Virus record (IMG/VR): IMGVR_UViG_3300034694_000399
Span: 1 to 44,369 of that record
Direction: 5' to 3' (one strand)
DNA length: 44,369 nucleotides
Source of the DNA: a virus
Below, piece by piece: positions 1 to 44,369 of this stretch; positions within the stretch are counted from its first letter, which is position 1; each line of letters starts with the position of its first letter. A program made the translations under genes and the position numbers. A model generated the notes under the pieces. That model worked only from the letters and a program-made list of their open reading frames with translations. It was not told where the DNA came from and ran no database searches.

Positions 1-764
1 CTAATTTTTATAAGTTCGCTAAAAAATATATAGTACCAAAGACAAGAAGGATTGGTGGTTTTATGGTTAATGATTACTCAGGAGGTAAGGATAGTATCTT
101 ACATGTTATGAATCAGTACATGATTTCATACACACAAAAAGAAGCAGGATTTGAATCTTCTATAAAAGAAAAAATTTTGTTTGTCGATGCTCCTGAAAGT
201 TTAATGGTTATGTGTTCTAAGTTAAAGAAGCTGCTTGTTCTGGAAGGTGAAGATGAAGTTATACTAGCTGATACAAGTGTAAAGCTTATGCAGAAGCTAC
301 ATCAAATGTATAGTGGTACTGTTAAGTTTGAAAGTGGAAATTCCATGGTCCTTGATTTGTTTAAAGCTGAATACATATACGATAATTTTTGTTGTAATAA
401 AATAGGAATATTCTATAAGTTTAAGGAAGAGCTTAACGCAATTAAGAAAGTCTATGGAGATAGTATATGCACTGATTTAGATGAGTTTAACAGCACAGAT
501 AAGTCTATAGCCTTGCAAATTGTCAGTGGAAGAGAAGGAATATCTTTGCGTAATGCTAAATATTTAGTATATTACAACATAGATTTTAGTGCTACAAGTT
601 ACTGGCAGTCAAGAGATAGAATGACTACTAAAGAAAGACTTGAGAACGAAGTGTTTTGGATTTTCACAGAAGGAGGAATAGAAAGTAAAATATATAAAGC
701 AGTAAGCAAAAAGAAAAATTATACTTTAAATCATTTCAAAAGAGATTTATTAACTTTAAATTAA
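1..764 (+). CDS. SF2 helicase, C-terminal part (5' truncated by window edge)
   Basis: The reading frame is open from base 3 through the first internal ATG at 63, so this is the 3' part of a longer gene. The visible protein is a helicase superfamily 2 (SNF2/DEAD-like) second RecA domain. The stretch around codons 152-200 counted from the ATG at 63 has the motif V-like SGREGISL, then YNIDFSATSYWQSRDRM, which is motif VI-like, and a C-terminal IESKIYKAVSKKK helix. Phage helicases of this type unwind or remodel DNA during replication or recombination. The Walker A/B half lies outside the window, so ATPase competence cannot be judged. It is the first visible gene of the plus-strand replication cluster, followed after 5 nt by a tiny ORF. 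The helicase class is fairly sure; the exact subfamily is not. Confidence 0.85.
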   Translation, partial: NFYKFAKKYIVPKTRRIGGFMVNDYSGGKDSILHVMNQYMISYTQKEAGFESSIKEKILFVDAPESLMVMCSKLKKLLVLEGEDEVILADTSVKLMQKLHQMYSGTVKFESGNSMVLDLFKAEYIYDNFCCNKIGIFYKFKEELNAIKKVYGDSICTDLDEFNSTDKSIALQIVSGREGISLRNAKYLVYYNIDFSATSYWQSRDRMTTKERLENEVFWIFTEGGIESKIYKAVSKKKNYTLNHFKRDLLTLN

Positions 765-769
765 ATAAT

Positions 770-895
770 ATGAACAGAGTACAAAGTAGTTTAGAATTAT
801 TAAGAATAATGGCAATCAAATTTTCAGAAGAAGCTGATAAATTGAATGAGAATTTAGAACAAAAAGAAACAATTAAAACCAAACAACATGACTGA
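770..895 (+). CDS. small helical hypothetical protein (41 aa)
   Basis: A 41-codon ORF starts 5 nt after the helicase stop and ends in TGA inside the start of the next ORF (ATG at 888). The product is charged and probably one long amphipathic helix, with a pattern such as SSLELLRIMAIKFSEEADKLNENL. No known family is recognised. The tight packing between two genes, the A/T-rich leader and the overlap with the next start support real coding. It could be a small binding partner of the helicase, but nothing in the sequence proves this. Confidence 0.5.
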   Translation: MNRVQSSLELLRIMAIKFSEEADKLNENLEQKETIKTKQHD

Positions 896-983
896 AGCAA
901 TAGGTTGGCTGTGTTTAGCCTGGGTAGTAATGGTAGTAGGAAAGTCAATAGCGAAGAAGTTATGGCCAAAAGATTGGGAATAA
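888..983 (+). CDS. 31-residue single-TM membrane peptide
   Basis: This short ORF overlaps the previous gene by 8 nt and ends in TAATG, where its stop shares one base with the start of the next gene at 983. The peptide reads MTEAIGWLCLAWVVMVVGKS and then a basic tail (IAKKLWPKDWE). That is a hydrophobic helix of about 16 residues followed by lysines and tryptophans, as expected of a one-pass inner-membrane micropeptide. No family is recognised. The two coupled junctions are the main evidence that it is translated. A second peptide of the same size and layout occurs at 3820-3915. Confidence 0.5.
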   Translation: MTEAIGWLCLAWVVMVVGKSIAKKLWPKDWE

Positions 984-1429
984 TGAGAACAAAAGCTGGA
1001 AAATTTAGACAAGATAGTTATGATCAAAATGATAAGTTTGCAATTAATAAAATACAAAAATATTTATTAAAAAATAATTTCATTATAGAAGAAAAAGACC
1101 AAGAAGATTTTGACATAGATATAATTGCAAATAAAGATGGATTAAAATATAGAATAGAAGCAGAAGTTAAAAATACTTTTTTTACTGATTTAGATAGTTT
1201 TCCATTTAATACAGTTTCTTTTTTAGGTAGGAAAAAAAAATATTCTAATGAAGGATTATTTTATTATTTTTTGTTGTGTAAAAAAAACAATTCATTTTTA
1301 TATTGTACAAGTGATACTATTTATCAAGAAAAGTATAAAGAAATAAAAGAAGTTAACACAATACACCGTTTTGGAACTGATGTATTTTATAGAGTACCAA
1401 AAGAATTATGTAATTTTAGAACTTTTTAA
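983..1429 (+). CDS. PD-(D/E)XK-like nuclease-fold protein
   Basis: I chose the start at 983 because it forms a TAATG overlap with the upstream micropeptide. In-frame ATGs at 905 and 962 exist but would overlap that ORF. The 148-residue protein has an acidic residue pair in FDIDI (D44/D46), then about 15 residues later EAEVK (E59, E61, K63). This is the beta-hairpin arrangement of restriction-endonuclease-like folds, where D, E and K bind metal and activate water. A FYYFLLC beta strand follows. A DNA nuclease or a Holliday-junction-type resolvase is plausible. It lies immediately before a VRR-NUC gene, so two nuclease folds are side by side. Family identity is an inference from motif spacing. 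Confidence 0.5.
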   Translation: MRTKAGKFRQDSYDQNDKFAINKIQKYLLKNNFIIEEKDQEDFDIDIIANKDGLKYRIEAEVKNTFFTDLDSFPFNTVSFLGRKKKYSNEGLFYYFLLCKKNNSFLYCTSDTIYQEKYKEIKEVNTIHRFGTDVFYRVPKELCNFRTF

Positions 1430-1438
1430 GGTTATAAT

Positions 1439-1678
1439 ATGACAGAACAACAAATACAAGCGAAGAGAATTAAACAATTAGAAGCTGAAGGGTACTATGT
1501 TATCAAGCTTATTAAGACTAATAAGAATGGGATACCTGATCTTGTTGCTATACCCCCTAACTGTGGGGTTATATTTTCAGAAGTAAAAAAGCCAAAGGGC
1601 AGGGTGTCTGCCTTACAAGAATTTAGATTAAAAGAATTAGAAAAGCATGGAGTCAGAACAGAAGTATATAGAGGATGA
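1439..1678 (+). CDS. VRR-NUC domain nuclease
   Basis: This 79-residue protein is essentially one VRR-NUC domain, a compact PD-(D/E)XK fold found alone in phages and fused in eukaryotic FAN1. Visible catalytic elements are the GIPDLVAI strand (D34), SEVKKPKGRVSALQ (E48, K50, Q60) and the terminal VYRG strand. Stand-alone phage members act as structure-specific nucleases or Holliday-junction resolvases during replication and packaging. The gene starts 9 nt after the previous nuclease-like gene and its end overlaps the next ORF by 32 nt. Length fits single-domain phage VRR-NUC proteins. Confidence in the fold is high; the substrate is inferred. Confidence 0.85.
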   Translation: MTEQQIQAKRIKQLEAEGYYVIKLIKTNKNGIPDLVAIPPNCGVIFSEVKKPKGRVSALQEFRLKELEKHGVRTEVYRG

Positions 1679-1961
1679 ATTTGAATTGGACGAATACTTT
1701 CTAAAACAAATGCATACTTTTGAATTGGATGTAAAAAATAAAATAGCATCTAAAATAGATGAGCTAATAGGATTAAAAAGCACAGATGGAAAAATACAAA
1801 GCATAGCTGGTTATATTAATTTAAAAAAAGATATTGATATATTTTTTGTTTTAGATTACTATAGAGAAGCTGATTGCGCTCCTACTGTACTAATAGACGT
1901 TAACGAAATAGAAGTAGACAGATACCTAGACTATATAAACTCTAATAAATATATTAAATGA
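1647..1961 (+). CDS. hypothetical acidic protein (104 aa)
   Basis: An acidic protein of unknown function, rich in D, E, Y and I, with an alpha/beta look: a charged N-terminal helix up to about residue 45, then strands around DIDIFFVLDYY and TVLIDVNEIEV. No conserved catalytic motif is recognised. The given start overlaps the VRR-NUC gene by 32 nt; a later internal Met near residue 22 is an alternative. Its stop overlaps the next start by 4 nt (ATGA), which indicates translational coupling with the DnaA-domain protein. Location suggests a replication accessory protein. Confidence 0.6.
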   Translation: MESEQKYIEDEFELDEYFLKQMHTFELDVKNKIASKIDELIGLKSTDGKIQSIAGYINLKKDIDIFFVLDYYREADCAPTVLIDVNEIEVDRYLDYINSNKYIK

Positions 1962-2326
1962 ATCGTTCAGAAAAATTAATAATAGAAGCTGTAGAGTCAG
2001 CAACAGGTGTTTCTGATATAATTAGAAAGACTAGAAAAAGAGAATATGTTGATGCTAGACGAATAGCCTACATGATATTCAGGGAAACACAATTTTACAC
2101 GTTTGAAAAAATAGGTGAATTGTTTAATAGAGGTCATGCAACTGTATTGTTTGGAATTAGATCAGGTCAATCACTTATAGATTTTGACCCAGAGTTTAAA
2201 GAAAACTATTTACAATGCCTTGCTAAGATTGGGACTATAAACACTGAAAAAGAACAGATAAGACAAAAAATATTAGATTTAAAAAGAAAGTTATTAACAC
2301 TAGAAAAAATAGAAAATGGATTATAA
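1958..2326 (+). CDS. stand-alone DnaA C-terminal DNA-binding domain protein
   Basis: Residues about 28-70 match the helix-turn-helix of the DnaA domain IV family (Bac_DnaA_C): YVDARRIAYMIFRE, then KIGELFNRGHATVLFGI, equivalent to the bacterial signature GxxFgxRdHsTVl. In DnaA this helix-turn-helix reads the DnaA box. There is no AAA+ ATPase part here: the protein is 122 residues, with a C-terminal coiled-coil-like helix (KEQIRQKILDLKRKLLTLEKI). It therefore looks like an origin-recognition or repressor module without an ATP motor. The ATGA overlap with the upstream gene and the overlap with the next gene place it firmly in the replication operon. Confidence 0.85.
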   Translation: MNRSEKLIIEAVESATGVSDIIRKTRKREYVDARRIAYMIFRETQFYTFEKIGELFNRGHATVLFGIRSGQSLIDFDPEFKENYLQCLAKIGTINTEKEQIRQKILDLKRKLLTLEKIENGL

Positions 2327-2549
2327 ATTTGAAGACATACAGAAGATAATAGACTTTAAAAGTTGGGTAGATAAAAAGAAGATTGATGAGCTTCTTAGAA
2401 TTGATTGTACGATGTACACTAACCTGGGATTAGATAGTTTAAAGAAAGATCGTGAAGAAACAAAAAGAAGATCAAAAGTCATTTACAGGGCTATATCTAA
2501 GATAGATGAGGCTTTTGGTAAAAGCCTAATATACCAAATGGATAGTTAA
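2316..2549 (+). CDS. conserved small phage protein of unknown function (77 aa)
   Basis: A 77-residue soluble protein, predicted mostly helical, starting MDYKFEDIQKIIDFKSWVDKKK and containing a charged KKDREETKRRSKVIYRAI helix. I recognise this general pattern from Bacteroidota phage replication regions but know no function. It overlaps the DnaA-domain gene by 11 nt. After it lies the only notable non-coding gap of this operon (28 nt, T-rich). Confidence 0.6.
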   Translation: MDYKFEDIQKIIDFKSWVDKKKIDELLRIDCTMYTNLGLDSLKKDREETKRRSKVIYRAISKIDEAFGKSLIYQMDS

Positions 2550-2577
2550 TAACTATTTTGTTTTTTATTGTTTTTTT

Positions 2578-2793
2578 ATGTTAAATTTAGGAAACAATTA
2601 TAAAATGGCAATACAAATACACAACCATAATTCCATAAATTTTATAAATCTTTTAATGGAAAGAATAAATTCACTTAGTGACGATATTTACGAATCACTA
2701 ATGGATGAAGATACTGAATCTCTAAAGTCCTCAATAAGAGAGTTGCAGATAGTTTTACGAGAAACACAAAAAACAACTGAAGATGAGTACTAA
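2578..2793 (+). CDS. hypothetical acidic helical protein (71 aa)
   Basis: A small acidic protein; the C-terminal half is a heptad-like helix (NLLMERINSLSDDIYESL and SSIRELQIVLRETQ). An internal ATG at 2605 (MAIQIHNHNS) is an equally good start and has the A-rich leader typical of this genome. The ORF overlaps the phosphoesterase start by 11 nt. No family is recognised. Oligomerisation through the coiled coil is likely, but the role is unknown. Confidence 0.5.
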   Translation: MLNLGNNYKMAIQIHNHNSINFINLLMERINSLSDDIYESLMDEDTESLKSSIRELQIVLRETQKTTEDEY

Positions 2794-3817
2794 AAAAGAC
2801 GTAGGATACAGGCCAAGACTTACTGAGGAAGAAAGTGAGATGATAAATAGTCATAGAGCATTAAGAGTAGAATGCGAAACCAATGGAATACCAATGAGTG
2901 ATGTAAATCATTATTGGCACAAGGGCAAAAGCTTTTCTCTCCATGTAAAAAATAGTGGAGTAAACCTAGACAAAGTAAGAGAGGACATGATTAAGGCTAT
3001 GAACAATCATTCTCCTTCATATCCTAAGATAAAAAGAAATAGATCAGAAGATGGTCACTTATTAGTTATAGACCCTGCTGACATACATATAGGGAAGCTT
3101 GCAACGAGCTTTGAAACAGGAGAGGACTACAACTCTCAGATAGCAGTAAAAAGGGTTAAGAAAGGCGTAAAAGGAATTTTACAAAAATCAAATGGATTTA
3201 ATATAGATAAGATTCTTTTTGTTGGTGGTAACGATATACTTCATATAGACGAACCTCATCGAAAAACTACTGCAGGAACACCTCAAGACACTGATGGAAT
3301 GTGGTACGATAACTTTATGACTGCTAAAAAACTTTACATAGATGTTCTAGAGACATTGATGTCTGTAGCTGATGTTCATTTTGTATACAATCCTAGTAAC
3401 CACGATTATATATCTGGATTTATGTTATCCGATTCTATACAGTCTTGGTTTAGGAAGTCTAAGAATATAACATTTGATTGTAGTATAGCTCATAGAAAAG
3501 GATTTAAGTATGGTCAAAATTTAATTGGAACTACACATGGAGATGGAGCAAAGCTCGCTGACCTTCCATTAATAATGGCTAATGAGTTTTCAAGAGAATG
3601 GGCTGATACAAAACATAGATATGTTTATACTCACCACATACACCACAAAAGTTCAAAAGACTATCATGGAATTACAGTTGAATCATTGAGGTCTCCAAGT
3701 GGGTCAGATTCCTGGCATCATAGAAAGGGATATGGAGTTGGTGGTGTAAAAGCGGTAGAAGGTTTTATACATTCAAAAGACCATGGTCAAGTAGCAAGGT
3801 TAACTCATATCTTTTAA
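2783..3817 (+). CDS. calcineurin-like metallophosphoesterase
   Basis: All motifs of the two-metal phosphoesterase superfamily (SbcD/Mre11/PP) are visible in order: DPADIHIGK (D100-x-H102), GGNDILH (residues 148-154), NPSNHDY (N206-H207-D208), GTTHGDG (H252) and YTHHIHH (H284-H288). An N-terminal segment of about 85 residues before the domain may bind DNA. Phage members of this kind commonly sit in replication modules and are proposed to be nucleases or nucleotide phosphohydrolases. The 344-residue length is normal for such phage proteins. Catalytic residues look complete; the substrate is unknown. Confidence 0.85.
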   Translation: MSTKKDVGYRPRLTEEESEMINSHRALRVECETNGIPMSDVNHYWHKGKSFSLHVKNSGVNLDKVREDMIKAMNNHSPSYPKIKRNRSEDGHLLVIDPADIHIGKLATSFETGEDYNSQIAVKRVKKGVKGILQKSNGFNIDKILFVGGNDILHIDEPHRKTTAGTPQDTDGMWYDNFMTAKKLYIDVLETLMSVADVHFVYNPSNHDYISGFMLSDSIQSWFRKSKNITFDCSIAHRKGFKYGQNLIGTTHGDGAKLADLPLIMANEFSREWADTKHRYVYTHHIHHKSSKDYHGITVESLRSPSGSDSWHHRKGYGVGGVKAVEGFIHSKDHGQVARLTHIF

Positions 3818-3819
3818 TT

Positions 3820-3915
3820 ATGAAAGATAAATATTTTACAAAAATATTTGCTTGGATGATTATATTGATGGTCACTTATTTTATTTGGTCTAGTGTTTAT
3901 ACATGGATATTTTAA
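3820..3915 (+). CDS. 31-residue single-TM membrane peptide
   Basis: A 31-codon ORF begins 2 nt after the phosphoesterase stop and ends in TAATG with the next gene. After a short basic N-terminus (MKDKYFTK) comes an uninterrupted hydrophobic helix, IFAWMIILMVTYFIW, then SSVYTWIF. It is a probable one-pass membrane peptide. Its length, topology size and coupling mode are the same as those of the ORF at 888-983, although the sequences are not similar. No family is recognised. Confidence 0.5.
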   Translation: MKDKYFTKIFAWMIILMVTYFIWSSVYTWIF

Positions 3916-4232
3916 TGATTAAAAAAGAATGGCATTTTATGGATAAGGCTAAACAAAGAAAACAAACTCCAGTTTATACAGGAGTATTGATGTATTTCCC
4001 AGATGCTATAAAAGAAATAGCACAATGCAGTTATGCAGGACAACAACAACATAACCCTGACCTTCCGTTAAATTGGGATAGAGATAAGTCAGGAGACGAA
4101 TTAGACGCTCTTACAAGGCACTTAATGGAATGTGGCACTGTAGATTCCGATGGAGTTAGACACTCTGCTAAAGTCGCTTGGAGAGCTTTAGCAAACCTGC
4201 AAAAAGAAATAGAAAATGAAGGATCAAATTAA
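3915..4232 (+). CDS. dATP/dGTP diphosphohydrolase N-terminal domain (DUF5664-like) protein
   Basis: The start at 3915 gives a TAATG junction with the micropeptide; an ATG at 3903 adds four residues but overlaps it more. The 105-residue protein carries the signature of the DUF5664 family: YFPDAIKEIAQCSYAGQQQHNP, then LNWDRDKSGDELDALTRHLMEC, then DSDGVRHSAKVAWRALANL. Conserved His, Asp and Glu residues in three helices suggest metal-dependent, MazG-like all-alpha nucleotide hydrolysis. In phages this would adjust the dNTP pool during replication. Family recognition is good; biochemical activity is inferred from the family name. Confidence 0.75.
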   Translation: MIKKEWHFMDKAKQRKQTPVYTGVLMYFPDAIKEIAQCSYAGQQQHNPDLPLNWDRDKSGDELDALTRHLMECGTVDSDGVRHSAKVAWRALANLQKEIENEGSN

Positions 4233-4320
4233 CGAACAGATACTAAGAGAAAAGTTAAAATCTAATCCAGATTATAAGTTAATACAAAGGCTTCAGCAAT
4301 TACTTGATGAACTAAGTTAA
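4216..4320 (+). CDS. tiny helical protein at the end of the plus operon (34 aa)
   Basis: A 34-residue ORF overlaps the end of the previous gene by 17 nt. It encodes a charged helix with leucine spacing (IQRLQQLLDELS). Its stop TAA lies inside the palindrome TTAA shared with the stop of the giant minus-strand gene, so the two genes overlap tail to tail by 4 nt. Support is modest: position and coupling only. Confidence 0.4.
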   Translation: MKDQINEQILREKLKSNPDYKLIQRLQQLLDELS

Positions 4321-7300
4321 TCTAAAAGACCTTTGCTTTTTAACAAGTTAGTAGAACCACTTCCTCCTAATTTACTTTTAGTATTTAACAAGTTAGAAGA
4401 TTTACCTGATTTTTCTTCTTTTCTAATTCTCTTAACTCTTTCCTTTACTTGTTGATCATTAGGTGCTTTTTGCCCTTCTTCTTCCAACAAATCAAAAGCT
4501 TCGTCTTCTAAGTCACGCTTCTTATCTATTACTTTCATTTTAGATATATTCTTAAATGCTCTTTCTGATAAGTAACCTACTTCGCTAAATGGTAGTAATC
4601 CAACTACGTGTAGAGCGTAAGCTCCAGCTACACCATTTAGGTTATCAAGAGCTTCAGGAGTTAACTTCTTAGAGCTTTTTTTACCAAAGTATTCACTGGT
4701 TACCTCTCCACTTTGAATTGTCATTATCATATCTTTAAGTAAGATTAGCTTTTTTCCTCCAATACCTAAGACACCTAACTGATCTCCCAATTCCTTATCG
4801 GTCTTAGCAAAGAATTTAAAAGGGTCGTCATCTCCTTCTTGCATTATTGAAAGCATACTGTTTGCTTGGGCTAATGCTAAATCATTTAAAACAGGAATAG
4901 GAACAAATACATCGGCAACAACATTACCTATACGACCTGCCAATCTTGCATCAAATTCTTTTTCTTTTTTCTTCTTATTTTTTTCTCTGTTTTCAAATGA
5001 CGTTAAATTAGGATCTTCTTCTTCTCCTGTATACATTCTAGCTACATTAGAAAGCATTTGAGTTATTCCTAAACCAATCGCATTAAACATTGCTGTTTCT
5101 ACAACTAATCCTCCTAAGGATTTAGCTGCAGCAGTTTTATCTCCTGGCAATGCAGTAGGGTTTCTAACAAGAGTATTTAAATCAGAATACATTCTTGTTT
5201 TTTGATTTAACAAGAAGTTAGCAAATGGGAATAGTGTTTTTCTAATAATCTGAGTTTGTAAATCTTTTTTCGTAAACAATCCACCCTGTAAGTCAGAGTC
5301 AGATGTATTCTGTTGTCTGTCTACTTGTTGTTGAGCATATTGAGCTGCCTCTTTATCAAGTGGTTTAGTAAAATCGATATCCCCTGACTTTACACCTTTT
5401 TTGTCCATTGCCTTTAAATAATAAGCAATGAAAGAAGCTCTTGCGGTTTGAACATCAGGAGCTACTAATAGCTTATCGATAATAGCCTTATTACCCTTGT
5501 CTATTGCATCTACTACCTTTCCAGGTATCGATGTTGCAGATTTTTTTATTCTAGAATCAACTCCTTCAATATCACCCTGAGAACTTACTCCTCTATTCGC
5601 AATTGGCAATCCTGAATTGTTTATTGCATTTTGAACGTCTTTATTAAATATTAATGCAGAAGCTTTAGAGGTGTTAATAATACCTGCATTTATTGCAGTA
5701 TTAAATATAGGCACAATCTGTTTTAAAGGTTGAGTTATTCCACCTAAGGCTTTTACAACCCCAAACGTAGCAGCTTTATTTAAAATCTTCAAAGCTTTTT
5801 TTTCATCCTCTTTTACTCTTTGACCTGTTCTTTTTGCGTCTATGTAATCTATTATTCTTTTCTTAACAATATCTCTTGACTTATCATTTGGAAATACCTC
5901 ATTAAATGACTCCGAAGCAATCGCTCCTTTTATTTGTTGTATTGCTCCAGCTGTATTAATATCTGTTAAAGCAGCTTTTAAATTAGCCATGTTCTGAGAA
6001 TCAAATCCTAGGTTTAGAATCCTTCCTTCTTTTAATTTACTAGGTTTAGTTGACTCTTCTAATACACCTGTCTTTTTACTGTACACACTACTTGATCCAT
6101 CAGGGTTAAAAAGAGGTTTTGTTATATCCCTTCCTTCTGTCTCAGACTCTACGCTAATATTCTGAATGCTTCTAGGTATATAGTTAGTATCCTTGCCTAG
6201 GTTTTTATTGTAAACATTCAGGGATGTCTCAGCTAAAGCGTCATAGTTAGAGGCCCATACATCTGTCATATACTTTACACCCTCTAAGTTTGCAGGATCA
6301 GCCTTAGACTGAACCTCAGAAATATTATTTGAATCTTTCACAAGCCTCTCATAGGCTTCTTTAATTAATTTACCTTTATTTTGATTTTCTAAATCACTTG
6401 ATTTAAGAAGGTCTTTATAAGTGTTTTCTATTAATTTCTTGCTATCATCAAAGTCTTTTACTTCTTGACCAGGAGTAAATCTTTGGATCTCACCAAGTAT
6501 ACCTCTTTCAATATCATTAGCTAGGTCAAAGAATTTTCCAACTTTCATTACTTTTTTCTTGAAAGCTTTAGCGTAGTCTTTAACTATATTTTCAGAATCT
6601 CTTTCAGCTTTAGCAGCTCCATTAATAGCTTCTGTCACCCCTATTTTATCCATAACCTTAGCTCCCTTTTGTTGAGAAGCAAACATTAATTCAAAAACAT
6701 TAGGCAGTGTTGCTATACTTGTATTCCAATACCTTCCCAGCATCGAGCTTTTTAAGGTGCTAGTTATCTTGTCTTTAACCAAAGATTTCATGCCTTTAGA
6801 ACCCTTAGCCTGTTTAAGAATAGACTTCATCCCACCTGTACTTTGATTTGTTTCAAAGTTTAGAATAGCATCTAAAGCTTTCATCTTTTCTTTTGTAGTA
6901 AGAACACTCATATCCATTTTTAGAAACTCTCCTAGAAGTTTCTTTTGCTCTTTAGTTACCTCAACATCGCTGTCGGCTATAACTTGCTTTGCGTTTATTT
7001 TAGCGTTAGATATAGCTTGTTTAAGAGCCTTTTCTACAGCATCTTTCTTTTCATTAGCAGCCTTCTCTTTACCTTCTTCAGTAAGCGTATTCCCATCCAA
7101 AGAGATCAATAGATCTCTCATCTCCTCAAGAGTTAAATCATTCGCATCTAATCCAGTTAAATCTTGGAAAGCTTTTTTCTGTAATTCGTAATCTTTTTCT
7201 TTTTGAGCTTCCTGTTCTTTCTTAGTATATTCATCTGCTTTCTTAGTGTCAAAAGGAGTGGCTGTTTTTAGTCCATTCTTTGTTTGTTTAGTTGGCATGA

Positions 7301-10300
7301 GACCATCTTTTATTTCTCTTGCTTTTTCTAAGTAAGCATCAATGTCATCTACTTTTGAAGGGTTTATCTCTGAAAAGTTTTTAGCCGAATCAGATAAGCC
7401 TGCCTCTTTTGTCTTAGAGTTTTTCTTTATTGTTTTTCTAAGGGAGTTAGATTCGTCTAGCTTTTTTTGATAGTTAGCATCATTCATTGTTTTTTCTACA
7501 TAGTCAAGTAGCTCGCTTACGGTTTTAGTGTTATTGTACTCTATGTTACTAACCTTTCTAAGTAATGTATTTGCTTTATTTGTAGTAATTCTACCTGCCT
7601 TTAATAGTAAATTTATTGAAGACTGTAAAGCTTTTCTTTTAGTTTTCTGGTCGTTCTTAGCATCTCTAGCAATTTTAGCTTCCTTTCGCAAGTCTTTCTT
7701 CATTGCTGCATAGTCATTAGAAACCTTAATGGTAGTTGGCTTTCCAATTCTTTTTATACCCAATAGCTTCTTAGCTGTAGGTGGTTTTATTTCTACACCT
7801 AACTTAGAACTCACATCTCTAAGTATGTTTTCTCTTTCTATGTCTGTAGATTCCTGGAACAACTTAGAACCTTTTAAATAAGAGATAGCATTGTCTGCAA
7901 TCTTCTGAGGATTAGTATCTTTACCTACCCCTCTATTCTTGGTCTTTTCAACTATACCATCTACAATGGAGTCTACTCTTTCCTTGTTCACACTCATCAC
8001 TTCCGCTTCTACTTCTACTTCTGCTTCCGCTTCTACTTCTGCTTCTGCTTCCGTTTCTTGCTGAGTATCGATCCGTACTTCGCCTTCCACTTCCGATACA
8101 CTTTCGGTTGATTCAGCATTAGATATATCTCCTGTTTTTTTGTTTTGAATGGCATCTTGTTTTTCTTTTATTAGTTTATCTTGTTCCTTTAATATGTTAG
8201 AATCTGATTCTAAAACAACAGGTAATCCTAGCCTTTCGTTAGCCTCATTTTTTGCCTTTAAAGATTCAATGGCATCTTCTCTTGTTACATTAATTTCTAC
8301 AGTTCCTTCTGACTCTCCGTTTATAATTTCTTGAGCCTGTATCTTGTCTTTGTCATAAAGAGCTTGAAGCTGAGAATCTACATCATCTATCCTGTCGTCA
8401 ATATTCTTCTTTAAAGGGCCTTCTAAACCTTCTCTTTGGTTTATTAAGTTTTGTCTTTGTGTAAGTAAATCAGAAGCAGGCTGCATGTTTTCTGAAACAA
8501 CAATAGTTCCTTTTGTTTTATTTTCAGCAGTTTGCATATTATATATTTCAGTATATGCATTTGACGCCTCTAATGATGATAAAGAACCTTCCTCTATTAA
8601 AACATCTAAAGTTGCTTGTATGTCACCTATGTCTGAAGCTATAGTTCTAACTAAATCCGCTCTTCTGTTTCCTGACAATAATTTTTTACCACCAAGAGTG
8701 CTTGTTGCTCCAATAGTCATTACAGCAGTCTCTAAAACATTTGCCTTAGTAATTTTAGTATCCAGAACATTTTTACCTATAGTTTCGTTTACTAAATAGT
8801 TAATTCCTTTTTCAGCAAATAAAACTGGCAATTCCTCCACAAAAAGTTCCTTAAAGTTTTCTTTACCCAAAGCAATCCCCTTGTCTACTAGTTGTTTTTT
8901 AGTAAAGCTTTTCCCTTTTTTTAAAGCTAAGTTTTTCACTTGGTCTTTAATGCCCTGGAATCCCACTAAGAGCTTCTCGTTACTTCCTGCTAATCCAGAA
9001 AATATTGCATCTAATGTTGATATTGCTTGACCTGCATTAACCGCTATTTCCATGGATTCTGTTTCACTCATCCCTGTAGCCATTAGCTGAGACCTTATGT
9101 CGTCAACATTATTAACTACACCACTGACAAAAGATGCTCCAGCCATTCCTAGTTTACCAGCCGTAGCTGCTTTTACATACTTTTCAAGATTTAAGTTTTT
9201 GTTTACTTTTTTACCAGTTCTTATTAAAGCAAATAAATTTGTAATAGTATTTACACCACCCTTTGCAACTGATCCAGATGTCCAATTAATAACTTCCTTA
9301 GAAACATCTTTTGCTATTTCTTGTATTTTTCGTATTTCATCAGAAGGGATTATACCATCCATTCTTACATTTGAATTTTTATCAAACACAGTTCCATTAG
9401 TACCTACAACATATTCTTTTCCCTTATAATATACAGGTTTTCCTTGTTGAAAAGAAGCCACTGAAGCCTCTCCATACTCCCTTTCAAACCCCTTACCCAT
9501 CTCCGAGAACATGGAGCTTAACCCTGCTAAAAGACCTTTCTCATCACCACCCATTGCAGCTATACGTTGGTCAACAAATCCAGGGATCCCTGCAACAAAA
9601 TCCATAGCAAAACCAGTTAACGCAGTTCCACCTGTTTTAGCTAATTCTAAAAGTCCCTGTCCACCTTCTGACCACTCACCTTCTTGTACTGAATTGTAAA
9701 GTCTTTTTCTTTTCTTTAAATCTGTATCTTCCTGTAGCTCTTTTAATTTAGGAAATGAATCCATTGTAGAGTTTACTGACTTAACAGAATTAACAAATTC
9801 AGCTGAAAGTTCTTTTTCTTCAGCTTTAAGTGTTTTTAATGCTTCTTCATCTGTGGTTAATTTTTGAGCAGAAAGATTGGCTTCTAATTTCTTACTTGAT
9901 TCATTTAGCTTTAAAGCCTTGTAAGATTGTAGTTTTTCGTATTGTCTTTTTTCCAAGAGAAACTGATCTTCTTCATCATCTCCAAAAAGGTTATTAAAAA
10001 ACTTATATATTGAGTTTTCTCCTCTTGTATTTTTTTTCTCCCACTTAAAATAATCATCAGAATCAACTTCATTCTTTTGAAGAATATCTTCACCTAAAGA
10101 GCTTTCATTAATATCATCTTCAGTTAATTCAACATCATCATAGTTATTGAATGATTTAAATTTTGTTTTTTCAAAGAGTTCAATTGAATTCAGTAAATCA
10201 GAATCAATATCAGATTCCTTCTTGAATTCTGTTTTACCTGTTTCAGGATTTAAGAATCCATATTCTTTTTCTCTGTTTCTTAATCTTTCTTTGTCAAAAT

Positions 10301-10883
10301 CCGAAAGATTACTATCGTCAACAGATAAGGTTAAACCTTTTGCGTATTCTAACAAGGGTTCATTAAGTCCTTCATCACGATTTAATCCTATATATCCAGA
10401 ATTTTGAAATGTTGATATTTTATTGTTTTTTTCTTCAAGGTCATATATTGCATTATCATCAGATTCAATGGCGTCATATATGTCTTGAGATGGCACATCA
10501 TCTCTATTGAATATAGCTTCTAATTGCTGTTCATTTGCATCTGGATTAGCTTCTATTAATCTAGAAGTTTCTTCATCATAAAGCTTTACTTGATTTCTAT
10601 AATCTTCAACAGGAACTGTCTCAACTACTTCTTCAACTTGCTCAACGTTTACTTCTAAACCATCCGAAGACCCAAGCGGTGTTTCCGTTTCTGTAGTGGA
10701 TACCGTAACTGCCTCTTCCCCATCTGAAGGAGTAACGACAGGGTTTTTTTTTTCAGTATCAATAGCTTCTCCTACAAGCTCTAGTGTTCCATCAGCGACT
10801 AGTGAGTCAAACTGCTCTCCATATTTTGAACGAAGTTCTTCTTCTGAATACTCATTTCCTGCTGGTGTTTTATAACGCTTCAT
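4317..10883 (-). CDS. giant internal virion (ejection-type) protein, 2188 aa
   Basis: This is the largest gene of the window and the last of the late operon. The N-terminus (MKRYKTPAGNEYSEEELRSKYG) resembles the start of other giant virion proteins of short-tailed phages. Hydrophobic glycine/alanine-rich segments lie near residues 415-440, 575-600, 1700-1740 and 1910-1950. Long charged coiled-coil stretches separate them, and an acidic glutamate/alanine/valine run lies near residues 940-965. This mixture suits a protein that is stored in the capsid and inserted into the host envelope with the genome, like T7 gp16 or P22 gp16/gp20 by role, though I see no sequence match to those. I see no transglycosylase, protease or RNA polymerase (DxDGD) motif. 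The function is inferred from size and position. Confidence 0.65.
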   Translation of the reverse strand: MKRYKTPAGNEYSEEELRSKYGEQFDSLVADGTLELVGEAIDTEKKNPVVTPSDGEEAVTVSTTETETPLGSSDGLEVNVEQVEEVVETVPVEDYRNQVKLYDEETSRLIEANPDANEQQLEAIFNRDDVPSQDIYDAIESDDNAIYDLEEKNNKISTFQNSGYIGLNRDEGLNEPLLEYAKGLTLSVDDSNLSDFDKERLRNREKEYGFLNPETGKTEFKKESDIDSDLLNSIELFEKTKFKSFNNYDDVELTEDDINESSLGEDILQKNEVDSDDYFKWEKKNTRGENSIYKFFNNLFGDDEEDQFLLEKRQYEKLQSYKALKLNESSKKLEANLSAQKLTTDEEALKTLKAEEKELSAEFVNSVKSVNSTMDSFPKLKELQEDTDLKKRKRLYNSVQEGEWSEGGQGLLELAKTGGTALTGFAMDFVAGIPGFVDQRIAAMGGDEKGLLAGLSSMFSEMGKGFEREYGEASVASFQQGKPVYYKGKEYVVGTNGTVFDKNSNVRMDGIIPSDEIRKIQEIAKDVSKEVINWTSGSVAKGGVNTITNLFALIRTGKKVNKNLNLEKYVKAATAGKLGMAGASFVSGVVNNVDDIRSQLMATGMSETESMEIAVNAGQAISTLDAIFSGLAGSNEKLLVGFQGIKDQVKNLALKKGKSFTKKQLVDKGIALGKENFKELFVEELPVLFAEKGINYLVNETIGKNVLDTKITKANVLETAVMTIGATSTLGGKKLLSGNRRADLVRTIASDIGDIQATLDVLIEEGSLSSLEASNAYTEIYNMQTAENKTKGTIVVSENMQPASDLLTQRQNLINQREGLEGPLKKNIDDRIDDVDSQLQALYDKDKIQAQEIINGESEGTVEINVTREDAIESLKAKNEANERLGLPVVLESDSNILKEQDKLIKEKQDAIQNKKTGDISNAESTESVSEVEGEVRIDTQQETEAEAEVEAEAEVEVEAEVMSVNKERVDSIVDGIVEKTKNRGVGKDTNPQKIADNAISYLKGSKLFQESTDIERENILRDVSSKLGVEIKPPTAKKLLGIKRIGKPTTIKVSNDYAAMKKDLRKEAKIARDAKNDQKTKRKALQSSINLLLKAGRITTNKANTLLRKVSNIEYNNTKTVSELLDYVEKTMNDANYQKKLDESNSLRKTIKKNSKTKEAGLSDSAKNFSEINPSKVDDIDAYLEKAREIKDGLMPTKQTKNGLKTATPFDTKKADEYTKKEQEAQKEKDYELQKKAFQDLTGLDANDLTLEEMRDLLISLDGNTLTEEGKEKAANEKKDAVEKALKQAISNAKINAKQVIADSDVEVTKEQKKLLGEFLKMDMSVLTTKEKMKALDAILNFETNQSTGGMKSILKQAKGSKGMKSLVKDKITSTLKSSMLGRYWNTSIATLPNVFELMFASQQKGAKVMDKIGVTEAINGAAKAERDSENIVKDYAKAFKKKVMKVGKFFDLANDIERGILGEIQRFTPGQEVKDFDDSKKLIENTYKDLLKSSDLENQNKGKLIKEAYERLVKDSNNISEVQSKADPANLEGVKYMTDVWASNYDALAETSLNVYNKNLGKDTNYIPRSIQNISVESETEGRDITKPLFNPDGSSSVYSKKTGVLEESTKPSKLKEGRILNLGFDSQNMANLKAALTDINTAGAIQQIKGAIASESFNEVFPNDKSRDIVKKRIIDYIDAKRTGQRVKEDEKKALKILNKAATFGVVKALGGITQPLKQIVPIFNTAINAGIINTSKASALIFNKDVQNAINNSGLPIANRGVSSQGDIEGVDSRIKKSATSIPGKVVDAIDKGNKAIIDKLLVAPDVQTARASFIAYYLKAMDKKGVKSGDIDFTKPLDKEAAQYAQQQVDRQQNTSDSDLQGGLFTKKDLQTQIIRKTLFPFANFLLNQKTRMYSDLNTLVRNPTALPGDKTAAAKSLGGLVVETAMFNAIGLGITQMLSNVARMYTGEEEDPNLTSFENREKNKKKKEKEFDARLAGRIGNVVADVFVPIPVLNDLALAQANSMLSIMQEGDDDPFKFFAKTDKELGDQLGVLGIGGKKLILLKDMIMTIQSGEVTSEYFGKKSSKKLTPEALDNLNGVAGAYALHVVGLLPFSEVGYLSERAFKNISKMKVIDKKRDLEDEAFDLLEEEGQKAPNDQQVKERVKRIRKEEKSGKSSNLLNTKSKLGGSGSTNLLKSKGLLD

Positions 10884-10889
10884 TTTTTT

Positions 10890-12908
10890 TTATTTAAGTT
10901 TAGTAATAAATTCAGATACAGCTCCTTGTAGCACTTGATAACCTTCGTCTGAAGCATCTGCGATGTCTTTTACTTTTTGAATTACAATAACTCCTTCACC
11001 GTCCATTGCCGAAATCATTAAATCATCACCATTCGCCTTCACTTTAAATCCTTTAGGAAGATCTAAACCAAGCGCTCCGTAGGCAGAGATTATAGTCTCT
11101 TTAACCCCTCCAACTAAATTATCCATATCTTGTCCGCCCATCGTTTCAGCTGTATCGGCATTTTCAAAAACTGTTTTTAGCTGTTTTTTTAACGTTGTTT
11201 TATCCTCTCCAGCTTTATATGTCTGTGTAAGACTTAGTTCTTTAGTACTTCCATATTTCTTATTTCTTGTTCCTGTACCTGTTTGAGAAACATTATCGAA
11301 AAGGGTGTTGTTTTTTAAGAAGTTTTTTAAAGCTATGTCAGATGATACGCCACCTGCATTAATGTACTCATAGTTTGCATTAACAAAATCTTCGCCAGAT
11401 GTTTCTTTAAACACCTTTTTTCCATTTTCTGTTGCTACATCTCCAAACTTCATTTCAACATCTTTACCGTTTAAGTTAAATGAAACAGATGTTACTATCT
11501 CCTTATCATTGCCATCAGGACCTGTTATAATGGAAGTAGTTTCCTTTATACTATTATATTTTAATCCAGATAAACCTTGAAGCTCTTGTAATGATAACTG
11601 CATTTCTTCAGGAGTTTTTGCACCCCTTAAATTATTAAGACTTGCAATTGTTCTTACGCCTTTATCTATATTTGTTTGGTCTGCTGTTTGATTCGCTTTA
11701 TTTCTATTAGGGTCAAACTGACTTTGTTTTGTTCCTTTTGTTATTTTTCTTTGCAATCCTGCAACTAAACTTCTTCTATTATAACCTTTAACAGCTTCTA
11801 TTTGTTCTTCTGTCATTTCTGGAACAATAGCATTGTTTGAGTTTGCAGCTGCAATCCTAGAATATTTAGGAACAGTAACTTTTTTTTCTTCTAGATTCTC
11901 ATCTAATATATCAACTGTAAATGTCTCCTTTTTTTGAGCATCTGTTAAATTATCGTAGTCAGTAAAAGAAACTAGCTTACCTCCCATTCCGTTTTCACTA
12001 GTGAACAAACTGGCTACATGCTCTATATTTGTTGTGTTGGCTGCTACTTGATTATTGACGTTTGCTTTTAGATCTGGATTATTTCTAGAGTCAGCAATAA
12101 CATTTCCTACCATTAGTCCATCCTTAGCCATTATCTGATAATTAGTTCCAACTGCACTATTAGCAAAATCCTCAACTTGGTCAGTAATATATATCCTATC
12201 AGCTCTTGTATTTGCTTTGTGCTTAAGAGCCAAAACACTCATTCCACTTTGTCCGTCTATATAAATTGGTTTACCGTTGTAATCTAATTTACGAACTAAA
12301 GTTTTAGTTCTTTCGTCAACTTCCATTTTATAAAAATCAACTATACCCATGCCTTTATCATCAAAATTAACATCAACACCAGCTAACGTACCTATTTGAG
12401 TTTGTATCTGTTGCTTAATAGCTTCTAATTCACCAGATTGTGGCTTAACAAAAATTTGTTCTCCTTTATCATTAGTAATATATTTTCCTTTTGCTCTTTC
12501 TTCAGTAACATCTATTTCATCTCCAAATGTTTTAACAAAATCAGATAAAATTTCAAAAGTTTGTTTTCCGTTTTCTTGAAATATTAAATTTTCTTCAGGA
12601 GGAACATTTCCATTTCTTACAAGTTTTTCGCTTATAAATGCATCCTCTTTAAATTTAGCCAAAGATTCAACCATTTTAGCTGCAGCTGTATCATTACTAG
12701 GCATGTTCTCGGCAGCATACTTCTCAGCTTCACGAATTGATTTTGAAGTAGTTTTTTTAAGGTCAAGACGTTGCTTATCTATATTAGCTTTCCAATCTTG
12801 TACATCTTTTATTCCTTTATCTATAGCTGCAAACTTTGATTCAAGTGGATTACCTCCAATTAAACCTTTATCTAATGCCGCTATAGTTCCCTGTAATGCG
12901 TTACCCAT
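10890..12908 (-). CDS. internal virion / ejection-type protein (672 aa)
   Basis: A soluble-looking protein that starts MGNALQGTIAALDKGLIGG and is rich in charged helices in its first 150 residues, with mixed alpha/beta after that. It lies 6 nt upstream of the giant protein and 11 nt downstream of the gp14-like gene. In many short-tailed phages this slot holds the middle internal core protein (T7 gp15-like by order). No catalytic motif is recognised. The role is inferred from gene order and size, not from a visible domain. Confidence 0.6.
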   Translation of the reverse strand: MGNALQGTIAALDKGLIGGNPLESKFAAIDKGIKDVQDWKANIDKQRLDLKKTTSKSIREAEKYAAENMPSNDTAAAKMVESLAKFKEDAFISEKLVRNGNVPPEENLIFQENGKQTFEILSDFVKTFGDEIDVTEERAKGKYITNDKGEQIFVKPQSGELEAIKQQIQTQIGTLAGVDVNFDDKGMGIVDFYKMEVDERTKTLVRKLDYNGKPIYIDGQSGMSVLALKHKANTRADRIYITDQVEDFANSAVGTNYQIMAKDGLMVGNVIADSRNNPDLKANVNNQVAANTTNIEHVASLFTSENGMGGKLVSFTDYDNLTDAQKKETFTVDILDENLEEKKVTVPKYSRIAAANSNNAIVPEMTEEQIEAVKGYNRRSLVAGLQRKITKGTKQSQFDPNRNKANQTADQTNIDKGVRTIASLNNLRGAKTPEEMQLSLQELQGLSGLKYNSIKETTSIITGPDGNDKEIVTSVSFNLNGKDVEMKFGDVATENGKKVFKETSGEDFVNANYEYINAGGVSSDIALKNFLKNNTLFDNVSQTGTGTRNKKYGSTKELSLTQTYKAGEDKTTLKKQLKTVFENADTAETMGGQDMDNLVGGVKETIISAYGALGLDLPKGFKVKANGDDLMISAMDGEGVIVIQKVKDIADASDEGYQVLQGAVSEFITKLK

Positions 12909-12919
12909 AATTTAATGCT

Positions 12920-13852
12920 TTAGTTTGTTGGTACTGTGATTTGCCCTGATGCAACTGCTGCTGCTATCTGTTCTGGTGTCATTAAAGCTATCTGTTCTGC
13001 AGTTAAACCTGCTGGTGTTGGAGTCTGTCCGAACCCAGCTATACTTCCAGCTGCTGATTTTATACCTCCAAGAGCAGTAGTCAGAGCGCCTCCAACAGCG
13101 GTAAGACCCTCTCCCAATGAAGTTTTACCATACCCTTCAGTTCCAAAACCATCCAAAGTTCCTGCCCTACCTATTTGTCTCATTTGTTGACCTGTAAGGT
13201 CACCTCCAGGTTGTGTTGCTTTAAAAGCGTCAAATTGTGTTTGAGCCGCTTTATCGCCTCCTAGTCCAGCAACTGCTTTTCCTTCTGCGCCTCCAAAAGC
13301 ACCTATCCCTGCGGTTAAAGCGCTAGTTCCTGCATCAATAAAAGCACCTGTTGCTGCTGCCTCTAATTGATTTGCTTCATTTCTCTTAGCGTCAGCCTGT
13401 AATCCTGCTGCTGCTGCCCTATCATCTTGTAAAGCTGAAATTCTAGCTGCATCCATTTCAGACGCTGCCGCACGTTTCATATCAATGTCTAATTTTTGCA
13501 TCGCAAATTTATCAGCAATTTGTCCTGTCCCAATATCCTGGACTTGTTTTACTTTTCCTGCAGTTGCCGCAACACCTCTTTGATCCCCTTCTTGAGCTGC
13601 TTCTAATATCTGAGAACCTTGCACATTTGAAAGTTGAAGTTGTTTATCGTAAATATCTGTAGTTGCTCTAATTGCATCATAGAAATTTTCCTCTAATCTA
13701 GCTACGGACTCTTGTTCTAATTGATCCTGCTTAATTTCTAATCTACCTGCTTCTCTTGCTGCTTCTTTGGCTGCGCTATTTGCCATAAAACCTTTTGCTG
13801 CTTGACTTCCTACTGCTATTGTTGCCGCTGCTATTGTTGTGAATGCCGCCAT
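12920..13852 (-). CDS. gp14-like internal virion protein (310 aa)
   Basis: The N-terminus is an alanine-rich hydrophobic helix (TTIAAATIAVGSQAAKGF), followed by a long alpha-helical region rich in A, Q, E and D to about residue 160. Glycine/alanine segments that could insert into a membrane come next (AFIDAGTSALTAGIGAFGG, GLTAVGGALTTALGGI). The end is a small LTAEQIALMTPEQIAAAV helix pair. This architecture is typical of small internal virion proteins of T7-like phages (gp14), which form the outer-membrane part of the ejection channel. It is the first of three contiguous candidate ejection genes. Composition and order support it; there is no sequence motif. Confidence 0.65.
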   Translation of the reverse strand: MAAFTTIAAATIAVGSQAAKGFMANSAAKEAAREAGRLEIKQDQLEQESVARLEENFYDAIRATTDIYDKQLQLSNVQGSQILEAAQEGDQRGVAATAGKVKQVQDIGTGQIADKFAMQKLDIDMKRAAASEMDAARISALQDDRAAAAGLQADAKRNEANQLEAAATGAFIDAGTSALTAGIGAFGGAEGKAVAGLGGDKAAQTQFDAFKATQPGGDLTGQQMRQIGRAGTLDGFGTEGYGKTSLGEGLTAVGGALTTALGGIKSAAGSIAGFGQTPTPAGLTAEQIALMTPEQIAAAVASGQITVPTN

Positions 13853-13853
13853 A

Positions 13854-14264
13854 TTATAATGTTTTTATCATTTCTGTGTTATAACTATCTCCTTTTATAT
13901 ACCCATTTTTTTTGTAAATATCAATAAGAGAGTCTGACTTTAATAAAGCATAAGAATATTTACACCCATTAAGCTTTAATGTTTCCGTTAAAACTTCAAT
14001 TAAAAAAGACAAAGCTTCTCTTCTTTCGGTTTTTTTATCATATTCAAAGTTAGATACAATCCAATCACACCATCCTACTTTTGAGTTAGTTATATATATA
14101 TAACCTGCACAAACAGGTATTTCTCCATCATAAACCACTACGCCACCTTTTCCATCTTTTGGTAGAAAATCTCTTGGAGGTGGTGTCCATCTCCAATCTT
14201 TCCACCATTTAGTTAAAATGGTATCGTAGTCGTTTTCATTTAATTCTCTTATAGTAAATTTCAT
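13854..14264 (-). CDS. GNAT-like acetyltransferase
   Basis: A 136-residue protein with the general layout of a GNAT fold: an N-terminal IRELNENDYDTILTKWW strand-helix, a GGVVVYDGEIPVCAGYIYI beta hairpin, a central SKVGWCDWIVSN strand, a helix ending in LNGCKYSYALLKSDSL, and a final IYKKNGY as in the GNAT C-terminus. The usual R/Q-x-x-G-x-G/A acetyl-CoA loop is not clearly present, so activity is uncertain. Genes of this kind often sit among tail genes of marine short-tailed phages. A TAnnTTTG element directly upstream (14270-14277) would give a very short or absent leader. Confidence 0.6.
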   Translation of the reverse strand: MKFTIRELNENDYDTILTKWWKDWRWTPPPRDFLPKDGKGGVVVYDGEIPVCAGYIYITNSKVGWCDWIVSNFEYDKKTERREALSFLIEVLTETLKLNGCKYSYALLKSDSLIDIYKKNGYIKGDSYNTEMIKTL

Positions 14265-14269
14265 TTACG

Positions 14270-14277
14270 CAAAGATA
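14270..14277 (-). promoter_or_regulatory. Bacteroidota-type -7 element upstream of the GNAT gene
   Basis: On the minus strand this reads TATCTTTG, matching TAnnTTTG. It is part of the 12-mer TTTGTATCTTTG, which occurs exactly again at 23330-23341 and 41907-41918. The start codon lies only 5 nt beyond the element, so the mRNA would be nearly leaderless. No good -33 TTTG is visible, which lowers confidence. Confidence 0.45.
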
Positions 14278-14284
14278 CAAAAAA

Positions 14285-15067
14285 CTAAGGATTACTTTTG
14301 AATACTTGAGAATCTATAGTAAACAGTTCTACAGCAGATGTATTGTCGTTTGTTACTTTAAATTCCATGTAATATCCTGTAGCTCCATAAGACTCAGCAA
14401 CAGGGTCTTTAAGCACTAATATATATGCATTATTAGGTATTGTAGATCCAATAGGCAAGAAATTTGATGCATCAACCGTTAACGTTTTTCTATCACTACT
14501 AATTGAAGTTATAGGACCTACAGCTACAGGTGAGCTGAAGTTGTTAGGAGCAGAAATAAGAGTACTAAAATTTAACTCATCACCTATAGATATTATTCTA
14601 GATGTTGGAGTGCTAAATTCAACCGTAATTATACCAGTTGACGCACCTGTTGAAGAAAGTAATTTACCTATTCCTTGTGTAGATCTTAACGCTAAGTTCT
14701 CTGTACCTGATATTCTTTTAATGTAAGCAAAGAAGCTACCCTCTTTCTTTACGAAATCTGTCTGAGGCATAAAACCTGCTCCCAAATCAGTTACTAAACT
14801 TATATCCCATGAGTCGTCACTTTCTAATTCAATTGTTTTAAAAACTTTAACAGTAGTAGGTTCTTGATTAAAAACCCCAGTTAAAGTAGAGTCATAATCA
14901 ACTCCATAATAGTTGTTACGTCTTTCATTGGTGTTATGTCTGTATAAATTTCCACCTTTAAAGGTATATAAAAACTGATTCATTCCTAATATAAAATCAG
15001 GGAAGTAGCTATAAAAAGAAGGCCATCCCTTTACTGATTCACTATATGTTACTGTGTAATTTTCCAT
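14285..15067 (-). CDS. tail-associated structural protein (260 aa)
   Basis: Beta-rich protein beginning MENYTVTYSESVKGWPSFYSY. It contains a stretch (NTNERRNNYYGVDYDST, then FNQEPTTVKVFKTIELESDDSWDISL) that resembles the C-terminal part of tail stabilization proteins in other Bacteroidota phages. There that segment is joined to the large propeller protein; here it is a separate gene after the 572-residue appendage gene. The last 100 residues form a small beta domain. It is likely a tail hub or distal tail component. The assignment is an inference from pattern similarity and location. Confidence 0.55.
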   Translation of the reverse strand: MENYTVTYSESVKGWPSFYSYFPDFILGMNQFLYTFKGGNLYRHNTNERRNNYYGVDYDSTLTGVFNQEPTTVKVFKTIELESDDSWDISLVTDLGAGFMPQTDFVKKEGSFFAYIKRISGTENLALRSTQGIGKLLSSTGASTGIITVEFSTPTSRIISIGDELNFSTLISAPNNFSSPVAVGPITSISSDRKTLTVDASNFLPIGSTIPNNAYILVLKDPVAESYGATGYYMEFKVTNDNTSAVELFTIDSQVFKSNP

Positions 15068-15075
15068 ATTTTATT

Positions 15076-16794
15076 TTATATTGGGGGGGTGCAAGTTTGT
15101 ATGTTACTTACAACTCCGTTTGTTACTGTAATATATTGACCGTTATCCATTAAATAGTTTTGGTCTGTAGCCCTAGTCACTCCGTCATGGTCTAAGAAAA
15201 TAGGATTGTTTAGAACAGGATAAACATTGACTGCATTCTGAAATCTTGCAAAGAAAAAAGTTCCTGTTACAGGTTGACAGAAAGTAGAAGAACCAATAGC
15301 ATTAGCCGTAAAGCTAGGTAAAGCCGCAGGACACTCTACTGACAAGTTCCATCCTGTACTTGCACATGGGCCTAAAACCTCTATAGAGACAGTACCTGGT
15401 GATGCGTTTGGCTTAGGTATAACCATAAGGTTAAATTGAGATTGACCTCCTCTAATATCATCTCCTGTATTAATTGTTATACTTCGAGTAGAAGGGGTGT
15501 CTGCTATCCATCCATTTGAGTCATAGCCATTAAAAGCGTTATAAACACCTGTATTAGGTGTAGCTGGAACACAGTTGTCTGTAGGGTCTCCTAGTATAGT
15601 AAAGGCATTTGCCACACCACTAGTAGACTGTAAGTTTCCATCTGAAGCGCTTGATAGTCTATTGTAAAAAACACCATCATATAATACTCTTATTCCGTCA
15701 GGAATACTAGCAGGGTTAAAATAAACAAGAATAGCTCCAGTATCTAACGCTGTAGTTCCTGCATCTATATCTAATTGATATACACCTCTTGAACCTGGAG
15801 GTGGGGTCAAAGTTCCTCCACATGGAAGTCCTGCTGGAGTACATGTTCCAGTAGCTATAACAATACCATACTGTATTTCAATATATGTACTGTCAGCTAA
15901 TATTACAAACTGGCTAGTTGCTGTATTGTTTATTGCTGTTACTCCACCATCATCTAGAAAAACGTAGTTCCCAATACCTGGGGTTGCCAATGTTTCAGGA
16001 GTAAAAACTATTGGAAACACGTAAGGGGGGCCTGATACATTTTGTGCGTTTTGTGCAAAGTAATAATTTATTGTTGCAGCACCACAAGTATCATCTGCTT
16101 GAACACTAGAACCTAGGAAACTATCTAACTGTATAGGGCAATCTGTTTGAAAAGTAAAAAAAGTATCTTGAATAGGAGCGTAATAATCAATATTAATAAC
16201 ACTAGCGCTTACTATGTTTTTAGGTATAACCTGAGTATATACCCTTGTTCCACCTCCCCTTAAGTCAATCTGATTAGAATTAACTGTAATAGCTTGAGAA
16301 GTTCCAGAAGATGCATATGTTCCATCTGTTTGTATATTATAGACAAGAATTGGAGGTGTGGTCGATGGGGTTTGCCCAGGCTGTCCATAATAAGTTGGCT
16401 CACCAGATGGAGTATTAAGTCCAACTGGCCCTCCTACATTGCCTATATATGTAAGCTGATTATATGTCTGTCCATTATATGTGGATAAAACACCATCTGG
16501 CTTCGTAAATCCAGTAATAGAATATACAACTACAGCTCCAACACCTGTCCCTCCACTTATTTCTGCTAAAAAAGTGCCTCTTATATCTCTAGATTCTCCT
16601 GCGATTTCTCCACAAGGCAAGGCACAAGCAGGGCATATTATTTCAGGTGAAAGAAACCCTCCTACTTGTTCTCTATATATACCATTAAACTGATAAAACC
16701 CATCTGGAGATTTAATCAATAAATTAACATCATCGTAAACAGATATTGCTGTTGCGAAGTTTTCAGAATCAATAAATTTATTTACTACACTCAT
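15076..16794 (-). CDS. tail appendage protein with two tandem domain copies (572 aa)
   Basis: A short N-terminal anchor (residues 1-53, NKFIDSENFATAISVYDDVN and DGFYQFNGIYR) is followed by two related copies of about 265 residues, at 54-317 and 318-571. Each copy opens with a cysteine knot-like CPACALPCG or CTPAGLPCG. Each then has a GAxxVYF strand, PDGVxxxYNGxxYNxL, a RGGxxxxxxxVIPK segment and a closing FLDxxGV strand. Composition is Gly/Thr/Pro/Cys-rich beta structure, as in secreted or virion surface proteins. The anchor resembles N-termini of tail proteins in crAss-like phages. It is probably a receptor-contacting appendage attached to the stabilization protein encoded just upstream. Confidence 0.6.
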   Translation of the reverse strand: MSVVNKFIDSENFATAISVYDDVNLLIKSPDGFYQFNGIYREQVGGFLSPEIICPACALPCGEIAGESRDIRGTFLAEISGGTGVGAVVVYSITGFTKPDGVLSTYNGQTYNQLTYIGNVGGPVGLNTPSGEPTYYGQPGQTPSTTPPILVYNIQTDGTYASSGTSQAITVNSNQIDLRGGGTRVYTQVIPKNIVSASVINIDYYAPIQDTFFTFQTDCPIQLDSFLGSSVQADDTCGAATINYYFAQNAQNVSGPPYVFPIVFTPETLATPGIGNYVFLDDGGVTAINNTATSQFVILADSTYIEIQYGIVIATGTCTPAGLPCGGTLTPPPGSRGVYQLDIDAGTTALDTGAILVYFNPASIPDGIRVLYDGVFYNRLSSASDGNLQSTSGVANAFTILGDPTDNCVPATPNTGVYNAFNGYDSNGWIADTPSTRSITINTGDDIRGGQSQFNLMVIPKPNASPGTVSIEVLGPCASTGWNLSVECPAALPSFTANAIGSSTFCQPVTGTFFFARFQNAVNVYPVLNNPIFLDHDGVTRATDQNYLMDNGQYITVTNGVVSNIQTCTPPI

Positions 16795-16816
16795 TTTTTT
16801 TAATTAATTTTAATAT

Positions 16817-19800
16817 TTAACACGTACCTAAATCGTTTAGTGGTTCATTTGTTGATATTATTTCTGTAGCACAAAACTCTTCACCTTGACAAATTGGGCT
16901 GCTACATTGTTTAAATATAGTTTGCTGGTCTCCATCACAATCAAGATATGTGATTTGTAAAGTATTGTCATAAGGTATACTTTTATATCTATTACAAACT
17001 GGTGGAGGCGGTGGGCCTCCAGTACATCCACAACAAGAATCTAAAGCGGTAACATCATAACATAACTCTATAGGTGTAGGGCTTCTTAAATCCCAAACTA
17101 AATACAAATAAGTATTAGCTGTGTTATAAATGAATTGAGCTTCGTAATTTTCAGGACCTCCTGAAATTGGAGTTGCTGTATTTAATAATGGAAGTAATAC
17201 ATCAATATCTACTTCATCGTAATTTGTATTAGTTGATAGGTATTTTAGTTTCCCTGCATTAGGATTAAATTCATAAGTTTGACCTGCATTTTGTCTAATC
17301 TGCATAACAACAGTAGATCCTTCAGGAGGCAAAGCTCCAAAAGAAGCAGGACCAGTAGACTCTGTAAATAAAGAAACACCATCTGATTCTAAAACAACAG
17401 AATTAGTGCTGTAAGGACTTAAATAAGATCCTTGTGTCCACCTGTATCTTACATCTGTAGTTAAAGGAGCGTCTCCTTCAAAGTTTACAACTATTTCTTT
17501 AACTGTTACGTCTGGAGCTATTGGACATTCAAAATTAATATCATAGTCAGAAACAACAATTGGTGTAGTGGTCACTTCCACATATCTAGGGCTGTTTTGT
17601 GTTTTATTAAAAGAAACACTACCTATCCCTGAGACATCTTGATTTATAACTTCAGTTCCATTCCATATAGCAGTTATATTTACTTGACCATTTACGTTAT
17701 ATGAAAAAGGTATTGTACCTATTACAGTAGTACAATCAAGGTTTAGTGTATAAGGATCTTCTCCGTTTCTTACTGTTAACACATATCCGCACTCTTTTTC
17801 TTCTGGTGGTTGAGGTATAATTTGTGTATTCGAGCTTAAAACATATTCATTCATGTATGGATCGTATCCACCTAGTTTTTGAGTTTCAAAAGAAGTTGTA
17901 AATAAGTCTCTAAACCAAGAACGCATTCCTACTGTAGATATTACATTTAATTGGTCTGTTTTAGCAGATCCTCCTTTTAATTCTATTACTGAACTTCTTT
18001 TTGAGTCCGTAAAATAAACATTATAACCATAAGAAGTAAAACTCTCTGGATTACTGCTTATTCCAAATTCCTCTATTCTAGCTAATTGAGTACCAAGAAC
18101 CTCAGGTACTGATGTTATAGCTCCACCTGCTGCTGCATCAGAAAGCAAGTTTTTTCCTACTAACAAATAAGATATCTTATCTTCTTGAAGAGTTAAGATG
18201 TCTGTCTGTCTTGAATGCATTCTTCTAATCGGTCCGTATGATGTTTCTAATGTTTTAAAATTAGCTAAAGCCAGGTTAAATTGATTTAACTTATTTAAGT
18301 TAGTTTCTTGATTAAAAACTCCACTATAAGTTACATCAGCAAACCTATGACTTTCTTTGTATTGTTCTTCTGAAACAGATGTTACTTTTTCTCCAAGTTG
18401 TATAAATGGTTTTGTAAGTCCAGATAAAACATGATTCTCTTCCGCTCCATTCCCAAAAGAATAAGAATTAAAAAAAGTTAAATCAACAATAGCAGGGTTT
18501 GTTAAAGTTTGGTCTTGGTCAGCATCTGAATTTCCTGACAAATGAAGTCCATTTACAATGTCAAATGTCTGTTCATTTTCATAATACAATTCATCATTTG
18601 CATCTAATGGCTCAGTTTCAAAAATAGTTAAAGTAGATGCTCTTTCTACTTGAAGATTAATGCTAGCATAAGAATTTCTTGGTCTAAAACCACCACATCT
18701 AGGAGTTCCTGATTGATAGCAAAATCTTAAAGGCGATGTTGGAGTAGCTTGCTGAAATCCTACATAACTATTACCTGTTGTTGCTAATCGATCCTCAAAA
18801 ATCTTTATATCATCATACTGAATTTGATTATTTTGAGCATTATCATCACTACCTGATGAAATTCCATTTGTAAAATCAATATTATCTCCTAACACCCAAT
18901 CATGTAAACTATCATAATCATTTGAAGATATAAATTTTTTGCTCCAATCATAATATCTACTTCCACATCCTCCACCTCGACTATATCTAGTAGCATTAAT
19001 GGTTATCTCTATAAGAGAACCTGCTGGAACAGTCCATGGAATATAGTCCCCAGGATTATCCTCATCTTCAATAGAGCATGAAACATTAACTAAAGGCTTA
19101 TCTCTGCTGCCTCCATCACTAGTCTCTTCTATTCTAGAATTTGGCGGTTTATTTGCCGCAAAGTTAGTGGGCTTTACTAACATGTAAGTCCCTGTTGGCT
19201 GACCACATTCTTGTGATCCTGGCAAAATATTTCCGTCAATATCTTTTTCACAAAGAAAATCTTTAGCCTCAGATCCAAAACCTAAAACTTTTGTTGTAGC
19301 GCAATTTAAAACAGGGCCATTTGTATCTGCTTTGATGTATAACACATCGTTATCTTTTACCTTGTCCCTATTGTCTCCCTGAAGCAAATAGTAAGCGTCT
19401 CCTGTCTCTTCTTCTCTAAAGAATATATTGCTGTATATTGTTCTGTAAAGTCCCTTAGACTCTTTAATTACGAATTTATATTTTGTAGCCCAATAAGGAG
19501 GGTAGCTATTCATTTGAACCCTAACACTGTTTTTGTCAACTGAATTAAAGCAAGGAATAAAAATAGTATTATCTGTATCAACTAGAGCGGTTGATGCTCT
19601 TCCGTAATCATCTAAATAAACTACTGCTATTTCATAATCTCTGTTACTGTGTAAACTTTGTTTTGATCCATCTAATGCATAAAAACCTTCTGCAGAAACA
19701 CAGCTTATATATTCATAAGCAAAATTTCCTAATGGAGCTGGAGGCTGTACTGTTTGGTCATATTCTTCAAATTTTAATGCAGGCGCAATAAATGAAATTA

Positions 19801-21391
19801 CATCACTTCCAAAAGAAGATTCAATAATAAAACCCTGGGGTGTTCCACTTATTCCAAAACCGACTTTTTCCCAGTTTTGTTTAGCTACTGACGAACAAAT
19901 AAACGAATCAGTAACAGACGTTCCTGTTTCTGTTCCTCCTGAAACAGGAATACAAGTGTTATTAGCTATAGGGATAAAAGAACTAATAGCATTAATGAAT
20001 TCTGGGCTAGTAGCCATTTCATGAACGCTACCAAAATCTGTTTGAAGATTAAATATGAAATTATATTGAAAAATATTCTCTGGTTGACTTTGATCGTCAT
20101 ACGATGGGTCTCCACTATAAACAGATCCATTGTAATCAAAATCAACTCCAATTTGCGCTCCTTCAACTAACTGTATATTATCGCCTCCAAAATCAATTGA
20201 TACTTTTGAATTTACAACATTAACAGCTCCGTCAATAGTGTATTGAAAGCCTTCTCTGTCTCCTGCTATACTATCAGATTCTTGAAGCTCAGATATAAGT
20301 TGTAAATCATAATCAAGGTAAATAGAAGCTCCATCTTTATCGACTATGTCGTAACCATCAATGTAATTACCGTACATCAATCTATTTCCCATAATAGTTT
20401 GTGCTTGAGCAACTCTAGGAACATTGTCAAACAATCTTAATAATTGAGCTTCAGGTAATGTTGTGAATATTTTTTGATTTGTAAAAGTTATTGTTTGATC
20501 TGTACTGTCTAACCAACCCTCATTTTCTTTATTAAATCTTTCAACAACATTTATGCTTTGACTAGTGCTAAATTTAAATAAAACATCTAAATCTTTTACA
20601 TTTCTACCTCCAGTGTCAAAAGTTACTTTTACTGAATTAAATATATTTCTCATCCCTTCTTGATTATAGTTGCTATAATCAAATCGAAAAGGACCAGGTG
20701 TAAAAGCATATTCGCTAAATGGAGATATCGCTGAGTACTCACCATCTTCATATTGCCATCTATAGGCAAAACTAAGTAGTATTTCCTCCATAAAATTCTC
20801 TCCCCCACCTATTTGAAATTGTTCTATTTCAGGTGCGTTTAATGGTGGAGCGACAATAACTCCAATATCTTGCTCTGTTATTTGGTCAATTGTTGTGCCA
20901 GGGTCTGGATTTAGATAAGTTCTTTCAACATTTATCTTTCTAGGAGCATTTAAGTTGTCTGTAAAAAATAAAAATTCACCTATTAAGTTTATTCCATTAA
21001 CTAAAAAGTCTTTGTCAAAATTTAAAATTGAAGTAGAAATTACATGATAATCTAAAACAAATGTTCTTGTATTATATGATGTTATTAAATCTACTTTACC
21101 TGTTGAAGAAACAGGGTTAGATTCATCACTAACAAACCAATATATTGTTTCATTTGCCCCATCTTCATAAGCTCCAATACATTTAGCACCAGAACTTAAT
21201 GGCTGACCATTAAAATTAAGTTGAGCAATTAAATCGTTACCTTTTGAGTTTTCAACAGCTCCTATTTCAGTGCCTTCTGTAGAACCCAATCTAACATTTA
21301 AAGCATCAATGTATTCACCTTGAGGTACAAGGCGTTCATCAACACTTTTATTCATTCTCCCTTTTATGAAATTTTTTGAAATATTAGGCAT
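16817..21391 (-). CDS. phage tail stabilization protein (crAss-like / P22 gp10-type role)
   Basis: The N-terminal signature FIKGRMNKSVDERLVPQGEYIDALNVRLGS, with GAVENSKGN, is the hallmark of the large stabilization protein of crAss-like and related phages. Long beta-propeller-like repeats follow through about residue 1150, many with GxxxxxxxFVLDYH- or IYWFVSD-type strands. The C-terminal third has Ig-like beta stretches and a Cys-rich end (CCGCTGG then proline run, and a final CDGDQQ/CSSPIC segment). At 1524 residues it is longer than many homologues. It should sit at the tail hub below the ring proteins and hold the appendages. It is 2 nt from the upstream ring-like gene. Confidence 0.8.
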   Translation of the reverse strand: MPNISKNFIKGRMNKSVDERLVPQGEYIDALNVRLGSTEGTEIGAVENSKGNDLIAQLNFNGQPLSSGAKCIGAYEDGANETIYWFVSDESNPVSSTGKVDLITSYNTRTFVLDYHVISTSILNFDKDFLVNGINLIGEFLFFTDNLNAPRKINVERTYLNPDPGTTIDQITEQDIGVIVAPPLNAPEIEQFQIGGGENFMEEILLSFAYRWQYEDGEYSAISPFSEYAFTPGPFRFDYSNYNQEGMRNIFNSVKVTFDTGGRNVKDLDVLFKFSTSQSINVVERFNKENEGWLDSTDQTITFTNQKIFTTLPEAQLLRLFDNVPRVAQAQTIMGNRLMYGNYIDGYDIVDKDGASIYLDYDLQLISELQESDSIAGDREGFQYTIDGAVNVVNSKVSIDFGGDNIQLVEGAQIGVDFDYNGSVYSGDPSYDDQSQPENIFQYNFIFNLQTDFGSVHEMATSPEFINAISSFIPIANNTCIPVSGGTETGTSVTDSFICSSVAKQNWEKVGFGISGTPQGFIIESSFGSDVISFIAPALKFEEYDQTVQPPAPLGNFAYEYISCVSAEGFYALDGSKQSLHSNRDYEIAVVYLDDYGRASTALVDTDNTIFIPCFNSVDKNSVRVQMNSYPPYWATKYKFVIKESKGLYRTIYSNIFFREEETGDAYYLLQGDNRDKVKDNDVLYIKADTNGPVLNCATTKVLGFGSEAKDFLCEKDIDGNILPGSQECGQPTGTYMLVKPTNFAANKPPNSRIEETSDGGSRDKPLVNVSCSIEDEDNPGDYIPWTVPAGSLIEITINATRYSRGGGCGSRYYDWSKKFISSNDYDSLHDWVLGDNIDFTNGISSGSDDNAQNNQIQYDDIKIFEDRLATTGNSYVGFQQATPTSPLRFCYQSGTPRCGGFRPRNSYASINLQVERASTLTIFETEPLDANDELYYENEQTFDIVNGLHLSGNSDADQDQTLTNPAIVDLTFFNSYSFGNGAEENHVLSGLTKPFIQLGEKVTSVSEEQYKESHRFADVTYSGVFNQETNLNKLNQFNLALANFKTLETSYGPIRRMHSRQTDILTLQEDKISYLLVGKNLLSDAAAGGAITSVPEVLGTQLARIEEFGISSNPESFTSYGYNVYFTDSKRSSVIELKGGSAKTDQLNVISTVGMRSWFRDLFTTSFETQKLGGYDPYMNEYVLSSNTQIIPQPPEEKECGYVLTVRNGEDPYTLNLDCTTVIGTIPFSYNVNGQVNITAIWNGTEVINQDVSGIGSVSFNKTQNSPRYVEVTTTPIVVSDYDINFECPIAPDVTVKEIVVNFEGDAPLTTDVRYRWTQGSYLSPYSTNSVVLESDGVSLFTESTGPASFGALPPEGSTVVMQIRQNAGQTYEFNPNAGKLKYLSTNTNYDEVDIDVLLPLLNTATPISGGPENYEAQFIYNTANTYLYLVWDLRSPTPIELCYDVTALDSCCGCTGGPPPPPVCNRYKSIPYDNTLQITYLDCDGDQQTIFKQCSSPICQGEEFCATEIISTNEPLNDLGTC

Positions 21392-21392
21392 A

Positions 21393-22319
21393 TTATTTTA
21401 TCCATTTATTTTGACCCCTTAAATTCATTAATAATCTACTAGGGTGTATATTGCTTAATCTTAATTTTGCATTTCTTAAAAGAGCTGATTTTTCTTTTTT
21501 AAGTCTAGTTACTATATATTCTTGAACTCCAATCTTATTGTTTAATATTGTGTATTTCATATATGCATAAACAAATTCTTCAAACAGTTTATTTACACTA
21601 ATTAAAGAGTCATCTCCTTTTTCCATTCCATCTGAAACATATTCCAAAACACAAAGCTCATCTGCCATGTCTGAGCTAAAATTAATAACTCCACCTGATT
21701 TATTTATACTAAACGTAGGGTTTTGATTAGCAGTCTCTGTGTTAAGCCCATATCTTCCACCTATTGGATATTCAAAATACCATACACCGTTAGAAAAATA
21801 ACCTTCTTGTCCGTTATAAGGGCTTTGCTGGTTTAAATATATTGATTTTTTACCTCCTGTAATTCTTTGTAAATCTATTGTAGAAGTAGAAGGTTTAAGT
21901 ATATTCCCATCATGATCAAATAATATTCTACAATTATTGTCCTGCAAATAAGCATCACTCCAATTTGTTTGAATATTTTCACTAAGAGGCATTAGTGTAC
22001 CATTCTTGTACAAAGATATTCTTACCCAATTTACATAATCAGAAGGCAACACAAATCTTAATGTGTCACATACTTGTAATTCAAGTATTTTTATTTCTTT
22101 TAAAGAATCGTAATTTAATTCTTGTATAGCTCTTTTTGCGTGAAAAAGTATATTATATCTTTCAACATTATTTATAAGTTTATCGTTACCAACATACATC
22201 AACATGAAGTTGTTTACAATATCCTCTAATGGTATATACTGATATGAACCCCAATTCTCATCTTCTGTGTTTGGGTTTCCTGTATTCTCGTAGTAAGTAT
22301 AATCGTTTATATATGCCAT
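21393..22319 (-). CDS. head-tail ring / adaptor protein 2 (crAss-like)
   Basis: A 308-residue protein with a mixed fold and helical C-terminus (NKLFEEFVYAYMKYTILNNK, RLKKEKSALLRNAKLRLSNI). It includes the helix FHAKRAIQELNYDSLKEIK and the strand pair RFVLPSDYVNWVRISLYKNG, a pattern I associate with the ring or tail-tubular-like proteins of crAss-like phages. It lies between a second ring-like gene and the stabilization protein, the expected order for neck proteins. Starts and stops are separated by only 1-2 nt on both sides, so it is translationally coupled. The exact ring number is not determinable. Confidence 0.65.
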   Translation of the reverse strand: MAYINDYTYYENTGNPNTEDENWGSYQYIPLEDIVNNFMLMYVGNDKLINNVERYNILFHAKRAIQELNYDSLKEIKILELQVCDTLRFVLPSDYVNWVRISLYKNGTLMPLSENIQTNWSDAYLQDNNCRILFDHDGNILKPSTSTIDLQRITGGKKSIYLNQQSPYNGQEGYFSNGVWYFEYPIGGRYGLNTETANQNPTFSINKSGGVINFSSDMADELCVLEYVSDGMEKGDDSLISVNKLFEEFVYAYMKYTILNNKIGVQEYIVTRLKKEKSALLRNAKLRLSNIHPSRLLMNLRGQNKWIK

Positions 22320-22321
22320 AA

Positions 22322-23311
22322 TTATTGTCCTTCTTGGTTATTTGCTTCCTGTTCCTCTACTTTCCCAAATTTAGCTACATCCATCTCTCTAACTGAAACC
22401 CCTGCATACTGAAGTATTTTGTTTATCAAGTTTGTCTCATCTGAAGCAGGTAGCTCAAAATCTTGGTAATCCGCAGCTGTCTCATCAAACGATGGCTCAC
22501 CTCCAGGGAATTGAGCATATGTCCAATTAGGATCATTGGGGTATCTTACATATTGAGAAACAACTGTGCCTGTGTTATTTATTGATTCAGGATAAACTGT
22601 AATCGTGTTTCCTGTATTTATATTATTTGCACCACCTAAAACATAAGCTGGATACATTAAACTTGGAGATGTAAGATGTGAAGAGTTTAAATAAAATATT
22701 TTATTTTGAGAAACTCTTTCTATTTCTTTTATTCCTTTTGTACTTGAAATAGAATAAGAAGAACCTATATATCCTCCTGTAAAAAAATCATTAGTTGATA
22801 TTGTCAATTGAGTCTCACTATCTACACTTACTACAAAAGCACTTCCTCCAGAATATAACTCTCCTCCTGTAGTATTTACTATTAACTGACCTGCAGCTAC
22901 TTGACCTCCAGATACAAAATTTGCAGCAGAATCTATTAAAGTGTTTCCTGTCGAACCCAAAGTTAATGTACCTGTTGCTGTGATATTTGGATAATAGTTT
23001 ATTTTATCTATTAAATAGTAATCATTAGGTAAATCAAATAAATTTATACCTACATTAATTAATCCTTTAGTAGAAGAAAAACTATCTATTACTTCAATTA
23101 AACCTTTTACTAGATCAGCATATTCGCTTCCAGAAATTCTTTTGTTTTGTTTTACTATCTGTGAATTATATTGATAGAAGTAATCTTCAAATAAATCTAA
23201 CTGTGCTTGTTTTGCGTATAGGTTGAAATCATTTGGAGTAATATATCCAAAATTATTTTTATTTACAATAGAAAGAACAGTTGCTCTGACTGTATTTATT
23301 AATGATGCCAT
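22322..23311 (-). CDS. head-tail ring / adaptor protein 1 (crAss-like)
   Basis: A 329-residue protein. The N-terminal helix-rich part (residues 1-95: NNFGYITPNDFNLYAKQAQLDLFEDYF) and the LPNDYYLIDKINYY strand are typical of neck/adaptor proteins in Bacteroidota phages. A beta insertion of about 70 residues rich in T, S and G follows (around 110-180), and then a C-terminal helix (DETNLINKILQYAGVSVREMDV). It is the first gene after a terminator-promoter pair, so it probably heads its own tail transcript. Confidence 0.65.
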   Translation of the reverse strand: MASLINTVRATVLSIVNKNNFGYITPNDFNLYAKQAQLDLFEDYFYQYNSQIVKQNKRISGSEYADLVKGLIEVIDSFSSTKGLINVGINLFDLPNDYYLIDKINYYPNITATGTLTLGSTGNTLIDSAANFVSGGQVAAGQLIVNTTGGELYSGGSAFVVSVDSETQLTISTNDFFTGGYIGSSYSISSTKGIKEIERVSQNKIFYLNSSHLTSPSLMYPAYVLGGANNINTGNTITVYPESINNTGTVVSQYVRYPNDPNWTYAQFPGGEPSFDETAADYQDFELPASDETNLINKILQYAGVSVREMDVAKFGKVEEQEANNQEGQ

Positions 23312-23329
23312 TCTTTATTTTTCTTTGAA

Positions 23330-23337
23330 CAAAGATA
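23330..23337 (-). promoter_or_regulatory. Bacteroidota-type -7 element upstream of the ring/tail genes
   Basis: The minus strand reads TATCTTTG, within TTTGTATCTTTG. It lies directly after the U-run of the terminator at 23338-23373 and 18 nt before the ring protein start. This suggests re-initiation of transcription for the tail module. The -33 region would fall in the terminator stem and shows no TTTG. Confidence 0.55.
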
Positions 23338-23373
23338 CAAAAAAAAAAGAGGCCTCATTTCTGAAAGCCTCTT
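23338..23373 (-). terminator. rho-independent terminator between head and tail modules
   Basis: A 7-bp perfect stem, AAGAGGC (23347-23353) with GCCTCTT (23367-23373) and a 13-nt loop, is followed on the minus strand by a run of ten or more U. It lies about 29 nt after the stop of the 248-residue head gene and just before the promoter element at 23330. Confidence 0.8.
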
Positions 23374-23401
23374 CTTGTTTAACACCTATTTAGTTGTATT
23401 T

Positions 23402-24148
23402 TTAATCTACTTTATCTTCTAATATTCTTAGAACTTCCAAGCCTTCATCACTTTGAAGGAATGATGCTAAAATAAATAAAGGATCTTCACCATAAGGAAC
23501 TGTAAGTAATTTCTTTTTGTTTCCTTTTAAGTTATAATAAACATCTTTTTTATTCTTCAACAACAACAAACCTTCACTAAAAAATTTAGAACATTTGTTT
23601 TGAAGAGATAATAAAGGGTCGTTAATAGACTCTAAAAAATCCTCAGGATATCTACTCGCAAACAATCTAACATCACGCTTTAACTCTGCAGATGTCATTC
23701 TATCTACTTTTACTCCCATTACGACTCTAGCTATTGTTTCCAACATCTCAATGTCTAATTCTTTAGCTGCTATCATTGCATCTAAAGCTAAATCCATGCT
23801 ATCTACATCTACACTAGCGTCTTTTTCTTTATCAACTTCAATAAAATCATTTCCATTTGCAGGATGATGTGCTAGAAATTTTTGTAAAATTTGGTTTTGT
23901 TTTGGAACTCTTAAAAATCCATCTTCAAAGATAATTGGTTCTAAAAGAACATTTCCATCTTGCTCATCTTCAAAAATAGTTTTTTGATTCTTAGCATATC
24001 GCATAGATCTGTTTTGTCCAGTTTCTTCGTCAAAATAAAGTAAACTACTTCTTTTAGTATTTCTTGATGGAATTGTGTAGCTCAATGGAGCTTTGTCTCT
24101 GGTAAGTTTGTAGCTTTTGTCAACAAAAGCCTCTTTGTTTTTTTTCAT
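23402..24148 (-). CDS. conserved head-region protein downstream of MCP (248 aa)
   Basis: The N-terminal half has a conserved-looking strand series: YTIPSRNTKRSSLLYFDEETGQNRSMRYAKN, then IFEDEQDG, then FEDGFLRVPKQNQ and LAHHPANG. This pattern is familiar from head regions of Bacteroidota phages. The C-terminal half is helical, and residues about 150-235 end with FLQSDEGLEVLRILEDKVD. It is probably a virion-associated head protein, perhaps completion or decoration, but no function is established that I can name. It is bracketed by two intrinsic terminators, so its level is set separately from the MCP and tail genes. Confidence 0.65.
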   Translation of the reverse strand: MKKNKEAFVDKSYKLTRDKAPLSYTIPSRNTKRSSLLYFDEETGQNRSMRYAKNQKTIFEDEQDGNVLLEPIIFEDGFLRVPKQNQILQKFLAHHPANGNDFIEVDKEKDASVDVDSMDLALDAMIAAKELDIEMLETIARVVMGVKVDRMTSAELKRDVRLFASRYPEDFLESINDPLLSLQNKCSKFFSEGLLLLKNKKDVYYNLKGNKKKLLTVPYGEDPLFILASFLQSDEGLEVLRILEDKVD

Positions 24149-24179
24149 TTGATTACGATTTAATTTTAATAAAAAAAAA

Positions 24180-24197
24180 GGGTGAGGTTAATCACCC
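24180..24197 (-). terminator. rho-independent terminator after the major capsid gene
   Basis: The inverted repeat GGGTGA (24180-24185) / TCACCC (24192-24197) has a 6-nt loop, flanking A/T pairs that extend the stem, and a run of nine A on the plus strand (24171-24179) that becomes the U-run of the minus transcript. It lies about 24 nt after the MCP stop. No promoter is seen between it and the next gene, so read-through must supply downstream expression. Confidence 0.8.
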
Positions 24198-24220
24198 CTT
24201 TTATTGTAATTATCTATATC

Positions 24221-25645
24221 TTATTTAAAGATAAAGAAGTTGTTAGCACCTAAAGTACATAAAGCTCTTTCAGATAAGAAGTTTACTTCCATAGCATCTA
24301 AGCTAGAAGTAGAAGCTCCACCTGCTGAACCTGTAATCCAAGTCTTATAACGTCTGTCTTCAGTTTCTGAAGCTCTATAACGAACGTGTAAGAATGGTCT
24401 CTTAGCATTTTTACCAAGAACTTGATCGTAAACTGTAGTAGAACCTGCAGGAACTAATACTCCGTTCACAGCACCACCTACAATATCACCACGCATAGTT
24501 GGATCGTTTAAGTATTTCCAGTCTGTTTTGTAAAAGTCATAACCTCTTCGGAATCCAGAGAATCCTAAGTTTAAAGCCATTTCTTCGTCATTGTCAAAAA
24601 GACCAAATGATGTACCACCTGCATATCCTGCATTTTGAGCAGCTAACATATCGTCAATATCAAATCCAAACTCACGATTCACAAAAAGAACATTCTCTTC
24701 AATAGAACCTTGCTTGTCTAATCTTTGAATGATAGCATCAAAATCTGCAAGAGTTGTTGGGTTACCACCACTCCATACATTTCCTCGCTCTTCAACAACA
24801 TAGAAAAGCCCTTCTGAACCTTTGTTACCTACGCCTGATGCAATTCCTTCAACAATTGCTGATGCTCCTGAACCACCTTCTGCTGGTACTGCTTCAACCA
24901 TTGCTGTTTCTAAGTAATCTTCAAAACGTAAACGAGTTTCATGCTCTGATTTTAAATACCATAAGAAACCAGTTGCTCCGTTTTCAGTAGTAACCTCAAT
25001 CCATCCAATTTGAGCCATGTCAGAACCACTTACTGCGTAGTGATCTTTAATGATAATTGGTGAGTTAGAGAAAATGCTATCATCAGCTTCTAATTGACCT
25101 TGCATTCCGATAGCTCCTTTTTGGAACTCTGAACCATAAATAAATAAAGAACATACTACTCCTGCGGCAACACCTTGACCTGCTAATTCATAATAAGCAA
25201 TGTCAATTGTTCCGTTAACAATATCAACGGCAGTAACAATAGCTTTGTTACTAAGTGTTGAAGCTGCTGTACTGTCAGAAATCATAATTGTTTGACCAAC
25301 TCTAATTGCAATAGCGCCAGTTCCTGGAACTAAAACATCTCCAATTGTTAAAGTAGCAACTCCTGCTCCTGCTGCTGCTCCTGAAGTAACATCTGTATAC
25401 TTCGTGTGTAGTCTTCCTTGCTCTGCCCATTTGATAAGGTCTGAGTTAGAAGGCATTTCAGCGCCTACCATTCTTAAGAATGATGCTACTGTTCTGTTTC
25501 CATAACGTTCGAATTCTTTTTCATAAGTATCTGGAAGATACTGATTTAAGAAATCAAAGTTAGTAATGTAATTTGTTTGTAATAATACCTGTTCTGAACT
25601 TGGTTGTAAGTCAAACCCAGGTACTGCTTGCACTGCTGCTGCCAT
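24221..25645 (-). CDS. major capsid protein (HK97-like, crAss-like type)
   Basis: A 474-residue protein at the position expected for the MCP, after a scaffold-like gene. The N-arm (PSSEQVLLQTNYITNFDFLNQYLPDTYEKEFERYGNRTVASFLRMVG) matches the pattern of capsid proteins in crAss-like phages. The middle has a beta insertion (about 90-170), and the C-terminal half has FRRGYDFYKTDWKYLNDPTMRGDI and HVRYRASETEDRRYKTWITG strands, ending in FLSERALCTLGANNFFIF. Codon and amino-acid composition (A, G, T-rich) fits a highly expressed structural protein. It has its own strong terminator. HK97 fold is known for the family; it is not provable here. Confidence 0.85.
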   Translation of the reverse strand: MAAAVQAVPGFDLQPSSEQVLLQTNYITNFDFLNQYLPDTYEKEFERYGNRTVASFLRMVGAEMPSNSDLIKWAEQGRLHTKYTDVTSGAAAGAGVATLTIGDVLVPGTGAIAIRVGQTIMISDSTAASTLSNKAIVTAVDIVNGTIDIAYYELAGQGVAAGVVCSLFIYGSEFQKGAIGMQGQLEADDSIFSNSPIIIKDHYAVSGSDMAQIGWIEVTTENGATGFLWYLKSEHETRLRFEDYLETAMVEAVPAEGGSGASAIVEGIASGVGNKGSEGLFYVVEERGNVWSGGNPTTLADFDAIIQRLDKQGSIEENVLFVNREFGFDIDDMLAAQNAGYAGGTSFGLFDNDEEMALNLGFSGFRRGYDFYKTDWKYLNDPTMRGDIVGGAVNGVLVPAGSTTVYDQVLGKNAKRPFLHVRYRASETEDRRYKTWITGSAGGASTSSLDAMEVNFLSERALCTLGANNFFIFK

Positions 25646-25662
25646 AATTTTTGTTTTTTAGA

Positions 25663-25677
25663 TAACACTAAGTGTTA
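25663..25677. repeat. perfect 7-bp inverted repeat upstream of the MCP gene
   Basis: TAACACT-A-AGTGTTA is a perfect dyad with a 1-nt centre, lying between the scaffold stop and the MCP start. There is no U-run after it on the minus strand, so it is not a normal terminator. It could be a protein-binding operator or an mRNA 5' stabilising hairpin for the MCP message. Confidence 0.5.
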
Positions 25678-25684
25678 ATTATTT

Positions 25685-26779
25685 TTATTTTTTACTTCTA
25701 ATTTTCAATCCTCTACCACTTGAGTCTGAAACTTGACGAGCCTTAAAGCCTGTATCTCCAATCGCTTGAGGAGTTTGCCTAGTCGACATGTTAATGTTTT
25801 TACTTTTTTTAGAAACATTACTTATCGCATCTGCTTTTCCTTGGTCATAAAAATAACTAGCAAACCTTTGAGGATCCATTGCAGCACTTAAAGCTGTATG
25901 CCATCCCTTTGCATCACTTATTAAACCATCTTCACCAACATACTTGCCGACTAGATTATTTAAATCACTTTGCTTTGTCTTCATTTCAGTAACATCACCA
26001 TAAGAATAATTCACACTTTTATCTCCAACGTTAAACTCAAAACCTTTGAATTCTGGATTAAAAACTTCATTTGTCTTTTTTACAAAAAAATCATTTTTCT
26101 TTGCATTGGCTTCTTCAGCTGATTTAGAATTTTTAATATAACTTCTATATGCTTCAACTTCTCTCTCCTGTTCTTCAGAAAAAGAACTCCCACTTGACTC
26201 AAGAGGAACTCTGTATTTTTCTTTTAAATCGTTAAGATATGTTTTAGCTTTTGAAAGTTCTCTTTTTTTAGCAATGTTCTTTTTCTTTATTTCTTTTTCA
26301 TCATCAATGTCTTCATCATATGAAAACTTTTCATCCATTAAATAATGAATGTCTTCACTATCTAAATCAGATTCAGTTAAAGAATAGTACTCTGCTAACA
26401 CTTGTTCGTCATCTAAATCATCGTATTGTTTATTTACTTTTACGAAATCTTCAAAACCACGCCCTGTGTTCTTTTTATAATCTAAATATTTAGATACCTC
26501 TTCTGGCAAATCATTTGTCTCTTCTCTTTGAGCAAATAAATCATCAACAGATGAAATATCTTTATTATATCTATTTTTAATATATGAAAGAACGTCTTCG
26601 TCTTTTATAGTTGGACTTTCAACTGCCAATTCTTCGGCTTTTTGTTCTAAAGGTTGCTCTTCAACAACATCATTAGGTTTATCGTTAAACTCAGCTTCAT
26701 GCTTTTGTAATAACTTCTCTTCTACTTCCTGTACAGATTTTTCCGCTACAGAATCTAGTGATTTTACTTTAATTTCCAT
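25685..26779 (-). CDS. scaffold-like head assembly protein
   Basis: A 364-residue, very acidic, low-hydrophobicity protein lying directly upstream of the MCP. Residues 1-60 and 95-175 are dense in E, D and K (for example VEEKLLQKHEAEFNDK and DSEDIHYLMDEKFSYDEDIDDE). A coiled-coil-like stretch follows (KKKNIAKKRELSKAKTYLNDLKEKY). The C-terminus is basic (RGLKIRSKK), as in scaffolds that bind the capsid shell. Position between portal and MCP is the classical scaffold slot. There is no protease motif. Identification is by composition and order. Confidence 0.65.
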   Translation of the reverse strand: MEIKVKSLDSVAEKSVQEVEEKLLQKHEAEFNDKPNDVVEEQPLEQKAEELAVESPTIKDEDVLSYIKNRYNKDISSVDDLFAQREETNDLPEEVSKYLDYKKNTGRGFEDFVKVNKQYDDLDDEQVLAEYYSLTESDLDSEDIHYLMDEKFSYDEDIDDEKEIKKKNIAKKRELSKAKTYLNDLKEKYRVPLESSGSSFSEEQEREVEAYRSYIKNSKSAEEANAKKNDFFVKKTNEVFNPEFKGFEFNVGDKSVNYSYGDVTEMKTKQSDLNNLVGKYVGEDGLISDAKGWHTALSAAMDPQRFASYFYDQGKADAISNVSKKSKNINMSTRQTPQAIGDTGFKARQVSDSSGRGLKIRSKK

Positions 26780-26796
26780 TTGATTTAATTTTTTAC

Positions 26797-26804
26797 AAAG
26801 TTAA
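26797..26804 (-). promoter_or_regulatory. TAnnTTTG element upstream of the scaffold-like gene
   Basis: The minus strand reads TAACTTTG in the 52-nt portal-scaffold gap, 17 nt before the start codon at 26779. No -33 TTTG is found at the ideal 19-nt spacing. The same octamer occurs at 29312-29319 in the end of terL, before the portal gene. Confidence 0.4.
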
Positions 26805-26831
26805 TATTTAATTTAATAAAGTATTTAAGGT

Positions 26832-29267
26832 TTATCTAGGTTCAAATTCAGCTAAATCAAAACCATCTAAACTATCTTCATTTGATTCAAAAGTTACAGG
26901 AGCTAAGTTGTTTTTTCTTTGCTCTATTAATTTTGATTGCTCTGTGTTAGCTTGACTTATCCTGCTAGACTTAGCTTCTTCACGTTGATTTTCTCTCATT
27001 TTCAACCCCTCAATTTCAACACCTTTTAATTTCATTTGTAACTGAAACTCTAGTTGCATTAACTCAGCTTTTATAGCAGCCTCTCCTTTCATTTTTTCTA
27101 CTGAAAAAGTTGCTTTTCCTTTTTCAATTTCCATAGCAGCTTGAGTTTCCATTTGTAATTTTTGCATTGCTGTTTGAGCTGCTAGTTGTTGTGACTGCAT
27201 ATTTATCTGACCTTGTTGTTGGGCAGCAGCAGCTTTTGCTTGTTTTTCAGAGTCTTCTTTTGCTTTACGCCTAACCTTAAGCATCTGATTAGCAAGTTTA
27301 ACATTTCTTATTTCTCTAATGTCAATTGCATCTTCTAAGTTTATGCTATCCCTGCCTAAAGCGGTTTGTATATTTTGCTCTAAAAGTCTTTGTTGCTCTT
27401 CATCTGGAGCTACTTCTATAAAAATACCGAAATCACTTAAATATAATTCAGATATTTCTTCTAAAATTCCAACATTATACTTACCTATCTGATTAATAAA
27501 TTCTTCTCTAAAATCTGCATACTCTAACAAATCAGCTACTCTACTAGATAATGCTGTACAAAGCCTTTCTGTCATTCCTATTCCAGAATCTAATATGTGC
27601 CTAGTTGCAGTATTACTGCTTAAAGCGGCTAGTTTTTGAAGACCAACTAAGGAATAAGAATCTGGTGTTGCTCCATCTCTAGCTTCATTTAAACCAGTTA
27701 CATCTCTAAGCATAGACATATAATGATTATACGTACCCACAAGACTTTGTATTTTTCCTTGCCCTGAACTACTGTTCAATTGTTGGATAGGTACTTTTGC
27801 TTGATTATAATCTCCGTCTTGAGTATAACTTCTACCAATAACACTTCCTGTTTGGAAAAACATTCTAAGTGCATCTTCTGGATTGTATGCTTGACCTGTT
27901 CCTAAATCTACTTCACTTAATCCATCAGCATCTATGTAAACACCATCTGGCACAACTCTTGAAATAACTTGTTGTAATTTTAAATGAGTCATTTGAATTA
28001 AATCAGCAAATGTAATCATTCTTCGTACTAAAGATTCTAAAACTCCTTTATACATTCTTGGAGCAGCAGCTAAAAATTCTGGATAAACTTCTTGTGATGC
28101 AGAAGCTGGTCTAGCCATGTTTTCAGCCATCTCCCATTTAAGAATAATACTTGTACCCATAATCATAACTCCCTCATACCAAACATCAATTGTTTTAGAT
28201 ACTTTTTCATAATTACCTTCATCTTGCATTTCTGGAGTTGGATTAAAGCTGTCATCTTTCTCAATAACCCTTGAAGCTCCTGATGAATTTGTTTTTTTCT
28301 TATAAGTAAATGTATGGGTTGTTTTATAATTAAAGAATAAAACAGTGGCACTGTCTTTACTGAATAAACTATTATTGTAATACTGTGCTGTATTATTGTA
28401 ATCATACCAACTTTGACTATATTTTGATATTTCTTCCATATCAACCCTAGTTAAACTTGGGTCAATTTTAAGCAATTCACTTATTGGTAAAGTTTTAATT
28501 TCACCCCAATAAAAACAATCTTTAAAATAAGGGTCTTCTGTATAACTATAAACTACATTTGCAGGATCAACATATTCAACTTCAATTCCTGAACCAGGTT
28601 TAAAACTATGTTTGCACATTTGAATACCTAAGACCATTTGGTCATAGTAAAGTCTTTTTTGCAAATCATGATATCTGCTTTCAGCTAAAACTGTATTTAT
28701 TGCTTCTTCCTCTGCAATTTCAATAGATGGCTTGTATTTTAATTGCATATGCAAAGCAAGCTGCTCATCGTTTTCAGGAACTTCTTCAGCACTCATTCGA
28801 AAAGTATTGACATCAAAATCTTTTTGAACTTGCTTCATTAGATCTTTAGAGATCATATCTTTTTCTAGTTGCCTTTGATATTTACTTTTTTTATCAAGAG
28901 ACATACCATCCTGGGCATAAGCGGTAATTTTAAATACTCTGTCAGCCATTCCATTAACAACTATGTCCACAAACTTTGGTATAATTGGGACAGGAGTCCA
29001 GTCTAAATTTAAATAACTTAAATCCCCATCAATTGCTAATTCATTTTTATATTTAGCTACTGACTGCTCTCCACGAGCATATAATCGAAGTCTATGAAAG
29101 TCAGCCCATTGATTATAAAACCTACTTTGTCCTCCGTCTTTTCTGAACCACTCGTATTGAATGGCTTGTCCTATTTGCAATCCAAACTCAACGCTGTCTT
29201 TTTCTTTGTCAGACACGAATTGACTTGGGAAACCCTGAGGGTTTATTGCTATTTTTACATCCTCCAT
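26832..29267 (-). CDS. portal protein
   Basis: An 811-residue protein between TerL and the scaffold-like gene, the standard portal position. The N-terminal region has FYNQWADFHRLRLYARGEQSVAKYKNEL, then WTPVPIIPKFVDIVVNGMADRVF, a pattern of crAss-like portal proteins. The central domain includes VEYVDPANVVYSYTEDPYFKDCFYWGE and a long MITFADLIQMTHLKLQQ stem helix. The C-terminal 150 residues are a Q/K/E-rich coiled coil (KAAAAQQQGQINMQSQQLAAQTAMQ), which would form the barrel. It starts at the base directly after the TerL stop. It forms the dodecameric DNA gate of the capsid. Confidence 0.85.
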   Translation of the reverse strand: MEDVKIAINPQGFPSQFVSDKEKDSVEFGLQIGQAIQYEWFRKDGGQSRFYNQWADFHRLRLYARGEQSVAKYKNELAIDGDLSYLNLDWTPVPIIPKFVDIVVNGMADRVFKITAYAQDGMSLDKKSKYQRQLEKDMISKDLMKQVQKDFDVNTFRMSAEEVPENDEQLALHMQLKYKPSIEIAEEEAINTVLAESRYHDLQKRLYYDQMVLGIQMCKHSFKPGSGIEVEYVDPANVVYSYTEDPYFKDCFYWGEIKTLPISELLKIDPSLTRVDMEEISKYSQSWYDYNNTAQYYNNSLFSKDSATVLFFNYKTTHTFTYKKKTNSSGASRVIEKDDSFNPTPEMQDEGNYEKVSKTIDVWYEGVMIMGTSIILKWEMAENMARPASASQEVYPEFLAAAPRMYKGVLESLVRRMITFADLIQMTHLKLQQVISRVVPDGVYIDADGLSEVDLGTGQAYNPEDALRMFFQTGSVIGRSYTQDGDYNQAKVPIQQLNSSSGQGKIQSLVGTYNHYMSMLRDVTGLNEARDGATPDSYSLVGLQKLAALSSNTATRHILDSGIGMTERLCTALSSRVADLLEYADFREEFINQIGKYNVGILEEISELYLSDFGIFIEVAPDEEQQRLLEQNIQTALGRDSINLEDAIDIREIRNVKLANQMLKVRRKAKEDSEKQAKAAAAQQQGQINMQSQQLAAQTAMQKLQMETQAAMEIEKGKATFSVEKMKGEAAIKAELMQLEFQLQMKLKGVEIEGLKMRENQREEAKSSRISQANTEQSKLIEQRKNNLAPVTFESNEDSLDGFDLAEFEPR

Positions 29268-31493
29268 TTATTTTATAATTTGGCTATAACTTCCCTTGTT
29301 GTCATATCTTGCAAAGTTAAGTTTTATTTTTGATTTATTTTTAATGGGCTGGTAAAGGTTCTTCTGTATAGCCATGATAGCTAAACCAGAACTAATTGAA
29401 GCATCAAACTTTGTTCTTTTGTTTATATCAAACCTAGCCCAATCTTCTAAAGTTCTAATAAAATACATCGAACCTATAAGATCTTTCTCTCTAAAAGTAC
29501 CTGATAAATCAAATCCAACATTCTTTTCAATATAAGATTCTATTGCGGCTGCATGAGCTTGTTTTATATCTTCAGAACTATTAGGCATACCTCCTAATTC
29601 TTTTTCAGTTTGTGACAATTTATTATAAACCTTATCAGGCCTATTCATTGAAAAACCTCTATAACCTCTATTTTTAAAATGATATAACAATCTTGGTTTA
29701 TTATTTTCTATTAATATTGGCATACCATAAAACACACAAGCCATTAATACATCTTCAAAAAATATTTCCGCTGTTTGTGGTCTAGCAATATATTCTAAAA
29801 AAAATTCATTAGTAGGTCCTTCATCCATGTGAAACGTAGTAACGCCATGTAAAGCACCATTAGATCCTCCACCCCCTACAGTCCCAGATATATCATAACT
29901 ATCACATCCAAAAGCACCTATGTGGTCGTTTTTTGGATATTTAACTCCATTCTTTAAGTAGTATTGATTTTGTAATTGTTTTTTTGGTGTCCATGTTACA
30001 TAAAATCGTCCTCTATCATTTGGAGAAAAAATAACTTCTGTATCTTTAATTCCATTTTTCCATGAAAACGAACCTCTTGTTACAAATCTATCCTTTATTA
30101 ATGAATCATTGTAATCTATTTGCTGATAAAGTTTTTGAAGATTAAATAACGATTGTTTGCTTTCATCTCTAAAAGCATGAGACTCTGTACGAGGAAACTG
30201 TCTGTAGTACTCGTTTAAGCCATCAGGATCTGATTTAAGACCCTCAACCTCATTGTTCCAGTGATTGATAACACCTTGATCGATTACATCTCCTAAAGGC
30301 CCTTCTATCTCTTTCCCTGGATCATCAAATACAGGATATCCGTAAACATCTATAAATCCTTCATAGTTCCATTCCATAGGGATGAAAAGTGAGTATAGTC
30401 CACTTTTAGTTTGACCATTCTTGTTTCTTTTGTTTACATTAGAATCTGAATATAATTTTTTAAAATTACCACCTCCTTTTTCAATAGAATTAGAAGTACT
30501 TCCCATCATACATTTTCCAATAATCTTAGATCCTAATCTAAGACAGGTCTTAGTTACTCGCCAATTGTTTAATATGTTATCAGGTCTTTCCCATTTCCCA
30601 CTTTCATCATGAGCTAATATTTTTAATTTTTCTCCATCGTAAGAGTTGTCACCTGTGTTTTTCCAATCTATTGTCGTGTCAAGCCCTTCAAGTTCTGTAG
30701 CGGCTTCATTGGCATCAAGCTTTTTTCTGGTAAGCTTGGAGGCTGGTACTCTATAGGCAAGTTCGGTCTTGGGCCTGTCCATACCATCCTGGATTGGTTT
30801 GAAAAAGAAGGGGTAGTTGAGCGATATCGGTACGACTTTATCGGTAAACATCTTCTTAGCATCTGACCCAGTTTTTGACAATATTCCAAAACGTGAATCT
30901 CGTGATGTGGTAGCTTCATGCACGAGTTCTGATGAGGACATAAACGAAAAGCCTGATCGTCTGTTCTTAAGATAACACATTCCATATGACCGTATGTCTG
31001 CTTTGCAAGCTTCCCAGAATATGTAGAATAATCTATTTGATTCCCTAAAGTTTGGCTGCCCAACATCAATTTTGGTCCAGCACAAGTACATGTAGTGAGA
31101 ACCAGTAATAAAAGTAGAAACCCCTTTGTTATTAAACCAAAAACCTTTTTCACGTCTTTCAAATTCTTTGTCAATATAGTCATACCATTTCTCTTTAAAG
31201 TTATCTGGATGTTTGTCCCAATCAAATACATTTTTAATTTTACTTAATTCTTTTGGATAATCTAATTTATCCCAGTAATTTTTTTTAAATTTATAAACAT
31301 CTTCTTCTTTTGGTAAAGCTATTTTTAAATTTTGTATTTCATATATATCACCAATCATACCACTTTTGGATATAACAATAATATCGTATTCTTTATTATA
31401 CCCATAATCCCACAATCTTTTTTTATTGTTAGATTTTAGAACCTTTTCAGGAACAATGTTATTTAGTATTTTATATAAAGTTTGTTCGTACAT
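29268..31493 (-). CDS. terL: terminase large subunit
   Basis: A 741-residue packaging motor. The ATPase part has a Walker A-like region at about residues 177-187 (NRRSGFSFMSS) and Walker B KILAHDES with D296-E297. The RNase H-like nuclease part shows FGCDSYDISG (D531, D534), then a second acidic residue in PILIENNKPR (E596), and FDASISSGLAIMA near residue 715 for the third. The block GGGGSNGALHG with FFLEYIARPQTAEIFFEDVLMA is characteristic of crAss-like and related Bacteroidota phage TerL. The Walker A differs from the canonical GKT/S and ends in S-G-F-S, as in relatives. Its start shares a base with the upstream stop (TAATG). Confidence 0.92.
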   Translation of the reverse strand: MYEQTLYKILNNIVPEKVLKSNNKKRLWDYGYNKEYDIIVISKSGMIGDIYEIQNLKIALPKEEDVYKFKKNYWDKLDYPKELSKIKNVFDWDKHPDNFKEKWYDYIDKEFERREKGFWFNNKGVSTFITGSHYMYLCWTKIDVGQPNFRESNRLFYIFWEACKADIRSYGMCYLKNRRSGFSFMSSSELVHEATTSRDSRFGILSKTGSDAKKMFTDKVVPISLNYPFFFKPIQDGMDRPKTELAYRVPASKLTRKKLDANEAATELEGLDTTIDWKNTGDNSYDGEKLKILAHDESGKWERPDNILNNWRVTKTCLRLGSKIIGKCMMGSTSNSIEKGGGNFKKLYSDSNVNKRNKNGQTKSGLYSLFIPMEWNYEGFIDVYGYPVFDDPGKEIEGPLGDVIDQGVINHWNNEVEGLKSDPDGLNEYYRQFPRTESHAFRDESKQSLFNLQKLYQQIDYNDSLIKDRFVTRGSFSWKNGIKDTEVIFSPNDRGRFYVTWTPKKQLQNQYYLKNGVKYPKNDHIGAFGCDSYDISGTVGGGGSNGALHGVTTFHMDEGPTNEFFLEYIARPQTAEIFFEDVLMACVFYGMPILIENNKPRLLYHFKNRGYRGFSMNRPDKVYNKLSQTEKELGGMPNSSEDIKQAHAAAIESYIEKNVGFDLSGTFREKDLIGSMYFIRTLEDWARFDINKRTKFDASISSGLAIMAIQKNLYQPIKNKSKIKLNFARYDNKGSYSQIIK
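29312..29319 (-). promoter_or_regulatory. possible internal TAnnTTTG promoter before the portal gene
   Basis: Within the last codons of terL the minus strand reads TAACTTTG, identical to the element at 26797-26804 and 45 nt before the portal start. It lies in coding sequence and has no clear -33 partner, so it may be chance. Confidence 0.25.
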
Positions 31494-31780
31494 TATTTTG
31501 ATCTACCTTCAGCAAAACCTTTAAATGATGCTGCTTTTGTTTCTACATTACTTTTGTCTATCATATTGTTTTCTTCTTCAATTTTACTTAAAATTTCAAA
31601 CGCATCAAATATAGCTAACTTCTTAGATGCTGCTGCATTTTTTAATCTATCAGCTGCAATATCAGGAGACAATCCATCAAGGTCTTTTTTTAAAATACCT
31701 TCATTAGCAACTTTTATAAGCTCTTGAACAGCTTTTTTACCTGCTTTAATTATTTCTAATTTTAATTCAATATTGTTCAT
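31493..31780 (-). CDS. terS: small helical protein next to TerL, candidate small terminase subunit
   Basis: A 95-residue, mostly helical protein with a conserved-looking core: IKAGKKAVQELIKVANEGI, ADRLKNAAASKKLAIFDAFEILSKI, and a C-terminal FKGFAEGRSK. Its stop overlaps the terL start in TAATG, so it is coupled to TerL. Genes of this kind precede terL in several Bacteroidota phages. A small terminase subunit is the natural guess, but there is no obvious helix-turn-helix, so the symbol is tentative. It overlaps the oxygenase gene by 14 nt. Confidence 0.5.
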   Translation of the reverse strand: MNNIELKLEIIKAGKKAVQELIKVANEGILKKDLDGLSPDIAADRLKNAAASKKLAIFDAFEILSKIEEENNMIDKSNVETKAASFKGFAEGRSK

Positions 31781-32255
31781 AGGTAGTATTTTCTTTTAAA
31801 AAACAAACATGTATTAATCTTGATTCATTATCTTCATCACCAAAGTTTTCAAAAATATTTCTTGAATGTTCTAAATGAGAAGGAAAAACAATTAACCTAT
31901 TTAGTTTTGATTTTAATATACAACTTTTTTCTCCTTTATAATATAAAGTAGTTCCATCTTCTTTTGGTGGATTATAATTTAAATAAAGAATTGCAGTCAA
32001 ATCACCCATCATTTCATCTGTATGAATAAAATTAGGTTCTATTTGATGTTCTGGAGATTTTCTTACAAAATTTAAAGATGAATAAAAATTAGGGTATTTT
32101 TCCAAAAGAAACCGAACCAACTCATCTTCACCCCTTTGTCTAACATTTTTAAATAAATCTTCACCAATTTGAATATCTTCAAAACCTTTGTTAATTACAT
32201 CACAAACATAACTATCAATATCTTTTATTACATTTTCATATAAGCTTACATTCAT
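31767..32255 (-). CDS. 2OG-Fe(II) oxygenase family protein
   Basis: A 162-residue double-stranded beta-helix protein. The iron-binding HxD is H78-T-D80. The distal histidine is in FPSHLEHSR (H127 or H130). The 2-oxoglutarate-binding Arg is probably R146 in ESRLIHVCFL. The layout matches prolyl-hydroxylase-like phage oxygenases (DUF6445 type). Such enzymes hydroxylate proteins or modify nucleotides. Here the gene is embedded between packaging genes rather than metabolic genes and is coupled (ATGA) to the upstream gene, so a virion-protein or host-protein substrate is possible. Catalytic residues look intact. Confidence 0.7.
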   Translation of the reverse strand: MNVSLYENVIKDIDSYVCDVINKGFEDIQIGEDLFKNVRQRGEDELVRFLLEKYPNFYSSLNFVRKSPEHQIEPNFIHTDEMMGDLTAILYLNYNPPKEDGTTLYYKGEKSCILKSKLNRLIVFPSHLEHSRNIFENFGDEDNESRLIHVCFLKENTTYEQY

Positions 32256-32815
32256 AAAGTCATTGTTATGTTTTTATCAAACATTCGATAAAGTTTTTCA
32301 CCATCTATAGTATACTCATATTCACTGTCTGGTTGGAAATAAACAACAGTTCCTTTAATAATACCTTTACTAATTAAGTATTCATTAGGATACTTAACTA
32401 AACCCATTAATGGCTCTTCTTCTTGGTGGGTCTTAAGATAATGATTTTTTTTAGGAATAGGCTTTATCATGCAATATTTAGAATGACAAAACCATTCATC
32501 ATTCTGTTTATACATATAAAACTGATCGTAATCAATAAAAAACAAGTCATCTTGAAAGAAACTTTTACCGCTTCTTTCTTTTCCTTTCATGTCATTATAA
32601 TATTTAAAAACATTATGATGAACCAGCAAGGTATCCCCTGGTTTAATATTACCCTTGTAATCTATAGGGGTTTGTTGTACAATTGCGTACCTATTGGAAA
32701 CGGTATGATCTTCTTTGGAGTTGCTTACTATAAAATCAACATCTCCAATTTTTTTTGTATTATCATACCTTTTTCCATTGCAAGGTTTTACAATGAAGTA
32801 AAAAGGTGATTTCAT
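32252..32815 (-). CDS. possible double GroES-fold protein in the packaging cluster
   Basis: The 187-residue protein has two segments that look like GroES-type beta barrels. The first (about 25-115) contains NRYAIVQQTP, then IKPGDTLLVHHNVFKYY. The second (about 112-187) contains YCMIKPIPKK, then GIIKGTVVYFQPDSEYEYTIDGEKLYRM. PGDTLLV and the final VVYFxPDSxYEYxIDGEKLYRM are close in style to the co-chaperonin strand order. No clean mobile loop with the I-V-L tripeptide is seen, so it may not cap a chaperonin. It is linked by ATGA overlaps to genes on both sides. The fold proposal needs a profile search; a plain conserved hypothetical is the alternative. Confidence 0.45.
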   Translation of the reverse strand: MKSPFYFIVKPCNGKRYDNTKKIGDVDFIVSNSKEDHTVSNRYAIVQQTPIDYKGNIKPGDTLLVHHNVFKYYNDMKGKERSGKSFFQDDLFFIDYDQFYMYKQNDEWFCHSKYCMIKPIPKKNHYLKTHQEEEPLMGLVKYPNEYLISKGIIKGTVVYFQPDSEYEYTIDGEKLYRMFDKNITMTL

Positions 32816-33042
32816 TCAAAATTTATATTATATTCAATTGATACTGGCATATTAGAATTGAATTCTTTCCAAAGAAATATTTCTCCTTGTTTATTTTCAA
32901 TCCAAACTTTTATAGAGTTGCTTTCGCTTATATGCTTTATTAAATGAATATAATAATTTCCGTTAAAAATTTCCTGATTTACTATGTAGTGCATGGCGCT
33001 GGATTTATAATCAGCGCCAACTGATATTTTTCTTATATCCAT
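32812..33042 (-). CDS. conserved small hypothetical protein (76 aa)
   Basis: A small beta-rich protein with the N-terminal pattern DIRKISVGADYKSSAMHYIV and then alternating strands ending in PVSIEYNINFE. I recognise the start from proteins near terL in Bacteroidota phages but no function is known to me. It overlaps the next gene by 4 nt (ATGA) and forms a coupled string with the GroES-like, oxygenase and TerS-like genes. Confidence 0.6.
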   Translation of the reverse strand: MDIRKISVGADYKSSAMHYIVNQEIFNGNYYIHLIKHISESNSIKVWIENKQGEIFLWKEFNSNMPVSIEYNINFE

Positions 33043-33065
33043 TATATTTAATTTTATTTATATTT

Positions 33066-36000
33066 TTATACGTCTTTAAGAAATCTAATGTATGCAGCCC
33101 TTGAGTTTGCATTTATATTGTCGCTGGATTGTATTAGAAAATTATTTGATGGGCTAACAGAAAAAGATTTTAGCATATTCCCTTGGTCTCCAATTGGTGA
33201 TATTGAGCTTGTCCATAAAAATTCGTCCTGTGTGTCACCAAAGAAGAAAACAGTAGGAGAAGATAAACTTGCATACCCATATCCATTAAGGTTGAAATCA
33301 GCATCTCCTAATTCGCTTGTATCGGTTAATCCAACCCAAGTCCCTGGATTAGCACCGTATCTATTTTGATTAGGGGTACTAGGATTACATGGGGAGTTTG
33401 CTATTAAATTCCATTCTGGCTGAGTAGGAAGTCTAAATCCTGTTGGCGCCTGTATTACTCTTGCTGCAAATTGATTATATAAAAGACCTCTTGAGCTGTT
33501 ATTAGGGTCAAAGTTGTAGTATGCAGCTACTGGAAGTCCAGCGTTATGCTGAGCATAGAATTCAGTATTATCTGTAGCAATAGGAATATCTGCCCCTGAT
33601 GTTAATACTTCAGTTGAATTTTCATCTGTCCATATAAAATCACAAACTGTAGTTTCACCTGGACCAGGGGGATCTGCAACTATTTCTCCAGTTAAAGTAT
33701 TTGTTGTTGTTCCTGCTCCTACAGGGTAAAATCCAAAAGAAACAACATCATTGCCTCCTGAAGTAAATGTGTATCCTGGGTTAGCTGAGACTTGAGTAGT
33801 CAATGTCCATGAAGTCCCTGTTGGACCTGTTGTAGTTGCACCATCTAAGTCTCCTGAAAGAGTGTATCCTGCAGCTGGGCCAACAATATTATTAACTACA
33901 GTTAATGTAATTTGACCAATCTGCTGGTCTTGCTGAATTTCTCCAGTCAATACTCCGTTAGCTATACCTCCTCCAGCAGGTATTGTTCCGCTTGGGTTAG
34001 TAGATGTGAATGGGCCAGTTAAGCTGTATCCTGGATTTAATGAAAGTCCAGTATCGAAGTTATAAGGCGAAACGCCTCCCATTCCTGTATCAGTTGCACC
34101 ATCTAAGTCTCCTATAAGAGTGTATCCTGCAGCTGGGCCAATAATATTATTTTCAATATTGTATGTCATTGTGCTATTAGCACCTGCTATTGATTCTTCA
34201 AAATATAAACAAATCGCAAGCTCACCATCATTTGGTCCTACAGTACCTGTCTCTACTCCCACTACAGCAGTGTTTGCAAACTGGTTAATTGTAATTCCGA
34301 ATGATGAAACATCTGCTTGACCTGCAACGTATGTGTTATTATCAGATTGGTCTAGTGTAAATATATCTCCAGAAAGATTTAGTGGATTGTAATTACCTAT
34401 AGTAGATGACAATCCATCTGCTATTGTTCCAATAGTAAAACCTATTTGCGCTCCATTAGGAACACTTAAAGGAGAACTTCCCATCCATACCCAAGTAACA
34501 AGTTTTAGCTTAAGTGGCAATGGTGTTCTCCATAAAGGAATTTGAGAAGCTGGAGAAACATTAGATGTCCACTCCATAAAGTCATACCCTTGAGTCTGAC
34601 TTCCTAGGTTATTTATTAAACCAGTCATTATAAATGTTGGAGTAACTGTGTCAGGAGTTTCAATAACCCTTCCGTTAGCATCAACAGATAAATTATAAGC
34701 TGCAGTACCTGCTACCTGACCAGCTCCATATGTGTTTAGCTTAAGCTCTCCGTCTTTTCTAAGTTCTAAAGCGTTAGATTCAAAGCCAGGGTTTGTTCCG
34801 TTTCCTATTATAAATAAGTTGTCTGTTGTATTCCATGAGTCTACACTTCCTGGACCTACAATTGAATTGAAAGAACCTAGAACTGTTTGTCTAAAGTCTG
34901 TAACTTGTAACCCAGAACCAAATGCGTAAGCAAAGCTTCCTGTTAATGAGTTATCTAATCCAATACCTGTTGACCTTTGAGAAGATAAAAACGCTGTATT
35001 TGAAATTCCAATTAACGTTGACTCAGGTGATTCTGTAAGGTTTCCTGTACCAAGTATATAACTTAAAGATCCTGAAGATTCGTTCACTGACCCAATAGAT
35101 ACTGATAGTATCCCTGAAGCTGTATTTGGTTGCCCCCCTATAGATATAGAGTTTTCAGCAGATGCTTCTTGACTACTACCAATTGTTACTGAGCCATTTC
35201 CTGATGATATATTTCCTTTACCAAATGAGGATGAATCAACTCCACTTGCTGTAGATTGATTACCAATCGCTGTAGATTGATTACCACTAGCTGTTGTTTG
35301 ACTTCCCATTGCTGTAGAAGATTGCCCACTTGCTTCTGTTGAAAGTCCTGATGCAAAAGATGCACTACCACTTGCTATTGTTGTGTTATTTAATGCCGTA
35401 GAGTAATTACCACTAGCTGTTGTGTTAGCTCCCATTGCTACAGAACCATTTCCTGAAGCTTCAGTGCTTAAGCCCATTGCTGTAGAAGAAGTTCCACTTG
35501 CTTCTGAGGATTGTCCCATTGCAGTACTTCCCAGTGCTGAGGCTTCAGTAGCGTTACCGAATGCTGTGGACAGAACTCCACTTGCTGTTGCGCTTTGTCC
35601 CATTGCTACAGAACCACTTCCTGAAGCTGTAGAGTTATTTCCACTAACTGTAGAATAAAGTCCACTTGCTTCTGTATTTAAACCTAATGCTGTAGAATTA
35701 TCTCCACTTGCTAATGTTTGATTACCTGATGCAAAAGATTGATCCCCACTTGCTTCGGTGTCTCTTCCTATTGCAGTAGAGTTAACTCCACTTGCTAATG
35801 TTTGATTACCAATTGCTGTAGAAAATTGCCCAGTTGCTTCTGTGAGATATCCCATTGCTGTAGATTGATTACCACTAGCTGTTGTTTGACTTCCTATTGC
35901 AGTAGAGTTAAGTCCACTTGCTTCGGTAGATTCTCCCATTGCTGTAGAAAAATCTCCAGTTGCTTCTGTGAGATATCCCATTGCTGTAGAATAATCTCCA

Positions 36001-37301
36001 CTTGCTGTTGTGGATTCTCCCATTGCTGTAGAATAATCTCCACTTGCTGTTGTGGCATCTCCCATTGCTGTAGAAGCATTTCCACTTGCTGTTGTGTTTT
36101 GTCCCATTGCTGTAGAAGAAGTTCCACTTGCTTCTGTGTAACCCCCCATTGCTGTAGAAAAATCTCCAGTTGCGTCTGTTTCAAATCCAAGAGCTGTAGA
36201 ATAAGTTCCACTTGCTACGGTGGTTCTTCCCATTGCTGTAGAAGTATCTCCACTTGCTGTTGTGAGTTCCCCCATTGAGGTAGAGTGGTCACCACTTGCT
36301 GTTGTTTCAGTCCCCATTGCTGTAGAGCCTATTCCAATAGCTTGTGTTCCGTTACCAATAGCTGTGGAATATTGTCCACTTGCGGATGTACCTGTACCCA
36401 TTGCATTAGCTGCTTCTCCATCCGCAAGGTTACTAGTTAGTTCATTGTATATTAAAGAATTTGTTCCTACACCTGCTTTTACAGGAGCGTCTCCTAGCTC
36501 ACTATCTGTTACCCATATAGCTAAGTTCCCTGGAGTCCCCTGACCTGTTAGTACAGAAGAGTTATCAATCTTATCCCAAAATATGTTATCGTTTAAGTCT
36601 TCAGAAATAATAGCCCAATCTCCAACTTCCCAATCAGTAATTGTTCCACCACCCTGTGTGTTTAAAGGAGTTGTTCCTTCAACAGAAACTATCCAATACT
36701 TTCCAGTGTTGTCAGGTATTAAAGATATAGCCTGTAAATCAGGTGTATTTGTGTCAGCATTCCATGCTCCTTGAAATTCTAGTCCAGAACCTTGGTAGTT
36801 CTGCCATTCGACAGTACCATCGGTTTGAGAAACTAAAACTTGCTCTCCTGTACCAACAGTGTTACTAGCGTCATAAACTTCAGAAGCAAAATAAATTCCT
36901 CCGTTTACATTTACTAATCCACTTGCAATTGTTTGTTTTCCAATAGTTACATTTTCAGCAACAATTAAGCTACCTATTCCGCTTCCGTCATCTAAATAAA
37001 CTATTGAGCCTACAGGAGTTTCACATGGATCTTTTGAATCTGTAGTAGCTGTATCTTGATAAAATAAAGAATTAACTAACTTAAAAGATTCCTCTCCTGA
37101 TGTTGGAGCTGTAAATATAGGAAGCCTATAAGAACAACCATCAAAGGCCTCGTCAATAACAAATTCAGCAATACCTTGTAGGGTAAAAGTTTTTGTCTGC
37201 CTATCAATTGGTGTTGAGTTAGCAGCAGTTCCTATTAAATAATCCGCACCTTCAATTGGTGATTGATTGGGGTACGATAAAGTATTGCTAATTTTTGCCA
37301 T
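33066..37301 (-). CDS. trimeric tail fibre with YadA-like head repeats and FISUMP-like tip
   Basis: A 1411-residue fibre. Residues 1-290 form the proximal part, including a GNxYIVSVxG-like module (WIVSVEGTTPLNTQGG, WEVGDWAII). From about 300 to 693 there are 28 regular 14-residue repeats of the type GxxTxASGxxSTAM, then about eight degenerate ones. This is the left-handed beta-roll repeat of YadA heads and implies a trimer. Residues about 893-1035 are a beta domain shared with the 245-residue protein at 40448. Two tandem 86-residue domains follow (about 1040-1215). The last 190 residues contain RLPTQPEWNLI and GTWVGLTD, as in Fibrobacter major-paralogous (FISUMP) domains. It is most likely the receptor-binding fibre. 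Confidence 0.8.
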   Translation of the reverse strand: MAKISNTLSYPNQSPIEGADYLIGTAANSTPIDRQTKTFTLQGIAEFVIDEAFDGCSYRLPIFTAPTSGEESFKLVNSLFYQDTATTDSKDPCETPVGSIVYLDDGSGIGSLIVAENVTIGKQTIASGLVNVNGGIYFASEVYDASNTVGTGEQVLVSQTDGTVEWQNYQGSGLEFQGAWNADTNTPDLQAISLIPDNTGKYWIVSVEGTTPLNTQGGGTITDWEVGDWAIISEDLNDNIFWDKIDNSSVLTGQGTPGNLAIWVTDSELGDAPVKAGVGTNSLIYNELTSNLADGEAANAMGTGTSASGQYSTAIGNGTQAIGIGSTAMGTETTASGDHSTSMGELTTASGDTSTAMGRTTVASGTYSTALGFETDATGDFSTAMGGYTEASGTSSTAMGQNTTASGNASTAMGDATTASGDYSTAMGESTTASGDYSTAMGYLTEATGDFSTAMGESTEASGLNSTAIGSQTTASGNQSTAMGYLTEATGQFSTAIGNQTLASGVNSTAIGRDTEASGDQSFASGNQTLASGDNSTALGLNTEASGLYSTVSGNNSTASGSGSVAMGQSATASGVLSTAFGNATEASALGSTAMGQSSEASGTSSTAMGLSTEASGNGSVAMGANTTASGNYSTALNNTTIASGSASFASGLSTEASGQSSTAMGSQTTASGNQSTAIGNQSTASGVDSSSFGKGNISSGNGSVTIGSSQEASAENSISIGGQPNTASGILSVSIGSVNESSGSLSYILGTGNLTESPESTLIGISNTAFLSSQRSTGIGLDNSLTGSFAYAFGSGLQVTDFRQTVLGSFNSIVGPGSVDSWNTTDNLFIIGNGTNPGFESNALELRKDGELKLNTYGAGQVAGTAAYNLSVDANGRVIETPDTVTPTFIMTGLINNLGSQTQGYDFMEWTSNVSPASQIPLWRTPLPLKLKLVTWVWMGSSPLSVPNGAQIGFTIGTIADGLSSTIGNYNPLNLSGDIFTLDQSDNNTYVAGQADVSSFGITINQFANTAVVGVETGTVGPNDGELAICLYFEESIAGANSTMTYNIENNIIGPAAGYTLIGDLDGATDTGMGGVSPYNFDTGLSLNPGYSLTGPFTSTNPSGTIPAGGGIANGVLTGEIQQDQQIGQITLTVVNNIVGPAAGYTLSGDLDGATTTGPTGTSWTLTTQVSANPGYTFTSGGNDVVSFGFYPVGAGTTTNTLTGEIVADPPGPGETTVCDFIWTDENSTEVLTSGADIPIATDNTEFYAQHNAGLPVAAYYNFDPNNSSRGLLYNQFAARVIQAPTGFRLPTQPEWNLIANSPCNPSTPNQNRYGANPGTWVGLTDTSELGDADFNLNGYGYASLSSPTVFFFGDTQDEFLWTSSISPIGDQGNMLKSFSVSPSNNFLIQSSDNINANSRAAYIRFLKDV
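33840..34150 (-). repeat. 258-bp direct duplication encoding two 86-residue fibre domains
   Basis: The string CCATCTAAGTCTCCT followed by AGAGTGTATCCTGCAGCTGG occurs at 33841 and again at 34099, with only two or three differences over about 50 bases. Spacing is exactly 258 nt (86 codons). The encoded segments share GPAAGYTL, GDLDGAT and a closing TGEI strand. Confidence 0.75.
35222..36397 (-). repeat. 28 tandem 42-bp repeats encoding YadA-like 14-mers
   Basis: Inside the fibre gene, 28 consecutive units of exactly 14 codons run without insertion. The consensus protein unit is G-x-x-T-x-A-S-G-x-x-S-T-A-M. DNA units are diverged in the variable codons but share strings such as CCACTTGCT...GTAGA on the plus strand. 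In-frame unit gain or loss would change fibre length. Confidence 0.85.
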
Positions 37302-37307
37302 TTTTTT

Positions 37308-37544
37308 TTATTTTTCTGTTTCTTTTTCGGTGATTTCTCCTGATTGTAAATTAATCACAGAGTTTTCACCGTATTTTTTTATTAAGCTTTTTTCTAAATC
37401 TGCAAAATCACTTTTAATAAAAGAAACTTGTTCAATTACTAATTGTTTTTGAAGTTCTAAATCTCCCAATTGGGTTTTAAGTTTTACAAAATTTGAGTTT
37501 AATTCTTGCAAGTTTTGTAATTCTTTCGTTTCTAAATTTTTCAT
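37308..37544 (-). CDS. short coiled-coil protein upstream of the fibre gene (78 aa)
   Basis: Nearly the whole protein is a heptad-patterned helix (LETKELQNLQELNSNFVKLKTQ, LGDLELQKQLVIEQV, FADLEKSLIKKYGE), with a polar end. Small coiled-coil proteins of this size occur near tail fibre genes and may be fibre chaperones or tail-tip parts. The gene lies 6 nt before the fibre gene and has its own TAnnTTTG element upstream. Function unknown. Confidence 0.6.
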   Translation of the reverse strand: MKNLETKELQNLQELNSNFVKLKTQLGDLELQKQLVIEQVSFIKSDFADLEKSLIKKYGENSVINLQSGEITEKETEK

Positions 37545-37568
37545 TATTTTTTATTTAAGTTTATAAGG

Positions 37569-37576
37569 CAAAGGTA
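37569..37576 (-). promoter_or_regulatory. TAnnTTTG element upstream of the coiled-coil/fibre genes
   Basis: The minus strand reads TACCTTTG in the 40-nt gap between holin and coiled-coil genes, 25 nt before the start. No -33 TTTG is seen at 19 nt. Confidence 0.4.
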
Positions 37577-37584
37577 ATCAATTA

Positions 37585-37977
37585 TTATTTATCTTTTTGT
37601 TTGGTTTTCTCCCATGTTCTACCTACAAAATAAGCGCCATAAGTAGTTACAAGAAGTGTTTGAAAAATAGGTATATACTCCTTAGATATTTTAAACTCAC
37701 CTATGTTGCCGTCAGTAAAACATAAAGCTGTAAAAATTACGGTTAAATAGATTAAAACCATAGGGCGTATATTCTTTGACAAAAAAGAATCGCTCTGCAT
37801 GTCGAACTTCCAACGCTCAGTCACCTGCTCTTGCGCTTTGCTGTCTGCGTCTTCTAATATTTTTTGAACTTGTTTTTTTATTATAAGCTTTTCTTCTTCA
37901 GTAGTAGTAAGCTTATCAATAACGTCCCCAATTTCTTTTATAACATTTCCTGATAACCATGCAAATAGTTTTTTCAT
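37585..37977 (-). CDS. holin (3TM GTA-type family)
   Basis: A 130-residue protein of the GTA_holin_3TM pattern. The N-terminal half is amphipathic and charged (KEIGDVIDKLTTTEEEKLIIKKQVQKIL). Then comes the family's marker ERWKFDMQSDSFLSKNIRPMV, a membrane helix (VLIYLTVIFTALCF), a short periplasmic or cytoplasmic turn, and a second helix (YIPIFQTLLVTTYGAYFVGRTWEK). It would form lesions in the inner membrane to release the amidase. Its start overlaps the end of the amidase gene by 4 nt (ATGA), a typical lysis-cassette coupling. Confidence 0.8.
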   Translation of the reverse strand: MKKLFAWLSGNVIKEIGDVIDKLTTTEEEKLIIKKQVQKILEDADSKAQEQVTERWKFDMQSDSFLSKNIRPMVLIYLTVIFTALCFTDGNIGEFKISKEYIPIFQTLLVTTYGAYFVGRTWEKTKQKDK

Positions 37978-38384
37978 AATCCTTTATATTCTTTAGTTGC
38001 GTCAAAACTTGGACAAGCTTTGGTTGAAAAATCCCTATGACCATGTATAATAGCTTTAGGGAATGTATTTTTAAGAAATCTAAGTAGCAAAAGAAAACTT
38101 GCTATCTGCTCACTTGTTCTATTGTCTTCTGGACACATTTTAGAGTCTACGCCACCTGCATAACAAACACCTATACTATTTTGATTATGACCTTTGGTAT
38201 GCGCCCCTGATTTTTCTAATGGTCTTCCAAATTCTATTTTACCATCTCTTTTAATGAAAAAATGGTAGCCAATACCTGACCACCCTCTTTCTTTATGCCA
38301 TTCATCAATTGTATTTGCACCCACATCCATAGAAGGAGGAGTTGCCGAGCAATGAATGATTATTTTATTTATTTTTCTTTTCAT
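37974..38384 (-). CDS. N-acetylmuramoyl-L-alanine amidase (endolysin)
   Basis: A 136-residue T7-lysozyme-like Amidase_2 protein that cleaves the bond between MurNAc and L-Ala in peptidoglycan. Zinc ligands are H11 (IIIHCSATP), H116 and C124 (HGHRDFSTKACPSFD). The catalytic pair is Y40 (GIGYHFFI) and K122, matching T7 Tyr46 and Lys128 by spacing. The middle has the usual RPLEKSGAHTKGHNQNSIGVCYAGG segment. There is no signal peptide, so export depends on the holin encoded next. It overlaps the small membrane-protein gene upstream by 20 nt. Confidence 0.92.
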   Translation of the reverse strand: MKRKINKIIIHCSATPPSMDVGANTIDEWHKERGWSGIGYHFFIKRDGKIEFGRPLEKSGAHTKGHNQNSIGVCYAGGVDSKMCPEDNRTSEQIASFLLLLRFLKNTFPKAIIHGHRDFSTKACPSFDATKEYKGL

Positions 38385-38526
38385 TATAATTAATCCATAT
38401 TCTTTGAGCCGTATACACTATAGAAGCTGTTAATAGAATTAATTTTAAAGCCATTTCAATATGAGTGAATGACACAGCTAGACTTAGAAAATTTATAACG
38501 TATATTTTAGCATCCTGCATAGTCAT
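38365..38526 (-). CDS. small membrane protein in the lysis cassette (53 aa)
   Basis: This ORF encodes MTMQDAKIYVINFLSLAVSF, then a second hydrophobic run (MALKLILLTASIVYTAQRIW) and a polar NYNEKKNK end. That gives one or two membrane helices with a charged tail. It overlaps the amidase start by 20 nt, so it precedes amidase and holin in one transcript. It could be an antiholin, a second holin or a spanin-like part. No lipobox is present. The neighbour context is the main support. Confidence 0.55.
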   Translation of the reverse strand: MTMQDAKIYVINFLSLAVSFTHIEMALKLILLTASIVYTAQRIWINYNEKKNK

Positions 38527-38590
38527 TATTCCCTTATAAGTACGTAATTCACTTCTAAGTCTAATAATGCACTGTTATTTTGCGTATACC

Positions 38591-38848
38591 CTACCATAAT
38601 GCTACAATTTCTCCTGCGGTAGTTCCTGATGCAAATACCTGCAAGACATTTACTGGAAAAAATTGTCCTGCATAAACACCTGTAAAGATAACATCGTCAC
38701 CTCCTACAGTTTTTACTCTAACATTTCCAGGTGTGCCTATATATAAAGCACATCCATTATTTGTTCCTCCTGATACACTGGGAATTAAATCAGTGTCACT
38801 TGGAGTAACCAGCGCAGCTCTACCTGCTTGTAATTTTTGATAAGCCAT
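38591..38848 (-). CDS. small beta-rich virion-type protein (85 aa)
   Basis: An 85-residue all-beta protein with a pattern common in marine phages: GxxALYIGTPGNVRVKTVGGDDVIFTGV, then AGQFFPVNVLQVFASGTTAGEIVALW. It resembles small decoration or tail-tip proteins in composition. It lies between the lysis cassette and the cluster of small basic proteins. It is likely structural, with the exact site unknown. A 64-nt gap separates it from the membrane-protein gene. Confidence 0.6.
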   Translation of the reverse strand: MAYQKLQAGRAALVTPSDTDLIPSVSGGTNNGCALYIGTPGNVRVKTVGGDDVIFTGVYAGQFFPVNVLQVFASGTTAGEIVALW

Positions 38849-38851
38849 TTT

Positions 38852-39007
38852 TTATTTGTTATAAGGGAAATTTCTGTTTAAACTGTCTTTTCTTTTAGAA
38901 CAGCCACAAGGTTTTCCTGTTACTTTTTCATATACTTTAGCTACTTTGTCTGCTCCAACTGCTTTAGCTACTTTTTCTACAGTGTCTCCGAATCCTTTTG
39001 ATTTCAT
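38852..39007 (-). CDS. small Cys/Lys protein with CGC-KRK-LN-FPY end (51 aa)
   Basis: The protein reads as a helix (FGDTVEKVAKAVGADKVAKVYEKVTG) followed by the motif CGCSKRKDSLNRNFPY. This CxC-KRK-LN-xFPY tail is recurrent in phage small proteins, where I know no function. The cysteine pair might bind metal. The start overlaps the upstream stop (ATGA), and it is 3 nt from the beta-rich gene downstream. The ATGA coupling and the recognisable motif make it a solid gene call. Confidence 0.65.
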   Translation of the reverse strand: MKSKGFGDTVEKVAKAVGADKVAKVYEKVTGKPCGCSKRKDSLNRNFPYNK

Positions 39008-39162
39008 TTTACGTCTTCTTTTTCTTTACAAGCACATAACTTGTTTGGACATTTATTAATATTTTTATAAGACAAAGACAGAATAAATGAATTCCATTTA
39101 CATTGAAATTCACACCATACTCTTTGCATCCAAAGACCTAATTTTACAAAAGCTTTTCCCAT
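39004..39162 (-). CDS. small Cys/Trp-rich protein (52 aa)
   Basis: A 52-residue ORF with five cysteines (C17, C21, C38, C43, C45) and several aromatic residues: LGLWMQRVWCEFQCKWNSF, then NKCPNKLCACKEKED. The C-x3-C and C-x4-C-x-C arrangement could bind zinc, but no family is recognised. It starts at the base before the stop of the next upstream gene and overlaps the downstream gene by ATGA. It has no hydrophobic segment long enough to be called a clear TM helix. Confidence 0.55.
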   Translation of the reverse strand: MGKAFVKLGLWMQRVWCEFQCKWNSFILSLSYKNINKCPNKLCACKEKEDVK

Positions 39163-39381
39163 TTATTTTTTTATTAAACCTGTCAAGTGTTTTTTAACTC
39201 CTTTAACATGTCCTGGGTGATCATGTCTGTAAGACATTCCTTTGTCAGCTCCATAAGAATGCCCATAATCTTTTTTAGACATTGCTTTTGACTCGTCTCT
39301 ACGATCTTTTAAAGATTGTTTCTTTTTTCCATTTCTCGCTCCTATTGATTCATCTAAACGAGCATTATATCCTTGTGCCAT
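39163..39381 (-). CDS. small basic His-rich protein (72 aa)
   Basis: I place the start at 39381 (MAQGYNARLDESIGARNGKKKQ) because the longer frame to 39423 overlaps the upstream gene and its extra N-terminus looks non-coding. The protein is strongly basic, with many H, K, R and G (KKDYGHSYGADKGMSYRHDHPGHVKG). The opening YNxRLDESxGxRxGK pattern is seen in other phage small proteins. The function is unknown; nucleic-acid binding is plausible from charge. Confidence 0.6.
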   Translation of the reverse strand: MAQGYNARLDESIGARNGKKKQSLKDRRDESKAMSKKDYGHSYGADKGMSYRHDHPGHVKGVKKHLTGLIKK

Positions 39382-39391
39382 AATAATTGTT

Positions 39392-39592
39392 TTATTTTTT
39401 CTTGTTTTTAAGTATTTTATCAATAGCTACATTCTTTATGTTGATAGTATCATAAGAAGGTACATTTGTCAAATTTGGATGAGTATTACTTTTTTGATAC
39501 TTAGCCAAACCCTTATCAATTTTTTCTTGAAAATTTTTTTTACCGTTTAAACATTTTTTTAATGCATCTCCGATTAATCCTTTACAACTCAT
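39392..39592 (-). CDS. small basic hypothetical protein (66 aa)
   Basis: Starts MSCKGLIGDALKKCLNGKKNF, with two cysteines nine residues apart, then a lysine-rich tail ending KILKNKKK. The CxxxxGDxxKKCxxxxK opening resembles that of the ORF at 41363-41557 (CESIKDTKKRAKCEEANK). A TAnnTTTG element lies just upstream at 39611-39618. No family is recognised. Confidence 0.55.
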   Translation of the reverse strand: MSCKGLIGDALKKCLNGKKNFQEKIDKGLAKYQKSNTHPNLTNVPSYDTINIKNVAIDKILKNKKK

Positions 39593-39610
39593 AACTTAAA
39601 ATTTATTCTA

Positions 39611-39618
39611 CAAATATA
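39611..39618 (-). promoter_or_regulatory. TAnnTTTG element inside the small-protein cluster
   Basis: The minus strand reads TATATTTG in the 26-nt gap, 19 nt before the start at 39592. It resembles the groEL promoter -7 octamer exactly but has no -33 TTTG at 19 nt. Confidence 0.4.
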
Positions 39619-39909
39619 CTAATATTTTCCTTGTCTAGTTTTAGGACTAGACTTTGTTGAACCACCCTTCCCAGCCCATAGGTTTTTACACGCCCAGTAT
39701 CTTGCAGTTAACTTTGATTTTGCTGTTCCACATTTATGACGTGCCTTGAAGCTCTTTCGTGCAGCTGCCGAATAATTATGTCCATATCCTTTTGCTCCAA
39801 AGTGAATAAGCTTTTCTTTTCCACCTTCACAGCCTTTAACCATTTTCTTTTTACCTGCTCTATCAGAAGCAGTAGGCTTATTACAAGCCATCTTTTTCTT
39901 ATCTGCCAT
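39619..39909 (-). CDS. conserved basic protein with KKMVKGCEGGKEK-type domain (96 aa)
   Basis: The start at 39909 (MADKKKMACNKPTASDRAG) is preferred; the longer frame to 39975 would run through the ORF at 39914-40039. The core KKKMVKGCEGGKEKLIHFGA, then GHNYSAAARKSFKARHKC, then KSKLTARYWACKNLW is a small Cys/His-containing domain. I know it as recurrent in phages and also in giant eukaryotic viruses, without a defined function. Conserved C, H, R and W positions suggest a metal- or nucleic-acid-binding fold. It is basic throughout. Strong as a gene, unknown as to role. Confidence 0.7.
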   Translation of the reverse strand: MADKKKMACNKPTASDRAGKKKMVKGCEGGKEKLIHFGAKGYGHNYSAAARKSFKARHKCGTAKSKLTARYWACKNLWAGKGGSTKSSPKTRQGKY

Positions 39910-39913
39910 TTCA

Positions 39914-40039
39914 TTATTTCTTACCGCACTTTGAATATGCACTATTTTTAATAGTTTTTTCAGAAGGTAATCCATTTTTTTCAGGATTAACTCCGCTTTT
40001 CTTTGCTGCTGTAAAATAAGGTTTTAATGATTTTTTCAT
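39914..40039 (-). CDS. small basic protein (41 aa)
   Basis: A 41-residue ORF: MKKSLKPYFTAAKKSGVNPE, then a turn-rich part ending AYSKCGKK. It fits exactly between two stronger genes, and its start shares a base with the upstream stop (TAATG). Very basic with a single cysteine. No family recognised. Confidence 0.5.
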   Translation of the reverse strand: MKKSLKPYFTAAKKSGVNPEKNGLPSEKTIKNSAYSKCGKK

Positions 40040-40287
40040 TATTTAGTATATTTTTTAGTTACTTTTGCTTTTTTTGTATTTGACACAAATTGCTTTTTGC
40101 CGCCTGACGCTTTCTTTTTTCTTGCTGTCTTAGCCCTTTCTGATTTACTTAAACTCTTAGCCTTAGCCAAAGGAAGACACCTGTCTGGATTTTTCTTATT
40201 CTTGCTAGTACCGCATTCGCCTTTTATAGATCCATCTGTGCCTATGCGAACCCACTTCTCATTTCTCCATTTAGCAAGCTCTCCCAT
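40039..40287 (-). CDS. conserved basic protein with WRxExWVRIGTDG / RCLP domain (82 aa)
   Basis: Residues 1-40 read MGELAKWRNEKWVRIGTDGS, then CGTSKNKKNPDRCLPLAKAKSLSKSERAKTARKKK. This two-part motif (WVRIxxDGxIxGxCG and KxPDRCLPxAKAxSLxxxxRAxxAxKKK) is a recurrent phage domain of unknown function, also met in large DNA viruses. It is extremely basic (pI well above 10 by inspection). It ends in a K-rich tail. Both ends are TAATG-coupled. A DNA- or RNA-associated or virion-core role is plausible but unproven. Confidence 0.7.
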   Translation of the reverse strand: MGELAKWRNEKWVRIGTDGSIKGECGTSKNKKNPDRCLPLAKAKSLSKSERAKTARKKKASGGKKQFVSNTKKAKVTKKYTK

Positions 40288-40445
40288 TACTTTTTCTTTT
40301 TTCCTTTACCGTAGTTAGGGTCTTTGCAATACTTACTAGCAGCCATGTTAGCATACGCAGAAGGATATTTGTCAAAGGTTCTTTTTGCCCAAGATATTCC
40401 TGCTGCACAAATTTTATTTCCTTTTTTCTTAACCTTCTTTGCCAT
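40287..40445 (-). CDS. conserved basic protein with WAKRTFDKYPSAYANMAASKYC motif (52 aa)
   Basis: A 52-residue protein consisting of one motif: KICAAGISWAKRTFDKYPSA and YANMAASKYCKDPNY, followed by GKGKKKKK. The KYPSAYAN core is widespread in phage and giant-virus small proteins; I know no function. Two cysteines flank the helix. Start and stop are TAATG-coupled with the neighbours. Together with the 82- and 96-residue genes it forms a run of three such domains encoded as separate neighbouring genes. Confidence 0.65.
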   Translation of the reverse strand: MAKKVKKKGNKICAAGISWAKRTFDKYPSAYANMAASKYCKDPNYGKGKKKK

Positions 40446-40447
40446 AA

Positions 40448-41185
40448 TTATAAGTTTATTTCAAAAACTAAACACAACTCCATTTCTGCATCATCTGTTC
40501 CTATCGCTCCGTTTTCTACCCCACTAATATTTATAATTTCTCCTGCTGAGAGACTTACATTTCCGTCCCATGTCTTAGTTGGGAAAGTGCCAGTATCAGA
40601 AGCCGCTAAAGATAAAGTAGGTAATGCCGCTTTAAATTGATAACTAGACGTCTGTGTTGTAGAAAGTGTAGTGTCTGTCATAGAATAAACATTTACATCC
40701 CATGTGCTATTTGCTAATGGAATATTAACAGGTGTTGCATGTATCCATTTCATTTGAGCCTTTATAAGCTTACCATCAAATGGCATTTGAAATACAGAAC
40801 TATTTGCCGCTACAGGCGAAGCTGATGCTGCAAACTCTAATGTATCTCCAAATATTCCAGGGTCCCCACCAAATAAATTCTTCCAAACTCCAACTACAGA
40901 CAATAACGCTCCTTGCGCTCTTGATATATTAACCTCACTACCAGTCCCTTGACTTATTAAAATACCTGCCTCCCCAATTAAAACAACATTGTCAGCTGTA
41001 GAATCACTTCCAGTTAAGGTAATAGTAAATTCATTGGTATCAGTTTCTGTTCCTGATAAATCATATTTAGTTCCAACTAAGTTGGGGTCTATCTGTATGT
41101 TGTCTAATCCATCGTATCCAACTAAAGCCTCTACTTGAGCTTGGTCTGTTCTTAATTGAAATTGTGAAAATTTTAAATTTGCCAT
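40448..41185 (-). CDS. structural protein sharing a domain with the tail fibre (245 aa)
   Basis: A beta-rich protein starting MANLKFSQFQLRTDQAQVEALVGYDG. Residues about 110-245 (FAASASPVAANSSVFQMPFDGKL..., IPLANSTWDVNVY, ending GAIGTDDAEMELCLVFEIN) resemble fibre residues about 893-1035 (SNVSPASQIPLWRTPLPLKL..., VPNGAQIGF, ending GTVGPNDGELAICLYFEES). This is thus probably a second, shorter fibre, spike or fibre-associated protein. It sits among the first genes of the late operon. Structural role inferred from composition and shared domain. Confidence 0.6.
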   Translation of the reverse strand: MANLKFSQFQLRTDQAQVEALVGYDGLDNIQIDPNLVGTKYDLSGTETDTNEFTITLTGSDSTADNVVLIGEAGILISQGTGSEVNISRAQGALLSVVGVWKNLFGGDPGIFGDTLEFAASASPVAANSSVFQMPFDGKLIKAQMKWIHATPVNIPLANSTWDVNVYSMTDTTLSTTQTSSYQFKAALPTLSLAASDTGTFPTKTWDGNVSLSAGEIINISGVENGAIGTDDAEMELCLVFEINL

Positions 41186-41204
41186 TGTTTTGTTTTTTTA
41201 TATA

Positions 41205-41363
41205 TTATTCGCAGAGTTCTGGTAGCATTCTACTATCTCCAATTACTGTTTCTTGTTCACAGAACTCATCAAGCTCCGTTATTATAAAGCATAGTTCTGG
41301 TATGTCTTCATTTCTTTTGTCTTGAAATGGTATTCCATTTCCTATAGCTGATCCTAATCCCAT
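41205..41363 (-). CDS. small acidic protein (52 aa)
   Basis: A 52-residue acidic ORF: MGLGSAIGNGIPFQDKRNED, then IPELCFIITELDEFCEQE and RMLPELCE. It contains two similar PELC motifs and a third cysteine. It is acidic, unlike the basic neighbours. Its start is TAATG-coupled with the upstream gene. No family recognised. Confidence 0.5.
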   Translation of the reverse strand: MGLGSAIGNGIPFQDKRNEDIPELCFIITELDEFCEQETVIGDSRMLPELCE

Positions 41364-41557
41364 TATTTTTGTTTCTTTAACGCTGGAGGCGTTGGGTTTA
41401 ATGATTCTCGTTTTGCTTTTTGATAAGAAAGCATTTCAAAATTTTTATTATTAAAATTACTTTCAGATCTTTCTTTAGCCACATGTGTTTTTAGTAGCTT
41501 ATTAGCTTCTTCACATTTAGCTCTTTTTTTTGTATCTTTTATTGATTCGCAACCCAT
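41363..41557 (-). CDS. small basic protein (64 aa)
   Basis: A Lys/Glu-rich helical protein starting MGCESIKDTKKRAKCEEANK, with cysteines at 3 and 15, and ending TPPALKKQK. The two-cysteine opening resembles the 66-residue protein at 39392. It lies 18 nt after the first late gene and is TAATG-coupled to the next. Unknown function. Confidence 0.55.
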   Translation of the reverse strand: MGCESIKDTKKRAKCEEANKLLKTHVAKERSESNFNNKNFEMLSYQKAKRESLNPTPPALKKQK

Positions 41558-41575
41558 AATTTTATTTTTTAGTTT

Positions 41576-41887
41576 TTATTTACCTCCAGTATTACCTTTG
41601 TTTCTTCTTCCTGCTCCCTTTTTACCTCTAGCTCTTCTGTCTCCTGCTGTATTACTCTTGCTTCCTCTATTTTTAGAGGCCTTTTCTAGTACAACTTTAC
41701 CGTTTTTATGGGACACATCTAGTCCATCGTAGTTCCCATATGTTCCAAATTGACGATTTTTTCTATTATCATCAACTCTTTGCTTAATAGACTTACGTGT
41801 TTTGTTGTATTTAGCCTGATATTTACGATGTTTCTTGCGTGCATCAGGGTTATCTCTATAAAATTTAGCAGTTCTGCTTAATGCCAT
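41576..41887 (-). CDS. first late-operon gene: basic protein with SRTAKFYRDNPDARKK / DxSHKNGK motif (103 aa)
   Basis: The start at 41887 (MALSRTAKFYRDNPDARKKH) is chosen because it lies just after the divergent promoter; the longer frame to 41917 would run through it. The protein is very basic. The N-terminal part (TAKFYRDNPDARKKHRKYQAKYNKT) and a later YGNYDGLDVSHKNGKVVLEKASKNRGSKS segment form a conserved phage pattern. The D-x-SH-x-NG part recalls an HNH-like finger, but the full HNH motif is not evident. The C-terminus is RG/K-rich. Being first in the late transcript suggests a regulatory or DNA-binding role, which is inference. Confidence 0.65.
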   Translation of the reverse strand: MALSRTAKFYRDNPDARKKHRKYQAKYNKTRKSIKQRVDDNRKNRQFGTYGNYDGLDVSHKNGKVVLEKASKNRGSKSNTAGDRRARGKKGAGRRNKGNTGGK

Positions 41888-41898
41888 AATAAAAAAGT

Positions 41899-41914
41899 TA
41901 TCTTTGCAAAGATA
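41899..41914. promoter_or_regulatory. palindromic divergent double -7 element (TATCTTTG on both strands)
   Basis: TATCTTTGCAAAGATA is a perfect 16-bp palindrome. Each half is a TAnnTTTG element, one for the plus-strand regulator (ATG at 41928) and one for the minus-strand late operon (ATG at 41887). Distances from element to start codon are 21 and 19 nt. The two -7 elements abut, so only one polymerase could occupy the site at a time. The minus side extends to TTTGTATCTTTG. Confidence 0.7.
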
Positions 41915-41927
41915 CAAATTTAATCTA

Positions 41928-42356
41928 ATGAAATTTTCGCCACAAAACGACTACCTGAAATACTGGAAAGTTGTAAGACAATGGGCTAGGTCCAAATATA
42001 ACCTTTCTACATCTGAAATAGAGATGATGCTATTCTTATATAGCGAAGGATACTTTACAAGAAAACAATTTGAAGAGTATAATGAAATAATGTCCTGGGA
42101 CAAAAGGAGATTTGAAAACTTGCTAAGAGAAAAATGGATAATCGTCTGGAGAAAACGAAAAGGCAGAGAGTCTACTCTATATGAACTTGGATTTAGTGGG
42201 AAGCGTTTATGCGCTTCGATTTACAAAAAGCTGGATAAAAAAGAAATGGTGTCAGAACACGAAAGAACTAACCCCATTTTTAATTTAGATGCTGATTATA
42301 GCAAAAAAGTATACAGAAAGATTATAAAAAAAATGAATAAAGAAATGAAACTATAG
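41928..42356 (+). CDS. winged-helix (MarR-like) transcription regulator
   Basis: The start at 41928 (MKFSPQNDYLKYWKVVRQW) follows the palindromic promoter; a start at 41904 would lie inside it. Residues about 20-95 look like a winged helix: YNLSTSEIEMMLFLYSEGYFTRKQFEEYNEI, then SWDKRRFENLLREKWIIVWRKRKGRESTLYELGFSGKRL. There the RFENLLREKWI helix would be the recognition helix and the R-K-R-K-G-R hairpin the wing. Its divergent position before the late operon suggests that it controls early/late switching, including its own promoter. It ends tail to tail with groES, sharing CTATAG. Proteins of this type are common in flavobacterial phages. Function inferred. Confidence 0.75.
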   Translation: MKFSPQNDYLKYWKVVRQWARSKYNLSTSEIEMMLFLYSEGYFTRKQFEEYNEIMSWDKRRFENLLREKWIIVWRKRKGRESTLYELGFSGKRLCASIYKKLDKKEMVSEHERTNPIFNLDADYSKKVYRKIIKKMNKEMKL

Positions 42357-42608
42357 TACTACAACTATATCTCTTTCAGATATTATAGTTACTACCTCAT
42401 CTTCTAACATCATCTTGTGACCTGCATTCTTATCGTAATAAATGAAGTCACCTTCATTTACAACCTCAACATCAGTCCCTGGAATCTTTATCAAACCTTT
42501 TTTGTATCTTAGCTGGTTGCTATCGTCTGACGTTAGTAATATTCCTGACTGTGTTTTTTGTTCTGATTGAACTTCTGTAATAACAATGTACTTACCTACT
42601 GCTTTCAT
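42351..42608 (-). CDS. groES: co-chaperonin GroES
   Basis: An 85-residue GroES barrel: MKAVGKYIVITEVQ, then the mobile-loop region EQKTQSGILLTSDDSNQLRYKKG with the hydrophobic GILL tripeptide that docks on GroEL, then VVNEGDFIYYDK and a closing VVTIISERDIVVVL strand. Slightly shorter than host GroES (about 95). It lies downstream of groEL in the same direction but beyond a terminator and a 16-bp palindrome, so the usual ES-before-EL order is reversed. Its stop overlaps that of the regulator gene by 6 nt in CTATAG. Confidence 0.85.
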   Translation of the reverse strand: MKAVGKYIVITEVQSEQKTQSGILLTSDDSNQLRYKKGLIKIPGTDVEVVNEGDFIYYDKNAGHKMMLEDEVVTIISERDIVVVL

Positions 42609-42649
42609 TTTTATTTAATTTTGATAACCATTCGTGTTTGTACACAGTA

Positions 42650-42665
42650 AATAGTTATAACTATT
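42650..42665. promoter_or_regulatory. 16-bp perfect palindrome upstream of groES
   Basis: AATAGTTATAACTATT is a perfect dyad lying 42 nt before the groES start and 13 nt from the groEL terminator. It is not the CIRCE element. It may be an operator for groES; no TAnnTTTG element is seen between it and the start. Confidence 0.45.
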
Positions 42666-42670
42666 AGTGA

Positions 42671-42705
42671 ATAAAAACGCCAGTAAACCTAATTACTGGC
42701 ATTTT
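42671..42705. terminator. intrinsic terminator between groEL and groES
   Basis: An 8-bp perfect stem, GCCAGTAA (42679-42686) with TTACTGGC (42693-42700) and a 6-nt loop, is flanked by AAAAA on one side and TTTTT on the other. It serves the groEL transcript on the minus strand. It separates the two chaperonin genes into distinct or read-through-linked units. Confidence 0.8.
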
Positions 42706-42710
42706 TAAGT

Positions 42711-44282
42711 TTAATTTCTTTTCATTGTTACAATCGCATTAGTACTTAATATCGTTGTAGCGACACTTACTGCGTTTCTTAGTGCATTCTTAGTGACTTT
42801 AGCAGGATCAATGATTCCCATTGCGTACATATCTCCATACTTTTTATTCTTAACATCATATCCATGATTATAAGGAACATCTGCACACTCGCAAATAATA
42901 TCTCTTACTTCTTTTACATTTTCACCTGCATTAATTAATATCTGCTCTAAAGGCGCAATTAAAGCTCCATATAAAATATCTGCAGCCCAGCCTTCTCCTA
43001 ATGATTCTGCACATCTTAACAAAGCCAAGCCTCCACCAGGAAGAATTCCTTCTTCAACTGCAGAACGCACAGCGCAAACTGCGTCTTCTACTCTATCAAA
43101 TTTTTCTTTTTGCTCAATATCAGAGTTTCCTCCTACATAAATGACTCCAACTCCACCTGACAACAAAGCAATACGATTACTTATAAAGTCTCTTTCGTTT
43201 TTGCTCTTATTATTTTCCCTTTGAGTCTTAAGTTCTTGTATTCTCTTTGATGTTTCTGAATTGTCCGAGCCTTCTTTTAGAATAACACTAGATGAATTTC
43301 CAATAATAATCTTGTTCGCATGGCCTAAGTCCTCCATTGTTAGACTTCCTAAGTTATCACCTAGTGATTCGCTGAAATATTTTGCTCCTGTAGAAAGAGC
43401 TATGTCTGAAAGTAATTCATTGGTCTTATATCCAAATGATGGTGGGATAATATTACATAACTTCAAATTATTCTGAACTACATTGGCAGCAAGAGTGTTT
43501 ACTACGTTTTGAGCGCAGTTACCTATAATCAATAGTTTCTTGTTGTTGTTTATAACAGGTTTTAATATTGATTCAATTTGAAGAATGTTTGTAATCTCCA
43601 TGTCGGTAATCAAAATTTCTACATCATCTAATATACATTCATCGTTTCTGTGGTTGTTTACAAATAACTTTGAAGTATAACCTCTATCAATCTTAATACC
43701 CTTAGTAATGTCGTAGTAAGTCTGCTCAGTCTTGCTGTTCTCAACAGTTAAAACTCCGTCTTTTCCTAAATCCTTATAAGCAGATGAAATCATCTTACCA
43801 ATATCTGGATCATTGTTAGCTGAAATAGTAGCAACATCCTTAAGAGTCTTTCCTGTAACTTTCTTTGAAGTCTTGTCAAGTGTCTCAATAACCTTTTCAG
43901 ATAATTTATTTATATCCCTAATTAATTGAGTCGTGTTTACGTTGTCCTCTCTTTTTAATAATTGCATTCCCTCTTTTACAAGAGATTCAGTTAAAACAAT
44001 AGCGGTAGTTGTTCCGTCTCCTGCTGAGGTTGCTGTTCTTTCAGCCGCCTCTTTCATCATACGCACAGCCAGGTTCTCGACAGGGTCTTCTAAGTCTATT
44101 GATTTTGCAACCGTTACTCCGTCTTTAGTAACCGTTATGCCATGTGTATGGTTAGGAGACTCAATAAGTACAGTCCTACCTAAAGGACCTAACGTACTTT
44201 TTACCGCTTTTGAAATTGTAGTTATTCCATTAAGCAATTTATCTCTTCCCTCTTGCTCAAATGATAGTTCTTTTGGATTCAT
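42711..44282 (-). CDS. groEL: chaperonin GroEL (phage-encoded)
   Basis: A 523-residue group I chaperonin. ATP-site motifs are intact: TLGPLGRTV (30-38), TKDGVTVA (D54), GDGTTT (D89) and VEDAV (D400, equivalent of E. coli D398), with the GILPGGGLALL hinge (412-422). The apical domain contains PPSFGYKTNELLSDIALSTGA, where host proteins usually have PxFGDRRKAxLxDIAxLTG, so it is diverged. The C-terminal GGM tail is absent; the protein stops at VTMKRN, shorter than typical bacterial GroEL (about 545). It should fold phage proteins, perhaps the MCP or giant tail proteins. A well-formed promoter lies just upstream. Confidence 0.95.
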   Translation of the reverse strand: MNPKELSFEQEGRDKLLNGITTISKAVKSTLGPLGRTVLIESPNHTHGITVTKDGVTVAKSIDLEDPVENLAVRMMKEAAERTATSAGDGTTTAIVLTESLVKEGMQLLKREDNVNTTQLIRDINKLSEKVIETLDKTSKKVTGKTLKDVATISANNDPDIGKMISSAYKDLGKDGVLTVENSKTEQTYYDITKGIKIDRGYTSKLFVNNHRNDECILDDVEILITDMEITNILQIESILKPVINNNKKLLIIGNCAQNVVNTLAANVVQNNLKLCNIIPPSFGYKTNELLSDIALSTGAKYFSESLGDNLGSLTMEDLGHANKIIIGNSSSVILKEGSDNSETSKRIQELKTQRENNKSKNERDFISNRIALLSGGVGVIYVGGNSDIEQKEKFDRVEDAVCAVRSAVEEGILPGGGLALLRCAESLGEGWAADILYGALIAPLEQILINAGENVKEVRDIICECADVPYNHGYDVKNKKYGDMYAMGIIDPAKVTKNALRNAVSVATTILSTNAIVTMKRN

Positions 44283-44305
44283 ATTTTAATTGATTTAATT
44301 TAAAG

Positions 44306-44336
44306 CAAATATACAACTATTTTAACATTATACAAA
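44306..44336 (-). promoter_or_regulatory. full Bacteroidota promoter of groEL (-33 and -7)
   Basis: On the minus strand TTTG (44333-44336) and TATATTTG (44306-44313) are separated by exactly 19 nt, matching the consensus TTTG-N19-TAnnTTTG of primary sigma factor promoters in Bacteroidota. The start codon is 24 nt from the -7 element. It is the best promoter in the window. It implies recognition by host polymerase. Confidence 0.75.
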
Positions 44337-44369
44337 TGCTTGTTTTATATCTCTATATATATATATAGC
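44337..44369. other. window edge, AT-rich, no gene seen
   Basis: The last 33 bases are AT-rich and end in a TA dinucleotide run (CTATATATATATATAG-like). No ORF is supported; the sequence may be the upstream part of the groEL control region or another intergenic gap. Confidence 0.4.

Follow-up and report, generated by a model that had tools for sequence, protein, structure and literature searches.

A cluster of small genes on the minus strand

The region described here occupies positions 38852-41887 of a viral DNA of 44,369 nucleotides (the window; positions 1 to 44,369 of IMG/VR record IMGVR_UViG_3300034694_000399). Its minus strand carries eleven ORFs of 41-103 amino acids each, which are read from 41887 toward 38852. 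An acidic ORF of 245 amino acids (40448-41185, pI 4.1), omitted by a preliminary description of the window, also lies within the array. Together, these twelve ORFs cover 96% of the region. For ATG-started ORFs of at least 40 amino acids, coverage is 96% on the minus strand versus 18% on the plus strand, and 300 Markov-shuffled controls average 9% and reach at most 26%. Ten of the eleven small proteins have predicted pI values of 9.3-11.1, the exception being the 52-amino-acid product of 41205-41363 (pI 4.1). Three junctions are TAATG one-base overlaps (p64-p52a, C-B, and B-p41), and one is an ATGA four-base overlap (p52b-p51). The array, its mostly basic character and its overlapping junctions are thus as the preliminary description had reported them. 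The features, in the direction of reading, are as follows.

41899..41914, no strand assigned: TATCTTTGCAAAGATA, a perfect palindrome separating the array from a divergent 142-aa ORF
41576..41887, minus: p103, 103 aa, very basic; phrog_6437
41363..41557, minus: p64, 64 aa, basic, lineage-specific
41205..41363, minus: p52a, 52 aa, acidic (pI 4.1), 3 Cys; overlaps p64 by one base
40448..41185, minus: p245, 245 aa, acidic; inside the array, outside the module
40287..40445, minus: gene C, 52 aa, KICAAG..YPSAYANMAASKYC; N-terminal DUF5872 half with two conserved Cys; phrog_27331
40039..40287, minus: gene B, 82 aa, W..EKWVRIG..CG..CLP; C-terminal DUF5872 half with two conserved Cys; phrog_23735
39914..40039, minus: p41, 41 aa, basic, overlapping B by one base; lineage-specific
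39619..39909, minus: gene A, 96 aa counted from ATG 39909, DUF5754/Tlr6F; four Cys in covarying pairs 9/27 and 60/74; predicted beta-hairpin and two helices
39392..39592, minus: p66, 66 aa, basic; present at just one further locus
39163..39381, minus: p73, 72 aa from its start at ATG 39381 (a 72/73-aa ORF), basic, His-rich; kept in GroEL-type relatives
39004..39162, minus: p52b, 52 aa, five Cys; kept in GroEL-type relatives
38852..39007, minus: p51, 51 aa, basic; weak phrog_32048; kept in GroEL-type relatives

The palindrome includes a TAnnTTTG element on both strands, and this sequence is the consensus of the -7 element in Bacteroidota. An Rfam search of the array region gave no match, and a family search with p245 also gave none. 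Among the window proteins, the sole Pfam match is a sub-threshold one to DUF5754, and none of A, B, and C has a relative in the PDB by sequence search. The three recurrent motifs noted earlier were located in these three proteins, which form a conserved module; most of the other small ORFs are lineage-specific.

Gene A and the DUF5754/Tlr6F family

Gene A is assigned to DUF5754/Tlr6F. On its own, the window protein reaches 15.2 bits, below the gathering cut-off of 27.4, so the assignment is based on the family alignment and the predicted fold. Most members of the A alignment (25 of 32) match PF19058 (DUF5754), with a best E value of 2.2e-11. A Foldseek search with the A model retrieved ICP1 ORF125, the CL131 portal fusion, an XkdF fusion, and a Tunisvirus protein, all with probability 1.00; among solved structures in the PDB, no match to the fold was found under E = 1.

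The family occurs in polinton-like viruses, virophages and NCLDVs (PMC4642659, PMC12220804). A 2015 study highlighted it, as Tlr6F, for its conservation: nearly all polinton-like viruses have it, as do several virophages, many giant viruses, and some phages, and no function could be detected (PMC4642659). The claim that the motifs of the array recur in unrelated large DNA viruses holds for A, given this literature and the Tunisvirus match, and the gene list of giant virus CpV-BQ1 includes both DUF5754 and DUF5872 (PMC12085832). In our literature search, joint mention of the two families was limited to one gene list. The window protein differs from DUF5754/Tlr6F in its two Cys pairs and in its clustering with a split DUF5872. 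A GR7B protein annotated as 'Peptidase_S78_2' was also considered; Pfam does not support that annotation, and the protein matches the A part only.

Genes C and B as halves of DUF5872

Judged from sequence comparisons, gene C represents the N-terminal half of DUF5872 (PF19197) and gene B the C-terminal half. Protein C covers the model from position 1 to about 54, and protein B covers about 55-116, as established through fused intermediates that score above the cut-off, and the TAATG overlap of one base falls at the split point. The window B protein matches model positions 55-124 (E = 1.6e-6); both B and C from the window are below the Pfam cut-off, and neither has a Pfam match. Compared with a DUF5872-like profile, B gave an HMM-HMM probability of 96% (E = 2.3e-9), whereas controls were near 0. 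The C profile detects fused ORFs at four loci (L294, L299, L300, and L306) with E values from 1.6e-6 to 3.1e-5. The L299 ORF scores 89.7 bits against Pfam DUF5872 (cut-off 27.5), and its N-terminal half is found by the C profile with E = 3.1e-5. A stand-alone C-terminal half near a C gene (L398) scores 53.2 bits against the same model. Direct HMM-HMM comparison of C with the N-terminal half of DUF5872, made without the fused bridging members, is not significant; one high-scoring comparison was discarded, as its target set was contaminated by genuine C sequences. A structure model of fused C-B had low confidence (pLDDT 60) and was left out of the conclusions.

A B gene lies just downstream of 175 of the 180 distinct C genes, and in 81 of these 175 the overlap is exactly one base. 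The window version differs from DUF5872 in being two genes that overlap by one base, with Cys pairs in both halves. Named pelagiphages, CRP phages, and HMO-2011 are split at the same point, and S-EIV1 is split near it.

The two families are already known, and in this respect the suggestion that the array is an undescribed system is not supported.

Association of A with C and B

Gene A occurs with a C-B-type partner at 69 of 82 well-flanked loci, and 15 single ORFs join A to DUF5872 (A-D fusions). Locus counts in this study are phylogenetically non-independent, and the scans cover the closest 80 relatives; a control scan started from a P-SSP7 protein found ten loci, too small a number to use, and was left out. 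The preliminary description had named lack of co-occurrence of the motifs as part of what would refute it; instead, C accompanies B, A accompanies their partner type, and fused polypeptides exist. In unrelated contigs, the neighbors of C-B include head assembly, scaffold, major capsid protein (MCP), tail, and endolysin genes.

The cysteines of A are gained or lost in pairs. Positions 9/27 have both cysteines in 71 cases, one in 1 and none in 66; positions 60/74 have both in 84 and one in 0; and an alternative pair has both in 8 and one in 0. These patterns suggest disulfides, with metal sites less likely. The Cys states of A and of its partner are correlated. No locus has both split C-B and the Cys-free DUF5872 protein (D), and at A-seeded window-like loci the split C-B pair and the fused Cys form are mutually exclusive (Fisher p = 2e-10).

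Fusions and gene order in related viruses

Gene order was compared among relatives that have homologous TerL, portal, and major structural proteins. Five of these loci (L285, L307, L309, L329, and L331) encode an A-D fusion between the portal and the homologue of the 364-aa protein, and two (L019 and L022) have a C-B pair in this slot, where split and fused forms stand in for one another. In ICP1, an XkdF-type prohead protease is fused to A in the order protease-A, and in Aeromonas phages the order is reversed; both fusions are encoded between portal and MCP. Proteases of this type (Peptidase_S78_2) with DUF5754, such as ICP1 gp125, thus share domain A and a position between portal and scaffold or MCP, whereas the window A is free-standing and lacks the protease. 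In Aphanizomenon phage CL131, A is fused within a portal-MuF protein (gp12) in the order portal-A-InPase-MuF. Compared with such polyvalent or portal-MuF fusions, the window proteins are tiny single domains without a catalytic domain. In relatives, therefore, module genes occur within a cassette for head assembly or as fusions to head proteins.

Other contexts were also observed. In the window phage, cobaviruses, and pelagiphages, the module genes adjoin lysis genes and not head genes, which speaks against a head role. In Synechococcus phage S-CRES2, the lysozyme gene is followed directly by those for p103, DUF5872, and A, an order that matches the window. Flavobacterium Elemovirus shares its TerL lineage with the window phage, as well as GroEL/GroES, A, p85, p53, and p103. 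The MW202828 phages likewise share the TerL lineage, GroEL/GroES, A, p51, and p85. Neither of these groups (L001, L005) has C, B or a fused form within the stretches searched.

Possible functions

We place middling confidence in a reading in which C, B, and A constitute a late, basic module, stabilized by disulfides or metals, that functions in head assembly and is probably carried in the virion. Coupled translation of C and B would supply the DUF5872 protein in two halves, and these would probably come together again as a single bipartite protein that works with A. The proteins may act at or near the portal during prohead assembly; A would be the component docking on the portal or going into the prohead. 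Their positive charge might then help to keep them beside the DNA in the particle, and the Cys pairs (disulfides, less likely metal sites) would stabilize them once the particle has matured or been released. The fusions and synteny are compatible with the virion-core task that was one of the earlier suggestions. Another of them, DNA condensation, has charge as its sole basis and is unsupported. A literature search found no virion proteomics for module proteins.

It is also possible, though unlikely, that the basic proteins are packaging accessories that, with p103 as an HNH-like or small-terminase-like protein, bind the DNA end, aid the terminase-portal machine, and leave the particle. Homologues of p103 adjoin terminase genes in T7-like cyanophages, and in cyanophages they adjoin or overlap annotated small terminase genes. 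DUF5872 is just upstream of TerL in many relatives, with p103 alongside, and in Methylophilales phage MEP402 both DUF5872 halves directly precede TerL. In S-CRES2 the p103 homologue is immediately before DUF5872. However, such accessories would not be expected to be fused to a prohead protease or a lytic-transglycosylase-like domain, and p103 is present in a minority of loci. By eye, p103 has a short DVSH...NR motif that resembles HNH, but its classification as an HNH protein is not supported, as it matches no HNH family profile and has no Pfam match.

Polyvalent proteins have been proposed to be effectors packaged in the head and delivered to the host (PMC5512222), and the location of A between portal and InPase in CL131 is an arrangement of that type. 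That the window proteins are likewise injected together with the phage DNA and then affect the host appears quite unlikely, because they are small single domains without an enzymatic motif or match, their genes lie among late lysis and structural genes, the protease fusion points to assembly, and the families extend to viruses with very different modes of entry. The late context, with lysis, terminase, and head genes, also disfavors the earlier idea of an early host takeover.

Alternately, the C-B pairing alone might be functional, and A and the other small ORFs might be hitch-hiking late genes with unrelated tasks, which we consider very doubtful. Of 80 C-seeded contigs, many of them incomplete, 55 lack A, and among 16 named phages with C-B or DUF5872, 10 either lack it or have it below threshold (two of the ten are marginal, with E near 0.01), so it is a frequent but not obligate partner. 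However, its presence in the other 6 of 16 is far above its background of 124 of 50,697 records, and both the 15 A-DUF5872 fusions and the correlated Cys states argue against this reading. A task shared by all eleven genes is not indicated; C, B, and A, and perhaps p103, behave as a transferable module, and the original interpretation is to this extent partly supported.

The least probable reading, that these are small, basic, Cys-paired periplasmic proteins for lysis or envelope release at the end of infection, would fit the nearby endolysin, amidase, M15 peptidase, or lysozyme genes (in the window, pelagiphages, cobaviruses, HMO-2011, and S-CRES2) and an oxidizing compartment for the Cys pairs, but no signal peptides are visible by eye, and the portal-scaffold slot, the head-protein fusions and the presence of the families in giant and polinton-like viruses argue against it.

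Returning to the head-assembly reading, a more tentative and rather unlikely extension is that DUF5754/Tlr6F and DUF5872 together represent one ancient two-part module for capsid assembly or genome organization in tailed phages, polinton-like viruses, and giant viruses. The Cys-free fused and the split Cys-paired forms would be swapped wholesale, and the pairs would be disulfide locks set at particle maturation or exit. New for Tlr6F are the DUF5872 partner, a genomic slot flanked by the portal and the head gene that follows, and the fusions to portal and prohead protease. The module makes the function of two families common to phages and giant viruses testable, and ICP1 is a cultured phage in which the role of Tlr6F can be tested.

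Small genes at the head of the late operon

The preliminary description proposed eleven small genes between 38852 and 41887, and every one of these open reading frames (ORFs) holds up as a gene on the minus strand. ORFs on that strand cover 96% of the array, versus a mean of 9% and a maximum of 26% in shuffled sequence, which indicates that they are genes. An acidic 245-residue ORF (40448-41185, minus strand), absent from the original list, also lies inside the array. GroES and GroEL genes are located upstream on the same strand.

Genes considered here
39619-39909, minus strand: A, small-array gene
40039-40287, minus strand: B, small-array gene
40287-40445, minus strand: C, small-array gene
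Downstream of the array: amidase (PF01510)
Downstream of the array: holin (phrog_3427)
Downstream of the array: tail-fibre-like protein of 1411 residues
Downstream of the array: TerL (phrog_6681)
Downstream of the array: portal (phrog_6547)
Downstream of the array: 364-residue protein, function not assigned, "scaffold" by position only
Downstream of the array: virion structural protein (phrog_13704), probably the major capsid protein

The phage is related to MW202828 (TerL identity 67.6%), and Elemovirus and the Cellulophaga podoviruses are more distant kin.

C and B are the halves of DUF5872

C and B also co-occur in other genomes, where their pairing is near-constant. After removal of duplicates, B lies at most 3 kb downstream of 175 of 180 C genes; the two abut or overlap in 105 of these pairs, and 81 have the exact one-base TAATG overlap seen in the window. 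With C as bait, B is on the same strand in 79 of the closest 80 contigs. C is present in all six named phages that carry B (C75C1, HTVC023P, HTVC027P, HTVC203P, HTVC106P and 023Pt_psg01). Each bait drew only its closest 80 relatives, contigs were often incomplete, and the counts ignore shared descent. Within the stretches examined, most C-B contigs had no homologue of the window's TerL, portal or GroEL, suggesting transfer of the pair from phage to phage. The ORFs p41, p64, p66 and p52a are rare even among relatives, and p51, p73, p52b and the 85-residue protein are conserved mainly within GroEL-type relatives.

HMM-HMM comparison shows the B family to be homologous to a DUF5872-like family, over the C-terminal half of the latter (probability 96%, E = 2.3e-9; controls 0.1-0.3%), and B of the window by itself hits this family (E = 1.6e-6). 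Direct HMM-HMM comparison gave no significant link between C and the N-terminal half. However, a bridging single ORF (L299), which reads AKPALYSRVKSEAKRKFKIFPSAYASAWIVKEYKKRGGTYKGKK..RWMKEKWTTQDGSACG..CRP, is detected along with its sister ORFs by the C profile (E = 1.6e-6 to 3.1e-5) and matches Pfam DUF5872 at 89.7 bits over model positions 1-111 of 116. By sequence comparison, these ORFs settle the identity of C as the N-terminal half. In another locus (L398), a C gene is followed by one small gene and a stand-alone DUF5872 C-terminal half (53.2 bits). DUF5872 is broken at the same point in HTVC033P, HTVC035P, HTVC115P, Lederberg, CRP-9, CRP-345, MEP402 and HMO-2011, and close to it in S-EIV1. 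A fused form, roughly 111-118 residues long (in L191, 52.9 bits to DUF5872), is frequent in relatives of the window phage that lack C-B. Fused DUF5872-like ORFs also occur in a Dehalococcoidia MAG and in contigs of Alphaproteobacteria/Pelagibacteraceae MAGs (L485-L488), which are probably prophages or contaminating phage contigs.

A is DUF5754 and often accompanies DUF5872

The A family is DUF5754 (Tlr6F), which 25 of 32 relatives match (best 2.2e-11). Published accounts describe it as a domain of no known function whose conservation extends over polinton-like and giant viruses, virophages and phages (PMC4642659, PMC12220804, PMC8547959). An AlphaFold2 model of A (pLDDT 75) has a beta-hairpin and two helices. 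A fold search found no solved structure resembling it, and matched predicted viral structures: ICP1 ORF125, the CL131 portal fusion (1393-residue entry), an XkdF fusion and a Tunisvirus (marseillevirus) protein.

Fifteen ORFs fuse A to DUF5872, and in S-CRES2 the consecutive order lysozyme, p103 homologue, DUF5872, A is the same as p103, C-B, A in the window. Where A loci have at least 5 kb of flank on both sides, 69 of 82 include a C-B-type partner. Of 16 named phages that carry C-B or DUF5872, 6 have A, versus 124 of 50,697 phage records; these are not independent. Split C-B never shared a locus with cysteine-free DUF5872 among the loci examined, nor with the fused cysteine form in 77 A-seeded loci; in this sense the partner forms are interchangeable. 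More diverse sets contain six loci with a C or B match plus a fused-form match; the fused-form profile also catches lone N-terminal halves there.

Two label problems were encountered. The 124-residue "Peptidase_S78_2" protein of Vibrio phage GR7B (L226:3941-4315) is domain A alone, with no protease match in Pfam, which does not support that annotation. Also, phrog_1530, labelled DNA methyltransferase, covers most of the A-XkdF protease fusions, so this label looks wrong.

Paired cysteines

Among 138 non-redundant A domains, cysteines 9 and 27 are both present in 71, single in 1 and both missing in 66, and cysteines 60 and 74 are both present in 84 and never single. A substitute pair (columns of residues 55 and 84) is complete in 8 domains, all of them lacking 60/74, and neither of its cysteines is ever seen alone. 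Because 9/27 and 60/74 are lost independently in some lineages, the pattern argues for disulfides and against one four-cysteine metal site. Cysteine content covaries between partners: two cysteines are found in 178 of 179 B and 174 of 179 C proteins, and A beside C-B has two to four (64 of 67 distinct domains). The DUF5872-like partner D usually has none (136 of 146), and A beside it is cysteine-free in 37 of 51.

Placement among head genes

In the window, the slot between the portal gene and the scaffold-position gene is vacant, and C, B and A instead stand at the front of the late operon. Loci with homologous TerL, portal, scaffold-position and major structural proteins fill this slot with an A-DUF5872 fusion (L285, L279, L307, L309, L329 and L331), with C-B (L019 and L022) or, in L290, with A and DUF5872 as two genes. 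A also lies inside the portal-MuF protein of Aphanizomenon phage CL131 (residues 530-604 of 1393). In Aeromonas phages it is the N-terminal part of a fusion with an XkdF-type protease, and in ICP1, whose gene is between portal and scaffold, it is the C-terminal part of such a fusion. In L287, A is joined to a part that by eye is lytic transglycosylase-like (phrog_3108 match only). In other phages, genes of the module adjoin endolysin or terminase genes. All of these contexts are late. Most likely, the two-part basic module would be loaded near the portal during prohead assembly and then kept in the particle. The comparisons establish homology, pairing, fusions, shared gene order and covarying cysteines; we infer that the module forms a physical complex, is present in virions, contacts DNA and contains disulfides.

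Other features of the region

The order GroEL/GroES (42351-44282), divergent ORF, small-gene array is kept in dozens of relatives, and the divergent 142-residue ORF is itself conserved. Between this ORF and the array is a perfect 16-base palindrome, TATCTTTGCAAAGATA (41899-41914). Each of its strands carries a TAnnTTTG element of Bacteroidota type, so the palindrome may serve both directions as a common promoter or operator.

The 85-residue protein (38591-38848), which has a match to phrog_12296 (tail fiber protein) at E = 3e-12, shows strong conservation among relatives and may be a small virion protein. The 1411-residue protein (33066-37301) has tens of STAMG/ASG repeats resembling a trimeric autotransporter head, and is probably a receptor-binding fibre. 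Near TerL, a 187-residue protein (32252-32815) matches phrog_13932, labelled co-chaperonin GroES; a separate GroES gene is at 42351-42608.
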